From Paracoccaceae bacterium (lineage in GTDB: Bacteria > Pseudomonadota > Alphaproteobacteria > Rhodobacterales > Rhodobacteraceae), in the NCBI GenBank assembly GCA_030066905.1, contig JASJAR010000003.1:124001-188000 (forward strand): 64,000 nt of DNA, written 5' to 3'. The notes under the pieces are model-generated. The model searched no databases. It was not told the origin of the DNA and saw only the letters and a program-made list of their open reading frames with translations. Below, piece after piece: positions 1 through 64,000 of the stretch (position 1 is its first letter; each line of letters opens with the position of its first letter). The translations under genes and the position numbers were made by a program.

Positions 1-272
1 CTTGCTGCATGGTACCCCAGTTTGCGGTCGCTCCGCCGAACGAACCAAAACAGACGCCCCTCGCGCGCCTCCACCGCCCGATAGCTCGTCATCCGCCCTT
101 CATCGAACGACACCGCATGGCCGTAGTCGACAAACGCGCCAACCCAGTTCTCGCGCTCGAAGACGATCTCGTCGGAATAGGTCAGGATTTCTCGGTCGAG
201 GAGCGATGTCATCTGGCGATCCATCGCGAGTTTCTGGCGCAGTTGCAGCGCGCCGAACGAATGTGTCTTCAC
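1..272 (-). CDS. Partial CDS of unknown function (C-terminal end outside window)
   Basis: A GTG at 272-270 has GAGAGG eight bases upstream and opens a frame of about 90 codons that runs to base 1 without a stop. Third codon positions are strongly G/C, as in neighbouring genes, which supports real coding. The visible residues are soluble in character, rich in Arg, Glu, Trp and Phe, with no membrane segment or signal peptide and no motif I recognise. It lies 114 bases downstream of a LuxR-type gene on the same strand, so it could be its target or operon partner. It does not carry the conserved residues of a LuxI synthase. Function is not assigned. Confidence 0.55.
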   Translation of the reverse strand, partial: MKTHSFGALQLRQKLAMDRQMTSLLDREILTYSDEIVFERENWVGAFVDYGHAVSFDEGRMTSYRAVEAREGRLFWFVRRSDRKLGYHAA

Positions 273-367
273 AGCCCTGACCTCTCAATAGACCGGGCCG
301 CCCTCGAAGCGAGCGGTCAACATACGGCTGTCTGAGAGTGTCGGCTCGGCAATCGTGGCTGGGCCAC

Positions 368-383
368 CCCCCAGTTCTGGGGG
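368..383 (-). terminator. Short GC hairpin after the LuxR-type gene
   Basis: CCCCCAG-TT-CTGGGGG forms a seven-pair stem starting a few bases past the stop codon of the LuxR-type gene. There is no T-run after it, so it is either a weak terminator or an mRNA-end stabiliser. Confidence 0.35.
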
Positions 384-386
384 ATT

Positions 387-1178
387 TCAGGGTGCAATCA
401 TACCGAGCCAATAGGCACGCACGACGGCTTGGCTCCGATTCGTTGCCCTGAGCTTTCTGCGTGCCGAGGCAAAGTACTCGTCGACCGTGTGATCGGTCAG
501 GTGCATGATATCGGCGATCTCCTTCGTGGAGCGACCGAGCGCGGCCCACTGCAAACAATCGCGTTCCCGGCGGCTCAACTTGACCGTGGAGTGCTCCTGC
601 GACATTTCGCGAATAGAAAGACCCTCGACGAAATAGCGCGACGCCAGGTGGAACTCCGCCATATGGTTCATGGCCAATTCATCGAGGTTGCCCGAACCAA
701 ACACGGACTGGTTGAGCATCAACATCGAGATCCGCCCCGCTGCCCCGTCTGCGAATGACATCCCGATGGTCTGATGGAGCCCGAAATCCATCGCGAGACG
801 CACGAACGCCGCTTCGTCGTCCGACATATCGACGGTGGGAAAGGTGGATGGAACCCGAACGTCGACGTAATGCGGCGCGCTTTTCGTGAACAGGTAGCGG
901 GCCATCACGTCGTGCCGGATCAATTGCGGATGCGCCCGATAAAAGGCATGCCACTCGGGGTTGATGAAATGGCCGTACATTTCTTCCGCGTTGGGAAACA
1001 CGCCGAATGTCCTCGGCATTTCAAAAACAACGCCGGAAGATTCCGCGCCAAGATTCGATAATGTCGCGTCGAGCCATTCGCCGGCGGATCGAAAATCCGC
1101 AACCGTCGCCGCGGCGTTCATCCATTCAAGGGGTTCAAGATGCGGGGAGAGACCTTCTCTGATCATCGAATGGGCCAA
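387..1178 (-). CDS. LuxR-family transcriptional regulator (diverged autoinducer domain)
   Basis: A protein of about 263 residues. The C-terminal part (about residues 198-260) is a clear LuxR/GerE helix-turn-helix: LSRRERDCLQWAALG, then a TKEIADIM recognition region and KLRATNRSQAVVRA. The N-terminal half resembles an autoinducer-binding fold. Trp76 and Tyr80 match the conserved W and Y of LuxR proteins, but the usual Asp-Pro pair is Asp90-Val91, so ligand specificity may differ or be lost. The longest frame starts at TTG 1178; ATG 1166 is an alternative, and neither has a strong ribosome-binding site. No luxI lies next to it, so it is a LuxR solo. A luxR-luxI pair is present at 50.2-51.6 kb. 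Confidence 0.85.
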   Translation of the reverse strand: MAHSMIREGLSPHLEPLEWMNAAATVADFRSAGEWLDATLSNLGAESSGVVFEMPRTFGVFPNAEEMYGHFINPEWHAFYRAHPQLIRHDVMARYLFTKSAPHYVDVRVPSTFPTVDMSDDEAAFVRLAMDFGLHQTIGMSFADGAAGRISMLMLNQSVFGSGNLDELAMNHMAEFHLASRYFVEGLSIREMSQEHSTVKLSRRERDCLQWAALGRSTKEIADIMHLTDHTVDEYFASARRKLRATNRSQAVVRAYWLGMIAP

Positions 1179-1363
1179 AGCAATGAAATCAAATGGCCGG
1201 CTCTTTGGGGGCCGGAAGTAAGAGTTTAGTCTAGCACATTGCCCGAAATTCGAGAAGCTTCGGCCACCTCCCCATCGAGGCGACGGGCGCTGAACGCGGG
1301 CAGACCGACGCTGCCGCTGCGCTTTCGCTTGTCATCCAGCCGCCCTGCCGCCACCCTCCCGGC

Positions 1364-2983
1364 ATGTTCCGGCTAAAACACCACGAGCGCTACGCCACCT
1401 TCGCCCTTGTTGGCGCTCTCACCACTCTCTGCGTCGCACTGGCATTCTGGACGCCCTGGGCCTGGCTGGGTGCGCTGCTCTTCGGCGCGCTCACCACACT
1501 TGGGCTCCACGACATCACCCAGACCCGCCATTCGATCCTCCGCAACTACCCCGTCATCGGGCATATGCGGTTTCTCTTCGAAGGCATCCGCCCCGAAATC
1601 CGCCAGTACCTGATCGAAAGCGACCAGGACGAGGAGCCGTTCTCCCGCGAGCAACGGGCAATCGTTTACCAGCGGGCCAAGGGCGAAGAGGGCAAACGGG
1701 CCTTCGGCACGAAGGAGCGGGTCTATGATGCAGGCTATGCCTGGCTGACCCACTCGGTCGCCCCGATCCACATCGACAACGCCGATTTCCGCGTGCCCAT
1801 CGGCGGCCCGGACTGCAAACAGCCCTACGACGCCTCGCTCTACAATATCTCCGCGATGAGCTTCGGCTCGCTCTCGGCCAATGCGATCCTCGCCCTCAAC
1901 ACCGGCGCCAAGTCCGGCGGCTTCGCCCATGACACCGGCGAGGGCGGCATCTCCCGTTACCACCGGCAAGGCGGCGGCGACCTCATCTGGGAGATCGGCT
2001 CGGGCTATTTCGGTTGCCGCACGATCGACGGCGCCTTCGACCCCGGGCGGTTCGCCGAGACAGCGGCCGACCCTCAGGTCAGGATGATAGAGGTGAAGCT
2101 CTCCCAGGGGGCCAAGCCCGGGCACGGCGGGGTGCTGCCGGCCTCCAAGATCACGCCGGAGATCGCCGAGGCGCGCGGCGTGCCGATGGGCGAGGACTGC
2201 GTGTCGCCGGCGGCGCATTCGGCGTTCTCCACGCCGCTCGAATTCGCGGCGTTCCTCGGCCAGCTCCGCGAGCTTTCCGGCGGCAAGCCCGTCGGCTTCA
2301 AGCTCTGCATCGGCCATCGCCGCGAGTTCATGTGCATGGTCAAGGCCATGGTCGAGACCGGGATCGTCCCGGATTTCATCGTCGTCGACGGCACCGAAGG
2401 CGGCACCGGCGCCGCTCCCCTCGAATTCGCCAACCATGTCGGCATGCCCCTCGTCGAAGGCCTGACCTTCGTCCACAACACCCTGCGCGGCGCCGGCCTG
2501 CGCGACCGGGTGCGCATCGGGGCCGCCGGCAAGCTGATCTCCGCCTTCGATATCGCCCGGGCGCTGGCCCTCGGGGCCGACTGGGCCAATTCCGCCCGCG
2601 GCTTCATGTTCGCGGTCGGCTGCATCCAGGCCCAGGCCTGTCATACCAACGAATGCCCCGTCGGCGTGGCCACCCAGGACAAGCTCCGCCAGCGCGCCCT
2701 CGTGCCCGCCGACAAGGCCGCCCGCGTGGCCCGGTTCCACGAAAACACCCTCAAGGCGCTCGCCGAAATCGCCGGAGCCGCCGCCCTCCCCGACCCCCGG
2801 TCCTTCCGCCCCCACCACTTCATGTTTCGCGAGAAGGACGGCGAGATGCGCCCGGGCAACGAAGTCTATGCCGAGATCGCCGAGGGGAGCCTCATCGACG
2901 GACAGGACGACGGCCAGGGCTACCTCGCGCGCTGGTCGCGCGCCCGTGCGGAGAGCTTTCGCCCGCCTGAGGACGATCTGTGA
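1364..2983 (+). CDS. FMN-binding glutamate synthase family protein
   Basis: A 539-residue protein. Two hydrophobic segments near the N-terminus (about residues 12-47) are followed by a GltB-type synthase barrel: NISAMSFGSLSANAI, GEGGISRYH, GAKPGHGGVLPASKIT and VDGTEGGTGAAPLEF are family hallmarks. Cysteines near 420, 426 and 431 (pattern C-x5-C-x4-C, ending CPVGVATQ) match the 3Fe-4S ligands of glutamate synthase. It lacks the glutaminase domain and the FAD/NADPH subunit of true GltBD, so the amino donor and electron donor are unknown. It is annotated in many proteobacteria as a stand-alone, probably membrane-anchored, relative. It starts at ATG 1364 and is transcribed alone or ahead of the PstB-like gene. 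Confidence 0.9.
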   Translation: MFRLKHHERYATFALVGALTTLCVALAFWTPWAWLGALLFGALTTLGLHDITQTRHSILRNYPVIGHMRFLFEGIRPEIRQYLIESDQDEEPFSREQRAIVYQRAKGEEGKRAFGTKERVYDAGYAWLTHSVAPIHIDNADFRVPIGGPDCKQPYDASLYNISAMSFGSLSANAILALNTGAKSGGFAHDTGEGGISRYHRQGGGDLIWEIGSGYFGCRTIDGAFDPGRFAETAADPQVRMIEVKLSQGAKPGHGGVLPASKITPEIAEARGVPMGEDCVSPAAHSAFSTPLEFAAFLGQLRELSGGKPVGFKLCIGHRREFMCMVKAMVETGIVPDFIVVDGTEGGTGAAPLEFANHVGMPLVEGLTFVHNTLRGAGLRDRVRIGAAGKLISAFDIARALALGADWANSARGFMFAVGCIQAQACHTNECPVGVATQDKLRQRALVPADKAARVARFHENTLKALAEIAGAAALPDPRSFRPHHFMFREKDGEMRPGNEVYAEIAEGSLIDGQDDGQGYLARWSRARAESFRPPEDDL

Positions 2984-3077
2984 ACTTTTCATGAAGTTTG
3001 ACGCCGGCTTGATCTGAGTCGAATTCCGCGGCCGCCGGCCCCGGCATCGTCCCGATGCAAAATCGGGAGAGCCGGAA

Positions 3078-3878
3078 ATGTCCGACACCGACCGGAACGC
3101 CGCCGCCGCCCTCGACACCCGTCCGCTGATGGAAATCCGCGGGCTGAACCTCTGGTACGACGACAAGCACGCCCTCATCGATGTGAATTTCGACCTCAAC
3201 ACGCCGGAGATCCTCGCCTTCATCGGCCCCTCGGGCTGCGGCAAGACCACCGCGCTGAAGGTCCTCAACCGAATGCACGACGACACCCGTGGGGTCAGGA
3301 TCGAGGGCTCGGTCAGGATGGAGGGACGCGACATCCACGACCGCGACGTCGATCCTCCGATGCACCGCAAGCGGTTCGGATGGGTCGCTCAGAAGCCCAA
3401 CCCGTTCGCCTCCTCGATTTACGAGAACGTGGCCTACGGCGCCCGCATCCACGGGCTCGAGCGCAACCGCGCCGAGATGGACGCCCATGTCGAGGCCTGC
3501 CTGCGCCGCGCGATGCTCTGGGACGAGGTGAAGGACGATCTTCATCGCAAGACCGGCCATGACCTCTCCGGCGGACAGCAGCAGCGGCTCTGCGTCGCCC
3601 GGGCACTCGGCACCGAACCCGACGTCTTGTTGATGGACGAACCCACCGGATCTATCGACCCTATCGCGACGGCGAAGCTCGAAGAGCTGATGATCGATGT
3701 CGGCCGCACCCATGCCGTGGTGGTCGTCACCCATTCGATGATGGAAGCGCGGCGGATCGCGACCCGGGTGGCCTATTTCCACCTCGGCCGCCTGCTGGAA
3801 GTCGGCTGGACGGCCGATGTGTTCGAGCGGGCCCAGACGCCCGAGGCGGCAAGCTTCATCGCCGGAAAAACCGGGTGA
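3078..3878 (+). CDS. PstB-like phosphate-type ABC transporter ATP-binding protein (orphan)
   Basis: A 266-residue ABC ATPase. Walker A is GPSGCGKTT near residue 50, the signature is [15 protein letters not shown], Walker B is VLLMDEPTGSID, and the switch histidine lies in VVVTHSM. The order and the AQKPNPF Q-loop region follow PstB, which energises high-affinity phosphate import. PstB usually has an MDEPCSALDP-type Walker B, so the TGSID variant marks a diverged branch. No pstS, pstC, pstA or phoU lies nearby, so its permease partners are unknown. ATG 3078 is preceded by GGGAGAG. It could instead serve another substrate. Confidence 0.85.
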   Translation: MSDTDRNAAAALDTRPLMEIRGLNLWYDDKHALIDVNFDLNTPEILAFIGPSGCGKTTALKVLNRMHDDTRGVRIEGSVRMEGRDIHDRDVDPPMHRKRFGWVAQKPNPFASSIYENVAYGARIHGLERNRAEMDAHVEACLRRAMLWDEVKDDLHRKTGHDLSGGQQQRLCVARALGTEPDVLLMDEPTGSIDPIATAKLEELMIDVGRTHAVVVVTHSMMEARRIATRVAYFHLGRLLEVGWTADVFERAQTPEAASFIAGKTG

Positions 3879-3983
3879 TCCGCCACATTTCCGCCGGGTT
3901 TCCACCACGAAAAACGCCAGAAATCGCGCGAGATTAACCATGAATCGGGCAGGGGTGTTTCCGAGGTAGAAGGCTGCCGTACC

Positions 3984-4865
3984 TTGTTTGAACTCCTTGT
4001 CTCCGACACCCTCCGGTTTGCCCATCTTCTCGCCGTTGCCGTCGGCTTCGGCGTCGCGGTTGAAACCGAGGCCTTCATGATCCGGCGGCGCCGCACGGTG
4101 ATCAGCCCTGGGATGCTGTCGGGGCTCGACCACCGCCATCGGGTCATCCTCTGGGCGCTCGGCGCGATGTGGGTCACGGGGCTTGCCCTCGTCGCGCTTC
4201 GCACCGGTTTCCAGCTTTCCGCCTTCACCCCGAAGCTCTGGGCCAAGATCACGGTGGTAACGATCCTGAGCGTGAACGCCTTCTTCGTGGCCGAAGTCGC
4301 CCTGCCGATCATCGCCGAGCACAAGGGCCGGCCGATCGCCGCCCTGTCGGGCCCCGCCCAGAGTGCGCTGTTTTCGGTCGCGGGGATCTCGGCGGCAAGC
4401 TGGTTCGTGGCCCTGGCGCTTGGCTCTTCGGCGATCCTCAAGGTCTCGCCGGCGGACTTCTTCCAGACCGCCCTGCCGGTGGCCTATGTCGCGGGGATCG
4501 TCGGCGCCAATGTCATCGGCCGGAAGCTCTACGAGAAACCCAGGTCGGCGGCGCGCCGCGCCTCCGCGTCAGCGGCGTCCGCAAAGCGCGTCCCCACCGC
4601 AACGAGAGCCCCCAAGGCCGCGCCGCGCCCGGCTCCGGAGGACCGGGCCCCTGCACCGTCGCCGCCCCCCCAGGCCGCGGTCCGCAAGGTCCGCCAACCG
4701 GCGGCAACGGCGGTCGAAGTTCGCGCCTCCGACCTCGCCATCGCCTTCCCGCCAAAGCCGAAGCGCCGGCCGCGCCTGCAACCGGCCCCCGAGGCGAACC
4801 CGCTCTCGGGCATCGCCCGCCAGCGGCTGGCCGACGCCACGACGGACTTCCGGTCGGGGAGCTAA
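3984..4865 (+). CDS. Membrane protein of unknown function with Pro/Ala-rich basic tail
   Basis: A 293-residue protein starting at TTG 3984, with AAGG about 10 bases upstream. Residues 1-180 hold about five hydrophobic segments, starting RFAHLLAVAVGFGVAVE. Residues about 185-270 are a low-complexity, Ala/Pro/Arg-rich, probably disordered and cytoplasmic tail. The last 25 residues look more ordered (NPLSGIARQRLADATTDF). The membrane part loosely resembles small inner-membrane proteins of unknown role. It follows the PstB-like gene with a gap of 105 bases and converges on the kinase gene. I do not recognise the family. Confidence 0.7.
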   Translation: MFELLVSDTLRFAHLLAVAVGFGVAVETEAFMIRRRRTVISPGMLSGLDHRHRVILWALGAMWVTGLALVALRTGFQLSAFTPKLWAKITVVTILSVNAFFVAEVALPIIAEHKGRPIAALSGPAQSALFSVAGISAASWFVALALGSSAILKVSPADFFQTALPVAYVAGIVGANVIGRKLYEKPRSAARRASASAASAKRVPTATRAPKAAPRPAPEDRAPAPSPPPQAAVRKVRQPAATAVEVRASDLAIAFPPKPKRRPRLQPAPEANPLSGIARQRLADATTDFRSGS

Positions 4866-4873
4866 GGAGGAAA

Positions 4874-4890
4874 CCTGCCAACCCGGCAGG
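4874..4890 (+). terminator. Hairpin between convergent genes
   Basis: CCTGCC-aaccc-GGCAGG forms six pairs just after the stop of the membrane-protein gene. It lies in the convergent gap to the kinase gene. It has no clear T-run, so termination is only possible. Confidence 0.35.
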
Positions 4891-4965
4891 CAAATGTTGA
4901 AGCTCCGGACGACGGCGGACCGGCGCCTGCTCCTGCAACCGGTCGCCGACGCCTTCCGTCCCGGC

Positions 4966-5952
4966 CTAGACCAGACCTTCCGTCTCAAACAGATCGAGGA
5001 GCGGGACGGCCGGGCGCGGGCCGATATGCGAAATCACCTCCGCCGCCGCCACGCAGCCCATCCGGCCGGAGGTTTCGAGGTCGCGCCCCGTCACCAGCCC
5101 GTAGAGAAATCCGCAGGCGAACTGGTCCCCCGCCCCGGTTGCGTCGACCGGCGTCACCCGGTTCACCGGCACAACCGCCTCGCTGTCGCCCTCGATGAGG
5201 ACGACGTCCGAGCCCGACCGCGTGCAAACCACAATCTTGCATTCCTCCGCCGCCCGTTCGAGGGCGCCGCCGAGATCGTCGGTATCGTAAAGCGCCATCC
5301 ATTCGTGCTGGTTCCCGATGACGAAATCGAGCTCGCGGACGAGGCGCTGGAAGTCGGCGCGGTGGCGGGTGGCGCAGAACGGGTCAGAAAGCGCGATGCC
5401 CGCCTTGCCGCCCGCGCCGCGACAGAGCTTCGAGGCCCGTTCGAAGGCCTGTTTGCCCTTCGGCTTGTCGTAAAGATAGCCTTCGAGAAACAGAAACTCG
5501 CAGGCTTCGGCGACGTCGTCGGCCACGTCCCCGGGCCCCAGTTCGGCCGAGATGCCGAGATAGGTGTTCATCGACCGTTCGCCGTCGGGGCTGACGAAGA
5601 TCATCGACCGGCAGGTCGGCAACTCGCCGTTCTTCACAGGCGGGTTCACGAAGGCGCAGCCGATCGCCTCGGTTTCGGCCGCGTAGAAACGCCCCAGCGC
5701 ATCGTCGTTGACCCGGCCGATGAAGGCCGTCGAAAGCCCGAGATTGCCCAGACCGGCCAAGGTGTTGGCCACCGATCCCCCGGCCTTCTGCACGCGGTTC
5801 TCCATGGCCCCGTAGAGCATCTCGCCCCGGTTGCGTTCGACGAGTTGCATGATGCCCTTTTCGATGCCCATCAGGTCGAGGAAACTGTCATCGGCCTCCG
5901 CCAGCACATCTACGACGGCGTTGCCGATGCCGCCCACCTTATACGTCGTCAC
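4966..5952 (-). CDS. PfkB-family carbohydrate kinase (adenosine kinase-like)
   Basis: A 328-residue ribokinase/PfkB-fold kinase. The N-terminal GIGNAVVDVLA and the substrate-loop KAGGSVANTLAGLGNLG fit the adenosine/ribokinase branch. The C-terminal signature VDATGAGDQFACGFL supplies the catalytic Asp and anion hole. It would phosphorylate a nucleoside or sugar with ATP; Rhodobacterales homologues are usually called adenosine kinase, but the substrate is inferred. The start chosen is GTG 5952, because GTGA overlaps the TGA of nth by four bases. A longer frame reaches 6003 but would run far into nth. The two genes form a translationally coupled pair. Confidence 0.88.
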   Translation of the reverse strand: MTTYKVGGIGNAVVDVLAEADDSFLDLMGIEKGIMQLVERNRGEMLYGAMENRVQKAGGSVANTLAGLGNLGLSTAFIGRVNDDALGRFYAAETEAIGCAFVNPPVKNGELPTCRSMIFVSPDGERSMNTYLGISAELGPGDVADDVAEACEFLFLEGYLYDKPKGKQAFERASKLCRGAGGKAGIALSDPFCATRHRADFQRLVRELDFVIGNQHEWMALYDTDDLGGALERAAEECKIVVCTRSGSDVVLIEGDSEAVVPVNRVTPVDATGAGDQFACGFLYGLVTGRDLETSGRMGCVAAAEVISHIGPRPAVPLLDLFETEGLV

Positions 5953-6593
5953 TCGGTCTTCTCCTCGTACTGGCAAAGGTCGCGGATCACGCAGGCTCCG
6001 CATTTCGGTTTCCGCGCCACGCAGATGTAGCGACCGTGCAGGATCAGCCAGTGGTGTGCATGGCGCTGGTATTCCACGGGCACATTGTCCTCGATAGCCC
6101 TTTCGACGGCGTCAACATGCTTCCCCGGAGCGATCCCGGTACGGTTACCGACGCGGAAGATATGGGTATCGACCGCCTGCGCAGGGTGGCCGAACCACAT
6201 ATTGAGGACGACGTTCGCCGTCTTGCGCCCGACCCCGGGCAGCGACTGGAGGGCGGCGCGCGACGAGGGAACCTCGCCGCCGTACTCCTCGACGAGAATG
6301 CGCGAGAGCCTGATGACGTTCTTGGCCTTGTTGCGGTAAAGACCGATGCTCTTGATGTGTTCGGTAAGCCCCTCTTCACCGAGAGCCAGCATCTTCTGAG
6401 GCGTGTCTGCCACCGCGAAGAGCCCCCGGGTGGCTTTGTTCACACCCGCATCCGTCGCTTGCGCCGAAAGGGCCACGGCCACCACCAGCGTGTAGGCATT
6501 GAGGTGCTCAAGCTCCCCCTTGGGCTCCGCCTCGGCAGCGGCGAACCGGGCAAACACCGCCTGCATCGCCGCATATGGAAGCTGCTTCGCCAT
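5949..6593 (-). CDS. nth: Endonuclease III (DNA glycosylase/AP lyase)
   Basis: A 214-residue protein with all hallmarks of Nth, which excises oxidised pyrimidines and cleaves the abasic site. The helix-hairpin-helix LPGVGRKTANVV contains the catalytic Lys. VDTHIFRVGNR carries the catalytic Asp. The C-terminal cysteines (C-x6-C-x2-C-x5-C, ending DLCQYEE) bind a 4Fe-4S cluster. It is divergent from the AraC-Ogt gene at 6694, which also repairs DNA, so a shared 100-base promoter region is plausible. Its stop overlaps the start of the downstream kinase. Confidence 0.95.
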   Translation of the reverse strand: MAKQLPYAAMQAVFARFAAAEAEPKGELEHLNAYTLVVAVALSAQATDAGVNKATRGLFAVADTPQKMLALGEEGLTEHIKSIGLYRNKAKNVIRLSRILVEEYGGEVPSSRAALQSLPGVGRKTANVVLNMWFGHPAQAVDTHIFRVGNRTGIAPGKHVDAVERAIEDNVPVEYQRHAHHWLILHGRYICVARKPKCGACVIRDLCQYEEKTE

Positions 6594-6693
6594 CGCCGCC
6601 CCTCATGCCCCGCAAGTCCCCGGCCTTTCAAGCAAGAAACGGGTCGCCCGGCGGCGGGCGCGGGCTTAGGTTCGCGGTCGAAGGAGACTATCC

Positions 6694-7551
6694 ATGCCCA
6701 GCCAAACGCCGCTCGAACAGCAATATTACTGGAAGCTCATGCGCCGGGCCATCGAGCGCATCGATGCCGAGGACGGCCGGGACCTGTCGCTTGAGGCCAT
6801 TGCCGCCGACGCGGGCCTTTCGCCGGCCCATTTCCAGCGCGTGTTTTCCAGGTGGGCCGGCATCTCCCCCAAGCGCGTCCAGCAGTATCTTACGCTGGAT
6901 CATGCGCGGCGGCTCTTGAGCGAACGGCACACGACGCTCGAGACCGCCGATGCGGTGGGGCTCTCGGGGGCCGGGCGCCTCCACGATCTCTTCCTCCGCT
7001 GGGAAGCGATGAGCCCCGGCGAATACGCCCGGAAAGGGGATGGGCTGACGCTCCGCTACGGCTGGTTCGACGGCCCCTTCGGCCGAACGTTGGCGATGGC
7101 CACGGACCGCGGGCTGGCCGGCCTCGCCTTTGCCGAAGAGGTCGGCGACGCAGCCGCGCTCGCCGATATGAAATCCCGCTGGCCCGAGGCCACGTATATC
7201 GAGGACGAAGCCGCCGTCGCGCCCTTCATGGAGAAAGCCTTCACCGGCGGCGGAGCGAAATTGCACCTCATCGGCGCACCGTTCCAGATCAAGGTCTGGG
7301 AGGCGCTGATGCAGGTGCCCACGGGCCATGTGACCACCTATTCCGACCTCGCCCGCGCGATCGGAGCGCCAAAGGCGGTGCGCGCCGTGGGGACGGCCGT
7401 CGGCCGGAACCCGATCTCCTGGCTCATCCCCTGTCACCGCGCCCTGCGAAAGACCGGCGCCCTCGGCGGGTATCACTGGGGCCTGCCGGTGAAGCGGGCG
7501 ATGCTCGCATGGGAAACGCTCGAAACCGACGCGGCCCGGCCGGCAGCGTAA
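6694..7551 (+). CDS. AraC-type HTH fused to methylated-DNA--cysteine S-methyltransferase (Ada-like)
   Basis: A 285-residue protein. Residues about 12-110 form an AraC-type double helix-turn-helix (LSLEAIAADAGLSPAHFQRVF, then a second HTH). Residues about 125-280 form an Ogt/MGMT domain with the acceptor-cysteine motif PCHRAL and the upstream RAVGTAVGRNPI helix. It would remove O6-alkyl groups from guanine and may activate repair genes. The N-terminal zinc-cysteine domain of classical Ada, which senses methyl-phosphotriesters, is absent, so how it would switch on transcription is unclear. ATG 6694 follows a good AAGGAGA site. Confidence 0.92.
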   Translation: MPSQTPLEQQYYWKLMRRAIERIDAEDGRDLSLEAIAADAGLSPAHFQRVFSRWAGISPKRVQQYLTLDHARRLLSERHTTLETADAVGLSGAGRLHDLFLRWEAMSPGEYARKGDGLTLRYGWFDGPFGRTLAMATDRGLAGLAFAEEVGDAAALADMKSRWPEATYIEDEAAVAPFMEKAFTGGGAKLHLIGAPFQIKVWEALMQVPTGHVTTYSDLARAIGAPKAVRAVGTAVGRNPISWLIPCHRALRKTGALGGYHWGLPVKRAMLAWETLETDAARPAA

Positions 7552-7673
7552 CCGTCGTCTGGCGGCCTCGGCGCGATTTCGCCGCGCAACTGACGCCTGT
7601 CATGGCATAACAAGTGCGCTTTCCGTATATCCCGCCGGGACAACACACACCCGAATTGAGGACTTTGGAAGGC

Positions 7674-8330
7674 ATGAAACTCAGAACCTCGACCACGCTC
7701 GCGCTGACCGCCGTCGTCGGTCTCGCCGCCTGCGAACCGCAACCGTTCGACCCCAACGACCCCAACCGCAACACCCGCCAGGGCGCCCTCACCGGTGCCA
7801 TCGGCGGCGCCCTGGCCGGGGCGATCATCGACGATGACGGCTCGGCGGTCGACGGCGCGCTCATCGGCGGCGTGCTCGGCGCCGGCGTCGGTGCCGCCGT
7901 GGGCGCCGATCTCGACCGGCAGGCGCGTGAACTGGCCGCAAGCCTCGACAACGAGATCGACGTTATCAACACCGGCGACGAGCTCATCGTGCGGATGCCG
8001 AACGATCTGGTCTTCGCCTTCGACAGCGCCCAGGTGCGGTCCGATCTGCGCCAGGATCTCCTGATCCTTTCGGACAGCCTCAACAAGTACCCCGAGACCA
8101 GCGTTCAGGTCGTCGGGCATACCGACAACGTCGGCTCCTTCGAGTACAATCGCGACCTCTCGCTGCGCCGCGCCAATGCGGTGGCCTCGATCCTGCAATC
8201 GGGCGGCGTGCGGTCCTCCCGGCTTCGGACCTTCGGCGCCGGCTACGACCAGCCCATCGCGTCGAACTCGACCGCCGAAGGCCGGGCGGCGAACCGCCGG
8301 GTCGAGATCACGATCCGCCCGAACCGCTGA
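7674..8330 (+). CDS. OmpA-family peptidoglycan-associated lipoprotein
   Basis: A 218-residue protein. The start is ATG 7674, with GGAAGG upstream. The signal peptide ends in lipobox LAAC, so a diacyl-lipid anchor is expected. Residues about 38-82 are a Gly/Ala-rich glycine-zipper segment (GAIGGALAGAII...GGVLGAGVGAAVGA) that could insert in or span a membrane. Residues about 100-215 are an OmpA C-terminal domain with VVGHTDNVG and NRDLSLRRANAV, which bind the diaminopimelate of peptidoglycan. It likely tethers the outer membrane to the wall. It is a single gene followed by a strong terminator. Confidence 0.93.
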   Translation: MKLRTSTTLALTAVVGLAACEPQPFDPNDPNRNTRQGALTGAIGGALAGAIIDDDGSAVDGALIGGVLGAGVGAAVGADLDRQARELAASLDNEIDVINTGDELIVRMPNDLVFAFDSAQVRSDLRQDLLILSDSLNKYPETSVQVVGHTDNVGSFEYNRDLSLRRANAVASILQSGGVRSSRLRTFGAGYDQPIASNSTAEGRAANRRVEITIRPNR

Positions 8331-8346
8331 TCTCACGCCGATCACG

Positions 8347-8383
8347 CGAACGGCCCGCATCCGCGGGCCGTTCGACGTTTTCC
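8347..8383 (+). terminator. Intrinsic terminator of the OmpA-family gene
   Basis: A twelve-pair perfect stem (CGAACGGCCCGC / GCGGGCCGTTCG) with loop ATCC is followed by ACGTTTTCC. It starts 17 bases past the stop codon. Confidence 0.85.
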
Positions 8384-8443
8384 GTTGTTCGGGATCGGCC
8401 CCGGGCCTATTCTGGCGGGCAGAAGCCCCGTGAGGTCGCCCCG

Positions 8444-9211
8444 GTGCCGTTCGAGAAGGTCCATCCCGAGAAGTTGTCCCACAGCGTTGTGCGCCAGATC
8501 GAGCTTCTGATTCTCGAAGGGATCCTGCGACCTGGCGAACGCCTTCCCGCCGAACGCGAATTGTCCGACCGCCTCGGCGTCTCGCGCCCCAGCCTGCGCG
8601 ATGCCGTGTCCGAACTTCAGGAACGCGGCCTGCTCGTGAGCCGGGCGGGCTCCGGCATCTTCGTCGCCGACGTTCTCGGCGCGGCCTTCTCCCCCGCCCT
8701 GGTCCGGCTGTTCTCCGAACACGAGAAGGCGATGTTCGACGTGCTCTCCTTCCGCCGCGACATGGAGAGCCTCGCCGCCGAACGGGCCACCCGATACGGC
8801 TCGGACACCGATCTGGCCCTGATCGCAACGATCTTCGACAAGATGGAACGCGCCCATATGAAGCGCGACCCCACCGACGAGGCAGCACTCGATGCCGAGT
8901 TTCACCTCGCCATCGTCGAGGCCAGCCACAACATCATAATGCTGCACATGATGCGCTCGATGTACGACCTTTTGCGCGAGGGCGTGTTCTTCAACCGCCA
9001 GATCATGTTCAAGCAGAAAACCACCCGGGCGAGCCTTCTCGACCAGCATCGCAAGATCAACGCCGCACTCCAGGCCCGCGACGGGGCGGCGGCGCGCCGC
9101 GCCATCGAGACCCATCTCGATTTCGTCGAGCAGGCGCTGTCGGATCATCGGCGGGCGGAGGAAAACGAAAAGGTGGCCCGGCGTCGCCTGGCCCACGAGC
9201 GGTCGCGTTAG
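8444..9211 (+). CDS. FadR/GntR-family transcriptional regulator
   Basis: A 255-residue protein starting at GTG 8444. Residues about 10-75 are a GntR winged helix (GERLPAERELSDRLGVSRPSLRDAVSELQERGLL). Residues about 95-235 are an all-helical FCD ligand domain, with the metal-ligand pattern of the FadR subgroup (DAEFHLAIVEASHN and later HRKINAALQARD...IETHLDFVE). Members of this group (PdhR, LldR, GlcC) sense organic acids. No metabolic gene lies next to it, so the effector and targets are unknown. Confidence 0.9.
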   Translation: MPFEKVHPEKLSHSVVRQIELLILEGILRPGERLPAERELSDRLGVSRPSLRDAVSELQERGLLVSRAGSGIFVADVLGAAFSPALVRLFSEHEKAMFDVLSFRRDMESLAAERATRYGSDTDLALIATIFDKMERAHMKRDPTDEAALDAEFHLAIVEASHNIIMLHMMRSMYDLLREGVFFNRQIMFKQKTTRASLLDQHRKINAALQARDGAAARRAIETHLDFVEQALSDHRRAEENEKVARRRLAHERSR

Positions 9212-9290
9212 CGGCAGCGCGGCGTGCGCTGCATGGGAGGTGGCCCCCAACGCCCCCGCCACCGGCACAATCCGACGCCAGGCACCACAC

Positions 9291-9311
9291 GACCCGGACT
9301 TGATCCGGGGC
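9291..9311. repeat. Degenerate copy of the ATCAAGTCC palindromic repeat
   Basis: GACCCGGACTT-GATCCGGGGC is the reverse complement, with one change, of the second module of the two-part repeat at 40966 and 59029. A weak partner (GCCCCGGTCCGAGCCCGGAAC) follows near 9340. The surrounding stretch from 9212 to 9400 contains no supportable gene. Confidence 0.6.
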
Positions 9312-9399
9312 CCCGACCCAATCGAGCGCACCATTCGTCGCGCGCCCCGGTCCGAGCCCGGAACGGGCAATCCTGTGGGTGCCGCCGGTCACATCGCCC

Positions 9400-9432
9400 C
9401 TGGAAACGCAAGGGCCGGCACAAGGCCGGCCC
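9400..9432 (-). terminator. Intrinsic terminator of the F0 operon
   Basis: On the minus strand, GGGCCGGC and GCCGGCCC form an eight-pair stem with a five-base loop, followed by TTGCGTTTCC. It sits about 27 bases past the atpF stop. Confidence 0.7.
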
Positions 9433-9458
9433 CTCCTCCTCCCCGGGTCTGCGTCGGG

Positions 9459-10022
9459 TCAGTGCAGCTTTGCTTTGACCCTCGCCAGCGCATCGTCAAA
9501 CAGCGCCTCCGACCGCGCGGCATCCATGTCCCTGGCCAGCACTTCCCCCGCAGCCGCCACGGCCGCAGAAATCGCCCGGTCGCGCACGCTCCGCAGGGCA
9601 GCCGACTCGGCAGAGGCAATCTGGTCTTCTGCGGCCTGGATCCGTCGGCCGATCGAGGCGTCGAGGTCTTTCCTGGCCTGCTCGGCGGCCTCCTCCGCGT
9701 CGGATTTCGCCGCCGCCACGATTCGGTCCGCCTGTTCCTGAACCTCCGCCGACTTCCGCTCGAACGACGCCAGCAAGCTCTGGGCCTCCTCGCGCAGGCT
9801 CCTGGCCTCTTCAAGGTCGAACCGAATGCCCTCGGCGCGCTTGTCGAGCATGCCCGAGAGCATCCCCGGCACCTTGAAATAGATCAGGATGCCGACGAAG
9901 AGCAGAAACCCGATCCAGACGATGAAGTCGGTGTTCGCCAGCGAGAAGAACGGCTTGTCGGCCGCAAGCGCAGGGCTCGCGGCGAACACGAGGATCGCAC
10001 TCAGTCGCCACATCGCCCTCAC
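9459..10022 (-). CDS. atpF: F0F1 ATP synthase subunit b
   Basis: A 187-residue protein. After a short N-terminal hydrophobic stretch that resembles a signal peptide (ending ASPALAA), one membrane helix (about residues 30-52, [19 protein letters not shown]) leads into a long charged coiled coil that forms the peripheral stator stalk. The start chosen is GTG 10022, whose GTGA overlaps the stop of atpF' by four bases; ATG 10013 is an alternative. It is the last gene of the F0 operon. The genes for F1 (atpHAGDC) are not in this window. Confidence 0.9.
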
Positions 10023-10543
10023 CCTTTCGTCTTCCGCTCGACGGCGGACTCGATGGCCGCCGCCGAGCCTGTTCCACCCAATGCCGCGACCAGCGCGGCG
10101 GCGGTGTCCTTGGCCACCTCGACCACGGCGGCATCGGCGCCCTCGCGGATTTCGGCGATCTTCTTTTCGCTTTCGGCCGAGCGCGCGGCGATCTCGGCAT
10201 CGGCCTTGGCAATGGCCGCATCGAGGTCTTCCTGGATTTCCGCCCGCGCCTTGGCGGCGATCTCTTGAGCTTCGGCGCGCGCGTCGGCCAGAGCCTTCTC
10301 ATAAGCCTTTTCGGCTTCGGCGGCCTTCATCTTCAGTTCTTCGGCCGCGGCGATGTCGTTTGTAATCGTCCCCTGCCGCTCTGCCAGCACGCTCGCAATC
10401 CGTGGCAGCGCGATCCGGTCGAGGATGAGGTAGATCACGACAAGCGTGACCAGGAGCCAGAAGATCTGGTTGGGGAAGGTCGAGAAATCGAGCTGTGGAA
10501 GGCCGGTTGCGGCCTCCTCGCCCCCTGTGGGTTCCGTCGCCAT
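10019..10543 (-). CDS. atpF': F0F1 ATP synthase subunit b'
   Basis: A 174-residue protein. A single membrane helix (about residues 26-44, [19 protein letters not shown]) is followed by a long Ala/Glu/Lys coiled coil. Having two distinct b-type subunits (b and b') is typical of photosynthetic bacteria and their alphaproteobacterial relatives, where they form a heterodimeric stator. The short N-terminal extension before the helix is Gly/Glu-rich. It follows atpE by 64 bases and is coupled to atpF by a GTGA overlap. Confidence 0.93.
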
Positions 10544-10607
10544 CGGCGCCTCCTTCGTCCGTCAGATTGCGGGGAGCGCACCGCCCACCCGCGAGCCCAG
10601 GCGAAGC

Positions 10608-10844
10608 TTAGACGGCGAACATCAAGAGAAGCGCGACGAGGAACGCGAAGATCCCCAGCGCTTCGGCGAAGGCGATGCCGATGAAGAGCGTCGCGGTCTG
10701 GCCACCGGCGGCCGAGGGGTTGCGAAGTGCACCGGCCAGGAAGTTGCCGGCCACATGGCCCACACCGATGGCCGCGGCCCCCGACCCGATGGCGGCGAGG
10801 CCGGCACCGATGAATTGACCCATTGCTGCGATATCGCCTTCCAT
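10608..10844 (-). CDS. atpE: F0F1 ATP synthase subunit c
   Basis: A 78-residue proteolipid made of two hydrophobic helices joined by a polar loop ([10 protein letters not shown]). The ion-carrying carboxylate is the Glu in [12 protein letters not shown]. The absence of the extra Gln/Thr/Ser sodium ligands suggests proton use. The first helix has the Gly-rich [16 protein letters not shown] motif that packs the c-ring. The usual length is 75-81 residues. An RBS-like AAGGAGAT lies upstream. Confidence 0.96.
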
Positions 10845-10875
10845 GTCCGTATCTCCTTGATTGGAAGTCTCTTGG

Positions 10876-10894
10876 GGTGGGCAATCTGCCCACC
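10876..10894. repeat. Palindromic repeat GGTGGGCAATCTGCCCACC
   Basis: A 19-base near-perfect palindrome (arms GGTGGGCA / TGCCCACC) lies between atpE and atpB. The same element occurs twice, in an inverted pair, in the rplR-rpsE gap at 60227 and 60285. Confidence 0.75.
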
Positions 10895-10898
10895 AATC

Positions 10899-11645
10899 CT
10901 AGTGATGAGGGTGAAGCGCGTCCTTCAGATAGACGCAGGTCAGAATGGTGAAGACATAAGCCTGAATGCCGGCCACCAGCATCTCGAGGCCGTAGATCGC
11001 CGTAACGCCCACGATGGCCAGCGGCGCGGCGGCGGTGATCTGGGCAAAGCCCGCAAACACCTTCACCACCGCGTGACCCGCCATGATCGCCCCGAAAAGA
11101 CGCACCGAGTGGCTCACGGGCCGGGCGAAGAACAGAATGAACTCCAACACCGCCAGAACCGGCCGCATCACCGGCGGCGCCGAGGTCAGCCAGAAGAGCT
11201 TCAGGAACCCGACCCCGTGCTTGACGAAGCCGACGATGATGACCGTCAGGAACACCGCCAGCGCCATCACACCCGTCACCGCCAGATGCGACGTGGTCGA
11301 AAAGCTCATCGGGATCAGAGCGAGGAAGTTCGCGAATAGGATGAACAGGAAAAGCGTGAAGATGTAGGGGAAGAACTTCACCGCGTCCTTGCCGGCGACG
11401 TCCTCGACCATCTTGTAGATGAAACCGTACATCAGCTCGGCGACCGACTGCGTCCGCGTCGGCACCACCGCCCGGCCCCGCGTACCCAGAACGAACAGTG
11501 CCGCGATTGAGAGCACGGCAATCGCCATCCACAGCGTGACATTCGTCGGCGTCCACCAATGGATCACGTCGCCGCCGAAAAGCGGCGCCGGCACGAACTG
11601 GTCCATCGGGTGAAAACTCAAGCCGCCGCCTGCTTCCTCTGCCAC
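10899..11645 (-). CDS. atpB: F0F1 ATP synthase subunit a
   Basis: A 248-residue membrane protein with about six helices. The essential stator arginine is in [16 protein letters not shown]. The C-terminal [18 protein letters not shown] is the conserved Gln-bearing helix that lines the proton half-channel. It works with the c-ring to convert proton flow into rotation. It starts at ATG 11645, three bases after the atpI stop, so the two are probably translated together. Confidence 0.95.
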
Positions 11646-11648
11646 GCT

Positions 11649-11975
11649 CTAGCCCTTCGCTTCGGGGTCGTCCCCGGTTTGGCCCGACTGGATGTCGCGG
11701 GCGGTTGCGAGCATCGCCCGCACCCCGGCCGCAAAGCCCAGCAACGTAAATATCACCAGCATGATCGGGAGCGTGCCCAGAAGGGTATCGAGCCCGTAGC
11801 CGATGACAAAGCCGACCGCCATTCCGGCGACCAGATCGACCACCATCCGCCAACCCTGCTGGGCCATCGAATAGTGCTCTTTCTGGTGGGGTTTCTCCTC
11901 AGACGCGGCACCTTTCAGCGCCTTGATCCGCTCGTCGAGGTCCCGCAGGCGCTCGGCATCGTCAGGACCCGTCAT
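11649..11975 (-). CDS. atpI: ATP synthase protein I (AtpZ/I family)
   Basis: A 108-residue protein. A charged N-terminus is followed by two helices (about residues 47-65 and 70-88; WRMVVDLVAGMAVGFVIGYGLDTLLG and IMLVIFTLLGFAAGVRAM). The family assists c-ring assembly or ion loading. First gene of the F0 operon, with a candidate promoter 30 to 60 bases upstream. Confidence 0.88.
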   Translation of the reverse strand: MTGPDDAERLRDLDERIKALKGAASEEKPHQKEHYSMAQQGWRMVVDLVAGMAVGFVIGYGLDTLLGTLPIMLVIFTLLGFAAGVRAMLATARDIQSGQTGDDPEAKG

Positions 11976-12005
11976 CGGAATGAACCCCCTCGACAGTCGG
12001 CGCGG

Positions 12006-12034
12006 AAGCTAGGCGGGCGTGAGGTTCGAGTCAA
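12006..12034 (-). promoter_or_regulatory. Candidate housekeeping promoter of the atp F0 operon
   Basis: On the minus strand, TTGACT (12034-12029) is separated by exactly 17 bases from TAGCTT (12011-12006). Transcription would start near 11999, about 24 bases before the atpI ATG. Confidence 0.55.
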
Positions 12035-12060
12035 GCGACGCTCCGCCGCAGCCGAATACC

Positions 12061-12095
12061 TACCAAATTATTGAATATAATACAGAAATTTACGT
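12061..12095. other. AT-rich patch upstream of the atp promoter
   Basis: About 35 bases (ACCAAATTATTGAATATAAT and following) are more than 75% A/T in a strongly GC-rich genome. They lie just upstream of the atp -35 element and 42 bases past the end of the EamA gene. An UP element or protein-binding site is possible. Confidence 0.5.
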
Positions 12096-12136
12096 TCCCC
12101 CGGAAGCCGGTACCGCCAGTCCCGAACCGGCGATAT

Positions 12137-13039
12137 TCAACCCGAAGGTTGATCTTTCGCCGCCCGCCACCGCCTGACGACGCGCCCGTCGATCATCAAC
12201 AGGCCCAGAAAGATCGCCCCCATCCCGCCGAGCTTCCAGATATCGACGCTTTCGCCAAGAAGGGCGACCCCGAGAAAGACCGCCGAGACCGGGGCCACGA
12301 AGGTCACCGTCGACATGTTGGTCGCCCCCACCCGGGGCAGGAGGAGAAAGAACACGATGAAGGCGAACGCGGTGAGCACCACACCGAGCACCAGAACCGA
12401 GGCGACGGTCTGCGGGCCCACCGGCCCCGGCAGCCCCTCGAGCGGGAAAGCGACGGCGGACATCGCGACCGTGGCGAAGCTGAACGCCCAGGCGAGCATC
12501 AGCAGGGGATCGACCGCTTTCAGCCGCCGCACCCAATTGAGCGCAAACCCGTAGCTCACCGGAGCAAGCAGCGTGAAGAGCAGGCCCCAAAGGCTCGACG
12601 CGCCTTCGCCCCGCATGGCGGGCACGGTCAGAAACACGATCCCCGAGAACCCCAGCACGACACCGACCGATTTGGCCCAGCTCGCCCGCTCCCCGCCGGG
12701 CCAGAAATGCGACACGATCACCACCATGATCGGCGTCATCGCGTTGATGATCCCCGCAGCCCCCGACGTGATCGTCTGCTGGCCGAGGGTGAAGACCGTA
12801 AACGGGGCCGCGAACATCAGCGTGCCCTGAACGGCGATCGCCGCCAGCATGGCCGGGGGGAGGGCGCGAAACCGTCCGGTCGCCAGAACCACAGCCCAGG
12901 TCGCAATGGCCGCGACGCCGATCCGGCCGACGGAGATCGTCACCGGCCCGAGCTCTCTGAGGAGCACCTCGTTGAAGTAGAACACCGCGCCCCAGCCGAC
13001 CCCGAGGAGGATCACCCAGAACCAGTCCTGTGTCGTCAT
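12137..13039 (-). CDS. EamA/DMT-superfamily transporter (first copy)
   Basis: A 300-residue inner-membrane protein with ten hydrophobic helices in two repeated EamA halves. Motifs are FNEVLLRELGPVTISVGRIGVAA in half one and ATNMSTVTFVAPVSAVFLGVALLGE in half two. Such proteins usually export metabolites or amino acids; the substrate is unknown. The start chosen is ATG 13039, with GGGAGGG upstream; a longer frame to 13135 would cover the ArsR promoter. It is divergent from an ArsR-type regulator 94 bases away, which may control it. Confidence 0.88.
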   Translation of the reverse strand: MTTQDWFWVILLGVGWGAVFYFNEVLLRELGPVTISVGRIGVAAIATWAVVLATGRFRALPPAMLAAIAVQGTLMFAAPFTVFTLGQQTITSGAAGIINAMTPIMVVIVSHFWPGGERASWAKSVGVVLGFSGIVFLTVPAMRGEGASSLWGLLFTLLAPVSYGFALNWVRRLKAVDPLLMLAWAFSFATVAMSAVAFPLEGLPGPVGPQTVASVLVLGVVLTAFAFIVFFLLLPRVGATNMSTVTFVAPVSAVFLGVALLGESVDIWKLGGMGAIFLGLLMIDGRVVRRWRAAKDQPSG

Positions 13040-13133
13040 CGCCTGCCCTCCCGCTGCGCGCTTGTCGACCGCCGGAGGGGGCCACGCAACCCGGATGTTG
13101 CGCATCCCGGCCGCCGCGCCCATCCTCGCGGCC

Positions 13134-13472
13134 ATGGCTCAAAGCCTCGACACGATCTTCGCCGCCCTCGCCGACCCGACCCGCCGGCGCATCCTGACGA
13201 TGCTTCTCGAAGACGACATGGCCGTTACCGATGTCGCCCATCCGTTCGAGATGTCCCTCGCGGCAATCTCGAAACATCTTAGGGTGCTGACGACGGCCGG
13301 TCTCATCGCCCAGGAAAAGCGCGGCCGGGTCATCTGGTGCAAGCTCGATCCGGACGCGATGCGCGCGGCATCGACCTGGATGCAGGGCTTCGGGCAGTTC
13401 GACGATCTCGACCTCGACGCGTTCGAGGCGTTCCTCGGCCAGGAGGGCCTCGGGCCGAACCCCGAGCGCTGA
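13134..13472 (+). CDS. ArsR-family winged-helix repressor
   Basis: A 112-residue protein from ATG 13134. It has typical family features: DTIFAALADPTRRRILTMLLEDD opens the domain, DVAHPFEMSLAAISKHLRVLTTAGLI is the recognition helix region, and KRGRVIWCKLDPDAM is the wing. No Cys pair for metal sensing of the ELCVCDL type is present, so a non-metal signal is likely; the subgroup resembles regulators paired with SRPBCC proteins. It is divergent from the EamA exporter. The C-terminal 25 residues are acidic. Confidence 0.88.
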   Translation: MAQSLDTIFAALADPTRRRILTMLLEDDMAVTDVAHPFEMSLAAISKHLRVLTTAGLIAQEKRGRVIWCKLDPDAMRAASTWMQGFGQFDDLDLDAFEAFLGQEGLGPNPER

Positions 13473-13542
13473 CCGCCAGAGCCTTCTTTGTTCCGGAAAT
13501 ACTCAAAGTCCCTGCGCCCGCGCCGGGGCACCGCCATCGCGT

Positions 13543-14457
13543 TCAGCGCGCGACGGGTAGGGCCTGGTCTTCGTTCTTCAGAAGAAGCCACAGCGCCACG
13601 AGCGTCAGTCCGACGCCCACCAGCACCAGCCCCGGCGGCGCGCCATGGCCGAGGGCGATCTCCCAAAGCGTCACCCAGGCCGGGGTGAGATAGGTATAGG
13701 CCATCACCTTCGCCGCCGGGAGACGCAGGGAGGCGAAAGCGAGAAGATAGGACGAGCCCATCGTCGCGAAGACCACGATGTAGGCGAGCGTGATCCAGAC
13801 GATTGGCGGCAGGGCCGTCCAGTCGGTCCGCAGCGCGGGCCCGGCGGCGACCGGCGACAATACGATGAAGGCAAACGTGAGAACCCCCGCGGTAAAGGGC
13901 AGGACCGGCTCACCCCGGTTCACCATCCGCACCACGGGGATATAGAGCGCGTGGCTGACACAGGCGAAAAAGAAGATCGCCTCGCCTCGGCCCACCGCGA
14001 AGGCCAGGAACGCGCCGAGATCGGCGCGGAAGATCACCCAGAGCGCCCCGACCCCGCCGATGGCCAGGGCCACGGCCATCCGGCCCGTGGTGACCTGCCG
14101 CAAGAGGAACCAGCCGGCGATCCCCGCAAGGACCGGGGTGAGCGTGAAGACCGCCGCCAGCGAGACCGGCGCGCCGTATCGCAGCGCCCAGAACATGCCG
14201 ACGAAGTAACCGGCATAAAGCGCACCGAGGACCGCGTAGCGCCACGGTGCGGCGAAGGTCAGCCGTCCGGGCCCGAGCGTCGCCCGCACCAGCAGCGCCA
14301 GCAGAACGGCCGCAAACAGGAAGCGCGCCGCCATGAAGGCGCGCGGGTCGATCTCGGGCGAGGCAAGCCCGCCGAGCGAGAAGCTCCCCGCGACCAGCGC
14401 CGAGAACACGAGCATCGCCAGATGGCCCTGCCCCGCGGCGCCAAGCGCCCGGCTCAC
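13543..14457 (-). CDS. EamA/DMT-superfamily transporter (second copy)
   Basis: A 304-residue protein with ten predicted helices. Examples are GSFSLGGLASPEIDPRAFMAARFLFAAVLL in the first repeat and LPAAKVMAYTYLTPAWVTLWE in the second. It differs clearly from the copy at 12137, so it is not a recent duplicate. The start is GTG 14457; GTGA overlaps the stop of the LysR gene by four bases, so regulator and exporter are co-translated. The substrate is unknown. A longer in-frame reading to 14556 overlaps the LysR gene and is rejected. Confidence 0.87.
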   Translation of the reverse strand: MSRALGAAGQGHLAMLVFSALVAGSFSLGGLASPEIDPRAFMAARFLFAAVLLALLVRATLGPGRLTFAAPWRYAVLGALYAGYFVGMFWALRYGAPVSLAAVFTLTPVLAGIAGWFLLRQVTTGRMAVALAIGGVGALWVIFRADLGAFLAFAVGRGEAIFFFACVSHALYIPVVRMVNRGEPVLPFTAGVLTFAFIVLSPVAAGPALRTDWTALPPIVWITLAYIVVFATMGSSYLLAFASLRLPAAKVMAYTYLTPAWVTLWEIALGHGAPPGLVLVGVGLTLVALWLLLKNEDQALPVAR

Positions 14458-15329
14458 CAGCTCTTCGCCTCTTCCTTGAGGAACTTCAGAAAGGCCTGGA
14501 CCTTCGTGGTCCGGTGCAGATCCACATGGGTCACGATCCAGGACGGCGCCCCCCATTCGGCCCGCGGCTCGAAGAGGCGTTCGAGCCCCGGTAACGTGTC
14601 GGCCTCCCAGCAGAACATGAACCCGATCCCGGCGCCCGCGACGATGGCGTCGCGCATTGCGCGCTGTTCGGTGACCCTGAAGACGATCCGTTCGGCGGGA
14701 ACGGTCTCGCGCAACCAGACATCGAACGGCGCCCGGGACGGGCGGTCCAGTCCGACGAATTCGTGGTCTGCGAGGTCGGCCTCGGTTTCGGGGCGCCCCC
14801 GACGGGCGATGTAATCCTCGGAGGCATAAAGCGACAGGGACTGACCGACAAAGGGCTGCACCACGTTGTCGGGCTGCTCGGGCGCGGTGCCCGCCCGGAT
14901 CGCCACATGGGCCTCACCGTATTCGAGCCGGAGAATGCGCTCGTCGGTGATGTAGCGCACCACGAGGCCTGGGTGATCGGCCTGGAACTGCGTGAGCACC
15001 GGCGTGAGCTTGTGGGACATCATCGCAAGCGAGGTCACCACAAGCTCGCCCGTCACCTCGCCGCCGCGCCCCTTGATGCGGCCGACAAGCTGGGTGAACT
15101 GGTCGTCGGTGGCCTGGGCCACCTGAAGCAGGTCCTGCCCGGCCTCGGTCGCCGTATAGCCCCTTGCATGGCGCTGGAAGAGCTTCACGCCGAGCCGCTC
15201 CTCGAGTGCATCGACATGGCGGATGACCGTCGCGTGGTGAACGCCGAGCGCGTCCGCCGCCCCGCTCACCGTGCCAAGCCGCGCGACATGGAAGGCGGTT
15301 CTGATCTCGTCCCAGGTGCTCAACGACAT
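14454..15329 (-). CDS. LysR-family transcriptional regulator
   Basis: A 291-residue protein. The N-terminal HTH (WDEIRTAFHVARLGTVSGAADALGVHHATVIRHVDALEERLG) is followed by a periplasmic-binding-like effector domain (about residues 90-285). ATG 15329 has GGGAGA about 11 bases upstream. It is divergent from an azoreductase gene and co-translated with an EamA exporter. By the usual LysR layout it probably regulates both from the 130-base gap, where a T-N11-A type site is visible. The inducer is unknown; quinones or electrophiles would fit the azoreductase. Confidence 0.92.
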   Translation of the reverse strand: MSLSTWDEIRTAFHVARLGTVSGAADALGVHHATVIRHVDALEERLGVKLFQRHARGYTATEAGQDLLQVAQATDDQFTQLVGRIKGRGGEVTGELVVTSLAMMSHKLTPVLTQFQADHPGLVVRYITDERILRLEYGEAHVAIRAGTAPEQPDNVVQPFVGQSLSLYASEDYIARRGRPETEADLADHEFVGLDRPSRAPFDVWLRETVPAERIVFRVTEQRAMRDAIVAGAGIGFMFCWEADTLPGLERLFEPRAEWGAPSWIVTHVDLHRTTKVQAFLKFLKEEAKSW

Positions 15330-15373
15330 GCCTGTGTCATCTCCCTCTTTTGCGCTTCTGCGCACATCTATCC

Positions 15374-15392
15374 TGAAAATTTCGGCAATTCA
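15374..15392. promoter_or_regulatory. Candidate LysR-binding site
   Basis: TGAA-N11-TTCA is a perfect dyad with the T-N11-A spacing of LysR boxes, located midway between the divergent LysR and azoreductase genes. A wider imperfect pair (CTTCTGCGC / GCACAGAAG) surrounds it. Confidence 0.55.
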
Positions 15393-15459
15393 AACCCGTT
15401 CGCACAGAAGTTATGTCCTCGCCCAGACGCATTCCATCACGCTCCAGAGGAGACCCGCC

Positions 15460-16056
15460 ATGACCACGACCATACTTAAGATCGACAGCTCCGCCCGCCA
15501 TACCGGATCGGTGTCGCGCGACCTCACGCAGTCCATCGCCGACCGGTTCGCCGCCGCCGGTGACATCCGGCTGATCGAGCGCGACCTCGCCGACGGCGTG
15601 CCGTTCATCAGCGAAGCTTGGATCGATGCCAACTTCACCAAAGCCGATCAGCGGAGCGACGGCCAGAAGGCCCTGCTTTCGACCTCCGACGCCCTCGTCG
15701 CCGAAATCCAGGCTGCCGACGTTCTCGTCATCGGCGTGCCGATCTACAATTTCTCGGTGCCGGCGGCCTTCAAGGCCTGGGTCGACCAGGTGGCCCGCGC
15801 CGGCCTGACCTTCCAATACACCGAATACGGGCCGAAGGGGCTTCTCGAGGGCAAGCGCGCCATCGTCGCCGTCGCCTCCGGCGGCACCGAGGTCGGTTCT
15901 GAGATCGACTTCGCGACGGGCTACATCTCCCATGTGCTCGGCTTCATCGGCATCACCGACGTGGTCTTTGTGAAGGCCGACCGGCTGATGGTCGATGCCG
16001 AGGCTTCGCTGAAATCCGCCGAAGCCGAGGTCGCGACCCTCGACCTTGCGGCCTGA
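15460..16056 (+). CDS. azoR: FMN-dependent NADH-azoreductase (AzoR family)
   Basis: A 198-residue flavodoxin-like protein from ATG 15460, with GAGGAGA upstream. N-terminal KIDSSARHTGSVSRDLT binds the FMN phosphate. VLVIGVPIYNFSVPAAFKAWVDQVARAGLTF is the conserved FMN ring and active-site segment. AIVAVASGGTEV follows. The family reduces azo dyes and, physiologically, quinones, by two electrons from NAD(P)H. The protective role against quinone stress and control by the divergent LysR protein are inferred from context. Confidence 0.92.
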   Translation: MTTTILKIDSSARHTGSVSRDLTQSIADRFAAAGDIRLIERDLADGVPFISEAWIDANFTKADQRSDGQKALLSTSDALVAEIQAADVLVIGVPIYNFSVPAAFKAWVDQVARAGLTFQYTEYGPKGLLEGKRAIVAVASGGTEVGSEIDFATGYISHVLGFIGITDVVFVKADRLMVDAEASLKSAEAEVATLDLAA

Positions 16057-16063
16057 TCGCGTT

Positions 16064-16091
16064 GCCCCGGGGCCGGTACCGCCCCGGGGGC
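16064..16091 (+). terminator. GC-rich hairpin after azoR
   Basis: GCCCCGGGGC and GCCCCGGGGGC flank CGGTACC, giving about ten pairs with one bulge just after the azoR stop. There is no T-run. The rest of the 429-base gap to ffh has no supportable gene. Confidence 0.45.
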
Positions 16092-16393
16092 GGTTCAACA
16101 ATTCGCGCCGTTTCGGCCTTATTGTCGTCCGATTGGGAGGCGATGTCCGGTGCCATGGGATCGAACATCCTCCCCTTCGCGGTGCGCCGCGCCGCGCCGC
16201 TGCCGAGCCGCCCTCCGGCGGCCCGGCTGATCCTGGCGTCAAAGACGGTCCGGCTCGCGCTGACCATCGCACCGCGACGGGCAAGCTGACGAAGACCGCA
16301 CCGGCGGCTTGACACCCATCGCCGTTTCGATCACATCCCGCCCACCAATTCGGAAGCCGCACGATGCTTCCGGTCCCGGCAGCGAGCAGGGAT

Positions 16394-16428
16394 CGCCCCC
16401 CACCAGCGAGGTTTCGCCCGTGGGGGCG
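16394..16428 (+). other. Hairpin in the ffh leader region
   Basis: CGCCCCCCAC pairs with GTGGGGGCG (one bulged C) across a 16-base loop and is followed by TTTGGGCTTT. It lies about 60 bases ahead of the ffh start, so it may be an attenuator, a terminator of a short leader RNA, or an mRNA stabiliser. Confidence 0.45.
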
Positions 16429-16485
16429 TTTGGGCTTTGAGCGGTCCCATCCCATCTACGGGCCAGGCGACAACGGAGAGAGCGG

Positions 16486-17988
16486 ATGTTCGAAAGTCTT
16501 TCAGAACGCTTGGGCGGCGTCCTCGACCGGCTCACCAAGCAGGGCGCGCTCTCCGAAGACGACGTCAATACCGCGCTCCGCGAGGTCCGCGTCGCCCTTC
16601 TCGAAGCCGACGTCTCGCTCCCCGTCGCCCGCGACTTCGTGCGTGCCGTCTCCGAAAAGGCCACCGGCCAGGCGGTCACCAAATCCGTCACCCCGGGCCA
16701 GCAGGTCGTCAAGATCGTCCATGACGAGCTCGTCCACGTCCTCGCCGGCGACAACGAAGAGCCCGGCGAGCTGAAGATCGACAGCCCGCCCGCCCCGATC
16801 CTCATGGTCGGCCTCCAGGGCGGCGGCAAAACCACCACCACCGCCAAACTCGCCAAGCGCCTTTCGGAAAAGAACAACAAGCGCGTGCTGATGGCGTCCC
16901 TCGACACCAACCGCCCCGCGGCGATGGAACAGCTCGCCATCCTCGGCACCCAGATCGGCGTTGACACGCTCCCCATCGTGCCGGGCCAGACGCCGGTCGA
17001 CATCGCCAGACGCGCCAAGCAGCAGGCCACCTTGGGCGGCTACGACGTCTATATGCTCGACACCGCCGGGCGGCTTTCCATCGACGAAGAGCTGATGGCC
17101 CAGGTCGAAGAGGTCCGCGACGTCGCCACGCCCCGCGAGACCCTTCTCGTCGTCGACGGGCTCACCGGCCAGGACGCGGTCAACACCGCCCAGAACTTCG
17201 ACGACCGGATCGGCATCACCGGTGTCGTCCTCACCCGGATGGACGGCGACGGCCGCGGCGGTGCGGCGCTGTCGATGCGCGCGGTCACCGGCAAGCCGAT
17301 CAGGTTCGTCGGCTTGGGCGAAAAGATGGACGCGCTCGAAACCTTCGAGCCCGAGCGTGTGGCGGGGCGGATTCTGGGCATGGGCGACATCGTCGCCCTC
17401 GTCGAAAAGGCCCAGGAAACCATCGAGGCCGAACAGGCCGAGCGCATGATGAAGCGCTTCCAGAAAGGTCAGTTCAACATGAACGACCTCAGGCGCCAGC
17501 TCGACCAGATGCAGAAGATGGGCGGCATGGAAGGCATCATGGGGATGCTTCCCGGTGTCGGCAAAATGCAAAAGCAAATGGCGAGCGCGGGCGTCGACGA
17601 CAGCGTCCTCAAACGCCAGGTGGCGCTCATCAATTCGATGACGAAGAAAGAACGCGCCAACCCCCAGATCCTCCAGGCCAGCCGGAAAAAGCGCATCGCG
17701 AAAGGCGCGGGGCTCGAAGTCTCCGAACTCAACAAGCTTCTCAAGATGCACCGCCAGATGGCGGACGCGATGAAGAAGATGGGGCGCATGGGGGGCAAGA
17801 ACCTCATGCGCCAGATGGGCGGCATGTTCGGCGGAAAAGGCGGAATGCCCGGAATGGGTGGCGCCGGCATGCCGAGCCAGGCCGAGATCGAAGCCGCCCA
17901 GGCGCAAATGGCCAAGGGCGGCGGCCTCCCCGGCCTCGGCGGCGGCGCGCTCCCCCCCGGTCTCTCGGGCTTCGGAAAGAAGAAATGA
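16486..17988 (+). CDS. ffh: Signal recognition particle protein Ffh (SRP54)
   Basis: A 500-residue GTPase. The order is an N domain, a G domain with GLQGGGKTTTTAKLAK (P-loop), DTAGRLSIDEELM and TRMDGDGRGGAAL, then the methionine-rich M domain from about residue 330. The M domain binds 4.5S RNA and signal peptides. With FtsY it delivers nascent membrane proteins to SecYEG/YidC, both also encoded here. The C-terminal tail (about residues 425-500) is unusually long and rich in Gly, Met and Pro (GGMFGGKGGMPGMGGAGMP), as in other alphaproteobacteria. ATG 16486 follows GGAGAG. Confidence 0.98.
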   Translation: MFESLSERLGGVLDRLTKQGALSEDDVNTALREVRVALLEADVSLPVARDFVRAVSEKATGQAVTKSVTPGQQVVKIVHDELVHVLAGDNEEPGELKIDSPPAPILMVGLQGGGKTTTTAKLAKRLSEKNNKRVLMASLDTNRPAAMEQLAILGTQIGVDTLPIVPGQTPVDIARRAKQQATLGGYDVYMLDTAGRLSIDEELMAQVEEVRDVATPRETLLVVDGLTGQDAVNTAQNFDDRIGITGVVLTRMDGDGRGGAALSMRAVTGKPIRFVGLGEKMDALETFEPERVAGRILGMGDIVALVEKAQETIEAEQAERMMKRFQKGQFNMNDLRRQLDQMQKMGGMEGIMGMLPGVGKMQKQMASAGVDDSVLKRQVALINSMTKKERANPQILQASRKKRIAKGAGLEVSELNKLLKMHRQMADAMKKMGRMGGKNLMRQMGGMFGGKGGMPGMGGAGMPSQAEIEAAQAQMAKGGGLPGLGGGALPPGLSGFGKKK

Positions 17989-18007
17989 CCGCCCAACCAG
18001 CCCATCC

Positions 18008-18098
18008 GGTGATTCTTCGAAGGGTCAATGACGCCCCGGACCGCGTCCGGGGCGCCGCCAGGGGCGGGCGATGCTCATTGACGCTTTGGAGAATCGCC
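18008..18098 (+). other. Large stem-loop element downstream of ffh
   Basis: Bases 18008-18031 pair with 18075-18098: 20 Watson-Crick pairs, three G-U pairs and one mismatch. A nested nine-pair hairpin (GCCCCGGAC / GTCCGGGGC) sits at the top. The arms contain AGGGTCAATGA, shared with the repeat family at 23101 and 23251, so this is probably an inverted pair of that repeat. It may also end ffh transcription. The gap 17989-18253 holds no other feature I can support. Confidence 0.65.
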
Positions 18099-18253
18099 CC
18101 CCATGCTCGAAAAGGCGCGTTGAGGGCAGAGATGCCCCTCAACCGCCTCTCAGCAAGAAGTCCCTGCCGCTCCACCCGCGTCCCCCCCACCCCCCGGCGT
18201 CGCCTCACCGCTGGCAGGTCTGATGTCGCGCGGCAGCGCGTCCGCATACGCCC

Positions 18254-18775
18254 ATGACGACCGTCACCATCCCCACGCTCGACACCGGGCGCCTGATGCT
18301 CCGCGCGCCCCGGCTCGCCGATTTCGACGCCTATGCGGCCATGGTCACCTCGCCCCGCGCGCGCTACATGCAGGCCCGGCTGACCCGCGACGACGCCTGG
18401 ATGTGGTTTGTCTCCGACACCGCCCATTGGCCGCTCTTCGGCTACGGCGCGCTGATGATCGATGTGGTCGAGACCGGCGAGACCGTGGGCCAGGTCGGGG
18501 TGACGAAGGGCCTCAAATACCCCGAACCCGAAATCGGCTGGCTCCTTTACGACGGGGCCGAAGGCAACGGCTATGTCACCGAAGCCGCCACGGCCCTGCG
18601 CGCCTGGGTGTACCTCAATGCCGGTCTCAGCACGCTCGTAAGCTACATCGATCCCGAAAACGCCGCGTCCCTGCGCGTCGCCAAACGCCTCGGCGCAGTG
18701 ATCGACGCGGATGCCCCGCGCCCCGACCCGAGCGACCTCGTCTACCGCCACCCGGGCCCCGAGGCGCTCCAATGA
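18254..18775 (+). CDS. GNAT N-acetyltransferase, RimJ/RimL type (copy 1 of 3)
   Basis: A 173-residue GNAT protein. It starts with the TLDTGRLMLRAPRLADFDAY pattern of RimJ/RimL-like enzymes. Residues about 85-110 (VGVTKGLKYPEPEIGWLLYDGAEGNGYVTEAA) carry the acetyl-CoA pyrophosphate-binding region. The C-terminal NAASLRVAKRLGA closes the fold. It transfers acetyl groups to an amine; targets could be ribosomal proteins or small molecules. First of three tandem paralogues, coupled to the next by an ATGA overlap. The cluster separates ffh from the rpsP operon. Confidence 0.9.
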   Translation: MTTVTIPTLDTGRLMLRAPRLADFDAYAAMVTSPRARYMQARLTRDDAWMWFVSDTAHWPLFGYGALMIDVVETGETVGQVGVTKGLKYPEPEIGWLLYDGAEGNGYVTEAATALRAWVYLNAGLSTLVSYIDPENAASLRVAKRLGAVIDADAPRPDPSDLVYRHPGPEALQ

Positions 18776-19296
18776 GCATCGATTTCAATATCCCAACGCT
18801 TGAGACCGAGCGCCTCCTGTTGCGCGCGATGCGGCTTGAGGATTTCGAACCCATGGCCGGCTTCTTCGCCAGCGCGCGGGCGGAGTTCGTGGGCGGCCCG
18901 GTCACACCGGAGATGACCTGGCGCCAGCTTGCCGCAGAACTCGGCCACTGGGCGCTCAGAGGCTTCGGGCGCTGGACGCTTGAAGAGAAGGACACCGGCC
19001 AAGCGGTGGGCATCGTCGGCCTCTGGTACCCCTTGGGCTTTCCCGAGCACGAGCTTGGCTGGGACCTCTATGACGGGGCCACCGGCAAAGGCTATGCCAC
19101 CGAAGCGGGCCGTGCGGCGCGCGACTATGCCTATTCCACCCTGGGCTGGACGACGCTCATCTCGCTCATCGCCGAGGGCAACACGGGGTCGGAAGGCGTC
19201 GCGCGACGCCTTGGTGCCGCCCCGGAGAAACCGTTCGTCCATGAACGCTTCGGCGAGGCGATGATCTGGCGCCACCCTGGCCCGGAGGCGCTTTGA
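18772..19296 (+). CDS. GNAT N-acetyltransferase, RimJ/RimL type (copy 2 of 3)
   Basis: A 174-residue paralogue of its neighbours. It shares TLETERLLLRAMRLEDFEPM at the N-terminus, ELGWDLYDGATGKGYATEAG for CoA binding and a C-terminal HPGPEAL identical to copy 1. It starts at ATG 18772, inside the stop of copy 1 (ATGA), and ends at 19296, where its last base begins the ATG of copy 3. The shared ends argue for tandem duplication. The middle section, where substrate contacts usually lie, differs among the three copies. Confidence 0.88.
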   Translation: MSIDFNIPTLETERLLLRAMRLEDFEPMAGFFASARAEFVGGPVTPEMTWRQLAAELGHWALRGFGRWTLEEKDTGQAVGIVGLWYPLGFPEHELGWDLYDGATGKGYATEAGRAARDYAYSTLGWTTLISLIAEGNTGSEGVARRLGAAPEKPFVHERFGEAMIWRHPGPEAL

Positions 19297-19871
19297 TGAC
19301 CGCCTTTCATGAGACCCCTTCGACCGGCCCGGCCGCCGAGCTTGCCCGCGGGATGCAAGTCCTGGTCCCGGTAGTTGAAACCCAACGCCTCCGCCTCCGC
19401 TGCCCCCGTATCGAAGATTTCGACGCCGTCGCCGAGATCTACGCAAGCCCGCGTTCGAAGGGCCTGTTCGGGCCCATGAACCGCCGCGACGCCTGGCGCG
19501 AATTCATGCAGATGACCGCGACCTGGCCGCTCCGGGGACACGGGTTCTGGACTGTCGAAGACCGCGCCACGGCAACCGTCTTGGGCTTTGCCGGCATCGG
19601 CGCCGAACCGGGCGACCGAGAACCCGAGCTCGGCTACTTCCTGACCGAAGCGGCCGAAGGCCGTGGTTATGCCACCGAAGCTGTCCGCGCCATCCGCGAC
19701 TACGGCTTCGGCCTCCTCGGTCTGACATCCATGGTCAGCTACATCAGCGCCGACAATGCCCGTTCGGTCGCCGTCGCCCGCCGGGTCGGTGCCGTCGAAG
19801 ACCCGCCCGAAGGCTGGCCCCATCCCGACACGCTGGTGTTCCGGCACCCCCGTCCGGAGGGGCCGGTATGA
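19296..19871 (+). CDS. GNAT N-acetyltransferase, RimJ/RimL type (copy 3 of 3)
   Basis: A 191-residue paralogue with about 25 extra N-terminal residues (MTAFHETPSTG...). The core follows: VVETQRLRLRCPRIEDFDAV, then ELGYFLTEAAEGRGYATEAVRAIRDYGFG for acetyl-CoA, then DNARSVAVARRVGA. ATG 19296 overlaps the TGA of copy 2 by one base (TGATG); a TTG one codon earlier is possible but less likely. Its stop lies six bases before an array of 11-bp repeats. Confidence 0.88.
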   Translation: MTAFHETPSTGPAAELARGMQVLVPVVETQRLRLRCPRIEDFDAVAEIYASPRSKGLFGPMNRRDAWREFMQMTATWPLRGHGFWTVEDRATATVLGFAGIGAEPGDREPELGYFLTEAAEGRGYATEAVRAIRDYGFGLLGLTSMVSYISADNARSVAVARRVGAVEDPPEGWPHPDTLVFRHPRPEGPV

Positions 19872-19876
19872 CACGG

Positions 19877-19919
19877 TGCCATACGAAAAGCCGACAGGTT
19901 GCCATACGTTTTGCAGACA
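19877..19919 (+). promoter_or_regulatory. Array of about 11-bp-spaced TGCCATACG-type repeats ahead of chorismate mutase-rpsP
   Basis: Units begin at 19877 (TGCCATACG), 19889 (AGCCGACAG, degenerate), 19900 (TGCCATACG) and 19911 (TTGCAGACA), with spacings of 12, 11 and 11 bases. The same order of units, ending in ACGTTTTGCAGACA, lies upstream of rplQ (52637-52678) in the same orientation relative to the downstream gene. Helical spacing of direct repeats is typical of OmpR/PhoB-type regulators; the factor is unknown. Confidence 0.65.
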
Positions 19920-19947
19920 CCGGTTTCGACCGTTCGGAGGCCCGCCG

Positions 19948-20259
19948 ATGACCGACGCCACCGCCCGCGCCGCGGCGCTTCTCGCCGAGCACCGCGCCTC
20001 CATCGACCGGCTCGATGCGATCCTCGTCTACACGCTCGGCGAGCGCTTCAAACACACCCAGGCCGTGGGGAAACTCAAGGCCGAGCACGCCCTTCCGCCG
20101 TCCGATCCCGCCCGCGAGGCGGCCCAGATCGCCCGGCTCGAAGACCTCGCGATCCGGGCCGATCTCGACCCGGAATTCGCCAAGACCTTCCTGCGCTTCG
20201 TCATCGACGAAGTGATCAGGCACCACGAACACCATCAGAATACTCAAGGAGATCAATAA
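19948..20259 (+). CDS. Chorismate mutase, AroQ type
   Basis: A 103-residue all-helical protein from ATG 19948, with GGAGG upstream. It rearranges chorismate to prephenate for Phe and Tyr synthesis. Catalytic residues of the AroQ fold can be placed: Arg in HRASIDRLD, Arg in TLGERFKHT, Lys in VGKLKAEH, and the D..RE pattern in SDPAREAAQ. The length is typical of a monofunctional domain. It sits two bases before the rpsP start, so it is co-transcribed with ribosomal and tRNA/rRNA maturation genes, an arrangement not explained by pathway. Confidence 0.92.
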
Positions 20260-20260
20260 G

Positions 20261-20722
20261 ATGGCTATGAAGATCCGGCTCGCCCGCGGCGGGTCCAAGA
20301 AACGCCCCTTCTACTCGATCGTCGCCGCCGATTCGCGGATGCCCCGCGACGGCCGCTTCATCGAGAAGCTTGGCACCTACAACCCGCTCCTGCCGAAGGA
20401 CTCAGAGGAGCGGGTCAAGATGAACATGGAACGGGTCGAGTACTGGCTCGGCCAGGGTGCCCAGCCCACCGACCGTATCCAACGGATGCTCGAAGCCGCT
20501 GGAAAGCTTGAGAAAAAAGAGCGCAATAACCCTCAGAAGGCCGAACCCGGCAAGAAGGCCCAGGAGCGCGCGGAAGAGAAAGCCGCAAAGGCCGCCGAAG
20601 CCGCCGAGACCCCGGCCGAGGAGCCCGTCGAAGACGCCGCCGAGGCGGCGCCTGCCGAAGAGACGGCCGCAGAAGCGCCGGCGGAAGAGGCCCCTGCCGA
20701 GACCGAAGAGAAGGCCGACTAA
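20261..20722 (+). CDS. rpsP: 30S ribosomal protein S16 with acidic C-terminal extension
   Basis: A 153-residue protein. Residues 1-82 are a standard S16 ([55 protein letters not shown]). Residues about 83-153 are a low-complexity tail, first Lys/Glu-rich, then Ala/Glu/Pro-rich. Most bacterial S16 proteins stop near residue 80-90; long acidic tails occur in some alphaproteobacteria and probably stay disordered. It follows the chorismate mutase gene with a one-base gap and precedes rimM and trmD as in most bacteria. ATG 20261 follows AAGGAG. Confidence 0.97.
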
Positions 20723-20731
20723 GCGCCCGCC

Positions 20732-20902
20732 ATGCTTCGGCTTTTCGGCATCGCCACGCTGTTGTTGCGGCCCGCCGTCTGGTTCCTTCTCGGAGCGGCC
20801 TTCTTCGGCGGCGTGCTCTATGAGCGCGCCGCGGCCGAACTGCGTTGCGAGGATGCCGGTGGCGCCTGGGCCTACGGGCTCTGCGAAGGGCTGCCCGGAT
20901 GA
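20732..20902 (+). CDS. Small 56-residue membrane protein between rpsP and rimM
   Basis: ATG 20732 opens 56 codons. One hydrophobic helix (about residues 4-28, [20 protein letters not shown]) is followed by a short tail with two cysteines about 15 residues apart (LRCEDAGG...YGLCEGLPG). The TGA overlaps the rimM ATG by four bases (ATGA), which strongly suggests it is translated and needed for rimM expression. The two-Cys tail is probably periplasmic. No family recognised. Confidence 0.65.
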
Positions 20903-21417
20903 GCGCAGGGGCGAACACCCGGGTCTGCGTCGGCGCCGTGGCCGGCGCCTTCGGCGTACGCGGCGAGGTGCGCCTGAAGAGCTTCACCGCCGAGCCCGAG
21001 GCGCTGGCCGCCTACGGTCCGGTCGAAACGGAGGACGGGGCGCGGTCCTTCGATGTGACCCTCACCCGCCCCGTCAAGGGCGGGTTCGCCGCGAGGCTCT
21101 CCGGGGTGGCGTCGAGGGAGGCCGCCGACAGCCTGCGCGGCACCCGGCTTTACGTCGACCGTGCCCGTCTTCCGGAGCCGGAAGACGACGAGTTCTACCA
21201 TGCCGATCTCATCGGCCTGGCCGTCCACGACACCGGCGGGGCTCTCCTCGGCCATGTGAAGGCGGTCCTGAACCACGGCGCCGGCGATCTTCTCGAACTG
21301 CGGCGTCCAGAAGGGCCCGGCACGGTCCTCCTGCCCTTCACCAAGGCGACCGTGCCGACGGTGGACCTCAAGGCCGGCCGCGTCGTCGCCGATCCGCCGG
21401 AAGGGCTTTTCGACTGA
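20899..21417 (+). CDS. rimM: 16S rRNA processing protein RimM
   Basis: A 172-residue protein. The N-terminal RimM domain ([22 protein letters not shown]) precedes a PRC-barrel domain ([14 protein letters not shown]...[17 protein letters not shown]). It binds S19 and helps fold the 30S head during 16S rRNA maturation. ATG 20899 overlaps the stop of the small upstream gene. An earlier in-frame start at 20845 is possible but would run through that gene. Standard place between rpsP and trmD, though trmD is separated here by an inserted minus-strand peptidase. Confidence 0.96.
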
Positions 21418-21456
21418 CCGCCCCGCCCTGGTTCGTCCGGGCGCTCACCGGTCAGG

Positions 21457-22116
21457 TCAGGCCATCTGTGCCCCTCTGAGCATCCGCCAATGGAGCCCGA
21501 TCGGTGGGATGAAGAGCAACATCATCCCGTAAAACAGGAAACAGGCCAGCATCGCAGGTATCCAGAGCACCGACAGTACCAGGCCCACCGCGCCGGCCAC
21601 GCGCATTGCAAGGGCACCTGGCATCACCCACAGGAGCAGGAGATGGAAGAGCTTGCCGCCGTCGAGCGGCATGACGGGCACGAGGTTCAGCACCAGCAGC
21701 ACCCCGTTGATCCAGGCGAGCGAGCCAAGAATCCAGGTGATATCGCCATCCGGCGCGAACGGCAGCAGAAGCGAACTCACCGCCCAGAGGACCGCGTTGA
21801 CGATCGGGCCCATGGCAACGATCAGCTCGTCTTCCCTGGGGCTCGTCGACCGGGCGTGTTCGCAAAACCCGCCGCCGCCGTAGATCATCACCCGCCGCAC
21901 CGGCACGCCCTGGATCAAACATCCCCAGGCATGGCCGAGTTCGTGGAGGAAGATCGAGCCGACGATCAGCCCGAAAAAGATCGCATCGTAGTAGACCTCC
22001 TGCGGCGAACCGGTAACCGAGATGAAGATCAGCGCCAACAGAACCAGGCTCGACCCGATCTGGACAGGCACGCCCCAGGGGCCGCGGAACTCGAAGATGG
22101 GCGTGTCGTTAAACAT
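21457..22116 (-). CDS. Site-2 protease family (M50) membrane metalloprotease
   Basis: A 219-residue protein with about six hydrophobic segments. HELGHAWG holds the zinc ligands and catalytic Glu of an HExxH protease. NLVPVMPLDGGK carries the third zinc ligand Asp in the NPxPxxxLDGG-type motif. Site-2 proteases cleave substrates within the membrane. No PDZ or CBS domain is present, so it is a minimal form. It lies on the opposite strand between rimM and trmD, interrupting a normally continuous operon, and diverges from trmD. Confidence 0.9.
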   Translation of the reverse strand: MFNDTPIFEFRGPWGVPVQIGSSLVLLALIFISVTGSPQEVYYDAIFFGLIVGSIFLHELGHAWGCLIQGVPVRRVMIYGGGGFCEHARSTSPREDELIVAMGPIVNAVLWAVSSLLLPFAPDGDITWILGSLAWINGVLLVLNLVPVMPLDGGKLFHLLLLWVMPGALAMRVAGAVGLVLSVLWIPAMLACFLFYGMMLLFIPPIGLHWRMLRGAQMA

Positions 22117-22252
22117 CGGCAGGCAGCTTTCAAAACAGCGTTAAGAAAACCCTGCCCGAAGAATGCGGCGAGAATGGACCGTAGCGGCGGCACAGCCCGG
22201 AAACCTGTCGCCGCGGTTCCAATCGCGGTCGCGATGGCGTAAGCGCGGCGCC

Positions 22253-23056
22253 ATGAGCGATATACCCGCCAAATCCCACGGACGCCTTGCCGTGCGGCCC
22301 TCGGCCGCGCCGCGCGAACTGATGGGCGACCGGCCGGAGCTTGCCGGCGCCTGGGAGGCGAGGGTCATCAGCCTCGTTCCGGAGGTCTTTCCCGGCGTCC
22401 TCGGCGCCTCGCTCACCGGCAAGGCCCTCCATCAAGGGCTCTGGCGGCTCACCCCGATCGATCTTCGCGCCTTCGGGTCGGGCAAACACCGCAATGTCGA
22501 CGACACGCCCGCCGGCGGCGGCGCGGGCATGGTGCTCCGCGCCGATGTGATGGGCCGGGCGATCCGTTTCGCAATGCGCGGAGCGCCGGAGGACCGCGCC
22601 CGTTGGCCGCTGGTCTACCTCTCGCCGCGCGGGACCCCCTTCGACCAGGCCACGGCCGAACTCTTCTCGAAGGCCGACGGGGTCACCCTTATCGCCGGCC
22701 GCTTCGAGGGGCTCGACGAACGGGTGATCGCCCGTTTCGGGGTCGAGGAGATCTCCCTTGGGGACTTCGTCATGACCGGCGGGGATGTTGCTGCGATGGC
22801 CGTCATCGATGCCGTCGTCCGCCTGCGCCCGGGCGTTCTGGGCAATGCCGCCTCGACCACCGAGGAAAGCTTTACCGGCGGCCTTCTCGAACACCCGCAC
22901 TACACTCGGCCAGCCGAATGGGAGGGCCTGACGATCCCCGAGGTACTGACCTCGGGTGATCACCGGGCGGTCGAACGCTGGCGGCGGGCGGAAGCCGAAC
23001 GGGTCACCCGGGAACGCCGGCCCGATCTCTGGGCCCGCCGGCACGACCCCCAATGA
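22253..23056 (+). CDS. trmD: tRNA (guanine37-N1)-methyltransferase TrmD
   Basis: A 267-residue protein that methylates G37 of tRNAs reading CNN codons, preventing frameshifts. The trefoil-knot SPOUT core is clear: LSPRGTPFDQATAELFSKADGVTLIAGRFEGLDERV and EISLGDFVMTGGDVAAM. The C-terminal domain follows (GGLLEHPHYTRPAEWEGLTIPEVL). About 30 extra N-terminal residues precede the first beta-strand ARVISLVPEVFPG; a shorter start is possible, but no nearer ATG with a better site is seen. It is the first plus-strand gene after the M50 protease. Confidence 0.96.
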   Translation: MSDIPAKSHGRLAVRPSAAPRELMGDRPELAGAWEARVISLVPEVFPGVLGASLTGKALHQGLWRLTPIDLRAFGSGKHRNVDDTPAGGGAGMVLRADVMGRAIRFAMRGAPEDRARWPLVYLSPRGTPFDQATAELFSKADGVTLIAGRFEGLDERVIARFGVEEISLGDFVMTGGDVAAMAVIDAVVRLRPGVLGNAASTTEESFTGGLLEHPHYTRPAEWEGLTIPEVLTSGDHRAVERWRRAEAERVTRERRPDLWARRHDPQ

Positions 23057-23100
23057 CGCGCCCGGCGGACGGGGCGGGAGAGAGGGGGCGCGTCGCCCCC

Positions 23101-23295
23101 CTCGCGCTCCCCCAGAGGATATTTGAGGGCCAATGAGAGACGCGGCCCGCGCTTCACAGCGGCGGGCCGCCCGGTTCTCACCGGCCACGGCCATCGGCGT
23201 CCCCGCCTGTACCGTGACCCGAGCCTGGCCGATCATGGTGAACGAGATGTTATCATTGGCCCGAAAATATCCTCGGGGGGCTCGCGGTACGCGAG
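23101..23295. repeat. 195-bp element bounded by inverted repeats, between trmD and rplS
   Basis: The left arm (23101-23137, core GAGGATATTTGAGGGCCAATGA) and right arm (23251-23295, core TCATTGGCCCGAAAATATCCTC) are inverted copies differing at a few positions. They flank about 113 bases that include a nine-pair hairpin (GCGGCCCGC / GCGGGCCGC at 23142-23170). The outer right end carries CTCGC-GGTAC-GCGAG. The layout resembles a miniature mobile element or paired REP sequences. No coding region is supportable in 23057-23522. Confidence 0.65.
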
Positions 23296-23522
23296 CGGGG
23301 GCAGACAGCCCCCTTTCAGGCCAGCCCCCGGAGATTCCCCTTGATCGGCGCGGCCGGTCTCCTTATACGGCGCGGGTTCGTGCCAGCGAGGTGCGGACGC
23401 CAAGCAAACGACGACCTGAACCCTCCGGCGGGCGCCTGCGCGCGACCCGACCGACCCCCGGAGCTCTGAGGCGGCAAACACCTCTCGGGAGACACCCGAG
23501 GCAGCATCAAGGAGTGGATCAG

Positions 23523-23906
23523 ATGGATCTGATCGCCGAACTCGAAGCCGAGCAGGTCGCGGCCCTCGGCAAGGACATCCCCGATTTCAAGGCGGGCGAC
23601 ACCATCCGCGTCGGTTTCAAGGTGACCGAGGGGACCCGCACCCGGGTCCAGAATTACGAAGGCGTGTGCATCTCCAGAAAGAACGGCGACGGGATTGCCG
23701 GTTCGTTCACCGTGCGCAAGATCTCTTTCGGCGAAGGCGTCGAGCGGGTGTTCCCGCTCCATTCGACGAATATCGACAGCATCACCGTCGTCCGCCGCGG
23801 CCGGGTCCGCCGGGCGAAGCTCTATTACCTGCGTTCGCGGCGCGGCAAGTCGGCGCGGATCGCCGAAGACACCCACTACAAGCCCAAAGCGGGCGCAGAG
23901 GCCTGA
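23523..23906 (+). CDS. rplS: 50S ribosomal protein L19
   Basis: A 127-residue protein with the full L19 fold: [56 protein letters not shown] and [22 protein letters not shown]. It sits at the 30S-50S interface. ATG 23523 follows AAGGAG. A small hairpin built on TCGGG / CCCGA lies about 30 bases upstream in the leader. rpmE follows after 11 bases. Confidence 0.98.
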
Positions 23907-23917
23907 GAGGACGCGAG

Positions 23918-24139
23918 ATGAAACAGGATACCCATCCCGACTACCACATCATCGACGTCAAGCTCACCAATGGCGATGTCGTGCAGATGAAATCGACCTG
24001 GGGGTCGGAAGGCGACACGCTGTCGCTCGACATCGACCCCTCGGTGCATCCCGCCTGGACCGGCGGCGGCACGCGGCTCACCGATGCCGGCGGCCGGGTG
24101 TCGAAATTCAAGAAGAAGTACGAAGGCCTCGGCTTCTAG
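23918..24139 (+). CDS. rpmE: 50S ribosomal protein L31 (zinc-free type)
   Basis: A 73-residue protein. [20 protein letters not shown] is the L31 start, and HPAWTG...[15 protein letters not shown] is the conserved C-terminus. The CxxC zinc motifs of zinc-type L31 are missing, so it needs no zinc. Only one L31 gene is seen in the window. GAGAGGACGCGAG precedes ATG 23918. Last gene of the rplS operon, followed by a strong terminator. Confidence 0.97.
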
Positions 24140-24165
24140 GGCCCTTGCGCAGGTTGCGCGAAATG

Positions 24166-24197
24166 GCGCCGCCCCCCCGGGCGGCGCTTTTCTTTTT
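24166..24197 (+). terminator. Intrinsic terminator after rpmE
   Basis: GCGCCGCCC-CCCC-GGGCGGCGC forms nine perfect pairs and is followed by TTTTCTTTTTC. This is the clearest rho-independent terminator in the window. Confidence 0.92.
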
Positions 24198-24296
24198 CGC
24201 GTCGGGGCGGCGGCAGGTGCCCGAAGCCCGACCGCACGGTTTGACGCAGCCCCGGCGGCCCGCTAGGTGCTCCGAAGCCCAGTCCGGAGACGCAAG

Positions 24297-25328
24297 ATGA
24301 ACATCGACCTGTTGAAACGCCTCTGCGAAACCCCCGGCGTGCCGGGCCATGAAGACCGGGTCCGCGATCTGATCCTCGGCGAGGTGGAGGGGCTCTTCGA
24401 CGAGGTCGAGACCGACGCCATGGGCTCGCTCCTCTGCCGCCGGGCCGGCAAGGACAAGGCCCCGCAAAAGGTCATGCTCCTCTGCCATATGGACGAGATC
24501 GGCTTTCTCGTCTCCCACGTCTCCGAAAAGGGCTTCGTCAACGTCCTGCCGGTGGGCGGCTTCGACCCCCGCAACCTCTTTTCCCGTCGGGTAAGGGTCT
24601 GCACCGAAAACGGCGACCTACTCGGCGTGATGAACCCCGGCGGGCGGCCGGTGCACATCGCCTCGGCGGCGGACAAGAAGAAGATCCCCGAAGTTCACGA
24701 GTTCTTCGTCGACCTCGGCCTGGGCGACAAGACCAAGGACCATGTGGCGGTGGGCGACATGGTGGTCATGGAAGAGCCCTTCCTCGAAATCGGCGACAAG
24801 GTCGTTTCGAAAGCGCTCGACAACCGCATCGCCTGCTGGCTGGGGATCGAGGCGATCCGGGGACTTGGCAAGACAAAAACCAAGGCCGACATCCATGTCG
24901 CCTTCACCTCCCAGGAAGAGGTCGGGCTTCGCGGCGCGCGTACCGCGTCGTTCCAGGTCCGCCCCGATATCGGAATCGGCATCGACACCACGCTGGCCTG
25001 CGACACGCCGGGCGTCCCCGAACAGGATCGCACGACCGAGCAGGGCAAGGGCTTCGGGCTCCATGTCCGCGACGGCTCCTTCATCGCCGACAAGGGTCTC
25101 GTCGCCGATATCGCGGCCCTGGCGGAGAAAAAGAAGATCTCCTTCCAGCGCACAATGCTCCGCTCGGGGGGCCAGGACGGGGCGGCGGCCCAGCAATCGG
25201 CCGCCGGAGCAAGGGCCGTCGGTATCGTCGTGGGCACCCGCTACATCCACACGGTCACCGAAATGATCCACAAGACCGACCTCGAAGCGGCCCGAGACAT
25301 CCTCGTGGCCTATCTGAAGTCGCTCTGA
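24297..25328 (+). CDS. M42-family metallo-aminopeptidase
   Basis: A 343-residue protein. Metal ligands of the M42 (FrvX/tetrahedral aminopeptidase) family can be read in order: CHMDEIG, KALDNRIACW, SQEEVGLRGA with the catalytic Glu pair, GIDTTLACDTPG, and the final His in GTRYIHTVTEM. It should release N-terminal residues from short peptides in the cytoplasm. The insertion domain lies near residues 70-160. ATG 24297 has GGAGA upstream. It stands alone between the rpmE terminator and mipZ. Confidence 0.92.
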   Translation: MNIDLLKRLCETPGVPGHEDRVRDLILGEVEGLFDEVETDAMGSLLCRRAGKDKAPQKVMLLCHMDEIGFLVSHVSEKGFVNVLPVGGFDPRNLFSRRVRVCTENGDLLGVMNPGGRPVHIASAADKKKIPEVHEFFVDLGLGDKTKDHVAVGDMVVMEEPFLEIGDKVVSKALDNRIACWLGIEAIRGLGKTKTKADIHVAFTSQEEVGLRGARTASFQVRPDIGIGIDTTLACDTPGVPEQDRTTEQGKGFGLHVRDGSFIADKGLVADIAALAEKKKISFQRTMLRSGGQDGAAAQQSAAGARAVGIVVGTRYIHTVTEMIHKTDLEAARDILVAYLKSL

Positions 25329-25369
25329 GCCCACACCTGTCCGGCGCCCGTTTTTGCGGCAGTCGGATG

Positions 25370-25402
25370 TTTCCAACGGCGCTTGCACAACATATAGTGT
25401 GC
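25370..25402 (+). promoter_or_regulatory. Candidate mipZ promoter overlapped by an NrdR-like palindrome
   Basis: TTTCCA (25370-25375) and TATAGT (25393-25398) are 17 bases apart. The -10 element lies inside GCACAACATATAGTGTGC (25385-25402), a near-palindrome whose first 16 bases match the NrdR consensus ACACWATATATWGTGT at 14 positions. Only one box is seen, whereas NrdR sites usually come in pairs. Confidence 0.5.
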
Positions 25403-25433
25403 CAAAACCCTCCTAGCGCAGGGGTGCGGGGCA

Positions 25434-26243
25434 GTGGCGCATATCATCGTCGTGGGAAACGAAAAGGGCGGGTCGGGGAAGTCCACGACCTCGATGCACG
25501 TCGCCACCGCGCTGGTGCGCGCGGGAAAGTCGGTCGGCCTGATCGATCTCGACCTCCGCCAGAAGACCCTCGGCCGGTACATCGAGAATCGCCGAACATT
25601 CGCCAGGAAGAAGGGCCTCGATCTGCCCCTGCCCGAGTATCGGCCGCTTCCCGAGATCGACAATGCCAGCCTCGGCCCGGGCGAGAACCTTCAGGACCGA
25701 CGGCTCTCGGCAGCGATATCGAGCTTCGCGAAAGGCACCGAGTTCATCCTGATCGACTGCCCCGGCTCCCACACACGGCTCAGTCAGGTCGCCCACACGC
25801 TCGCCGACACTCTGATCACACCGTTGAACGACAGCTTCGTCGACTTCGATCTTCTGGCAAAGGTCGACGGCGAAACCAACAGGATCCTCGGGCCCTCAGT
25901 CTATTCCGAGATGGTCTGGAACGCGCGCCAGCTTCGCGCACAGGCGGGGCTCCGGCCGATCGACTGGATCGTAACGCGCAACCGCGTCGGGGCCCAGGCA
26001 ATGCACAACAAGAAGAAGATGGCGGACGCGGTCGGCAGCCTCTCGCGCCGGATCGGCTTCCGCGTCGCACCGGGGTTTTCCGAACGCGTGATCTTCCGCG
26101 AACTCTTTCCCCGCGGGCTGACGCTTCTGGACCTCAAGGATGTCGGGGTCGCAAACCTGAATATCTCGAATGTCGCCGCGCGTCAGGAATTGCGCGACCT
26201 GATGGTGAACCTGAACCTGCCGCACGTCAGCGTCGATTTTTGA
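25434..26243 (+). CDS. mipZ: ParA/MinD-family ATPase, MipZ-like division-plane regulator
   Basis: A 269-residue protein from GTG 25434. The deviant Walker A is NEKGGSGKSTTSMHVATAL. Switch and Walker B regions are GLIDLDLRQKTLGRYIENR and FILIDCPGSHTRLSQVAH. DSFVDFDLLAKVD and PSVYSEMVWNAR are typical of MipZ, which binds ParB at the chromosome poles and blocks FtsZ polymerisation there, placing division at midcell in alphaproteobacteria. It is transcribed from its own promoter, and its end overlaps the convergent membrane-protein gene by 17 bases. Confidence 0.9.
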   Translation: MAHIIVVGNEKGGSGKSTTSMHVATALVRAGKSVGLIDLDLRQKTLGRYIENRRTFARKKGLDLPLPEYRPLPEIDNASLGPGENLQDRRLSAAISSFAKGTEFILIDCPGSHTRLSQVAHTLADTLITPLNDSFVDFDLLAKVDGETNRILGPSVYSEMVWNARQLRAQAGLRPIDWIVTRNRVGAQAMHNKKKMADAVGSLSRRIGFRVAPGFSERVIFRELFPRGLTLLDLKDVGVANLNISNVAARQELRDLMVNLNLPHVSVDF

Positions 26244-27153
26244 CCCAGCCGGCCCCGAGCTTGGAAACCGCGCTGTTGGTGAAGAAAGTGGACGGCGTCC
26301 GTCCTTGCGCGCGTTCGCTGGCATGGAGCCGTTCCATTGCGCCCCGGCGGATATCGTCCTGACCGATCAGCGGGTTGAAGCGGCCCTCATCGGCGAGGAT
26401 CCTGGATTTCGTGACCACCTTACGCTCTGACTCCGCCGGGGTGATCGTCAGATAGCGGTCGCTTTCCTCGGGGCGAAGAGACAGTCCAATGGCCCCCAGG
26501 ACGCCGAGCAGGCCCGCCCAGAAGAGGTAGCGCGACAGCGGGCCGTCAGGCGGCGGGGCAAGTGCGGCGGCGCGCCCCTCGGTCCAGGGCCGGATCACGA
26601 CGGCCCCTTCGGCAAGCGCGACCCCGATGGCCGAGAGTTCGGCAACCGCAGTTTCGGCCATCGCCGCGTCGAGCACCAGAAACGGGCCGTTCAGAGCGCC
26701 GGCAAACCCCTGCTGACCGTCGGCGACCAGGCGGTCGAGGCCGCCCTGACCGCGCGGAAAGAGGGCGAGACCGGCGGCCTCGAGGAGCGCCCCACCGGTG
26801 GCCTCGGGCCGGGCTTGCGGGCGCGGCTGCACCCCGTCGGCGATGGGGGCGGCGGCAAAGAGCGGCACGGCCAGCCATTCCCGCGATCCGCTCTCTCCGG
26901 CACCGATCGCCACCGCCAGTTCAGGGTCGAAGCTTGCGATGACATGGGCCTCGCCCACCGCCCCGACCTCCGCCTCTTCGACGGCCACCGCCTCCGGCGG
27001 CCCCAGCCGCAGGAGCATCGCGTAATCGGCGTTCACCTGCGCCCGGGAATAGGAAATCCCGAGGCTCGCGCAGATCGCGGCCACGCCGAGACCGAGCCAC
27101 AGCATCGGGGCGCCAATGGTCTTACGGACCAGTTTTCGAACAAGCGCTTTCAC
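26227..27153 (-). CDS. Membrane protein of unknown function
   Basis: About 308 residues from GTG 27153, which has GAAGG about five bases upstream. ATG 27213 would add 20 residues with no visible ribosome-binding site. Features: an N-terminal helix (APMLWLGLGVAAICASLGI), a long Ala/Gly-rich probably periplasmic region, a second helix (SRYLFWAGLLGVLGAIGLSL) near residue 225, and a basic C-terminal tail (IGQDDIRRGAMERLHASERAQG). The layout suggests two membrane passes around a periplasmic domain. The family is not recognised. A tRNA gene lies upstream on the same strand. It overlaps the mipZ 3' end tail to tail. Confidence 0.65.
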   Translation of the reverse strand: MKALVRKLVRKTIGAPMLWLGLGVAAICASLGISYSRAQVNADYAMLLRLGPPEAVAVEEAEVGAVGEAHVIASFDPELAVAIGAGESGSREWLAVPLFAAAPIADGVQPRPQARPEATGGALLEAAGLALFPRGQGGLDRLVADGQQGFAGALNGPFLVLDAAMAETAVAELSAIGVALAEGAVVIRPWTEGRAAALAPPPDGPLSRYLFWAGLLGVLGAIGLSLRPEESDRYLTITPAESERKVVTKSRILADEGRFNPLIGQDDIRRGAMERLHASERAQGRTPSTFFTNSAVSKLGAGWVKNRR

Positions 27154-27372
27154 GGAAACCTTCGACTGCACGTTAACCACGCTCGTCTTTCTGGCGAGGC
27201 AGTGGGGCAGCATCGTGGCCCCGAAACGGCTTATTGTTCTCGTTTCGGCAATAGTCTGTTGTTGCGCTTCCCAAAGCTTCCCGTCGCAGCGCGCCGCGCC
27301 GGTCCGACGGCGACGCAAGCGAAACACCTGGGCGCTTGGGCGGTCGATTGTGATGAAACGGAAGGGCAAGTG

Positions 27373-27449
27373 TGGCGCGCTGGGGAGGATTCGAACCCCC
27401 GACCCCCTGATTCGTAGTCAGGTACTCTATCCAACTGAGCTACCAGCGC
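27373..27449 (-). tRNA. tRNA-Arg (anticodon ACG)
   Basis: A 77-base gene with encoded CCA. The acceptor stem is GCGCTGG / CCAGCGC with discriminator G. The D arm contains AGCTCAGTTGGATAGAG, the anticodon arm is CTGACT-ACG-AATCAG, and the T arm has GGTTCGAATCC. The wobble A is normally deaminated to inosine to read CGU, CGC and CGA. Confidence 0.96.
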
Positions 27450-27545
27450 CGGTGCTCGGGCATGTATCTTTCGCTCCCGGCCAATGCAAGGCGCAATGTC
27501 CGTTTCGCAGCGCCCGGGGACCTGTTCCGTTCGTAGGCTGGGCCG

Positions 27546-28946
27546 TTACTCCGCCGCCTCGATATCGACCAGCGTCTTCGGGAGGGTGATCGCGAAGGTC
27601 GTGCCCTCCGACCCGGTCCGTTCGAGCTCGAGGCGTCCGCCGTGACCGCGCACGAGTTCCGCCGAGATCGCAAGGCCAAGCCCCGATCCGCCCTTGCGCA
27701 CGCTTCCCGAGAACGGCTGAAAGAGGTTCTCCTGCGCCTTTGGCGGCAGGCCCGGCCCGGTATCGGCCACCCGGATGATCCAGGCGGCATCGGTCTCCAC
27801 GGCCGAGATCGTGATCGTCCCCCCGTCGCCGGTCGCCGCCATCGCCTGGCGCGCGTTGCGGGCGAGGTTCGACACGACGCGGTAGATCTGCTCGCGATCG
27901 GCCCTCAGCACGAGCCCCGGCGGCACCTCGTCGATGAAGTCGCAGGCATGTCCGTCGTCGGCCAGCCGTTCGCTTTCGACCACCTCGCTGACGATATCGG
28001 CCAGTTGCACATAGTCGAGCTGCGGCGGCGCCTCCTCGGCCTTGCCGAACGTCAACGTCGCCTCGCAGAGATGCACTGCGCGGCGCACGGAGTTGAGGAG
28101 CTTCGGCACCATGCGCGCAACCATCGGGTCCTGGCTGGTCTCGAGCCGGTCGGCAAAGAGCTGGGCCGAGGTGAGGATGTTTCTCAGGTCGTGGCTGACC
28201 TTTGCTACCGCCGCGCCGAGCTGGGCGAGACGGTCCTTTTGGCGGAGGTTGCCGGTCAGTTGCGACTGGAGCGTCTGGAGCGCCTCTTCGGCTTCGCGCA
28301 ACTCGCGGATCCCCGCGGTCGGGCGAATGATCCGCCGCGCATCCTCGGGTGCGGCGGCATAGCTCTGCATAGCCCCCACCACGCCGCGGATCGGTTTGAC
28401 GAGGAAGCTGCGAACCGCAAGGAAAAGGAGGGTTGCAGTGAAGATCGAGATCACCGCCGAGAGGATGAGAATGCGGATCCCGTAGTCGATCATCGCCGCC
28501 CTGAGCGGTGCGGTCTCCATCGTCACCTCGATGAGGAGCCCCGCTTCCTGCACCGGGTTGCCGATCACCCGCACGACCTCGGGCGCGGGGTTCGCGAGCC
28601 GCGCCAGCGCATCAACGATCAGCTCGCTCGCCGGGGCCTCTCTGAGGTCATAGGTCGCCGCGATCGGCGTCGGGATCGGCGAGGAAAGCATCAACTGCCG
28701 GATCTCGTCCCGCCGCAGCACGACATTGAGCACGCCGGCATTGGTCAGAAGCTCCTCCTCGAGGGTCTCGTCGATCTCCTCGGTCGCCAGCAACGCAAGC
28801 GAGGCGATCTGGGCCCGCTCGAGCCGGTTCATCATGTAGTCCTCTCGGTAGCGGGCCACCGAGGGAACGAAAATGAAGATCTCGGCGAGCATCACGAAGA
28901 TGATCGTCAGGATCAGGAACCGGCCCGAGAGCGTGTTAAGGACCAT
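27546..28946 (-). CDS. Sensor histidine kinase (orphan)
   Basis: A 466-residue membrane kinase. Membrane helices are about residues 8-30 and 157-178, flanking a periplasmic sensor domain. A HAMP-like linker follows to about 235. The phosphorylation site is His252 in KVSHDLRNILTS. The ATPase domain shows NLARNARQAM (N box), ADTGPGLP (G1) and GGSGLGLAIS (G2). The HDLRN variant of the H-box resembles HWE/phosphotransfer-type alphaproteobacterial kinases, but the kinase domain is otherwise regular. No response regulator is adjacent, so its partner is unknown. It is downstream of, and possibly co-transcribed with, the FAD oxidoreductase (gap 30 bases). Confidence 0.92.
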   Translation of the reverse strand: MVLNTLSGRFLILTIIFVMLAEIFIFVPSVARYREDYMMNRLERAQIASLALLATEEIDETLEEELLTNAGVLNVVLRRDEIRQLMLSSPIPTPIAATYDLREAPASELIVDALARLANPAPEVVRVIGNPVQEAGLLIEVTMETAPLRAAMIDYGIRILILSAVISIFTATLLFLAVRSFLVKPIRGVVGAMQSYAAAPEDARRIIRPTAGIRELREAEEALQTLQSQLTGNLRQKDRLAQLGAAVAKVSHDLRNILTSAQLFADRLETSQDPMVARMVPKLLNSVRRAVHLCEATLTFGKAEEAPPQLDYVQLADIVSEVVESERLADDGHACDFIDEVPPGLVLRADREQIYRVVSNLARNARQAMAATGDGGTITISAVETDAAWIIRVADTGPGLPPKAQENLFQPFSGSVRKGGSGLGLAISAELVRGHGGRLELERTGSEGTTFAITLPKTLVDIEAAE

Positions 28947-28976
28947 CTCTCTCCCCCCGAAGCGTGGGTGCGGGGC

Positions 28977-30434
28977 TTAGGGTAGCCAGCGCTGCACGAA
29001 GCCCACGACCCGCTTAACCGTCGGGTTTTCAAACAATTTGGGGGAAAAGTAAGCCCCCGCGGCGCGTTTGTTAACCTCCCCCAGCGTCGGGTAGGGCGCG
29101 ACCATGTTGGAAATCGCCGACATCTTCAGCTTGTTGGCAATCGCGAGCGCCCAGACCTGGATCAACTCGCCCGCCTGGGGCCCGACGATGGAGGCCCCGA
29201 CGGGGCGGCCCTTCACGACCATCACCTTGACGAGCCCCTTGGTCTTTCCTTCCGCAATCGCCCGGTCGTTGCCGGAAAACTCGGCCCGCACCACGTCGAG
29301 CCGGGCACCGTACTTGTTCCGCGCCTCGGCCTCGGTGAGACCCACCTGGGCAAGCTCGGGGTCGGTATAGGTCGCCCAGGGGATATGGTCCGTGCGCTGT
29401 TTCGCCGGCAGCCCCAGCACCGCCGAGCGGATCACGACACCGGCATGATAGCCTGCGACATGGGTGAACTGGAGCCCGCCTGCGGCATCGCCGACCGCAT
29501 AGACCCGCTTGTTCGAAACCGATTTCAGATCGGGGCCAACCTTCACCGCGCGGTCGTAGGCGACGCCGCCGGTATCGAGGTCGAGCTTGTCGAGATTGAC
29601 CTTGCGTCCGACGGCCATGAGGAGATGGGTGCCCTCGATGGTCCGGCCATCGGCCAGCCCGACCGAAACCGAACCCTCGGTGCCAAACACTTTCTCGGCC
29701 CCCTGGCCTTCAACGATCTCAACGCCTTCGGCGCGGAGTTTGTCGAGCACAATGGCGGCAAGCTCGGGGTCGTCCTTGCCCATGGCTTTCGCCGCTTCGA
29801 TCACGGTCACACGCGAGCCGAGGCGGATATGGGCCTGGGCCATCTCCATCCCGATGGGCCCACCGCCGATCACGATCAAATGCTCGGGGCGTTCGCGCAG
29901 ATCGAAGATCGTCTCGTTGGTGTAGTATGGCGTCTCGCCGATCCCGGGAATGGGCGGGACGAAGGGCCCCGACCCGGTGGCGATGACGATCCGTCGCGCG
30001 GTGATCACATAAGGGCCCGCCTGCACCTCGGTCTTCGAGATGAACCGGCCGTATTCCCGGATCACCCGCACCCCGAGCCCTTCGAAACGCTCCTGGCTGT
30101 CATGGGGCTCGATGGCCGCGATCACCCGGTGCACGTGGTCCTTGGCGGCGGCGTAATCGACCGTCGGCATCACCGGCGCCACGCCGTAGCTCTCGCCGGT
30201 CTTCATCGCGTGGGCCTGTTTGCCGGCGGCAATCAGTGCTTTCGAGGGCACGCAGCCGAAGTTGAGGCAATCCCCGCCCATCTTATGGCCTTCGAGAAGG
30301 ACAACCTTTGCCCCCATCTGCACGGCACCTGCGGCAATCGAGAGCCCGCCGGAGCCCGCGCCGATGATCAGAAGGTCGGTCTTGATGCGTTCCACCGCGG
30401 TGGCTCCTTTTGTGTCGAGTTTGCTCTGGTCCAT
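28977..30434 (-). CDS. FAD-dependent pyridine nucleotide-disulfide oxidoreductase (mercuric reductase-like)
   Basis: A 485-residue flavoprotein. FAD site LLIIGAGSGGLSIAAGA near residue 22; redox-active disulfide GGDCLNFGCVPSK; NAD(P)H site VIGGGPIGMEMAQ; second FAD motif VYAVGDAAGG; C-terminal dimerisation domain. It lacks the heavy-metal N-terminal domain and the C-terminal vicinal Cys pair of true MerA, so mercury reduction is unlikely. The C-terminus (ENPTVKRVVGFVQRWLP) looks membrane-associating. It pairs with the TVP38-type gene three bases upstream, a common combination of unknown function. Confidence 0.9.
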   Translation of the reverse strand: MDQSKLDTKGATAVERIKTDLLIIGAGSGGLSIAAGAVQMGAKVVLLEGHKMGGDCLNFGCVPSKALIAAGKQAHAMKTGESYGVAPVMPTVDYAAAKDHVHRVIAAIEPHDSQERFEGLGVRVIREYGRFISKTEVQAGPYVITARRIVIATGSGPFVPPIPGIGETPYYTNETIFDLRERPEHLIVIGGGPIGMEMAQAHIRLGSRVTVIEAAKAMGKDDPELAAIVLDKLRAEGVEIVEGQGAEKVFGTEGSVSVGLADGRTIEGTHLLMAVGRKVNLDKLDLDTGGVAYDRAVKVGPDLKSVSNKRVYAVGDAAGGLQFTHVAGYHAGVVIRSAVLGLPAKQRTDHIPWATYTDPELAQVGLTEAEARNKYGARLDVVRAEFSGNDRAIAEGKTKGLVKVMVVKGRPVGASIVGPQAGELIQVWALAIANKLKMSAISNMVAPYPTLGEVNKRAAGAYFSPKLFENPTVKRVVGFVQRWLP

Positions 30435-30437
30435 GGC

Positions 30438-31187
30438 TTAGAGGCCTTTCTTGCCGCGGAGGGCTTTGAGAATGATCGGCAGGGCGGCCAGTGCCGCGAG
30501 CCCGAGGATCGGCAACAGGATATGGGGCTCGAAGATGATGCCGAGGTTGGGGGTCTCGCCCCGGGCGAAGACCTCGCCGAGGCCAGCGCCCACCGACGTG
30601 TAGACCAAGGCGCCGGGGATGATCCCGAGAAAGGTCGAGATCGCAAAGCGAGACAGCGGCACGCCGACGAGGGCCGGGACGAGGTTGGCCACGAAGAACG
30701 GAACCGCCGGCACGAGGCGGATCAGAAACAGCGCCTCCCATTGGTTGGCGTCGATGGCGGTCTTGATCTTCTTCACTGCCCCGTCGGAGGCATCCATCTT
30801 CTGGCTGAGTTTCTCGCCGAGGCCCCAGCGGGCGGCAAGGAAGATGATCGCGGCGCCAATGGTGGCCGCTGTGATGTTAAAGAGCGCGCCGGGAAAGGTC
30901 GCGAAGAGAAACCCGCCCGTGAGCGTGGCAATGGTCGCGCCGGGCAGTGAGAAGGCGACGATCACCACATAGGCGGCGATGAAGGCGGCGACGGTCAGCG
31001 CGTAATTCGCATTGCGGAACGCGATCAGCGCCTCGCGGTTCTCCGCCAGGGCGTCGAACGAGAGATAGTCCCGCAGCGTGAAAGCCCCGACAGCGGCCAC
31101 AACGAGAATCGCGATGAGCGGCAACCGGCGGGCAAAGCCGCCTTTCGTACCGGGGCTGTTCGAGCCGGTGTCGGTCATATCGGTCAT
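30438..31187 (-). CDS. TVP38/TMEM64 (DedA-like) membrane protein
   Basis: A 249-residue protein with about six hydrophobic segments. Family motifs are FSLPGATIATLTGGFLFATFPGALFNITAATIGA and IRLVPAVPFFVANLVPALVGVPLSRFAISTFLGIIPGALVY. The related DedA proteins have been implicated in lipid scrambling and membrane homeostasis; the role here is inferred. ATG 31187 follows GGGACGG. The stop is three bases from the start of the FAD oxidoreductase, so they form one operon. The final KKGL tail is basic. Confidence 0.9.
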   Translation of the reverse strand: MTDMTDTGSNSPGTKGGFARRLPLIAILVVAAVGAFTLRDYLSFDALAENREALIAFRNANYALTVAAFIAAYVVIVAFSLPGATIATLTGGFLFATFPGALFNITAATIGAAIIFLAARWGLGEKLSQKMDASDGAVKKIKTAIDANQWEALFLIRLVPAVPFFVANLVPALVGVPLSRFAISTFLGIIPGALVYTSVGAGLGEVFARGETPNLGIIFEPHILLPILGLAALAALPIILKALRGKKGL

Positions 31188-31379
31188 GTTCCGTCCCTTT
31201 GGGCTTGAGCACTGTCTTGCCAGAAGATCGGGGGGTCCGGGGAGCCAAACGAGGGCGTTCACGGGCGGTTGATGCCGCGTGACAGTCTGCGTGAGGTTTG
31301 CGGGGCCAGCGGCTCGGCCATTGTAACATTTGCCTGCGGCCGAGGGGGTCATTGTTGCAAGAATCCCGCCTCGGCGACG

Positions 31380-31408
31380 TTGACAGGCCCGGGGCCGGCC
31401 AATAGAAG
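31380..31408 (+). promoter_or_regulatory. Candidate rpmH promoter
   Basis: A perfect TTGACA (31380-31385) is followed 17 bases later by TAGAAG (31403-31408). Transcription would begin near 31415, about 48 bases before the rpmH ATG. Confidence 0.65.
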
Positions 31409-31462
31409 GCGGGCTTCGAATGAGAGCCGGGCAGGGTCCGGCAACGCAGAACGGAGCCAGAC

Positions 31463-31597
31463 ATGAAACGGACGTTTCAGCCTTCTAACCTTGTGCGGAA
31501 GCGCCGCCACGGGTTCCGTGCGCGGATGGCCACGAAAGCCGGCCGGAAAATTCTCAACGCCCGCCGGGCGCGGGGCCGGAAGTCGCTCTCGGCCTGA
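31463..31597 (+). CDS. rpmH: 50S ribosomal protein L34
   Basis: A 44-residue protein, read directly from ATG 31463. [20 protein letters not shown] is the invariant L34 start, and it ends with GRKSLSA. It is basic, as expected for a late-assembling 50S protein. The start has CGGAGCC upstream. It is followed by rnpA after 19 bases, the near-universal bacterial order. Confidence 0.98.
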
Positions 31598-31616
31598 CCG
31601 CCGGGACAGGCATGAC

Positions 31617-32021
31617 ATGACACCGCCGGTGTCCCCCGCGCCAGGGCCTTCGCCCCGCGATGGGGGCCCGGCGGTTTCCGTTTCGCTGGAGACCCTTCGC
31701 AACCGCGCCGATTTCCTCGCCGCCAATGCCGGGCGGAGGGCGCCGACACCGGGCTTGGTACTGCTCGGGCGCGACCGGGGCGATGGCGGCACCCCACGGG
31801 TGGGCTTCACCTGCTCAAAGAAGCTCGGCAACGCCGTCACCCGCAACCGGGCCAAGCGGCGTTTGCGTGCGCTGGCCCGCGAGGTCCTCGCCCCCGACGC
31901 GCGGTCCGGCTGGGATTACGTGCTGATCGGCCGCCGCGACGCGACGGTCACGCGGCCCTACGCTCAGATGTCCGCCGATCTCGCGCGCGCAATCGCCAGA
32001 TTGCATGGAGCCGCTCCGTGA
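31617..32021 (+). CDS. rnpA: Ribonuclease P protein component
   Basis: A 134-residue protein. The RNR motif is in [22 protein letters not shown], which binds the RNase P RNA. The upstream strand [11 protein letters not shown] is also typical. It helps the catalytic RNA cut tRNA 5' leaders. The N-terminal 20 residues are Pro/Ser-rich and probably disordered. ATG 31617 is chosen because the ATG five bases earlier meets a stop at once. Its TGA overlaps the yidD GTG by four bases. Confidence 0.96.
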
Positions 32022-32248
32022 CCCCGGCCGCATGGCTCGTCTCGCTGCCGGTGCGAGCCTACCGGCTGGTGCTCTCGCCCTGGGTCGGCCAGTCCTGCCG
32101 CTACCATCCGACCTGTTCGGCCTATGCGCTCGAAGCCCTCGAGGTCCACGGCGCGCTCAAGGGCACCTGGCTCACTCTTCGGCGGATCGCCCGGTGCCAC
32201 CCCTGGGGCGGGTCCGGGATCGACAATGTCCCTCCGCCCCGCAACTAG
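32018..32248 (+). CDS. yidD: Membrane protein insertion efficiency factor YidD
   Basis: A 76-residue protein. [29 protein letters not shown] and the C-terminal [17 protein letters not shown] are diagnostic, including three conserved cysteines. It associates with the inner membrane through an amphipathic helix and aids YidC/SecY insertion. GTG 32018 overlaps the rnpA stop. yidC lies 3.3 kb downstream on the same strand, separated by ttcA and an EAL gene. Confidence 0.96.
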
Positions 32249-32260
32249 CCGTCCCAGTGT

Positions 32261-32306
32261 TCTTCATCTTGGCGTAAATACCGCGGGGTCCGGGGCAGAG
32301 CCCCGG
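32261..32306. repeat. Intergenic repeat with hairpin (TCTTCATCTTGGC family)
   Basis: TCTTCATCTTGGCGTAAATA then CCGCGGGG is followed by a seven-pair hairpin (CCGGGGC-AGA-GCCCCGG). The first 28 bases match the reverse complement of 48269-48299 at most positions. It lies between the convergent yidD and DUF3833 genes and may act as a two-way terminator. Confidence 0.7.
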
Positions 32307-32313
32307 TCCGAGC

Positions 32314-32850
32314 TCACAGCTTCTCGAAGGTGATGATCACCTCGCCGATCCGCACCCCGTATCGGCTCATATAGGCGCGGTTCAGGAGCCGGTCGTCGGA
32401 GAGCAGCCACATCCAGTCGTCGAAGCTGGCCCGCAGCGTCTCGACACTGCCATCCGCCGCTGGGATCGGCAGGTCGATCGTGTATCGCCAGTTGAATGTG
32501 TCGCCCCGCTCCTCACCGGTCGCGGTGCCGATCACCCCAGGGGCGGTGCCTTCCCAGGTCTCGGGTCCGGTCTTCGTGAGCGTCCAGACCCGGCGCTCTG
32601 TGGCCCCGTCCTCGTAGACGAAATCCTCGACGAGCCGGAGCCGTTCGCCGTCCCAGTCGCCGCTGACCTCAACCTCGAAACGCCGTCGCACGGTGCCGAA
32701 GAGGTCCTGAAACTGGCCGTAGGCGACGAGGTCGCCGTCGAAGAACTCTTCGAGGTCGAGCTGGCGGTCCGACAGCGCCTCGTCATCGAGCGACGGGGTG
32801 CCGGCACAGGCGGCGAGGGTGAAAAGAGCGAAAACGGCGGCAAGACGCAT
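32314..32850 (-). CDS. DUF3833-family lipoprotein
   Basis: A 178-residue protein. The signal peptide ends with lipobox LAACAG, so it is predicted to be lipid-anchored. The body has a lipocalin-like strand pattern typical of DUF3833: [62 protein letters not shown], and a WRYTIDLP strand. Family function is unknown; members often lie near lipid-modifying genes, but not here. ATG 32850. It converges with yidD across a repeat. Confidence 0.88.
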
Positions 32851-32967
32851 CGGGGCACTCCAGGCTATGGGAGAGATACGCAGCAGGCGCCGGGGCGGAT
32901 CGATCCGCGCGGCCGCGGGTGCCCGTCCGATCTATGCAGCGCCGCCTGGCTCTGGCATAGGAGCCCC

Positions 32968-33795
32968 ATGCTCGACGAGACCGACGACATCCACCCGCTC
33001 TTTGCCGGGGCTCCGAAGACCACAGAATTCCGCAAGCTCCGCAAGCGGATCGTGCGGCACGTCCGTGAGGCCATCGAGCAGTACGGGATGATCGAGGCGC
33101 GGGCGAAATGGCTCGTCTGTCTCTCCGGCGGCAAGGACAGCTACACCCTGCTTGCCGCCCTCTACGAGCTCCAGTGGCGTGGCCTCCTGCCGGTCGAGCT
33201 GCTCGCCTGCAACCTCGACCAGGGCCAGCCTGGATTTCCCGCCACCGTCCTGCCGGACTTCCTGAGCGCGCGGGGCGTCCCACACCGGATCGAGTACCAG
33301 GACACCTATTCCATCGTCACCGACAAGGTGCCTCGGGGCCGGACCTATTGCGCGCTCTGCTCGCGGCTCAGGCGTGGCCACCTCTACCGGATCGCGCGCG
33401 AGGAAGGTTGTTCGGCGGTCGTCCTCGGCCATCACCGTGACGACATTCTCGAGACCTTCTTTTTGAACCTCTTTCACGGCGGCCGCCTCGCGACCATGCC
33501 GCCGAAGCTTCTGAACGAGGAAGGCGATCTCTTCGTCTACAGGCCGCTTGCCCATGTCGCCGAAGCCGATTGCGACCGTTTCGCTCGAGAGATGGGCTAC
33601 CCGATCATCCCCTGCGATCTCTGCGGCTCCCAGGAAGGGCTCCAGCGCCAGCAGGTCAAGGCCATCCTCGACGGTTGGGAGGCGAATGCGCCCGGCCGGC
33701 GCCAGGTGATGTTCCGCGCGCTGATGAACGCCCGGCCCTCGCATCTGCTCGACCCCGGGCTCTTCGATTTCGGGGCGCTGGCGCGGAAGGGCTGA
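32968..33795 (+). CDS. ttcA: tRNA 2-thiocytidine biosynthesis protein TtcA
   Basis: A 275-residue PP-loop enzyme that thiolates C32 of some tRNAs using ATP and a 4Fe-4S cluster. The ATP pyrophosphate loop [10 protein letters not shown] is near residue 52. The cluster cysteines are in [11 protein letters not shown] (about residues 129-132) and [14 protein letters not shown]. The order and spacing match TtcA. It is followed 84 bases later by an EAL-domain gene. Confidence 0.95.
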
Positions 33796-33879
33796 AGACC
33801 GGGGGCCGCCGGCGCCACCGTTAACCGGAAAATGAGACCCAGGCGGCTATCCCCGGCTCGAACAAGTCGGAGACGCTAG

Positions 33880-35457
33880 ATGGGCGATGCGGCGCGACCA
33901 AGACGGTCTGACCTTGTCGGCGGGGCGACCCGTGCCCTCGGCCATCCCGGCGCGGCGCCTGGCATCGCGCTTGGGCTGATGGCGGCCTACGGGCTTGGCG
34001 GGGCGCCAGCGCTCGTTGCCACAGGCCTCGCGGTCACCCTCGCAGCCCTCCTGCTCGCCCTGCCTCGGGTCCGGCGTCGCGGGGGTGGACGTGTCGATGG
34101 CGAGACCGGGCTGCCTGACCGTGCCTCGGCGCTCTCGCGCCTCGAGGCGCTCGAGGCCGACGGAGCGATATCGGGTCGCCGGGCCGCGGCACTGGCCATC
34201 GGGCTCGAGCGGGTCGACGACCTGACCCGCCGGCTCGGGGCGGCAGCGATGTCGGCGCTTCTCGTGGAGGCCGCCGCCCGGCTCTCGCGCACCGTGCGCG
34301 GCAACGATCTTGTCGTGCGTCTCGACGGTGCCGCGTTCGGCGTGGTCCTGTGCCAGTTGCGCCGGGCCGACCTCGAAATGCTCATCCAGATCGGCGCCCG
34401 CGTCCAGCGCGAGCTGTCCGAGCCGTTCGAAGTGGGCGGCCAGCGGGTCTATGTCACGGTCAGCGTCGGGTTCTGCCTGCCCAATCGTGCGCCGGACCGG
34501 ACCGGGCAGGGCCTTCTTCTGGGCGCCGAACGGGCCCTTGCCGAGGCCCAGGCCGAAACCGGCGGCGCCATCCGCGCCTATTCGCGCGAGATCAAGGAGC
34601 GCGACCGGCGCCGGGCCGATATCGCCGAAGCGGCGGCGACGGCGCTGGCATCGGGCGACATCCGTCCATGGTTCCAGCCGCAGATATCGACGGATACGGG
34701 TGCCGTCTCGGGCGCCGAGGCCCTCGCTCGCTGGGAGCTGGCCGACGGGACGGCGGTTCCCCCGGGGGAGTTTCTGCGGGTTCTCGAAGCCGAAGGCCTG
34801 ATCGAGCGGCTCGGGGAGACGGTGCTGACCCATACACTGGCCGCCCTGGCCGACTGGGATGACGCCGGCGCCACGGTGCCCGGCGTATCGGTCAATCTCG
34901 GTACGAGCGAACTGCGCAACCCCCGCTATGTCGACCGGGTGCGATGGGAGCTCGACCGGTTCGACATCGCGCCCGACCGGCTGACGCTCGAGGTTCGCGA
35001 CATATCGTCGAGCGAGGGGCCGGAAGACATGGTCCTGCGCAATCTGGGGCAATTGTCCCGGCTCGGCTGCCACATCGATCTCGACAATTTCGGGGTCGCG
35101 TCCTTGCCGTTAAGCGACATCAGACGCATCCCCATCCGCCGCATCAAGATCGACCGGAGCTTCGTTGCGCGGGTCGACCTCGATGTCGCGCAGCAACAGA
35201 TGGTAACGGCTATCCTACAACTGGCCGATCAGATGGGGATCGACACCATGGCCGAGGGCGTCGAGACCATCGGCGAACATGCCATGCTCGCCCAGCTCGG
35301 CTGCCGACACGTCCAGGGCTTCGCGCTGGCCCGGCCGATGGCCCCCGAGGGGTTTCTCGGCTGGGCGCTCGAACGGGAGAAGCGCCCCGACCCTCCGGCC
35401 ATTCCGGGCGTAGACACCGGTCCCCCGCGGCCGGCCGCCGACGGGAAAACCGCTTGA
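33880..35457 (+). CDS. Degenerate GGDEF plus EAL-domain protein (c-di-GMP phosphodiesterase candidate)
   Basis: A 525-residue protein. Two membrane helices (about residues 25-70) precede a GGDEF-fold domain (about 75-240). Its catalytic loop reads VRLDGAAFGVVL in place of RxGGDEF, so it cannot make c-di-GMP. The EAL domain (about 250-500) keeps GAEALARW, KIDRSFV, MAEGVET and QGFALARPM. However, DDFG is DNFG, and the LEITE-type strand is LEVRDI, so two metal-site residues are altered. It may be a weak phosphodiesterase or a c-di-GMP binder. The C-terminal 35 residues are Pro-rich. Confidence 0.9.
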   Translation: MGDAARPRRSDLVGGATRALGHPGAAPGIALGLMAAYGLGGAPALVATGLAVTLAALLLALPRVRRRGGGRVDGETGLPDRASALSRLEALEADGAISGRRAAALAIGLERVDDLTRRLGAAAMSALLVEAAARLSRTVRGNDLVVRLDGAAFGVVLCQLRRADLEMLIQIGARVQRELSEPFEVGGQRVYVTVSVGFCLPNRAPDRTGQGLLLGAERALAEAQAETGGAIRAYSREIKERDRRRADIAEAAATALASGDIRPWFQPQISTDTGAVSGAEALARWELADGTAVPPGEFLRVLEAEGLIERLGETVLTHTLAALADWDDAGATVPGVSVNLGTSELRNPRYVDRVRWELDRFDIAPDRLTLEVRDISSSEGPEDMVLRNLGQLSRLGCHIDLDNFGVASLPLSDIRRIPIRRIKIDRSFVARVDLDVAQQQMVTAILQLADQMGIDTMAEGVETIGEHAMLAQLGCRHVQGFALARPMAPEGFLGWALEREKRPDPPAIPGVDTGPPRPAADGKTA

Positions 35458-35519
35458 CCTTTTGCCCCCTGCCCGGTTGAACCTGCCCGGAAATCCGAAA
35501 GCGGCAAGGTAGTGGCGTC

Positions 35520-37358
35520 ATGGACGATCAAAACCGGAATCTTCTGCTCGCAACGGCGCTGAGTTTCCTCGTCATTCTGGTCTGGTTCATCATGTTCCCG
35601 CCCGAGGAGCCGGTACCGCCGGCCGAGCCCGCCGTCGCGACCGACGGCGCTCCGGCCCTGCCGCCGGCCGCGGCGCCGGGGACGGCGCAGCCCGGCATCG
35701 ACGCACCGGCAGGAGAGACCGCAGGGGCCGCCGCGCTTCCCGAAGAGGCCCCCCGTGCCGCGATCGACACGGCGCGGCTCAAGGGCTCGATCTCGCTCCA
35801 GGGCGGGCGGATCGACGACCTGTCGCTCCGCGACTATCGCGAAACGCTCGACCCCGGGGCCGACATCGTTCACCTCCTCAATCCCCTCGGCGCACCCGGC
35901 GCCTACTATGCGCTCTACGGCTGGGTGCCTGGCGGCGCGCTCGACTTCGACGACGTGCCCGGCGCCGACACCGACTGGGCGCTGGTTGAGGGCGAGACCC
36001 TCGCCCCGGGCCAGCCCCTGACGCTCGAATGGTCGAACGCAGGCGGGCTGACCTTCCAGCGCCGGATCGAGGTCGATGAGGATTTCCTCTTCACCATCAC
36101 CCAGTCGGTTACGAACGAGACCGGGGGGGCCGTGCGGATGGCGCCCTACGGCGTCGTCGCCCGCCACGGCCTGCCGGAAGACCTCAAGGGCTTCTTCATC
36201 CTCCACGAAGGCGCCATCGGGATGTTCGACGGGGAACTTGGCGACACGACCTACGACAACATGACCGACCTTGGCGCCGACCCGCTTTGGGGACCGTCGG
36301 CCGAGGTGACGCAAGTGGCCGAAAACGGCTGGATCGGGATTACCGATCATTATTGGATGACCGCGCTCATCCCCGAACCGGGCACACCCTTCACGGCCGT
36401 CAAACGGTATTTCGCCGGCGAGGACGCCTATCGTACCGAAATCCGCCTCCCGACGATGGAGATCGCCCCGGGCGCCACCCAATCGGCCACGACGCGCCTT
36501 TTTGCCGGCGCCAAGGAATGGGAAGCGATCCGAGGCTACGAGCGCGCTTTCGGCATCGACCGCTTCGTCGATTCCATCGACTGGGGCTGGTTTTACTTCC
36601 TCACCAAGCCGATCTTCCAACTCCTGCACTGGCTGAACGGCATCATCGGCAATATGGGCTGGTCGATCATCGGTCTGACCCTCGTCATCAAGGTCGTCCT
36701 CTTCCCGCTGGCGTACAAATCCTACGCCTCGATGGCGAAGATGCGCGAATTGCAGCCGGAGATGGAGAAGATCAAGGAGCGCGCCGGCGACGACCGCCAG
36801 AAGCTCCAGCAGGAGATGATGGCGCTCTACAAATCCGAAAAGGTGAACCCCGCCTCGGGCTGCCTGCCGATCCTTCTGCAAATCCCGATCTTCTTCTCGC
36901 TCTACAAGGTGATCTTCGTCACGATCGAGCTCCGCCACGCCCCCTGGCTCGGCTGGATCAGGGACCTATCGGCCCCCGACCCCTCGTCGATCTTCAATTT
37001 CTGGGGGATAGCGCCCTGGGCCGGGCCCGAACCGGGTTCGATCATGGCGCTCATCTTCATCGGCATCCTGCCCTTGTGCCTCGGCGTCTCGATGTGGCTG
37101 CAACAAAAGCTCAACCCCGCGCCGACCGACCCGACCCAGGCAGCGATCTTTGCCTGGATGCCCTGGGTCTTCATGTTCATGCTGGGCTCGTTCGCGTCGG
37201 GGCTCGTGATCTACTGGATCGCCAACAACGTGATCACCTTCATCCAGCAGTACCTGATCATGCGCAGCCACGGCTATAAGCCCGACCTCTTCGGCAATAT
37301 TCTCTCCAGCTTTAAGAAGAAGGCCCCGGCCGGGGGCGACCCGCCGGCCAAGAAGTGA
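35520..37358 (+). CDS. yidC: Membrane protein insertase YidC
   Basis: A 612-residue protein. The N-terminal helix (LLATALSFLVILVWFIMF) is followed by an Ala/Pro linker, the large periplasmic beta domain (about 80-360) and the five-helix insertase core. The core includes GWSIIGLTLVIKVVLFPL, NPASGCLPILLQIPIFFSLYKV and LASGLVIYWIANNVITFIQQ-like segments. The conserved Arg-bearing hydrophilic groove is expected in the first core helix region. It inserts membrane proteins alone or with SecYEG. Its TGA overlaps the GTG of the MOSC gene. Confidence 0.97.
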   Translation: MDDQNRNLLLATALSFLVILVWFIMFPPEEPVPPAEPAVATDGAPALPPAAAPGTAQPGIDAPAGETAGAAALPEEAPRAAIDTARLKGSISLQGGRIDDLSLRDYRETLDPGADIVHLLNPLGAPGAYYALYGWVPGGALDFDDVPGADTDWALVEGETLAPGQPLTLEWSNAGGLTFQRRIEVDEDFLFTITQSVTNETGGAVRMAPYGVVARHGLPEDLKGFFILHEGAIGMFDGELGDTTYDNMTDLGADPLWGPSAEVTQVAENGWIGITDHYWMTALIPEPGTPFTAVKRYFAGEDAYRTEIRLPTMEIAPGATQSATTRLFAGAKEWEAIRGYERAFGIDRFVDSIDWGWFYFLTKPIFQLLHWLNGIIGNMGWSIIGLTLVIKVVLFPLAYKSYASMAKMRELQPEMEKIKERAGDDRQKLQQEMMALYKSEKVNPASGCLPILLQIPIFFSLYKVIFVTIELRHAPWLGWIRDLSAPDPSSIFNFWGIAPWAGPEPGSIMALIFIGILPLCLGVSMWLQQKLNPAPTDPTQAAIFAWMPWVFMFMLGSFASGLVIYWIANNVITFIQQYLIMRSHGYKPDLFGNILSSFKKKAPAGGDPPAKK

Positions 37359-38104
37359 GCCTTTCGCTCGGCTCAATCTGGCGGCACCCGTTGAAGGCTA
37401 TCGGGCGCGAGGAGGTGGACGGGGCCGACCTCACCCCCGGCGCATGGCTGCCGTTCGACCGGGTCTGGGCCGTCGCCCATGACCGGGCGAGGCTGGACGG
37501 CGGCTGGGGGGTAAAGGCGAACTTCCTGCGCGGTGTGACCGAGCCGAAGCTGATGGCCGCCACCGCCACCCTCGCCGCCGACGGGGAACGCCTGACGCTC
37601 GATCACCCCGATGCGGGCCAAATCACCCTCCGCCCCGACGATCCTGCGGACCTTCCGCACGTCCTCGATTGGCTCGGCGGGATTTGGCCGGCAGACCTGC
37701 CCGCGCCGACAAGGATCTACCGGGCGCCGGAGGCCCATCTGACGGATGTCCCGGCCCCCTGGATCTCGGTCCATTGCCGCGCCACCCACCGCGCCGTGGA
37801 AGAGCGGGTCGGGCAACCGCTGTCGATCCACCGCTGGCGTGGGAACCTGTGGGTGGAGGGCGCCGAGCCATGGGAGGAGTTCGCCTGGGTCGGCAAGTGC
37901 CTCCGTATCGGCGAGGCGATGCTGGAGGTGAAAGAGCGCATCACCCGCTGCAAGGCGACCATGGCCAATCCCGAGACCGGGCGGCGCGACGCCGATACGC
38001 TGGCCGCCCTTCGGAGCCGGGGCCATCAGGATTTCGGCGTCTATGCCGAGGTCGTCGCACCCGGGCGGATCGCACCTGGCGCCGAGATCCGCGTCATCGC
38101 ATGA
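37355..38104 (+). CDS. MOSC-domain protein
   Basis: A 249-residue protein. The N-terminal MOSC beta-barrel domain (SIWRHPLKAIGREEV...) precedes a MOSC domain whose conserved cysteine lies in RITRCKATMANPETGRRDAD. MOSC proteins handle sulfur on the molybdenum cofactor or reduce N-hydroxylated compounds. The YcbX/mARC-like N-terminus supports the latter. GTG 37355 overlaps the yidC stop, and the end overlaps the engB start (ATGA), so all three are co-translated. The link between YidC and MOSC is positional only. Confidence 0.9.
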   Translation: MSLSLGSIWRHPLKAIGREEVDGADLTPGAWLPFDRVWAVAHDRARLDGGWGVKANFLRGVTEPKLMAATATLAADGERLTLDHPDAGQITLRPDDPADLPHVLDWLGGIWPADLPAPTRIYRAPEAHLTDVPAPWISVHCRATHRAVEERVGQPLSIHRWRGNLWVEGAEPWEEFAWVGKCLRIGEAMLEVKERITRCKATMANPETGRRDADTLAALRSRGHQDFGVYAEVVAPGRIAPGAEIRVIA

Positions 38105-38748
38105 GCCTGCCCTTCCCCGTCACCGAGGTCACCGAGGCCGAGCATGAGGCCGGCCGGAAACTCTTTGCCGGCCAGTCCGACTTCCTCAAAGGCGTCGTCG
38201 CGATGGACGGCCTGCCCCCGCCCGACCGCGTCGAGGTCTGTTTTGCCGGGCGTTCCAACGTAGGAAAATCGACCCTCATCAACACGCTCACGGGCCGCAA
38301 GGCGCTGGCGCGGGCCTCGAACACCCCGGGGCGAACCCAGGAGATCAACTACTTCACGCTCGGCGGGAGCCATTATCTCGTCGACCTGCCGGGCTACGGA
38401 TTTGCCGAGGCGCCGGTCGATGTCGTGGCGCGCTGGCAGCAGCTCTTGAAAGCCTACCTCGCCGGCCGGGCGACGCTCCGGCGGGCCTTCGTGCTGATCG
38501 ACGCACGGCACGGGGTGAAGCCGGTGGACGAGGAGATCATGAGCCTGCTCGACACCGCCGCGGTGACCTTTCAGGCGGTGCTCACGAAGGCCGACAAGCC
38601 AAAAACGGGCGCGCTCGAGCGCGCGCTCGACCAGGTGCGCGGGCGGCTCCGGACGCACCCGGCGGCGTTCCCCGAAATCGTCGTGACCTCTTCGGAGACC
38701 AAGAACGGCGTCGATACCCTCCGCGCGGTCATCGCCGGGCTCGCCTAG
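38101..38748 (+). CDS. engB: Ribosome biogenesis GTP-binding protein EngB (YsxC/YihA)
   Basis: A 215-residue GTPase needed for 50S assembly. G1 is GRSNVGKSTLINTLTG, G2 is TPGRTQEINYF, G3 is DLPGYGFAEAP and G4 is TKADKPK. G5 is near VVTSSETKNG. The length is typical. ATG 38101 overlaps the MOSC stop by four bases. argB follows after 73 bases. Confidence 0.95.
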   Translation: MSLPFPVTEVTEAEHEAGRKLFAGQSDFLKGVVAMDGLPPPDRVEVCFAGRSNVGKSTLINTLTGRKALARASNTPGRTQEINYFTLGGSHYLVDLPGYGFAEAPVDVVARWQQLLKAYLAGRATLRRAFVLIDARHGVKPVDEEIMSLLDTAAVTFQAVLTKADKPKTGALERALDQVRGRLRTHPAAFPEIVVTSSETKNGVDTLRAVIAGLA

Positions 38749-38821
38749 CGAGGTTTCGAAACCGCCTCCCCTTGAGCGGAACCGGCAACGGCACTAGGAG
38801 GGGCCGACGTTTGAGGCCGTA

Positions 38822-39688
38822 ATGAAACCCAGAGACATGAACCGCGACTGGATCGCCACCGCCCGTACGCTTTCCGAGGCCCTGCCCTACCTTCAGCGCT
38901 ACGACGGCGCGACGGTCGTGATCAAGTTCGGCGGCAACGCGATGGGCGACGCCCCGGCGATGGAGAGCTTCGCGCGGGACATCGTGTTGATGCGCCAGGT
39001 CGGGGTGAACCCGGTGATCGTCCATGGCGGCGGCCCGATGATCAACGAGCTTCTGGGCAAGCTCGGCATCGAGTCGGACTTCGTGAACGGACGCCGGGTA
39101 ACCGACGCGGCCACGGTCGAAATCGTCGAGATGGTGCTCTCGGGGCAGGTCAACAAACGCATCGTCCAGGCGATCAACAGCCAGGGCGGCCGGGCGGTGG
39201 GGGTCTCGGGCAAGGATGCAAGCCTGATGATCTGCGAAGGAGCTGACCCCTCATTGGGCTTCGTCGGAACGCCCGTGGAGATGAACCCCGAATACCTCCG
39301 CAGTCTCGCAAAGGACGAAATCATCCCCGTCATCGCCCCCATTGGCATGGGACGGTCGGGCGAGACCTTCAACGTCAACGGCGACACGGCCGCGGGGGCC
39401 ATCGCGGCCGCGCTGAAGGCCGATCGGCTCCTGCTCCTGACGGATGTCGCGGGCGTGAAGGATGCCGGCGGCACGGTTGTCACCGAGCTTTCGCCCGAGC
39501 AGGCCGAGGCGATGATCGCCGACGGGACTGTCGCCGGCGGCATGATCCCGAAGGTCGAAACCGCGCTGGCGGCCATCGAAGGCGGGGTGCGCGCGGTGGT
39601 CATTCTTGACGGCCGGGCGCCCAATGCCTGCCTTCTGGAACTTTACACCGAACACGGCGCGGGCAGCCTCATCCGCGCGCCGCGATGA
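38822..39688 (+). CDS. argB: Acetylglutamate kinase
   Basis: A 288-residue amino-acid kinase that phosphorylates N-acetylglutamate, the second step of arginine synthesis. [10 protein letters not shown] is the phosphate-binding strand. [17 protein letters not shown] and the ARG-site region are regular. [28 protein letters not shown] binds ATP. The N-terminal helix (about 1-25) is present, as in arginine-inhibited hexameric enzymes. It is coupled to the following ferredoxin-like gene by ATGA. Confidence 0.96.
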
Positions 39689-40335
39689 GGCTCGCCGAGA
39701 TCGAGGCAGCGGCCGCAGAGACCGCGCTCGATATCTTCGGCCTATTCGATTGCTCCGGCGACCCCGATCTCCCCGAGTTTGCCCGCCGGCTTCTGCTTCT
39801 TGGCCCCCGCGAACCAGGGTTCTGGGCGCATGTGACCGACAGCCCGGAATTCCGGGACAGCGCCCCCGACCCGCTCGACCGTTGGTCGCGCCGCGTTGTC
39901 ACCGAACTCGCAGAAGGCTTCGGAGGAACCGCCGTTTTCCCTTTCGGTGGCCCGCCCTATGCCCCGTTCCAGCGCTGGGCCCTGGCCAGCGGACGGGCCT
40001 GGCCCTCGCCGGTTGGTCTTCTCGTTCACGACCGGGCCGGGCTCTGGGTGAGCTATCGCGGCGCCCTGGCCCTGCCGTTCGAGATGGACCTTCCAGGGCC
40101 CGGTGCGCGCCCGTGCGACACCTGTGCCGGCCGGCCTTGCCTCACCGCCTGCCCCGTCTCGGCGCTGACCAGTGCGGGCTACGATCTCGACCGCTGCCAC
40201 GACCATCTCGACGGACCGGGGCAGGCGACCTGTATGTCACGGGGCTGTGACGTCAGGCGCTCTTGCCCCGCAGGCGGTGAATACGGCAGGGTCGAGGCGC
40301 AATCGGCCTTTCATATGAGACACTTCCACCGGTGA
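39685..40335 (+). CDS. Ferredoxin-like protein with eight C-terminal cysteines
   Basis: A 216-residue protein. The first 140 residues have no cluster motif and contain an [16 protein letters not shown] segment. Cysteines 144, 147, 152 and 156 (C-x2-C-x4-C-x3-CP) look like a 4Fe-4S site. Cysteines 171, 183, 188 and 194 may bind a second cluster, with [13 protein letters not shown] as the signature. It resembles uncharacterised ferredoxin-type proteins of Rhodobacterales. It is coupled to argB (ATGA) and to sixA (GTGA), so it is expressed with them. Redox partner unknown. Confidence 0.78.
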
Positions 40336-40838
40336 GCCTGACGCTGATTCTGATGCGCCACGCGAAGTCGTCCTGGGACGACCCCGCGCTCGACGATTTT
40401 GACCGGCCCCTCAACGGGCGCGGCCGCAACTCCGCGCCGGCCATCGGGCAATGGCTGGCAAAGAAGGGCTACCTGCCCGACGAGGTGATCGTCTCGGGCG
40501 CGCGCCGCACTGTGGAGACCTGGTCGCGCATGGCCGGTACGCTGCCGGCGACCGCCACCATGCGGTCCGACCCCGCTCTCTTTCATGCCAGCCCCGACAC
40601 AATACTCGGCGTGTTGCGCGGCGCCCGCGCTCCAACGGTTATGCTCATCGGCCATAACCCCGGGATCGCGGAATTCGCCGCAAGGGTCGTCCGCGCCCCG
40701 CACCCCCACGACCGGTTCGAGGACTTCCCAACCGCCGCCACCGCGGTCATGCGGTTCGGCACTGCGGGCTGGAGTGATGTCAACTGGGGCACTGCCGGGG
40801 TTCTCGACTTCGCGATCCCCCGCGAGCTACTGGGCTGA
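40332..40838 (+). CDS. sixA: Histidine phosphatase family protein (SixA-like)
   Basis: A 168-residue phosphoglycerate-mutase-fold protein. The phospho-acceptor His is in LILMRHAKSSW, and the second catalytic His is in VMLIGHNPGIAEFA. SixA removes phosphate from histidine phosphotransfer proteins or, in E. coli, from the nitrogen phosphotransferase system; the substrate here is inferred only. GTG 40332 overlaps the stop of the ferredoxin-like gene. It ends the argB operon. Confidence 0.88.
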   Translation: MSLTLILMRHAKSSWDDPALDDFDRPLNGRGRNSAPAIGQWLAKKGYLPDEVIVSGARRTVETWSRMAGTLPATATMRSDPALFHASPDTILGVLRGARAPTVMLIGHNPGIAEFAARVVRAPHPHDRFEDFPTAATAVMRFGTAGWSDVNWGTAGVLDFAIPRELLG

Positions 40839-40965
40839 GGCCCTTGGCCGGTTCAAGGGGATTGACGTCTACGGAGCCGCCCGGGTCCGCAAGATGGACT
40901 GACGTTCGCTTCTGGCCTTGCGCGGACGTTCGTTTGTCCGCTCCTCCGATCACAATGCCCCCCAC

Positions 40966-41039
40966 GTCCCGGGCTTGACCCGGGACCTCGACAGGCTTGG
41001 CACTCGGGGTGGATCGAGGCCCCGGATCAAGTCCGGGGC
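40966..41039. repeat. Two-part palindromic repeat with complementary loops
   Basis: Module A (40966-40986) has arms GTCCCGGG / CCCGGGAC around CTTGA. Module B (41019-41039) has arms GCCCCGGA / TCCGGGGC around TCAAG. Both modules recur, base for base, at 59029-59049 and 59082-59102. The loops CTTGA and TCAAG are complementary. It fills much of the 291-base gap between sixA and aapP. Confidence 0.85.
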
Positions 41040-41129
41040 GTGTTTCGCCAAGGGCTACCGGAGCAAGACCCAAACGCCCGCTCAAAGGTCAGAAGCGACG
41101 AAACCGTCAGCCGCCAATGGCCCGCGGGA

Positions 41130-41918
41130 TCAATGCCCGAGAATCTGGCTTAGGAAGAGCTTGGTCCGGTCCGACTGGGGATTGTTGAAGAATTCTTCCG
41201 GCTCGTTCTGTTCCACGATCTGGCCGGCATCCATGAAGATCACGCGGTTCGCCACCTTCCGGGCAAAGCCCATCTCATGGGTGACGCAGAGCATGGTCAT
41301 CCCCTCTTCGGCAAGCTCGATCATCGTGTCGAGCACCTCGGATATCATCTCCGGATCGAGCGCCGAGGTCGGCTCGTCGAAGAGCATGATCCGGGGCTTC
41401 ATGCAAAGCGAACGCGCGATGGCCACACGCTGCTGCTGGCCACCCGAAAGCTGGCCGGGGTATTTGTCCGCCTGTTCGGGGATCTTCACCTTCTCAAGAA
41501 AATGCATGGCCGTTTCCTCGGCCTCGCGCTTCGGGGTCTTCCTCACCCAGATCGGCGCCAGCGTGCAGTTTTCGAGGATCGTCAGGTGCGGAAAGAGGTT
41601 GAAGTGCTGAAACACCATCCCGACCTCGGATCGCACCCGGTCGATGTTCTTGATGTCCGAGGACAGAACCGTCCCGTCGACATTGATCGACCCTTTCTGA
41701 TGCTCTTCGAGCGCATTGATGCAGCGGATGAGCGTCGACTTGCCCGAGCCGGACGGTCCGCAGATCACGATCCGCTCGCCGCGATAGACCGTGAGGTCGA
41801 TGTCGCGCAGGACGTGGAACGCGCCGTACCACTTGTTCATGCCCTGGATTTCGATAGCGACCTCGTCGGACACCTTCATGTCGGCGGGGGTTTCGGGGGC
41901 GTTTTCGGTCATGGCCAT
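41130..41918 (-). CDS. aapP: Amino-acid ABC transporter ATP-binding protein (AapP/BztD)
   Basis: A 262-residue ATPase. Walker A is [21 protein letters not shown], the signature is [15 protein letters not shown], and Walker B is [16 protein letters not shown]. The family is the polar-amino-acid GlnQ group. Last gene of the minus-strand aapJQMP operon, 12 bases after aapM. It powers uptake of glutamate, glutamine, aspartate and related amino acids in Rhizobium (Aap) and Rhodobacter (Bzt). Breadth of substrates here is inferred from those systems. ATG 41918 or 41912. Confidence 0.93.
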
Positions 41919-41930
41919 GGGGTGGGTCTC

Positions 41931-43217
41931 CTATCGCCGATCGGTGGCAAGCTGGCGCTCGAGCCACTGCGAATATTGCGAGATGCCGTAGCAGATGATG
42001 AAGAAGAGGCAGGCGGCAAAGCCGAACACTTCCCAATAGACCCCGTTCCACTCGGTCGAGGCGAGGATCGGGCCCCGGATGATACCGACGAGATCGAACA
42101 TCGAGATGACCGAGACGAGGGTGGTGTCCTTGAAAAGCCCCACCGCGACATTGACGATGCCGGGGATCGAGATTTTGAGCGCCTGGGGCAGGATGATAAG
42201 CCGCATCGACTGGGCGTAGTCGAGGCCGAGACTGTCGGCGGCCTCGTATTGCCCGCGTGGGAGGGCAGCGAGCCCGCCCCGGATCACTTCGGCGATATAG
42301 GCCCCGGCGAACATCGTGATCATGATGATGACCCGGAGGATGAGGTCGAAATTCGTCCCCGGCGGCAGGAAATAGGCGAGCACCACGTTCGCCACGAAGA
42401 GGAGCGTGATCAGCGGCACACCCCGGACGAACTCGATGAAGATCACGCAGATCCATTTAATGATCGGCATCGAAGATTGGCGCCCGAGGGCCAGCACGAT
42501 GCCCAGTGGCAACGAGAGCGACACGCAGACCACCCCGAGGATCATGTTGAGCATGAAGCCCCCGATGTTGCGGGTCGCAACCTCGCGCAGCGCCAGCACA
42601 TCGCCGGCATTGGACGTGATGAAGCCCGACAGCCACCAGAAGATCGCCGCCGCGAGCACACCGCCGAGAAAGCCCATCGCAAAGGATTGGTCGACAAGGC
42701 GGGAATAGACGACATAGCCGACGACGAGGCCGAGAAGCGCGAGAACGGGGATCAGCACCGTCCCACCCCAGACGAGCCAATAGGCGAGGAACGGATAGAG
42801 CAGCGTGAAGTAGAGAAGCTTCCGCGGCACCGCCTGGAAGAGCACCGGCGCGAAGGCGACCCAGAGGAGCACGAAGGCGGTGACGGGGCGCCAGTAGATG
42901 TCGTTGGGATAGATCCCGAAGACCATCTGCCGCCAGGTGGCCTCGATGGCGGCAAAGCAGCCGCCCCGGTTTTCGCCCATCTGTTCGTTGCAGTCTCGAA
43001 CGGACTCGGCGTCCCAGACCCCGTTGAAGAACCAGGGCAGGAAACCGGAGAGCAGCGCGTAGATGCAGTAGAGCGCCGCGAGCGTCAGGACCGAGTTCAG
43101 AACCGACGAGAAGAGGTTCTCCCGCAGCCATTTGATGACGCCGGTCTCGGCGGCCGGTGGCGGGCTCGGGGGAAGCTGGTCGTGGCGAACGAAGGCGGCG
43201 GTGCGGGGCTCAGCCAT
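41931..43217 (-). CDS. aapM: Amino-acid ABC transporter permease (AapM/BztC)
   Basis: A 428-residue permease with about eight helices. The conserved EAA-type loop is EVIRGGLAALPRGQYEAADSLGLDYAQSMRLIILPQAL near the C-terminus. A periplasmic loop near residues 75-110 carries a Cys pair (DCNEQMGENRGGCF) that could form a disulfide. It pairs with AapQ to form the channel. The N-terminal 45 residues are cytoplasmic and Pro-rich. It is 26 bases from the aapQ stop. Confidence 0.92.
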   Translation of the reverse strand: MAEPRTAAFVRHDQLPPSPPPAAETGVIKWLRENLFSSVLNSVLTLAALYCIYALLSGFLPWFFNGVWDAESVRDCNEQMGENRGGCFAAIEATWRQMVFGIYPNDIYWRPVTAFVLLWVAFAPVLFQAVPRKLLYFTLLYPFLAYWLVWGGTVLIPVLALLGLVVGYVVYSRLVDQSFAMGFLGGVLAAAIFWWLSGFITSNAGDVLALREVATRNIGGFMLNMILGVVCVSLSLPLGIVLALGRQSSMPIIKWICVIFIEFVRGVPLITLLFVANVVLAYFLPPGTNFDLILRVIIMITMFAGAYIAEVIRGGLAALPRGQYEAADSLGLDYAQSMRLIILPQALKISIPGIVNVAVGLFKDTTLVSVISMFDLVGIIRGPILASTEWNGVYWEVFGFAACLFFIICYGISQYSQWLERQLATDRR

Positions 43218-43243
43218 TCATGCGTTCCTTTGGACCGACCATC

Positions 43244-44458
43244 TCAGCGCTCCTTCAGCTTCACGGCATTGTTGTAGACGTTCATGATCGCCGAGATCCC
43301 GAGCGACACCAGAAGGTAGAAGAGCATCAGCAGAAGGATCGCCTCGATCGCCCGGCCCGTCTGGTTGAGCGTAATGCCTCCGAGCGTGCCGGTGATGTCC
43401 ATGTACCCCACCGCAATCGCGAGCGAGGAGTTCTTGGTGAGGTTGAGGTATTGCGAGATAAGCGGCGGGATGATCACCCGGAGCGCTTGCGGCAGGATGA
43501 CGAGGCTCATGATCCGCCCCGGTCTCAGCCCGAGCGAAGCGGCCGCCTCGGTTTGGCCCTTCGAGATGGCCTGGATACCCGCGCGAACGTTCTCGGCGAT
43601 AAACGCCCCGGTGTAGAGCGCAAGCGCGAACCACAGCGCAATCAGCGAGCCGCGGACCTGAATGCCCCCGGTGAAGTTGAACCCGCCAAGCTCGGGATAT
43701 TCGAGCGTGATCGGCCGGCCCATGATGTAGAACATCAAGAGCGTCGGCAGCACGAGGATCGCGAGCGAGGGCCAGCCCATGGGCAGGAGCCGGCCAGTCT
43801 CGAAAAGGAGCTTCTTGGCGTAACGGCGGTAAAAGAAGATCGCCGCGATCGACAGGATGAAGGTTGCGACCACGACCATCGAACCATCGCCCCAGATCGG
43901 CCGCGGGACAAAGACACCGCGGTTCGTGAAAGCGACCGCGTCGAACAACATCGAGGCCTGCGCATCGTCCCCCCGGAAGGCCCTCGGCTGTGGCAGCGCA
44001 AAGGTCATGATCGAAAAGATGATCAGAATCCAGATCAGCACCGGCACATTGCGGAAGATTTCCACGTAGAACGACATCAGCTTCGCGACGATCCAGTTGT
44101 TGGACAGCCGCAAGACACCGGCGGCCACGCCCAGAACGGTCGCGGTGATGCAGCCCAGAAACGCCACGATCAGCGTGTTCATCAGCCCCACGACCGAGGC
44201 GCGCATATGCGTGTCCTGGCTCGAAAACGGGATGGGTTTTTGGTTGATGTCGTATCCGGCGGGGTCGCCGAGGAATTCGTAGGAGATGTCCTGGCCAAGG
44301 TCTTCGAGGTTCTGGGCGGCGTTGTTGGCCAGCCAGCCCATGAAAAGGATCAGCAAGATCAGCGCGATGAACTGGAACGTCAGGCTCCGGTACCGCGTGT
44401 CGTTGATCAGCATCGACAGGCGGAACGATGCCTGCGGCGGATCGGTGATAGACGTCAT
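43244..44458 (-). CDS. aapQ: Amino-acid ABC transporter permease (AapQ/BztB)
   Basis: A 404-residue permease with about eight hydrophobic helices. The coupling loop EFIAENVRAGIQAISKGQTEAAASLGLRPGRIMSLVILPQAL-like segment matches the family; its core reads GQTEAAASLGL. NFTGGIQVRGSLIALWFALALYTGAF precedes it. It forms a heterodimer with AapM. It is separated from aapJ by 118 bases that include a strong hairpin, which likely lowers permease expression relative to the binding protein. Confidence 0.92.
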   Translation of the reverse strand: MTSITDPPQASFRLSMLINDTRYRSLTFQFIALILLILFMGWLANNAAQNLEDLGQDISYEFLGDPAGYDINQKPIPFSSQDTHMRASVVGLMNTLIVAFLGCITATVLGVAAGVLRLSNNWIVAKLMSFYVEIFRNVPVLIWILIIFSIMTFALPQPRAFRGDDAQASMLFDAVAFTNRGVFVPRPIWGDGSMVVVATFILSIAAIFFYRRYAKKLLFETGRLLPMGWPSLAILVLPTLLMFYIMGRPITLEYPELGGFNFTGGIQVRGSLIALWFALALYTGAFIAENVRAGIQAISKGQTEAAASLGLRPGRIMSLVILPQALRVIIPPLISQYLNLTKNSSLAIAVGYMDITGTLGGITLNQTGRAIEAILLLMLFYLLVSLGISAIMNVYNNAVKLKER

Positions 44459-44537
44459 GCCAATGTCCCTGCTGGTTTGTCCCCGATGGCGCCTTTGGCG
44501 CGTCGGCCAGGGTCCCCACCCGCTAGGCCGAAAGTGA

Positions 44538-44565
44538 GAAGGGCGCGGTTTGACCCGCGCCCTTC
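44538..44565 (-). terminator. Intercistronic hairpin between aapJ and aapQ
   Basis: GAAGGGCGCGG pairs perfectly with CCGCGCCCTTC (11 pairs, six-base loop) just past the aapJ stop. There is no T-run, so partial termination or 3'-end protection of aapJ mRNA is more likely than full termination. Either would give an excess of binding protein. Confidence 0.7.
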
Positions 44566-44576
44566 GTCATGAGCTC

Positions 44577-45599
44577 TTAGCGGAACGGCGGCGAGTAGAG
44601 CAGGCCGCCATTGGTCCATTGTGCGTTCAGACCGCGTGCGAGGCCGATCGGGGTCGCCTCGCCGATGTTCTGTGCAAAGATTTCGCCGTAATTGCCGCCG
44701 GCCTTGATTGCGCGGACGGCCCAGTCGGCGTCGAGGCCGAGCATCTCACCGAGCCCGCCTTCGGTACCGAGCAGACGGTTGATCTCGGGATTGTCGCCAG
44801 GCGCCGCGGCGAGGTCGTCGATATTGGCCGAGGTGACACCAAGCTCTTCAGCGGCGATGAGCGCGTTCAGCGTCCAGCGCACGATGTCGCCCCACTCGTT
44901 GTCGCCGTGGCGAACGAGAGGCCCGAGGGGCTCTTTCGAGATGATCTCGGGAAGGATCACGTAGTCGCCCGGGTTCGGGAAGGACGACCGCTGGGCGGCA
45001 AGGCCCGAAGCGTCGGTGGTGTAGACGTCGCAGGCCCCGTCGAGGAACTGCTGTTTGGCTTCGGCCGCGGTCTCGATCGGCACCGGCTCATAGCTGATGT
45101 TGTTCACGCGGAAGAAGTCCGCGAGGTTGAGCTCGGTGGTGGTGCCGGTCTGAATGCAGACCGTAGCGCCGTCGAGGTCTTTCGCCGACGACACGCCGAG
45201 CGCTGCGGGCACCATGAAGCCCTGACCGTCATAATAGTTGATGCCGGTGAACTCGAGCTTGAGGTCGACGTCACGGCTGTAGGTCCAGGTGGTGTTCCGC
45301 GCGAGCATGTCGATTTCGCCGGAGTTCAGCGCGGTGAAGCGCACTTTGTTGGTGACCGGCACGAAGGTCACGGCCTCCGGGTCGCCGAGCACTGCGGCGG
45401 CGACGGCACGGCAGACGGCCACGTCGAAGCCTTCCCAGCGGTTGGTCTCCTGGTTCAGTTCGGCAAAGCCCGTCAGACCGGTCGAAACACCGCAGTTCAG
45501 CGACCCGCGGTCGGTGATGTCGTTCACGGTTTGCGCGGATGCAGCACCAGCAGCAACGGCAGCTACCGTGAGCGTGCCAAGCATCATTGTCTTTTTCAT
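44577..45599 (-). CDS. aapJ: Amino-acid ABC transporter substrate-binding protein (AapJ/BztA)
   Basis: A 340-residue periplasmic protein. The signal peptide (MKKTMMLGTLTVAAVAAGAASA) is cleaved before QTVNDI. The body is a type-2 solute-binding fold: GSLNCGVSTGLTGFAE, FDVAVCRAVAAAVLGD, GEIDMLARNTTWTYSRDV and TVCIQTGTTTE. The start chosen is ATG 45599, with GAGGA six bases upstream; ATG 45611 is possible. A six-pair hairpin (CCGCCC / GGGCGG, 45621-45637) lies in its leader. First gene of the operon; captures acidic and polar amino acids. Confidence 0.94.
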   Translation of the reverse strand: MKKTMMLGTLTVAAVAAGAASAQTVNDITDRGSLNCGVSTGLTGFAELNQETNRWEGFDVAVCRAVAAAVLGDPEAVTFVPVTNKVRFTALNSGEIDMLARNTTWTYSRDVDLKLEFTGINYYDGQGFMVPAALGVSSAKDLDGATVCIQTGTTTELNLADFFRVNNISYEPVPIETAAEAKQQFLDGACDVYTTDASGLAAQRSSFPNPGDYVILPEIISKEPLGPLVRHGDNEWGDIVRWTLNALIAAEELGVTSANIDDLAAAPGDNPEINRLLGTEGGLGEMLGLDADWAVRAIKAGGNYGEIFAQNIGEATPIGLARGLNAQWTNGGLLYSPPFR

Positions 45600-45798
45600 G
45601 TGTATCCTCATCCTGGTTTTCCGCCCTTTTCGGGCGGTTGGCCCCCTCTGTGACGAAGGAGTTCTCGTTGCAACAAGTCACTTCTCGCCGCGCGAGAGTT
45701 TGCTCGCATTCAAGGTATCGGGTCAAGGGCGGGGCGGAAAAATTCGGAGCGCTCCGGGCCTTGGAAAACAAGGAAAAAATACTGTTAGCGCTTAAAGC

Positions 45799-46515
45799 TC
45801 AGGCAGGCCGTCGGGACAGTGCGTAGAATCGCAGCGCCTGTTTCACCGCCGCCTCCCGCGCCGCGGCGGCGGCCTCGGCCTCGGCGTCCGCTCCCCATTG
45901 CTCGGCCTGCCAAAGCTCGTCGATTCGGGCGTCCCGCCAGAGGTCCCCGGGCTCGACCCGGCCCTCAAGCCCGGCAAGACCGAGTACCAGCGAGCCGGTG
46001 AGCGTGACGACTTCGTGGAGGGCCGTCAGAGCATGGGGGTCGAGCCGGTGCACCGCCCGTCGGAGCAGGTCGAGGGCCGCGGCATCCTGGGCCGCCGGCA
46101 TCACACCGAAGACCGGCTCGAGCCGCGCGCCATAGGCCTCCGCCGCCCAGTCGAGATAGGGGTCCCAGGCCGCATCCTGACGTTCGATGAGTTCCTCGGG
46201 ATGGGTGGCGCGGTAGCACAACAGATCCGTTTCGGCATAGCCGGCGAGCATGTCGGCCACCGGCCCCGGGTCCGGCGCGACCTTGTCGATGGCGGAATTC
46301 AGCGCCCGCGTGAAGGGCATTGTCTCCGGCCGGATCTCCTCCGTCTGCGCTTCCCATTCGGCGGCCACCGCCGCGGCCAGCGCTTCGGTGGGCGACAGAA
46401 GCGACGCGCGCCCCGGCGTCTTGATCGGCCGCTCATCGAGGAGCACCGCCCAGCCGGCCGCCTCCTGTCCGACCCGCACGGCGCTCCAGAACCGGCGTGG
46501 CGCCCAGCCGGTCAT
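45799..46515 (-). CDS. ATP12-family F1-ATPase assembly chaperone
   Basis: A 238-residue protein. WAVLLDERPIKTPGR, AVAAEWEAQTEEIRPETMPFTRALNSAIDKV and DLLCYRATHPEELIERQDAAWDPYLDWA are ATP12 hallmarks. In mitochondria ATP12 binds free F1 alpha subunits; alphaproteobacteria carry the ancestor. The F0 genes lie at 9.4-12 kb here, far away. ATG 46515 overlaps the HAD stop (ATGA). Last gene of the rarA operon. Confidence 0.93.
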   Translation of the reverse strand: MTGWAPRRFWSAVRVGQEAAGWAVLLDERPIKTPGRASLLSPTEALAAAVAAEWEAQTEEIRPETMPFTRALNSAIDKVAPDPGPVADMLAGYAETDLLCYRATHPEELIERQDAAWDPYLDWAAEAYGARLEPVFGVMPAAQDAAALDLLRRAVHRLDPHALTALHEVVTLTGSLVLGLAGLEGRVEPGDLWRDARIDELWQAEQWGADAEAEAAAAAREAAVKQALRFYALSRRPA

Positions 46516-47189
46516 GCCGGCACCGCCGAGACCGCGCGAAGCGCTGCCGGAAGCGCCGCGAAATCCGCGATGATCGCGTCGGCACCCGCCGCCCTCAGCA
46601 TGTGCTCGGGATGATAGCCCCAGGTCACGCCGATCGTCGCCACCCCGGCCGCGCGGCCCATTTCGATATCGTACGCGGTATCGCCCACGAGCACCGTTCG
46701 GGCGGGCGCGACACCGGTCTCCCGGCAGGCCGTGTCGACCATCGACGGATGCGGTTTCGACGGGTGCTCATCGGCCGTCTGGCAGGTGGCGAAGAGCCCG
46801 GCGAGATCGTGTGCGGCAAAGACATGCCGCAGCCCGCGCCGCGACTTGCCCGTCGCGACCCCGAGCAGAACGTCTTCGAGCCCGTGGAGACGCTCAAGCG
46901 CCTCGATGGCACCGGGATAGAGAGGCGACGGCGAGTGGTAGCCATCGAGGGTCGCGAAGGCGGCCCGGTAGGTCTCGGCCCATTGATCGCATTCGGCCGG
47001 CCCGAGGTCCGGTTCAAGCCGAGCGATGGCCACCGGCAGCGACAGCCCGACCACCGACAGGAGCGCCGACCGCTCCGGCGGCGTCCGCCCTGAGGCAGCA
47101 TACATCGCACCGAATGCGGCTGCGATATGGGCCTGGCTGTCGACAAGGGTGCCGTCGACGTCGAAAAGAACGAGCGACAGGTCTGTCAC
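46512..47189 (-). CDS. HAD-superfamily phosphatase (phosphoglycolate phosphatase-like)
   Basis: A 225-residue hydrolase. Motif I is VLFDVDGTLVDSQAHI with the nucleophile Asp. Motif II is GVATGKS. Motif III Lys is in HPSKPHPSM, and motif IV is VLVGDTAYDIEMGRAAG. The helical cap type fits Gph/PGP, but substrate is not proven. Start GTG 47189 overlaps the rluC stop; the end overlaps the ATP12 start. Both couplings suggest tight co-expression. Confidence 0.9.
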   Translation of the reverse strand: MTDLSLVLFDVDGTLVDSQAHIAAAFGAMYAASGRTPPERSALLSVVGLSLPVAIARLEPDLGPAECDQWAETYRAAFATLDGYHSPSPLYPGAIEALERLHGLEDVLLGVATGKSRRGLRHVFAAHDLAGLFATCQTADEHPSKPHPSMVDTACRETGVAPARTVLVGDTAYDIEMGRAAGVATIGVTWGYHPEHMLRAAGADAIIADFAALPAALRAVSAVPA

Positions 47190-48229
47190 AACCCCTCCTC
47201 AAACGGGTCGGCTGGCACCTCATCGGCCCGCCAGCCGAGGAACTCCCAGGTCCGCTCCATGTGCTCGGGCAAGGGGGCGACGAGCGTCACCCGCCGCCCG
47301 GTTTCCGGGTGGTCGAAAGCGAGCGATCTTGCGTGCAGGTGGAGCTTGCGAGACACCGCGCCGCCGAGGCCCGCGCCCCAGCCGTCGCCGAGGTTCTCCT
47401 GACCCGACCCGCCGTACTTCCCGTCCCCGACAATCGGGTGGCCAAGCTCGGCCATATGGGCGCGAAGCTGATGCGTCCGGCCCGTGACCGGTACGAGCGC
47501 GACCCATGACACCCGCCCGCCGAGCCCCGAAAGCACCGCATAATCGGTTGTCGCGCGCTTGGCGTCGGGGGTTCCGGCGACGGCATCGGGGTGGATGCAG
47601 CGCATCTTCTCGGCCCGGCCGCCGGCCTTCACCAGACCGTAGCGGATGGTACCCATCGCGGGTCTCGGCGTGCCGGCCACCGCCGCCCAGTAGATCTTGC
47701 GGGTTTCGCGGGACTGGAACGCCTCGGCGAGCTTTGCCGCCACGCTGCGGCTGCGCGCCATCAGCAGCACACCCGATGTGTCCTTGTCGAGCCGGTGCAC
47801 GAGACGCGGCTTTTCGGGCGCCCCGAACCGCAAGGCCTCGGCAAGCCCATCGACATGGCGGGGCTGTTTCGACCCCCCTTGGGTCGGCAGGCCGGGGGGT
47901 TTGTTGAGCGCGAGGATATGGTCATCGCGCCAGATGACCGCGGCCCGGATCATCTCCGCATCCTCCGCAGAAGGCATCGATCTGTCGTCCGAAAGATCGC
48001 CTTTCGATCCTTCGGATGAGGGCACGGGCAGCGGCGGCAGGCGCACCGCCGCACCCTCTTCGACCCGCGTCGAGGCCTTGACCCGGCCGCCGTCGACCCG
48101 GATTTCGCCCTTGCGGCACATCTTCTCGATGCGGCCCTGGGGCACATGGGGAAAACGCCGGCGTAGCCAGCGGTCGAGGCGCTGATCGCCCTCGCCCGCG
48201 GCCACCGTGAGGGTCTGCACGCCGCTCAT
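47186..48229 (-). CDS. rluC: Ribosomal large subunit pseudouridine synthase, RluC/RluD type
   Basis: A 347-residue enzyme. The S4 RNA-binding domain (GDQRLDRWLRRRFPHVPQGRIEKMCRKGEIRVDG) comes first. The catalytic domain contains HRLDKDTSGVLLMARS with the nucleophilic Asp, GTIRYGL, and GRTHQLRAHMAELGHPIVGDGKYGG. RluC modifies 23S rRNA near positions 955, 2504 and 2580. The start chosen is ATG 48229; a longer open frame to 48556 covers the crcB repeat gap and is unlikely. Coupled to the HAD gene. Confidence 0.92.
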   Translation of the reverse strand: MSGVQTLTVAAGEGDQRLDRWLRRRFPHVPQGRIEKMCRKGEIRVDGGRVKASTRVEEGAAVRLPPLPVPSSEGSKGDLSDDRSMPSAEDAEMIRAAVIWRDDHILALNKPPGLPTQGGSKQPRHVDGLAEALRFGAPEKPRLVHRLDKDTSGVLLMARSRSVAAKLAEAFQSRETRKIYWAAVAGTPRPAMGTIRYGLVKAGGRAEKMRCIHPDAVAGTPDAKRATTDYAVLSGLGGRVSWVALVPVTGRTHQLRAHMAELGHPIVGDGKYGGSGQENLGDGWGAGLGGAVSRKLHLHARSLAFDHPETGRRVTLVAPLPEHMERTWEFLGWRADEVPADPFEEGL

Positions 48230-48268
48230 CGCGGCGCCATTGAGGGCTCCGCCCCCGCGCTTCGCGCT

Positions 48269-48299
48269 CCCCCGCGGTACTTTTGCCAAGATGAAGACG
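48269..48299. repeat. Intergenic repeat (TCTTCATCTTGGC family, reverse orientation)
   Basis: CCCCCGCGGTACTTTTGCCA followed by AGATGAAGACG is the reverse complement of the element at 32261-32288 with few changes. It lies in the short gap between crcB and rluC, inside an operon, so it does not fully block transcription. Confidence 0.7.
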
Positions 48300-48302
48300 C
48301 CT

Positions 48303-48692
48303 TCACGGCAGCGCCCGCCCGACAACGAGCCCTCCATAGGCGGCCGCGAGGCTGAGTCCGACCGAGGCGAAGACGTAACCCGCCGCCGCGCCGAGCCGGC
48401 CGTCTTCCAAGAGACGGATGGCGTCGAGGGAGAAGGTGGAAAAGGTTGTGTATCCGCCGAGGAGGCCAGTGACAAAGAACGGCCCCCAATCCTGCGATAT
48501 GCGGTGCCCCGACAGAAGCGCCCAGGCGATGCCGATGAGAAACGAACCCGAGACATTGACGAAGATCAGCCACCAGGGCCAGGCCGCCGTGCCGTAGACG
48601 CCGGTGAACGGGCGCGCGGCGAGGACCCTCAGGACCGCGCCGAGCGCCCCGCCGAGTGCAACCGGCGCATATGTCTGAACGAGATGGAACAT
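48303..48692 (-). CDS. crcB: Fluoride channel CrcB/Fluc
   Basis: A 129-residue protein with four hydrophobic helices. LGGALGAVLRVL, VNVSGSFLIGIAWAL and TGLLGGYTTFSTFSLDAIRLL are diagnostic; the Phe and Thr side chains of the last motif line the pore. It exports fluoride as an antiparallel dimer. It lies 34 bases after rarA. No fluoride riboswitch is visible in front of it, so expression probably follows the operon. Confidence 0.95.
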   Translation of the reverse strand: MFHLVQTYAPVALGGALGAVLRVLAARPFTGVYGTAAWPWWLIFVNVSGSFLIGIAWALLSGHRISQDWGPFFVTGLLGGYTTFSTFSLDAIRLLEDGRLGAAAGYVFASVGLSLAAAYGGLVVGRALP

Positions 48693-48726
48693 GCCAATTG
48701 CGATGTCACCGCTTGGCCATCGGATG

Positions 48727-50043
48727 TCAACTTTGCCGCCTGGCGCGGAGCCCCGCGAAGTAGTCGAGCCGCTTTTTCAACTCGCGCTCGAAGCCGCGCT
48801 CGGGAGGGGCGTAGAGCACCGGGCGGGACATGCCGTCGGGGAAATAGTTCTGACCCGAAAACCCGTCCTCGGCGTCGTGGTCGTAGGCATAGCCCGCACC
48901 GTAGCCCTGCTCCTTCATCATCGCCGTCGGGGCGTTGAGGATGTGTTTCGGCGGGGGTTCCGAGCCCGTCTCCCGCGCCAGCGCCCGGGCCGCTTTATAG
49001 GCGGTGTAGACCCCGTTCGATTTCGGCGCGAGGGCGAGGTAGACGAGCGCCTCGGCGATTGCCAGTTCGCCTTCGGGCGAGCCGAGCCTCTCGTAGGTCT
49101 CCCAGGCCGAGACGCAGACTGCATTGGCCTGCGGGTCGGCCAGACCGATGTCTTCCACCGCCATCCGGGTGATCCGACGGGCGAGATAGCGCGGGTCCTC
49201 GCCGCCTTCGAGCATCCGCGCGAACCAGTAGAGCGCGGCATCGGGGTCGGAGCCGCGGACCGACTTGTGCAGCGCCGAGATCAGATTGTAATGGGCATCG
49301 CCCGACTTGTCGTATTGCGCCGCCCGGCGCTGGAGCCGTGCGGTGAGTGCAGCGGTGCCGACCTTTTCCTTCGCCCCCCATGCCGCCACCTGCTCGACGA
49401 GGTTCAGAAGCGCCCGCCCGTCCCCGTCGGCCATCTCCAGCAGCGCCTCGCGCGCGGGGCCGTCGAGCGGCAGCGGCCCGACCTCCTTCTCGGCCCGCTG
49501 CGCCAGCCGTTCCAGTGCGGCGAGATCGAGACGTTCGAGCACGAGAACCTGCGCGCGCGACAGAAGCGCCCGGTTAAGCTCGAACGACGGGTTTTCCGTG
49601 GTCGCACCCACAAGGAGGATCGTGCCGTCCTCCATATGGGGAAGAAACCCGTCCTGCTGGGCCCGGTTGAAGCGGTGGATCTCGTCGACGAAGAGAAGCG
49701 TGCCCTGCCCGTTCCCATGGCGCAGTTTTGCCGCCTCGAACACCTTCCGAAGCTCCGCGACCCCGGTGAAGATCGCGCTGATCTGGACGAAGGAGAGATC
49801 GGTCTCGGCGGCTAGAAGCCGGGCGATGCTCGTCTTGCCGGTCCCGGGCGGCCCCCAGAGGATCAGCGAGGTAAGGTGGCCGGTGGCCAGCATCGCCCCC
49901 AGCGGCCCGTCGGGGCCGAGCAGATGGTCCTGTCCGATCACCTCGGCGAGCGTTTTTGGCCGCAGCCGGTCCGCGAGGGGGTGGGGCGCGGCGTCGGCCC
50001 CGGGCGTGGCGTCCTTCGGCGCCTGATCGAAAAGGTCGGCCAT
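48727..50043 (-). CDS. rarA: Replication-associated recombination protein RarA (MgsA)
   Basis: A 438-residue AAA+ ATPase that acts at stalled replication forks with SSB. Walker A is GPPGTGKTSIARLLA, Walker B is LLFVDEIHRFNRAQQD, sensor 1 is LLVGATTENPSFELN, and the C-terminal tetramerisation region is present (GSDPDAALYWFARMLEGGEDPRYLARR). First gene of the rarA-crcB-rluC-HAD-ATP12 run. Its start lies 130 bases downstream of luxI, separated by a terminator. Confidence 0.96.
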   Translation of the reverse strand: MADLFDQAPKDATPGADAAPHPLADRLRPKTLAEVIGQDHLLGPDGPLGAMLATGHLTSLILWGPPGTGKTSIARLLAAETDLSFVQISAIFTGVAELRKVFEAAKLRHGNGQGTLLFVDEIHRFNRAQQDGFLPHMEDGTILLVGATTENPSFELNRALLSRAQVLVLERLDLAALERLAQRAEKEVGPLPLDGPAREALLEMADGDGRALLNLVEQVAAWGAKEKVGTAALTARLQRRAAQYDKSGDAHYNLISALHKSVRGSDPDAALYWFARMLEGGEDPRYLARRITRMAVEDIGLADPQANAVCVSAWETYERLGSPEGELAIAEALVYLALAPKSNGVYTAYKAARALARETGSEPPPKHILNAPTAMMKEQGYGAGYAYDHDAEDGFSGQNYFPDGMSRPVLYAPPERGFERELKKRLDYFAGLRARRQS

Positions 50044-50109
50044 GGACGGTCTCTAGACGGTTCCGGCACCGGTTTGAACCGAAAGCGCCGGTGCCGCCTT
50101 GGCGGGAAC

Positions 50110-50140
50110 GAAGAAAGGGCGGCCGAGACCACGGCCGCCC
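50110..50140 (-). terminator. Intrinsic terminator of luxI
   Basis: On the minus strand, GGGCGGCCG-TGGTCT-CGGCCGCCC forms nine perfect pairs, followed by TTTCTTCG. It starts 33 bases past the luxI stop and separates quorum sensing from rarA. Confidence 0.8.
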
Positions 50141-50172
50141 CCCACAACTCCACCCGGTCGAGGACTTGCGCG

Positions 50173-50763
50173 TCAGTGAAGCGACGCGGTGAAGTCCATC
50201 GACACGACCTGGTTGTCCACCCCTTCGATCTCCATCACGGGCCCCATCGCTGTCATGCTGACGCCAACCCGGCCTGCCCAGCGCGGCCAGTTGGCATTCA
50301 GCAGCGTCAGGCACCGCGTGGCTCCGAGTTCGCGCGCCGCACGGGCCAGTTCGAAGACGAGCCGCGCATGGACCCGGCGCCGGAGTTTGGCCGGGACGCG
50401 GTGCGACACGAAAAGCCGCGAGCTTTCCCAGACCGTGTTCGACACCGGCGCCTCCTCATAGAGCAGGTTCGACGGGATCGTGTCGAGGAGCCCGCGTTGG
50501 GCGTCGCGTATCATGTAGCTGTAGATGCCGCATTTCGTCGTCGTCGGGGTGAGCCGGTTGCCGGCGAGCACCTCGCCCAGCGCATCGTGGACCACAACCC
50601 AGCGCGAGGCGGGCGTGTCGTACTGATCGTACTCCATCCCGTCGGCCTCCGGCAGCTCCCAGTGGTTGTGCTGGATGAAGAGTTCGTGGCGCGCCCGGAG
50701 CATGTTCGCGAAGAGTTCGCCATGGTTGTGGATGTTTGCAAAAGACAGTGTGGTGGTCTGCAT
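50173..50763 (-). CDS. luxI: Acyl-homoserine-lactone synthase, LuxI family
   Basis: A 196-residue protein. The invariant LuxI residues fall at the classical positions: Arg25, Phe29, Trp35, Glu44, Asp46, Asp49 and Arg70 (region RHELFIQHNHW, EYDQYD, GNRLTPT). Glu113 and Arg116 in WESSRLFVS match LuxI Glu101 and Arg104 after a 12-residue insertion between. It should join S-adenosylmethionine to an acyl chain; chain length cannot be read. ATG 50763 has GGAGA seven bases upstream. A perfect palindrome lies 24 bases before the start. It follows luxR on the same strand. Confidence 0.93.
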   Translation of the reverse strand: MQTTTLSFANIHNHGELFANMLRARHELFIQHNHWELPEADGMEYDQYDTPASRWVVVHDALGEVLAGNRLTPTTTKCGIYSYMIRDAQRGLLDTIPSNLLYEEAPVSNTVWESSRLFVSHRVPAKLRRRVHARLVFELARAARELGATRCLTLLNANWPRWAGRVGVSMTAMGPVMEIEGVDNQVVSMDFTASLH

Positions 50764-50787
50764 AGCCTAGTCTCCATGTTGAGGGTG

Positions 50788-50806
50788 CAGTGAGCGAATC
50801 TCACTG
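50788..50806 (-). promoter_or_regulatory. Lux-box-like palindrome upstream of luxI
   Basis: CAGTGAG-CGAAT-CTCACTG has seven-base perfect arms and a five-base spacer, 19 bases in all. Its centre is only 34 bases from the luxI ATG, so a standard LuxR activation site at -42 is impossible. A second palindrome, CCGAT-GA-ATCGG, lies at 50842-50853. Confidence 0.65.
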
Positions 50807-50899
50807 AAGAGACTCTACTCAGAGGCGAACTGCTTGCGGTACCGATGAATCGGCACAGAGGCGGTGTCGCCCTGCTAACCCTCGACGGAGGCTGAATTT

Positions 50900-51616
50900 T
50901 TAGATGAGATTGTAGTCTTTCGCCCGCTGAACGGCCTCAGCGGTCGTCCGCGCCATAAGCCGCTCCCTCGCGGCGGACAGTCTGACCTTGAGCGCGCTTT
51001 CCGAGATGCCCAGAATGCTTGCGGCGGCGGCATGGCGATGGCCGTCCGCAATGCAGGCCAGAGCTTCGGTCTGGGCCTTTGTAAGCCGCGTCGTCGGCTC
51101 CACCATCGCATGCAGCGTCTCGACGAGTTTCGACATTTCGGCGATTTCGTCGTCGGTAAACTCCCGGTCGGACCGCGCGACCGAACAGACCGAGCGCGAC
51201 AAGACCGGACCGACCGACATGGTCGCCCCGTATCTCAGGCCGAATTTCCGCGCCTCGTCGAAGATCTTGAACGGATCGGGAATGCGCGGGTTGCTCCACC
51301 GCGTAGCGCCGGTGCTGGCGAAGGACCACGCCGTCATCGGGTCCCGCAGCACATAGCCGTTCTCGGTGTATTCCTTGATCCAGTCCGGATGATAGGTCTG
51401 GAAGAACATCAGCGGAGAGGTGAAGCGTATGTGGAGGGCAAGGAAGTAGCCGGCCTCGGCGAAGGCGTCGAGTTTGGCAAGTTCGTCGTCAAAGCTTGTC
51501 TTGTTGAAGGCGCCGCCGCTCTTGGCGTGAAGCTGCGTTTCCCGCCGCGGGCTCAGCGGGTCATAGCCCGCAAGAAATGCTTTGAACGGTTGCGTCACGA
51601 TTCGCCCGGCGCTCAA
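50900..51616 (-). CDS. luxR: LuxR-family quorum-sensing regulator
   Basis: Up to 238 residues. The autoinducer domain keeps the conserved Trp79, Tyr83, Asp92 and Pro93 (HPDWIKEY, LRDPMTAW). The HTH (about residues 177-235) reads LTKAQTEALACIADG, AAASILGISESALKVRLSAARERLMA. The HTH is somewhat diverged at its end (TTAEAVQRAKDYNLI). The longest frame starts at TTG 51616, and GTG 51598 is an alternative; neither has a clear ribosome-binding site. It lies 136 bases upstream of luxI on the same strand and is its likely partner. Confidence 0.9.
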   Translation of the reverse strand: MSAGRIVTQPFKAFLAGYDPLSPRRETQLHAKSGGAFNKTSFDDELAKLDAFAEAGYFLALHIRFTSPLMFFQTYHPDWIKEYTENGYVLRDPMTAWSFASTGATRWSNPRIPDPFKIFDEARKFGLRYGATMSVGPVLSRSVCSVARSDREFTDDEIAEMSKLVETLHAMVEPTTRLTKAQTEALACIADGHRHAAAASILGISESALKVRLSAARERLMARTTAEAVQRAKDYNLI

Positions 51617-51774
51617 CTTACAGTATATCTCTCGACCTCGAATAACACGTTCGGCCGCATCCGTAAAACCCTACATCTCACAGGATGGCGTTTACGTAGG
51701 GGAAGCGCAAGTCCAAGCAAAATTGACCTTTCCCGAGCCCATTCCCGCAGCGCGCAGGCGAAACTGACCATCCC

Positions 51775-51791
51775 GTGACCGCTCGGGTCAC
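51775..51791. promoter_or_regulatory. Perfect inverted repeat between luxR and a small ORF
   Basis: GTGACC-GCTCG-GGTCAC has six-base perfect arms and a five-base spacer. It shares GTGA/TCAC with the luxI palindrome but with different inner bases. It lies 159 bases upstream of luxR and 98 bases upstream of the small ORF at 51890. Confidence 0.45.
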
Positions 51792-51889
51792 CAGCATCAA
51801 CATCCGCAGACCTGTCCTTTTAGACAGCTTGCCAGGGGGCCAATCAACCTTAAGATGAGCATCAGCCAAATCTCCCGACGAGAAAAGCC

Positions 51890-52066
51890 ATGACGGACAG
51901 CGACCCCGCCACTTCAACTCTCAACAGCCTGAAGTCCGGCGAACGGTCGATTGTGTTGTCGTTTCTGGCTCTGAGCGAACAGCCGAAAGGCGACGGACAG
52001 ACACCGCTCGATGAGCTCTCGCTGTCCATTGCGCTGAAATCAGCGCTGAAATCCCCCGCAAACTGA
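51890..52066 (+). CDS. Possible small protein (58 residues), unknown
   Basis: ATG 51890 opens 58 codons ending at TGA 52066. The protein is soluble and Ser/Leu-rich, with a repeated ALKSALKS pattern at the C-terminus. A weak GAGA precedes the start. Third positions are less G/C-biased than neighbours. It sits between luxR and the rplQ terminator on the opposite strand. Coding status is uncertain. Confidence 0.4.
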   Translation: MTDSDPATSTLNSLKSGERSIVLSFLALSEQPKGDGQTPLDELSLSIALKSALKSPAN

Positions 52067-52068
52067 AA

Positions 52069-52092
52069 AGGCCGACCACCCGGGGCCGGCCT
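52069..52092 (-). terminator. Terminator of the ribosomal-protein cluster after rplQ
   Basis: AGGCCG / CGGCCT form six pairs around a GC-rich loop. On the minus strand the stem is followed by TTTTCAG, 24 bases past the rplQ stop. It may also work for the small plus-strand ORF. Confidence 0.65.
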
Positions 52093-52116
52093 GTTTCGCT
52101 TTCCAGCGCATCGCGC

Positions 52117-52539
52117 TTACTCCTCGGCGAGCGACCCTTCGGCCTCGAGACGAGCGCGGTCGGCGGCGCCCTTGGCGCTCTCGTCGCGCTCGACAAGTTC
52201 CACAATGGCCATCGGCGCCATGTCGCCGTAGCGGAAGCCGGCCTTGAGAACGCGCACGTACCCACCGGAGCGTTCGGCATAACGGGGCCCGAGCACGTCG
52301 AAGAGCTTGGCGACATGGGCGTCCTGCTTCAGCCGCGACGCGGCCTGGCGGCGGGCGTGAAGATCACCGCGTTTTCCGAGGGTTATGAGCTTGTCGACAA
52401 CGCGCTTGAGCTCCTTGGCCTTCGGCAGCGTCGTCTTGATCTGTTCGTGTTCGATGAGCGAGCCGGCCATGTTGGCGAACATCGCCTTACGATGCTCATG
52501 GGTACGGTTCAGGCGGCGATAGCCGCGGGCGTGACGCAT
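52117..52539 (-). CDS. rplQ: 50S ribosomal protein L17
   Basis: A 140-residue protein. [20 protein letters not shown] is the invariant start, and [26 protein letters not shown] the conserved C-terminal core. A 15-residue acidic tail extends beyond the E. coli protein. It is separated from rpoA by 150 bases rather than the usual short gap, and this gap holds an array of four 11-bp repeats. It probably has its own promoter as well as read-through from rpoA. Confidence 0.98.
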
Positions 52540-52636
52540 CAGTCTTACTCCTTCGGCCCTCTACGGGCGGTTTTGCTTTGTCCGGGGGGCCATGCGTGCG
52601 GCCCCCTCACCTTGGGGCGGAATGCCCGGTTTGCGA

Positions 52637-52678
52637 TGTCTGCAAAACGTCTGGCACGTGTATGGCAGACGTATGGCA
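52637..52678 (-). promoter_or_regulatory. Array of four exactly 11-bp-spaced TGCCATACG repeats upstream of rplQ
   Basis: On the minus strand, units begin at 52678 (TGCCATACG), 52667 (TGCCATACA), 52656 (TGCCAGACG) and 52645 (TTGCAGACA), each exactly 11 bases apart. The closely related array before chorismate mutase-rpsP (19877-19919) ends with the same ACGTTTTGCAGACA. The array starts 12 bases past the rpoA stop and ends 98 bases before rplQ. Confidence 0.7.
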
Positions 52679-52689
52679 GCCTTTCGGGA

Positions 52690-53706
52690 CTAGAACTGGT
52701 CCTCGAACTTCTTCGCAAGATCCTCGATGTTCTCCGGCGGCCATTCCTCGACATCCATGCCAAGGTGGAGGCCCATGCCCGAAAGCACTTCCTTGATCTC
52801 ATTGAGCGACTTCCGCCCGAAGTTCGGCGTCCGCAGCATCTCGGCTTCCGTCTTCTGGATTAGATCGCCGATATAGACGATATTGTCGTTCTTCAGGCAG
52901 TTCGCCGAGCGCACCGAAAGCTCCAGCTCGTCGACCTTCTTCAGAAGGAGCGGGTTGAACTCGAGCCCGTCGTCCTCGGTCTCGGCCCGCGCCGATTCCG
53001 GCTCTTCGAAGTTCACAAAGATCGAAAGCTGGTCCTGGATGATCCGCGCAGCATAGGCCACCGCATCGTCGGGGCTGACAGAACCGTCGGTTTCGAGCTT
53101 CAGCGTCAGCTTGTCGTAGTCGAGCACCTGACCCTCCCGGGTCGGCTGGACGTCGTAGCTCACCTTCTTCACCGGCGAATAGATCGCATCGACCGGGATC
53201 AGCCCGATGGGCGCGTCTTCGGGCCGGTTCTTGTCGGCCGCCACATAGCCCTTGCCGGTGCTCACCGAAAGCTCGATGAAGAGGTCCGCCCCCTCGTCGA
53301 GATGGCAGATCACGTGGTCCTTGTTGAGGATCTCGATGCCGGCCGATTCGGAGATATCGCCGGCGGTCACCACCTGCGGACCCTTGGCCGAGATCGACAG
53401 CCGCTTCGGCCCTTCGACCTCCATCCGGATCGCCACGCCCTTGAGGTTCAGAACCACATCGGTGACGTCTTCCCGGACGCCGGCAATCGACGAAAACTCG
53501 TGCAGCACGTTGTCGATCTGGACGCTGGTGATCGCCGCACCCTGAAGCGAGCTCATCAGCACCCGGCGGAGCGCATTGCCAAGCGTCAGCCCGAAACCAC
53601 GTTCGAGCGGCTCGGCGACAACCGTCGCCTGGCGCGAGGGGTCGTTGCCGGGCTTCACCTCAAGCTGCGTCGGCTTGATGAGTTCCTGCCAGTTCTTATG
53701 GATCAT
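52690..53706 (-). CDS. rpoA: RNA polymerase alpha subunit
   Basis: A 338-residue protein. The N-terminal assembly domain contains [26 protein letters not shown] and the C-terminal domain [45 protein letters not shown], which contacts UP elements and activators. The start is ATG 53706; an open frame continues upstream to 53868, but the conserved [12 protein letters not shown] begins here and GGAG lies just before it. It follows rpsK after 118 bases. Confidence 0.98.
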
Positions 53707-53824
53707 GCGTATCTCCTCAATTCCTGCCCGACGCCCATGTCCGAAAGCGGCGGACTTCCCGAGGTTCAAAAACGACGAGGGCGCGCGCGGAAACCACCCC
53801 GCGCGGCCCGGTATTCGATAGGGC

Positions 53825-54214
53825 TCAGACCCGGCGCCGCTTCGGCGGACGGCAGCCGTTATGGGCAATGGGCGTCACATCACGGATCGATGTGATGTTG
53901 AAGCCGACGGCCGCAAGCGCCCGAAGCGCGCTTTCGCGCCCCGAGCCCGGGCCCTGCACTTCGACCTCGAGGGTCTTCACGCCGTGCTCCTGGGCCTTCT
54001 TGCCGGCATCCTCGGCGGCCATCTGGGCGGCGTAAGGCGTGGACTTCCGCGAGCCCTTGAAGCCCATCGTGCCGGCCGACGACCAGGCGATGGCGTTGCC
54101 CTGCACATCCGAGATCAGGATTTTTGTGTTGTTGAAAGACGAATTCACATGCGCCACCCCGGTGGCGATGTTCTTCGAGACCTTCTTTTTGGTGCGGCGG
54201 GTATCGCGAGCCAT
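53825..54214 (-). CDS. rpsK: 30S ribosomal protein S11
   Basis: A 129-residue protein. [48 protein letters not shown] and the C-terminal [23 protein letters not shown] are diagnostic. It lies in the 30S platform near the decoding centre. It follows rpsM after 15 bases, and there is no rpsD between rpsK and rpoA, unlike in E. coli. Confidence 0.98.
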
Positions 54215-54229
54215 GACTTTCGCCCTCCC

Positions 54230-54598
54230 TTACTTCTTCTTGCCGGCGATGGGTTTCGCCGGGCCTTTGCGCGTCCGCGCATTGGTGTGGGTGCGCTGGC
54301 CGCGCACGGGGAGGTTGCGGCGGTGCCGCAGGCCGCGGTAGCAGCCGAGGTCCATCAGCCGCTTGACGTTCATCTGCACCTCGCGGCGCAGGTCGCCCTC
54401 AACGGTGTAGTTCGCATCGATATGTTCGCGGATCGCGAGCACTTCGGCGTCCGAAAGCTCGTTCACCCGGCGCGCTGCGTCGATATTCGTCGCCTCGCAG
54501 ATGGCCTTCGCCGACGAATGCCCGATCCCGGTGATATAGGTCAGCGCGATTGGGACGCGCTTGGCGGTGGGGATGTTGACCCCGGCAATACGTGCCAC
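54230..54598 (-). CDS. rpsM: 30S ribosomal protein S13
   Basis: A 122-residue protein. [40 protein letters not shown] and [28 protein letters not shown] are typical, with a KKK C-terminus that reaches the P-site tRNA. First gene of the rpsM-rpsK-rpoA-rplQ run. Its 248-base leader contains an 8-pair hairpin and a long 10-pair inverted repeat, and beyond it lies a toxin-antitoxin module. Confidence 0.98.
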
Positions 54599-54654
54599 GT
54601 CTGGTCTTCCTTTCGTCGCGAGCCCGTGATGCCAGGCCCTTTTTTCACAACGTA

Positions 54655-54681
54655 AAGCCCGGGACGTTCTGCTCCGGGCTT
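54655..54681 (-). other. Hairpin in the rpsM leader
   Basis: AAGCCCGG and CCGGGCTT form eight perfect pairs around an 11-base loop, about 60 bases ahead of the rpsM start. There is no T-run. It may end the upstream toxin-antitoxin transcript or be part of a ribosomal-protein autoregulatory leader. Confidence 0.5.
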
Positions 54682-54712
54682 GGGTTCAGTTCTCGATGTG
54701 TCGGATCGGGGT

Positions 54713-54769
54713 GCGACCCCGTGTTTCTTGGCCGATTCTCAGTCGAGATGGCGTGAGATACGGGGTCGC
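54713..54769 (-). other. Long-range inverted repeat between antitoxin and rpsM
   Basis: GCGACCCCGT (54713-54722) and ACGGGGTCGC (54760-54769) are perfect ten-base arms separated by 37 bases. In RNA this would be a stem with a large loop. It lies between the antitoxin stop and rpsM. Confidence 0.6.
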
Positions 54770-54846
54770 GGGCGGGGGGTCAAGGGTGTGTCAAGGTTTG
54801 TTTGCGGTGGGGGCTCCGGCTCCTGCCTCAAGGGCTGCACCGACAG

Positions 54847-55173
54847 TCAGATGAGGTCGTCCACCGTTACGCTCAAGGCATCTGCCAACTTCGCCAACGT
54901 GGCAACCGAACCGGTCTTTCTTCCGGCCTCGATATCGGCGATCTGCACGCGATTGACGCCAGATGTCCGGGCCAGCGCGCTCTGGCTCAACCCCCGCCAG
55001 TCGCGGAAGACCGCAAGAGGGGCGTCCCCATCAAGGAGCCTATCCATGTACCGCGCAGGCAGGCCCTCGCCCGCCTCGGAGACCGCCCTGTCGTACGCCT
55101 GGATGTCGGCCAGGTCTTCGCGCGCGGCCAAGAGTGCTTCGTACTCGGCACGGGATATCGTCACGGTGTCCAT
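54847..55173 (-). CDS. XRE-family antitoxin
   Basis: A 108-residue protein. The C-terminal half is a Cro/C1-type HTH: FRDWRGLSQSALARTSGVNRVQIADIEAGRKTGSVATLAKLADALSV. The N-terminal half (TVTISRAEYEALLAAREDLADI...) is a helical segment that probably wraps the toxin and resembles Phd/RelB-like necks fused to HTH. It follows the toxin after nine bases, so the order is toxin first, as in higBA-type modules. It likely represses from the repeats at 55441. Confidence 0.88.
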   Translation of the reverse strand: MDTVTISRAEYEALLAAREDLADIQAYDRAVSEAGEGLPARYMDRLLDGDAPLAVFRDWRGLSQSALARTSGVNRVQIADIEAGRKTGSVATLAKLADALSVTVDDLI

Positions 55174-55182
55174 GTCACTGTC

Positions 55183-55431
55183 TCACTCATAAGCCTCACC
55201 TCTTGGGGCAATGCGCAGGATGTCGAGGACTTCCGCATCGCGCATGATAACCCGCCAGTCGCCGACCCGAAGCCGAACACCATCCCTGCCCTTTGGCGCT
55301 TTGACGTTGTTGGCCTGCGAGGCGGGGTCGGCAGCATAGGCATTTATCTTGTCGCGGATACGCCACGCCGTGTTGCGGGGCATTCGCCGCAGAGCCTTCA
55401 CCGCCTGGGGTTGGTAGACGACCGACTTCAC
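55183..55431 (-). CDS. RelE/ParE-family toxin
   Basis: An 82-residue basic protein with the RelE fold: YQPQAVKALRRMPRNTAWRIRDKINAYAADP, KAPKGRDGVRLRVGDWRVIMRDAEVLDILRIAPRGEAYE. Such toxins cut mRNA on the ribosome. RLRVGDWRVIM matches the core strand of the family. The start is GTG 55431: a stop lies five codons upstream in frame and no ribosome-binding site is visible, so it may be leaderless. It forms a module with the XRE antitoxin, placed between adk and rpsM. Confidence 0.87.
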   Translation of the reverse strand: MKSVVYQPQAVKALRRMPRNTAWRIRDKINAYAADPASQANNVKAPKGRDGVRLRVGDWRVIMRDAEVLDILRIAPRGEAYE

Positions 55432-55440
55432 TGGAGGATG

Positions 55441-55473
55441 TAGTCAAGGGCTATACTGTAGTCAAGAGCTACA
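55441..55473 (-). promoter_or_regulatory. Candidate operator of the toxin-antitoxin operon
   Basis: TAGTCAAGGGCTA (55441) and TAGTCAAGAGCTA (55459) are direct repeats 18 bases apart. The second lies in the dyad TGTAG-TCAAGAG-CTACA. They sit 10-42 bases upstream of the toxin start, the place for HTH-antitoxin autorepression. Confidence 0.65.
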
Positions 55474-55523
55474 GACCTCTGCTTCGAGCGCTGGCGCCTC
55501 ACCTCCGGCGGCACCGGAGCAGC

Positions 55524-56098
55524 CTAACCATCCAGCACCGCAGCGATCGCCGCCTCGACCTCGTCGATCGTCCCGAGCCCAGGCACCCAGACGAGATCGC
55601 CCTTGGCGTGGTAATAGCCGATAAGCGGCGAGGTCTTTTTGTAATACTCCAGAAGCCGCGTCTTGATGCTCTCTTCGTTGTCGTCGGCCCGCACCGGCTC
55701 TCCGGCGGCCCGCGCCTCTTCGGCCCGGTTGAGCACGCGGGCGACGAGCGCGTCGTCGTTGACCTCCATCGCGATCACCGCGTTGAGGCCCTGGCCCATC
55801 GACTCCAGGAGTGCGCCCAAGGCGTCGGCCTGACCGAGGGTGCGGGGGAAACCGTCGAAGATGAACCCCATCGCATCGACCGTGTTGAGCTTTTCCTCGA
55901 TGAGCCCGATGACGATATCATCGGTCACGAGCTCGCCGGCATCCATGATCGCGGCCACCTTCTGGCCCATCTCGGTGCCCGACCGGCGCGCCTCGCGGAG
56001 CATGTCACCGGTCGAAAGCTGGACCATGCCGCGCTTCTCTTCGAGGATCCGCGCCTGGGTCCCCTTCCCGGCCCCCGGCGGGCCGAGGAGTATGATAT

Positions 56099-56102
<4 letters not shown>
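55524..56102 (-). CDS. adk: Adenylate kinase
   Basis: A 192-residue enzyme equalising ATP, ADP and AMP. The P-loop is [17 protein letters not shown]-binding residues are in [17 protein letters not shown] and [12 protein letters not shown]. The short lid without a zinc motif is typical of alphaproteobacterial forms. ATG 56102 overlaps the secY stop (ATGA), the classical secY-adk pairing. The toxin-antitoxin module follows downstream after 50 bases. Confidence 0.97.
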
Positions 56103-57460
<1,358 letters not shown>

Positions 57461-57572
57461 TTAGGTCTCTTTCATCGGATGAACGCCGCCAAACGGTGTC
57501 CCGTCGGCGGCGCTTTGGAACCTTGGAAGATGTAAGGGGCCAGGGGGCCCCTCACAACCACAAATCGGGCCG

Positions 57573-58046
57573 TTACTCGGCCGCTGCCGCAGACGTGACG
57601 GTCAGTGAGCCGCCGGCCTTTTCCACCGCTTCGACGGCGGATTTCGATGCGCCCGTTACGGTGATCGTGGCCTTGGCGGTGAAATCGCCCGCGCCGAGCA
57701 CCCGCACCCCGTCGAGCTTGCGGCGCACGAGACCGGAGGCCACGAGCGCGTCCTCGGTGATCTCGGCCTTGGCATCGAGCTTCTTGTCGTCGATGAACTT
57801 CTGGATCAGCCCGAGGTTCACCACGGCGAATTTCTTCCGGTTTGGCTTGTTGAAGCCGCGCTTCGGCAGGCGTTGGTAGAGCGGCATCTGGCCGCCTTCG
57901 TAGCCGTTGATCGCCACGCCCGAACGGGACTTCTGGCCCTTGATGCCGCGCCCGGCTGTCTTGCCCTTGCCCGACCCGGGGCCCCGGCCCACACGCTTGG
58001 CCTTCTTCGCGGCACCGGGATTGTCCCGGAGTTCGTTGAGTTTCAT
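57573..58046 (-). CDS. rplO: 50S ribosomal protein L15
   Basis: A 157-residue protein. [45 protein letters not shown] glycine-rich start, then LPKRGFNKP and the C-terminal [34 protein letters not shown] 58046 follows AAGGAGAAG. It normally follows rpmD directly, but here a methyltransferase-like gene and a long spacer come between. Conserved secY follows. Confidence 0.97.
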
Positions 58047-58194
58047 GTCGCTTCTCCTTGCCGGAACACCTCCCCGAAGCGATGCGGGAGGGACGCGGCT
58101 TTTCCTGATGTGAAAGGCCTCCGTTCGAGGCCACCGGCGGCGTATACGCCCGCCGGGGCCAGGGATCAAGGACAAGAAGCGGCGCCAGGAGGCC

Positions 58195-58794
58195 TCAGCC
58201 CGAGGTGAAGCTCTGGCGGAACGCGATTGGCATAACCGGCAGCGGAATGCGCCCCGGCCGCAGGTCAAAGACCGCCATCCGACCGTAGAACGCGGTCGGT
58301 TTCGCCAGCCGCTCGATCCAGTGGTAATGCGGCCGGTCGGTGTAATCGTCCCAGAGCACCCGGGTCGGGCGCTTGATCTTGGTCAGAACGGTGAGAAAGC
58401 AGCTCACCCGGAACCGTCCGTCGATCAGCACCAGATCGGGATGCACGAAATCCGGCCGCCGCCAGACCGACCGGGCGTATTGCAGGTAACGCCAGGCGTG
58501 GAGGTATTTGCGGTGCCTGGGATAGCCCCATTCGCGGGTCGGCCCGACATCGGCATAGTGGATGTCGACCCGGGCCCCGAGCGGCGCCATCGCCTCGACG
58601 TCCTGGCCGATCGACTTCGCCCAGTCCCGGTCGCTCTCGACGGAGATGAGCCTCAGGCCGCGGACCCCGGCGGCATAGATCGTCGACCCGCCGGAGCCGT
58701 ATTCGAGAATGGTATGTGCGCGGTCGTATTCCCGGCAGACCTCGGCCGCGACTTCGTTTGGAAAGGTGAGAGGAAATTTCTGATCGAGGGGCAT
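58195..58794 (-). CDS. SAM-dependent methyltransferase-like protein inside the ribosomal cluster
   Basis: A 199-residue protein. [18 protein letters not shown] is a Rossmann glycine loop, [14 protein letters not shown] is the acidic strand that would contact the ribose, and [21 protein letters not shown] fits motif IV of class I methyltransferases. Substrate unknown. It is on the same strand as the ribosomal genes, between rplO and rpmD. Ribosomal modification is possible but has no direct support, and insertion by transfer is equally possible. It is followed by 148 bases without a gene. Confidence 0.75.
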
Positions 58795-59028
58795 GGTTCA
58801 CTCCATGTCCCACCCCACGGGGGGCTGTTTGGCTCAATCATGGTTTCCACGAGGTTAACTGCCGGGGGCCAAAAGCGAAAAAGCCGGCCGAGTGATGTCG
58901 AGACCGCTTCCAGCCGTTGACGCGCATGGGCCGCCTGTCCCGTACGAGACCCGGTGTCAAAACGGCCGGGCGCGGTTTTGACGTGGAGCGGACTTTCATG
59001 CGGCGCAGACCGATCTTAAGACCCTCCC

Positions 59029-59102
59029 GTCCCGGGCTTGACCCGGGACCTCGATCGACGATGCGCTCAGGGGGCAACGGGGCCCCGGATCAAGTCCGGG
59101 GC
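59029..59102. repeat. Two-part palindromic repeat (second copy)
   Basis: Module A (59029-59049) and module B (59082-59102) are identical to those at 40966 and 41019. The spacer between modules differs in sequence (32 bases in both copies). It lies in the 585-base gap between the methyltransferase-like gene and rpmD, in which I see no gene. Confidence 0.85.
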
Positions 59103-59143
59103 GTCTGTCGCTGTTTGGCCCATGGCGGACGTTGTCACTTCAC

Positions 59144-59206
59144 GCTGGCGCGGCATCAAGGCCGAAGGCCGCCGCGCCAGCGCCGGACCGCCGCACCGGT
59201 CCGGCG
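59144..59206. other. Two adjacent perfect hairpins between rpmD and the methyltransferase-like gene
   Basis: GCTGGCGCG / CGCGCCAGC (nine pairs, 59144-59181) is followed at once by CGCCGGACCG / CGGTCCGGCG (ten pairs, 59181-59206). The first encloses GGCC-GAA-GGCC. On the minus strand they could slow or end transcription out of rpmD. Confidence 0.6.
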
Positions 59207-59379
59207 ATTTGGCCGAGGGAGGTGCAACGCTCTGATCTGTTTACAGCCTTGCTGTCATAAAGCGCGTCGGCGAAAGGTCGGATCGCCGCCCCGCGGCCCG
59301 GCGATGGCGCAGCTCAGCACCCCGATGCCCAAACGCCGACTTCAGGCTGCAACGGGCCCCCGCCGGGCCGGATCGCGGG

Positions 59380-59568
59380 CTAGCCCCGTTCCTCCACGAT
59401 CTCCACGAGATGCGGGATCTTCGCGACCATACCGCGGACGGCTGGCGTGTCCTCCAGCTCGCGCGTTCTGTGCATCTTGTTCAACCCCAGCCCGATCAGC
59501 GTCTGGCGCTGGATCGCGGGGCGGCGGATCGGCGAGCCGATCTGTTTGACGACGATGGTCTTGGCCAT
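59380..59568 (-). CDS. rpmD: 50S ribosomal protein L30
   Basis: A 62-residue protein. [39 protein letters not shown] is a textbook L30. The length is usual. It follows rpsE with a three-base gap. Its downstream side is unusual: 811 bases rather than a few separate its stop from its normal neighbour rplO... the spacer and methyltransferase-like gene occupy 58047-59379. Confidence 0.97.
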
Positions 59569-59571
59569 GGA

Positions 59572-60150
59572 TCAAGCCTCCTCGGCGACTTGGGCGCTCG
59601 CCTCGGCGGCGTCCTCGCGCTTGGGCAGAATGTCGGCGACCTTCTTGCCCCGGCGCTGGGCGACCGAGCGCGGCGAGGCTTCCTTCTTGAGCCCGTCGAT
59701 GGTCGCGCGGATCATGTTGTAGGGGTTCTGCGAACCGATGGATTTCGCCACGACGTCCTGCACGCCGAGCATCTCGAAGACGGCCCGCATCGGGCCGCCG
59801 GCGATGATGCCGGTGCCGGTCGGAGCCGTGCGCATGACGACACGGCCCGCGCCATGGCGGCCCTCAATGTCGTGATGGAGCGTCCGCCCCTCGCGAAGCG
59901 GCACCCGGATCATCCCGCGCTTAGCCGCCTCGGTGGCCTTGCGGATGGCTTCGGGGACCTCCTTGGCCTTGCCCTTGCCGAAACCGACGCGGCCCTTCTG
60001 GTCGCCCACGACGACGAGGGCTGCAAAGCCGAAGCGCTTGCCGCCCTTGACGGTCTTCGAGACCCGGTTGATGGCGACCAGACGGTCGGCGAATTCAGGG
60101 GTCTCGTCGCGGTCGCGACGGCCGCCCCGTCCTTGTGGTTCTCTGGCCAT
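59572..60150 (-). CDS. rpsE: 30S ribosomal protein S5
   Basis: A 192-residue protein. [51 protein letters not shown] and [27 protein letters not shown] are diagnostic. S5 helps decoding accuracy and forms the mRNA entry channel. N-terminal 15 residues are Arg/Gly-rich. The C-terminal tail is acidic and longer than in E. coli. The rplR-rpsE gap is 152 bases because it carries two palindromic repeats. Confidence 0.98.
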
Positions 60151-60226
60151 TGGGCCTCCTTACGTCGTTTCGGCGCGCCGCGCCTTGGTTGTCCAACCGC
60201 GGTGCCACATGGCCCCGGTCATCGAA

Positions 60227-60303
60227 GGTGGGCAGATTGCCCACCCTACGCATCCTGTTCGACAGCGTTGCCCCGGGCCCGCAGGCTGGGCAATCTGCCC
60301 GCC
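60227..60303. repeat. Inverted pair of the GGTGGGCA palindrome in the rplR-rpsE gap
   Basis: GGTGGGCAGATTGCCCACC (60227-60245) and GCTGGGCAATCTGCCCGCC (60285-60303) are related palindromes in opposite orientation. The first is the reverse complement of the element at 10876 (atpE-atpB gap). They can form two separate hairpins or one long stem. The second abuts the rplR stop codon. Confidence 0.75.
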
Positions 60304-60662
60304 TAAAGCTTCAGCCCCGCTTCCCGTGCCGCGTCCGCCAAAGCCTTGACCTTGCCGTGGAACAGAAACCCGCCCCGGTCGAAATAGGCCTCTTCGATGC
60401 CGGCCTTCTTCGCGCGCTCGGCAATCGCCTGACCGACCTTGGTCGCGGCTTCGACGTTGTTCTTGCCGACGACGCCGAGGTCCTTCTCCAGCGTCGAGGC
60501 CGAGGCCAGGGTCTTGCCCGCCACATCGTCGATGAGCTGCACCGAGATGTTCTTCGACGAACGGTGCACCGAGAGGCGCGCCTTGCCGGTATTGACCTTG
60601 CGAAGCTTGTTCCGGACGCGCAGGCGGCGCTTCTGGAACAGATCCCGTTTGGAAAGTGCCAT
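60303..60662 (-). CDS. rplR: 50S ribosomal protein L18
   Basis: A 119-residue protein that binds 5S r[35 protein letters not shown] and the C-terminal [30 protein letters not shown] are typical. It follows rplF after 12 bases. Confidence 0.98.
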
Positions 60663-60674
60663 GATGTCCGGTCC

Positions 60675-61208
60675 TTACTTCTTCTTGCCTTCCTTGCGGA
60701 AGATGTACTCGCCCTTGTAGCGGATGCCTTTGCCCTTGTAGGGCTCGGGCCGCCGCCATTCGCGGATATTGGCCGCGACCTGGCCGACGAGCTGTTGGTC
60801 GATGCCTTCGACGACGATTTCGGTCTGCTTGGGGCAGGTCACGGTCACGCCCTCGGGCACCTCGAAGTTGACGTCGTGGCTGAGGCCGAGGTTCAAGACG
60901 AGCTTCGAGCCCTGCATCTGCGCCCGGTAGCCCACGCCCTGGATCTCCAGCTCTTTTTTGAAGCCCGAGTTGACGCCGGTGACGAGGTTGGCCACTTGCG
61001 TCCGGCTCATCCCCCATTGCTGGCGGGCGCGCTTGGACTTGCCGCGCGGTTCGACAAGCACCTTGCCGTCCTCGACCGAGATCGTGACATCGTCGGTCGC
61101 GGTGAATTCACGGGTGCCTTTCGGCCCCTTTACCGAAACGGTCTGGCCAGAGATGGAGGCTTCCACCCCAGACGGTAGCTCGACCGGTTGTTTGCCAATA
61201 CGAGACAT
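60675..61208 (-). CDS. rplF: 50S ribosomal protein L6
   Basis: A 177-residue protein of two repeated domains. [19 protein letters not shown] starts it, and [26 protein letters not shown] ends it. It lies near the GTPase centre. The start is ATG 61208, with AAGGAGAAGG upstream; the frame stays open further upstream into the rpsH end, but the conserved start is here. Confidence 0.98.
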
Positions 61209-61218
61209 GTCCTTCTCC

Positions 61219-61611
61219 TTAGAAGACCGTGCAAAGCACTTCGCCGCCAACATTGGCAGAGCGTGCATTTGCATCCGACATCACGCCTTTCGACGTCGAC
61301 ACGATCGACACACCGAGGCCCTGGCGGACCTGGGGAATGTCGCCGACACCCATGTAGACGCGGCGGCCGGGCTTGGAGACGCGCTTCAGCTCGCGGATCA
61401 CCGGGGTGCCCTCATAGTACTTGAGGTCGATCCGGATCGCCGGATGGCCGTTGTCATCGACGGTCTTTTCGTAGCCGCGAATGTAGCCTTCGTCGGCCAG
61501 CACATCGAGGACCCAGGTCCTGAGCTTCGAGGCCGGGCTGTGGGTGGAGGATTTGCCGCGCATCTGCGCGTTGCGGATGCGGGTCAGCATATCACCGAGA
61601 GGATCGTTCAT
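61219..61611 (-). CDS. rpsH: 30S ribosomal protein S8
   Basis: A 130-residue protein. [20 protein letters not shown] and the C-terminal [30 protein letters not shown] are diagnostic. In E. coli S8 represses the spc operon by binding mRNA near rplE; no obvious 16S-like site was identified here. Gap of 14 bases from rpsN. Confidence 0.98.
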
Positions 61612-61625
61612 TATCTATACCCTCC

Positions 61626-61931
61626 TTACCAGCTCGACTTGACCATGCCGGGCACCTGGCCGTTCGAGCCGAGGTCGCGAAGCGCGATCCGGCTGACTTT
61701 CAGCTTCCGGTAATAGGCGTGGGGACGCCCGGTGAGCTGGCAGCGGTTGTGGAGCCGGGTGGGCGAGGAGTTGCGGGGCAGTTTCGCCAGTTTCAGGCGC
61801 GCCTTGAACCGCTCTTCCATCGGCTTTGTTTCATCGTTCGCGATTTCCTTCAGCGCAGCCCGCTTGGCGGCGTACTTCTCCACCAGCTTCTGGCGCTTCA
61901 CTTCGCGTTCGACCATTGCTTTCTTTGCCAT
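61626..61931 (-). CDS. rpsN: 30S ribosomal protein S14 (zinc-free type)
   Basis: A 101-residue protein. [20 protein letters not shown] and the C-terminal [39 protein letters not shown] are standard. It is the long, zinc-free form: the CxxC pairs of the short S14 are missing. It lies 11 bases after rplE. Confidence 0.98.
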
Positions 61932-61942
61932 GTTCGTAACCC

Positions 61943-62506
61943 TCAGCTGTTGAAGGGCATGTTGAAATGCTTCAACAGCGCCTTGGCTTCCGCGTCGGTC
62001 TGCGCGGTGGTGGTGATGATGATGTCCATGCCCCAGACCTCGTCGACCTTGTCGAAGTTGATCTCGGGAAAGACGATGTGTTCCTTCAGGCCCATCGCGA
62101 AATTGCCGCGCCCGTCGAACGACGAGCCCTTGATGCCGCGGAAGTCGCGGACACGCGGCAGGGCGATGGTGATGAGCCGGTCGAGGAATTCGTACATCCG
62201 GTCGCCCCGGAGCGTCACCTTGGCGCCGAGCGGCATCTCCTCGCGGACCCGGAAGCCGGCGATGGACTTTTTGGCCTTGGTGATGACGGCCTTCTGCCCG
62301 GCGATGGCGGTGAGGTCTTCCTGGGCCGACTTCGCCTTCTTCGAATCCTTCACCGCTTCGGCGCCGCAGCCGATGTTGAGAACGATCTTCTCAAGCCGCG
62401 GGATCATCATGTCGTTGGCGTAGCCGAACTCTTCCTTCATCGCCGCGCGGATCGCCTCCGCGTAGGCGGCCTTCAGGCGGGGAGTGTAATTGGCGGTGTC
62501 GAGCAT
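61943..62506 (-). CDS. rplE: 50S ribosomal protein L5
   Basis: A 187-residue protein that contacts 5S rRNA and P-site t[59 protein letters not shown] and [20 protein letters not shown] are diagnostic. ATG 62506 shares one base with the rplX stop (TGATG). Confidence 0.98.
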
Positions 62507-62811
62507 CAGATCACGTCCCCCGTTGTCTTGGCGAACCGCACCTTCTTGTCGCCGTCCATCTTGAAGCCGACGCGGGTGGGTTTGCCGTTCTTGTCCAGAA
62601 GCGCGAGGTTCGACAGATCAATGGGCATCGCCTGCGGGATGCGCCCGCCCTGGCTCTGCGCCGACTGGCGGGTGTGGCGGATGGCGATGTTCACGCCATC
62701 GACGACCGCCTTGCCGTCTTTGGGCATAACCCGGGTGATCTCGCCTTCCTTGCCCTTGTCCTTGCCGGCAAGGACGACGACCTTGTCGCCTTTTTTCAGT
62801 TTCGCAGCCAT
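62506..62811 (-). CDS. rplX: 50S ribosomal protein L24
   Basis: A 101-residue protein. The KOW motif is [38 protein letters not shown], followed by [10 protein letters not shown]. It is an assembly initiator of the 50S subunit. One base separates it from rplN, and its stop overlaps the rplE start. Confidence 0.98.
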
Positions 62812-62812
62812 C

Positions 62813-63181
62813 TTAGAGCACCTCCGGAGCGAGCGAGATGATCTTCATGAAGTTCTTCGCCCGAAGCTCGCGGACCACGGGGCCGAAGATCCGGGTGCCG
62901 ATGGGCTCGCCCGCGTTGTTGAGGATGACAGCGGCATTGCGATCAAACCGGATCGCTGTGCCGTCTTCGCGGCGGACCTCTTTGGCGGTCCGCACCACAA
63001 CGGCTTTGCGGACATCGCCCTTCTTCACGCGGCCGCGCGGGATGGCTTCCTTGACCGACACCACGATGATGTCGCCCACAGAGGCATATTTCCGCTTCGA
63101 GCCGCCGAGGACCTTGATGCACTGCACCCGGCGTGCGCCGGAATTGTCAGCGACATCCAGATTGGTCTGCATCTGGATCAT
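62813..63181 (-). CDS. rplN: 50S ribosomal protein L14
   Basis: A 122-residue protein. [43 protein letters not shown] and [20 protein letters not shown] are invariant L14 motifs. It lies at the 30S interface. A 75-base gap separates it from rpsQ, longer than usual for this cluster. Confidence 0.98.
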
Positions 63182-63256
63182 TTTGGTTCTCCCGACCTTT
63201 GGGCATTGCCGTTGCTTTCGGCGCCCAGGGTTTCGCTGAACCGGGGGTTACGACCG

Positions 63257-63487
63257 CTAGGCGGTGACAACCTCCCAGCGTTTGGTTTTCGAGATCGGCG
63301 CGCATTCCTGAATGCGGACGCTGTCACCGGTCTTGTAGGTGTTCTGCGGGTCGTGCGCCCGGTACTTTTTCGACGAACGCACGGTCTTTTTCATCATCGG
63401 ATGGGTGTAGCGGCGCTCGACGAGAACGGTGACGGTCTGGTCGTTCTTGTCGGACGTGACGGTGCCTTGCAGGATACGCTTGGGCAT
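63257..63487 (-). CDS. rpsQ: 30S ribosomal protein S17
   Basis: A 76-residue protein. [34 protein letters not shown] and the C-terminal [24 protein letters not shown] are typical. Its ATG shares one base with the rpmC stop (TAATG), so the two are coupled. Confidence 0.98.
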
Positions 63488-63708
63488 TACTCATCTCCCC
63501 CTTCGGCGTCGCCGGCGGCCGCGCGGACCTTTTCGTTGATGATGGTCTTCACCCGGGCGACGTCGCGCTTGACGCTGCGCATCCGGGCGGTGTTTTCAAG
63601 CTGGCCGGTGGCCTGCTGGAAGCGGAGGTTGAACGCCTCCTTTTTGAGCTTGGCAAGCTCCTCGCCCAATTGGTCGGGCGTCTTGTCACGCAGTTCTGCG
63701 GCGTTCAT
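63487..63708 (-). CDS. rpmC: 50S ribosomal protein L29
   Basis: About 73 residues from ATG 63708: [21 protein letters not shown], then [23 protein letters not shown], a coiled hairpin at the exit tunnel. ATG 63714 would add two residues and lies too close to AAAGGG. A 10-residue acidic C-terminal tail ([11 protein letters not shown]) is extra. It is the first ribosomal gene of the block here; rplP, which normally precedes it, is not upstream in the 292 bases that remain. Confidence 0.96.
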
Positions 63709-63914
63709 CGCCATTTCCCTTTCAACAATCGCCGGTAGGCCCCAGTGCGCCATTTGCGCGGGTCACCCTGATTCCGGCGGAGTAGGTGAATGAGCGGGTC
63801 GTTTAGGCAACCCGCCGGTACAACGCAAGCACAATCTCGGGTTTGGGCGAGACTTTGGCCTGCCCGGCCCTAGCTGGCGGTTTGCGGGACTGGTCGTGGC
63901 GAAAGACGAAAGCG

Positions 63915-64000
63915 ATGAACGCGAAACTCCTCATCATGGGTGCGACGTCGGGGATCGGCGCGGCGGCCGTCGATGAAGCCCTTTCGCGCGGGCTCTGCGT
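63915..64000 (+). CDS. Partial NAD(P)-binding oxidoreductase (N-terminus only)
   Basis: ATG 63915 opens a frame that leaves the window after 28 codons. MNAKLLIMGATSGIGAAAVD carries a short-chain dehydrogenase or epimerase Rossmann loop (GATSGIGAA). It is divergent from rpmC, and the 206-base gap 63709-63914 holds no gene I can support. This places a non-ribosomal gene where rplP is expected. Confidence 0.7.
   Translation, partial: MNAKLLIMGATSGIGAAAVDEALSRGLC

Follow-up and report, generated by a model that had tools for sequence, protein, structure and literature searches.

Dispersed arrays of 11-bp direct repeats, one of them between rpoA and rplQ, and a solo BrnA-type ribbon-helix-helix protein as their probable binder in Rhodobacteraceae

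The window, by which we mean the whole 64,000-nucleotide stretch of DNA analysed here, carries a short array of direct repeats in the gap between two genes, rpoA and rplQ, that are transcribed in the same direction. The relevant features are as follows.

52637..52678, minus strand: array of four 11-bp units in the rpoA-rplQ gap, three of them of the type TGCCAKACR and the last TTGCAGACA
52690..53706, minus strand: rpoA, with 11 bp from its stop codon to the array (the first unit starts 12 bases past the stop)
52117..52539, minus strand: rplQ, with 97 bp from the array to its start codon

Read on the minus strand the units are TGCCATACG (52678-52670), TGCCATACA (52667-52659), TGCCAGACG (52656-52648) and TTGCAGACA (52645-52637), with an exact step of 11 bases, and these coordinates bear out the original prediction of four direct repeats spaced 11 bp apart on the strand of rplQ. 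Tandem Repeats Finder reports 2.9 copies with a period of 11 and a score of 36. A two-unit pattern allowing up to three mismatches has four matches in the window, where shuffled sequence predicts 0.36; three fall within the rpoA-rplQ array and the fourth is part of a second array at 19900, and the TGCCAKACGTTTTGCAGACA pattern has two matches in the window against 0.00 expected. The gap, which had been described as far longer than usual, turns out to be ordinary: it is 150 bp long, compared with a median of 138 bp (range 93-254) in the 73 of 80 relatives in which it could be measured by script, and it reaches 150 bp or more in 29 of the 73. An Rfam search of the rpoA-rplQ region returned only one chance match (E = 2), far under its cut-off.

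Two other features of this part of the window deserve mention. The stretch from the array to rplQ (52540-52628, minus strand), which reads CCCCAAGGAGAG...CACGCA...CGGACAAAGCAAAA, is conserved in 25 aligned sequences (the window and 24 of 80 relatives) and contains a hairpin in which seven of the eight predicted pairs have changes on both sides; it has no Rfam match and is a candidate structured leader of rplQ. Within the ribosomal-protein cluster, in the rpsM/adk interval, there is also a two-gene toxin-antitoxin-like pair (54847-55431, minus strand), assigned by sight as an HTH protein and a RelE-like protein.

The repeats between rpoA and rplQ are one member of a set of arrays scattered over the genome, and not an operator belonging to rplQ only. 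Searched against the whole genome, the TGCCAKACGTTTTGCAGACA pattern has 29 matches with up to three mismatches, and the two-unit pattern TGCCAKACRNNTGCCAKACR has 50 with up to two; the reversed control has none in either search. After merging of these matches there are at least 27 arrays, two of them inside the window, and the number is a lower bound, with two-unit matches at C14:28696, C41:38071 and C47:17939 left out of the examined set. Control specific to rplQ, as originally proposed, does not survive this result, the gap array being one of at least 27 sites in the genome; the other half of that proposal, a dedicated factor acting on 11-bp direct repeats, is an inference that is well supported. 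The 27 examined arrays have three to five units each (four or five in 22 of them), and the steps between units are 11 bp in 61 of 82 cases and 12 bp in 18. A typical array runs TGCCATACG - TGCCATACG or AAGCCGACA - TGCCATACG - TTGCAGACA, often then CCGGTTTC, and the second array of the window has this form.

19877..19919, plus strand: second array of the window, TGCCATACG / AAGCCGACA / TGCCATACG / TTGCAGACA, with spacings of 11, 12 and 11
19920..19927, plus strand: trailer CCGGTTTC, directly 3' of the second array

This second array has a GNAT-like gene on one side and a chorismate-mutase-like gene on the other (both named by sight). A trailer of the form (C/G)(C/G)GTTT recurs 3' of arrays in three lineages with different units, following 8 of 27 arrays in the source genome, 12 of 38 in Puniceibacterium sediminis and 32 of 56 rows in Silicimonas (the 56 include one array twice, as L099 and L259), as opposed to 3, 0 and 3 occurrences, respectively, in front of the array. 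It is missing at the 52637-52678 array.

The architecture of four 11-bp units is also present in other Rhodobacteraceae, with differing units that include CCATACG, ACCGACG, GTGCAT, GCATGAAC and others. Among 110 rpoA-rplQ gaps (the window and 109 relatives, which contain at least one genome twice, as L003 and L090), seven have a clear period-11 array with scores of 3.9-4.7 of 6 (the window, L099, L096, L124, L126, L028 and L085), and L121 is weaker at 3.4; no period from 8 to 14 other than 11 scores above 3.5 in these gaps. Conservation in relatives, which the original prediction had put forward as a check, is thus seen for the architecture, in the gap of six of 109 relatives plus the weaker seventh, and the unit sequence differs, the relatives' gaps containing ACCGACG, GGGACGGATGC, CCATACG, TGCATCG, CATATGG and GTGCACG. 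Over 355 kb of rpoA-rplQ loci all six period-11 scores of 3.7 or more fall in the rpoA-rplQ gap; other periods reach that score 0-11 times (most often period 9, with 11 against 6 for period 11), and at 4.4 or more period 11 occurs three times and other periods not at all.

The abundance of each unit follows the lineage. Pairs of CCATACG have 205 matches in P. sediminis (control 0), 16 in the source genome and 0-1 in nine others, and pairs of ATACCGACG have 173 in a Silicimonas MAG (control 0) and 0-2 in six others, the reversed control of the latter search matching 24 times in P. sediminis, where the genome's own arrays look like that reversed pattern. Exact CCATACG pairs were found family-wide in 22 of 394 genomes with 1 to 166 matches each, of which single matches may be chance, since there were six control matches over the 394 genomes. 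Among the 20 further positive genomes the rpoA-rplQ array is clear in G177 (87 matches) and decayed in G072, and no array was seen by eye in the gap of the remaining ones (G138 from raw sequence only). We note that seven rpoA-rplQ gaps (L095, L107, L123, L129, L148, L154 and L324) have GC-rich inverted repeats at the array's place, carrying GTAGGGTG or its complement CACCCTAC, and these look like another dispersed repeat.

Closer comparisons are possible within the genus of P. sediminis, in which two of five species have the CCATACG motif (166 and 86 exact matches) and three are without it. Twenty arrays were sampled in G427, the second motif-bearing species; nine of them have a counterpart among 38 sampled P. 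sediminis arrays (from an estimated 60-70, at about three of the 205 matches per array) with matching orientation and a matching adjacent gene or gene pair, six with both flanking genes matched and three with one. Genes flanking P. sediminis arrays match genes flanking G427 arrays in 10 of 40 cases, against 1 of 344 for other genes (P = 5e-10), and at the nine shared sites identity is 92% in the cores, 73% in the spacers and 77% in the flanks, which are partly coding. The three sister species without the motif have no clear array in the rpoA-rplQ gap; at the array's place in one of them (L382, from G430) lies GCCGTTTTGCTGCCGTTTGGCAGCGAAAC, possibly a decayed or differently coded array. Some positions appear by inspection to be common to genera, namely rpoA-rplQ, serC-serA (identified by sight) in the source genome, Silicimonas and G237, the end of an ABC-transporter ATPase gene in the source genome, P. 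sediminis, G427 and Silicimonas, and the end of gapR in P. sediminis and Silicimonas. The corresponding counts across genera are not significant (3 of 40 against 8 of 344, P = 0.096; 1 of 40 against 1 of 344, P = 0.20), and give no more than a hint that arrays may keep their positions at this distance.

A motif-free scan for period 11 over 400 kb of P. sediminis recovered exactly the 20 known arrays and nothing else, and at scores of 3.7 or more in the same 400 kb there are 19 for period 9 against 20 for period 11; over 400 kb from G003, G013, G034 and G035, which represent four other genera, the period-11 scan gave one weak match, in G034. Nineteen of the 20 P. sediminis arrays are intergenic, with genes called by our own small script. 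Arrays flagged inside called ORFs number 7 of 27 in the source genome, 1 of 38 in P. sediminis and 2 of 56 in Silicimonas, and the placement figures for the source genome should be read with caution, as several of the flagged ORFs are large and look spurious. In the 400 kb of P. sediminis, arrays occupy 13 tandem gaps, 5 convergent ones and a single divergent one, classes that account for 53, 19 and 27% of gap length, respectively, and all sampled arrays with both neighbours called are distributed (tandem, convergent, divergent) as 25, 8 and 4 in P. sediminis, 26, 15 and 11 in Silicimonas, and 12, 7 and 8 in the source genome. Because of these gap-type counts we regard the arrays as intergenic but not bound to promoters, and a promoter-type regulator, which was our first idea, was dropped after the count. 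Two further observations concern the surroundings of individual arrays. In the Silicimonas arrays L190-L290 T-tracts occur about every 10 bp in the 0-40 bp past the last unit, which suggests phased bending, and L220 and L271 show an array at the 3' end of a gene that encodes a GapR-like nucleoid protein in P. sediminis and, with other units, at that of the related gene in Silicimonas.

Among the genes adjoining arrays, the source genome and P. sediminis have one pair in common that is found on the same side of the array in both and encodes a BrnA-type ribbon-helix-helix protein.

G000:C2:61354-61749, minus strand, outside the window: BrnA-type gene of the source genome, with a four-unit array at 61827-61868

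The proteins of the source genome and P. sediminis score 58.5 and 49.5 bits, respectively, against Pfam BrnA_antitoxin (PF14384; gathering cut-off 26.1), and those of other genomes were identified by profile search. A search of 25 genomes found the gene in 20 at an E of 0.001 or better, and in 13 of them the best period-11 score upstream reaches at least 3.7. G428, G429, G430, G034 and G019 yielded no match for the gene. The first three of these are also without the CCATACG motif (G430 is 78% complete), and G034 has one weak array match in 100 kb. In the genus of P. sediminis, the gene is therefore present in both motif-bearing species and was not found in the three motif-free ones (one of them the 78% complete genome), which were searched for CCATACG only, plus any array in the rpoA-rplQ gap. 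G019, a MAG that is 91% complete, has an array in the rpoA-rplQ gap yet no gene match, and in G003, G013 and G035, which do have the gene, a 100-kb sample of each contained no array, so that few arrays can suffice. The units of G063, G064 and G065 were first known from the rpoA-rplQ gap, and the same core is found upstream of the gene; the gene-upstream array of G065 is one 11-mer repeated four times, identical to two of the four gap units.

In a profile search across the family, 66 of 198 genomes had the gene at an E of 1e-12 or better. In 20 genomes picked by the gene (those new among the 30 best loci), a period-11 array scoring 3.7 or more lies within 330 bp upstream in 10, and in none of the 20 does a different period between 8 and 14 score that high upstream. 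Several of the 10 genomes under 3.7 have an array visible by eye, and G176, G137 and G016 have none upstream of the gene, even by eye. Over all 40 genomes examined, a period-11 array of 3.7 or more is present upstream in 23, against 2 for other periods. A forward prediction was also made from the gene-upstream unit of G023, GCATGAACNNN, which with up to two mismatches has 74 matches in that genome, none in the control and 0-5 in 19 other genomes. Because several lines, including this forward prediction, point to the gene, we consider its product the candidate binder.

The candidate is a protein of about 110-176 amino acids (19 aligned), whose relatives are named 'BrnA antitoxin family protein' or DUF4415 in public records; among the best 120 of 843 public matches the organism names, where given, are mostly from Rhodobacteraceae, e.g. 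Paracoccus and Tabrizicola. No BrnT gene was seen beside it among the called neighbours of 11 loci viewed by sight, nor in seven neighbour proteins scanned with Pfam, and a HigB-like toxin gene and one for an HTH protein adjoin it in the source genome. An AlphaFold monomer model (mean pLDDT 71.5) has helices at 68-75 and 81-129 after the strand region and no strand. Foldseek with this model gave no PDB match, and a PDB sequence search gave only a chance match to tyrosyl-tRNA synthetase (E = 0.62).

Ribbon-helix-helix proteins read bases through alternate residues of a paired beta-strand. The third position of the predicted strand is Lys with CCATAC, CCAGAC and CCGAC units and Arg with TGCA and TGTA units (12:1 against 0:12), as in the strands RTKVTINLD of P. 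sediminis and RTRVTIALD of G032. Residue and unit agree in 24 of 25 scored genomes, with G065 the sole exception (Fisher P = 2.7e-6, uncorrected for relatedness, with unit classes that were defined after seeing the data and in which spacer bases count). The 25 are drawn from the 40 genomes, 15 having been dropped for a low array score, a residue other than Lys or Arg, or a tie; for G023 the script took the wrong stretch, and the true strand also has Arg. When 33 of the 40 proteins are placed on a tree built with the strand masked, nine Lys/Arg changes are required (mean of 11.4 with shuffled labels), at least four of them forced by supported branches, and with such repeated changes common descent alone does not explain the match between residue and unit. 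Sister contrasts that agree with the rule are G162/G107, G003/G013, G080/G100+G427, G229/G082+G177 and G124/G207+G223, where the arrays of G003, G013 and G124 are low-scoring and were judged by eye, and the joins of G080 and G124 are not on starred branches.

Several known systems resemble this one in part. The protein has the same DNA-binding domain, well over the Pfam cut-off, as the BrnA antitoxins (PF14384) of BrnTA modules, but no BrnT is present among the neighbours viewed, and the unit occurs dozens of times in several genomes. For comparison, in TASmania 99.88% of the two-gene modules of one BrnA cluster pair it with a single BrnT cluster (PMC6504116). Tandem direct repeats of fixed period upstream of the protein's own gene (in 23 of 40 genomes) are a likeness to ParR/parC and omega/parS; however, unlike plasmid centromeres, the arrays are short, at 3-7 units, and the richer genomes each contain tens of them, and unlike partition systems, there is no motor gene beside the protein gene in the loci viewed (genes within 1.5 kb). 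The repeat unit of R1 parC is 11 bp long, and ParR has a ribbon-helix-helix fold. ParR and omega are small dimeric proteins that bind repeat arrays and additionally repress the operon encoding them; omega and ParG-type proteins are of the ribbon-helix-helix class, and R1 parC has ten direct repeats (PMC5016525). Intergenic direct repeats have also been reported in marine Beggiatoaceae, where one genome has 169 sets of TAACTGA heptamers, some in ribosomal-protein operons, without a known binder (PMC4679880); those repeats are 7 bp long, have a single fixed sequence and mostly sit closely upstream of start codons in forward orientation, whereas the arrays here have 11-bp units with a core that varies by lineage and occur in all gap types. 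Titles and the opening parts of abstracts in the open-licence literature on intergenic or REP-like 11-bp repeats (Rhodobacteraceae, alphaproteobacteria), orphan BrnA and ribbon-helix-helix iterons contain no description of such arrays among the matches listed.

On the genome comparisons above, we think it quite probable that the arrays are cooperative binding sites of the solo BrnA-type ribbon-helix-helix protein, which has an array upstream of its own gene and would form a protein patch at gene boundaries. One dimer would occupy each 11-bp unit, with neighbouring dimers packed next to one another in head-to-tail order along the array, in the dimer-per-unit manner of MetJ, omega or ParR complexes, and three to five units would make a stable patch. 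At its own gene's array the protein would repress its own gene, and a patch between rpoA and rplQ may slow or block RNA polymerase, such that the output of rplQ could differ from that of rpoA; the position of the arrays is what suggests this block at gene boundaries. The predicted target sequence has likely been rewritten from genus to genus.

Other explanations are less probable to differing degrees. The original prediction had the repeats bound by a response regulator of the OmpR/PhoB type, in which case the arrays would be operators at nearby promoters. The Pho box of PhoB has a 7-bp core and a 4-bp spacer with an 11-bp period, and the 11-bp direct repeats, with the 7-bp core and often A/T-rich 4-bp spacer of P. 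sediminis, resemble it; nevertheless, the core, the placement and the associated gene differ, there is no promoter excess (one of 19 P. sediminis arrays is in a divergent gap, a class making up 27% of gap length, and five are in convergent gaps), and the gene that tracks the arrays encodes a ribbon-helix-helix protein. A factor binding with an 11-bp period thus stands as a well-supported deduction, an OmpR/PhoB identity is very improbable, and the factor is most likely the solo BrnA-type protein. A role at the RNA level, in which an sRNA or RNA-binding protein recognises the repeats in untranslated regions, would suit the many arrays between codirectional genes, but the arrays occur in both orientations relative to their neighbours and in convergent gaps as well, their spacing holds to a helical period of 11 bp and they go with a predicted DNA-binding protein, and we consider this reading very improbable.

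The lineage-specific sequence, the intergenic spread and the existence of relatives without the motif would also be expected of dispersed selfish elements of the REP/MITE kind, multiplying by copying and serving no function in the cell. The copies, however, have the units and a short trailer in common (and in Silicimonas phased T-tracts), and not the flanks, as judged by eye and by per-position consensus; at shared sites conservation is higher in the cores than in the spacers and flanks, nine of 20 sampled arrays are in the same gap and orientation in two species, and the unit matches a residue of the protein, all of which make a purely selfish origin improbable. The chief rival to a patch at gene boundaries is chromosome marking or folding. 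On this view the arrays would be sites of the centromere or nucleoid type, at which the protein labels and organises the chromosome much as ParR or omega act on plasmids, with any gene control being secondary. Placement independent of promoters and the T-tracts about 10 bp apart after Silicimonas arrays are consistent with it, and centromere binding by ribbon-helix-helix proteins at repeat arrays is known (PMC5016525), but some genomes seem to have very few arrays, and we regard this account as somewhat unlikely.

Beyond the binding of the arrays by the solo BrnA-type protein, we speculate, tentatively and short of calling it probable, that an antitoxin fold without its toxin has become a chromosome-wide address system, coating dozens of centromere-like arrays of 4 x 11 bp at gene boundaries, with protein and arrays switching their recognition sequence together in each lineage in what would amount to a readable protein-DNA code. 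If this is true, a family labelled as antitoxin in databases would be a genome-wide DNA-binding system, and the gene would reveal the binding sequence for each genome. It would also provide a natural experiment: a DNA-binding protein and its dozens of sites would have changed specificity in step many times, opening the way such rewiring happens to direct testing, and rpoA and rplQ, usually treated as one unit, would hold a protein-bound patch between them in several lineages.
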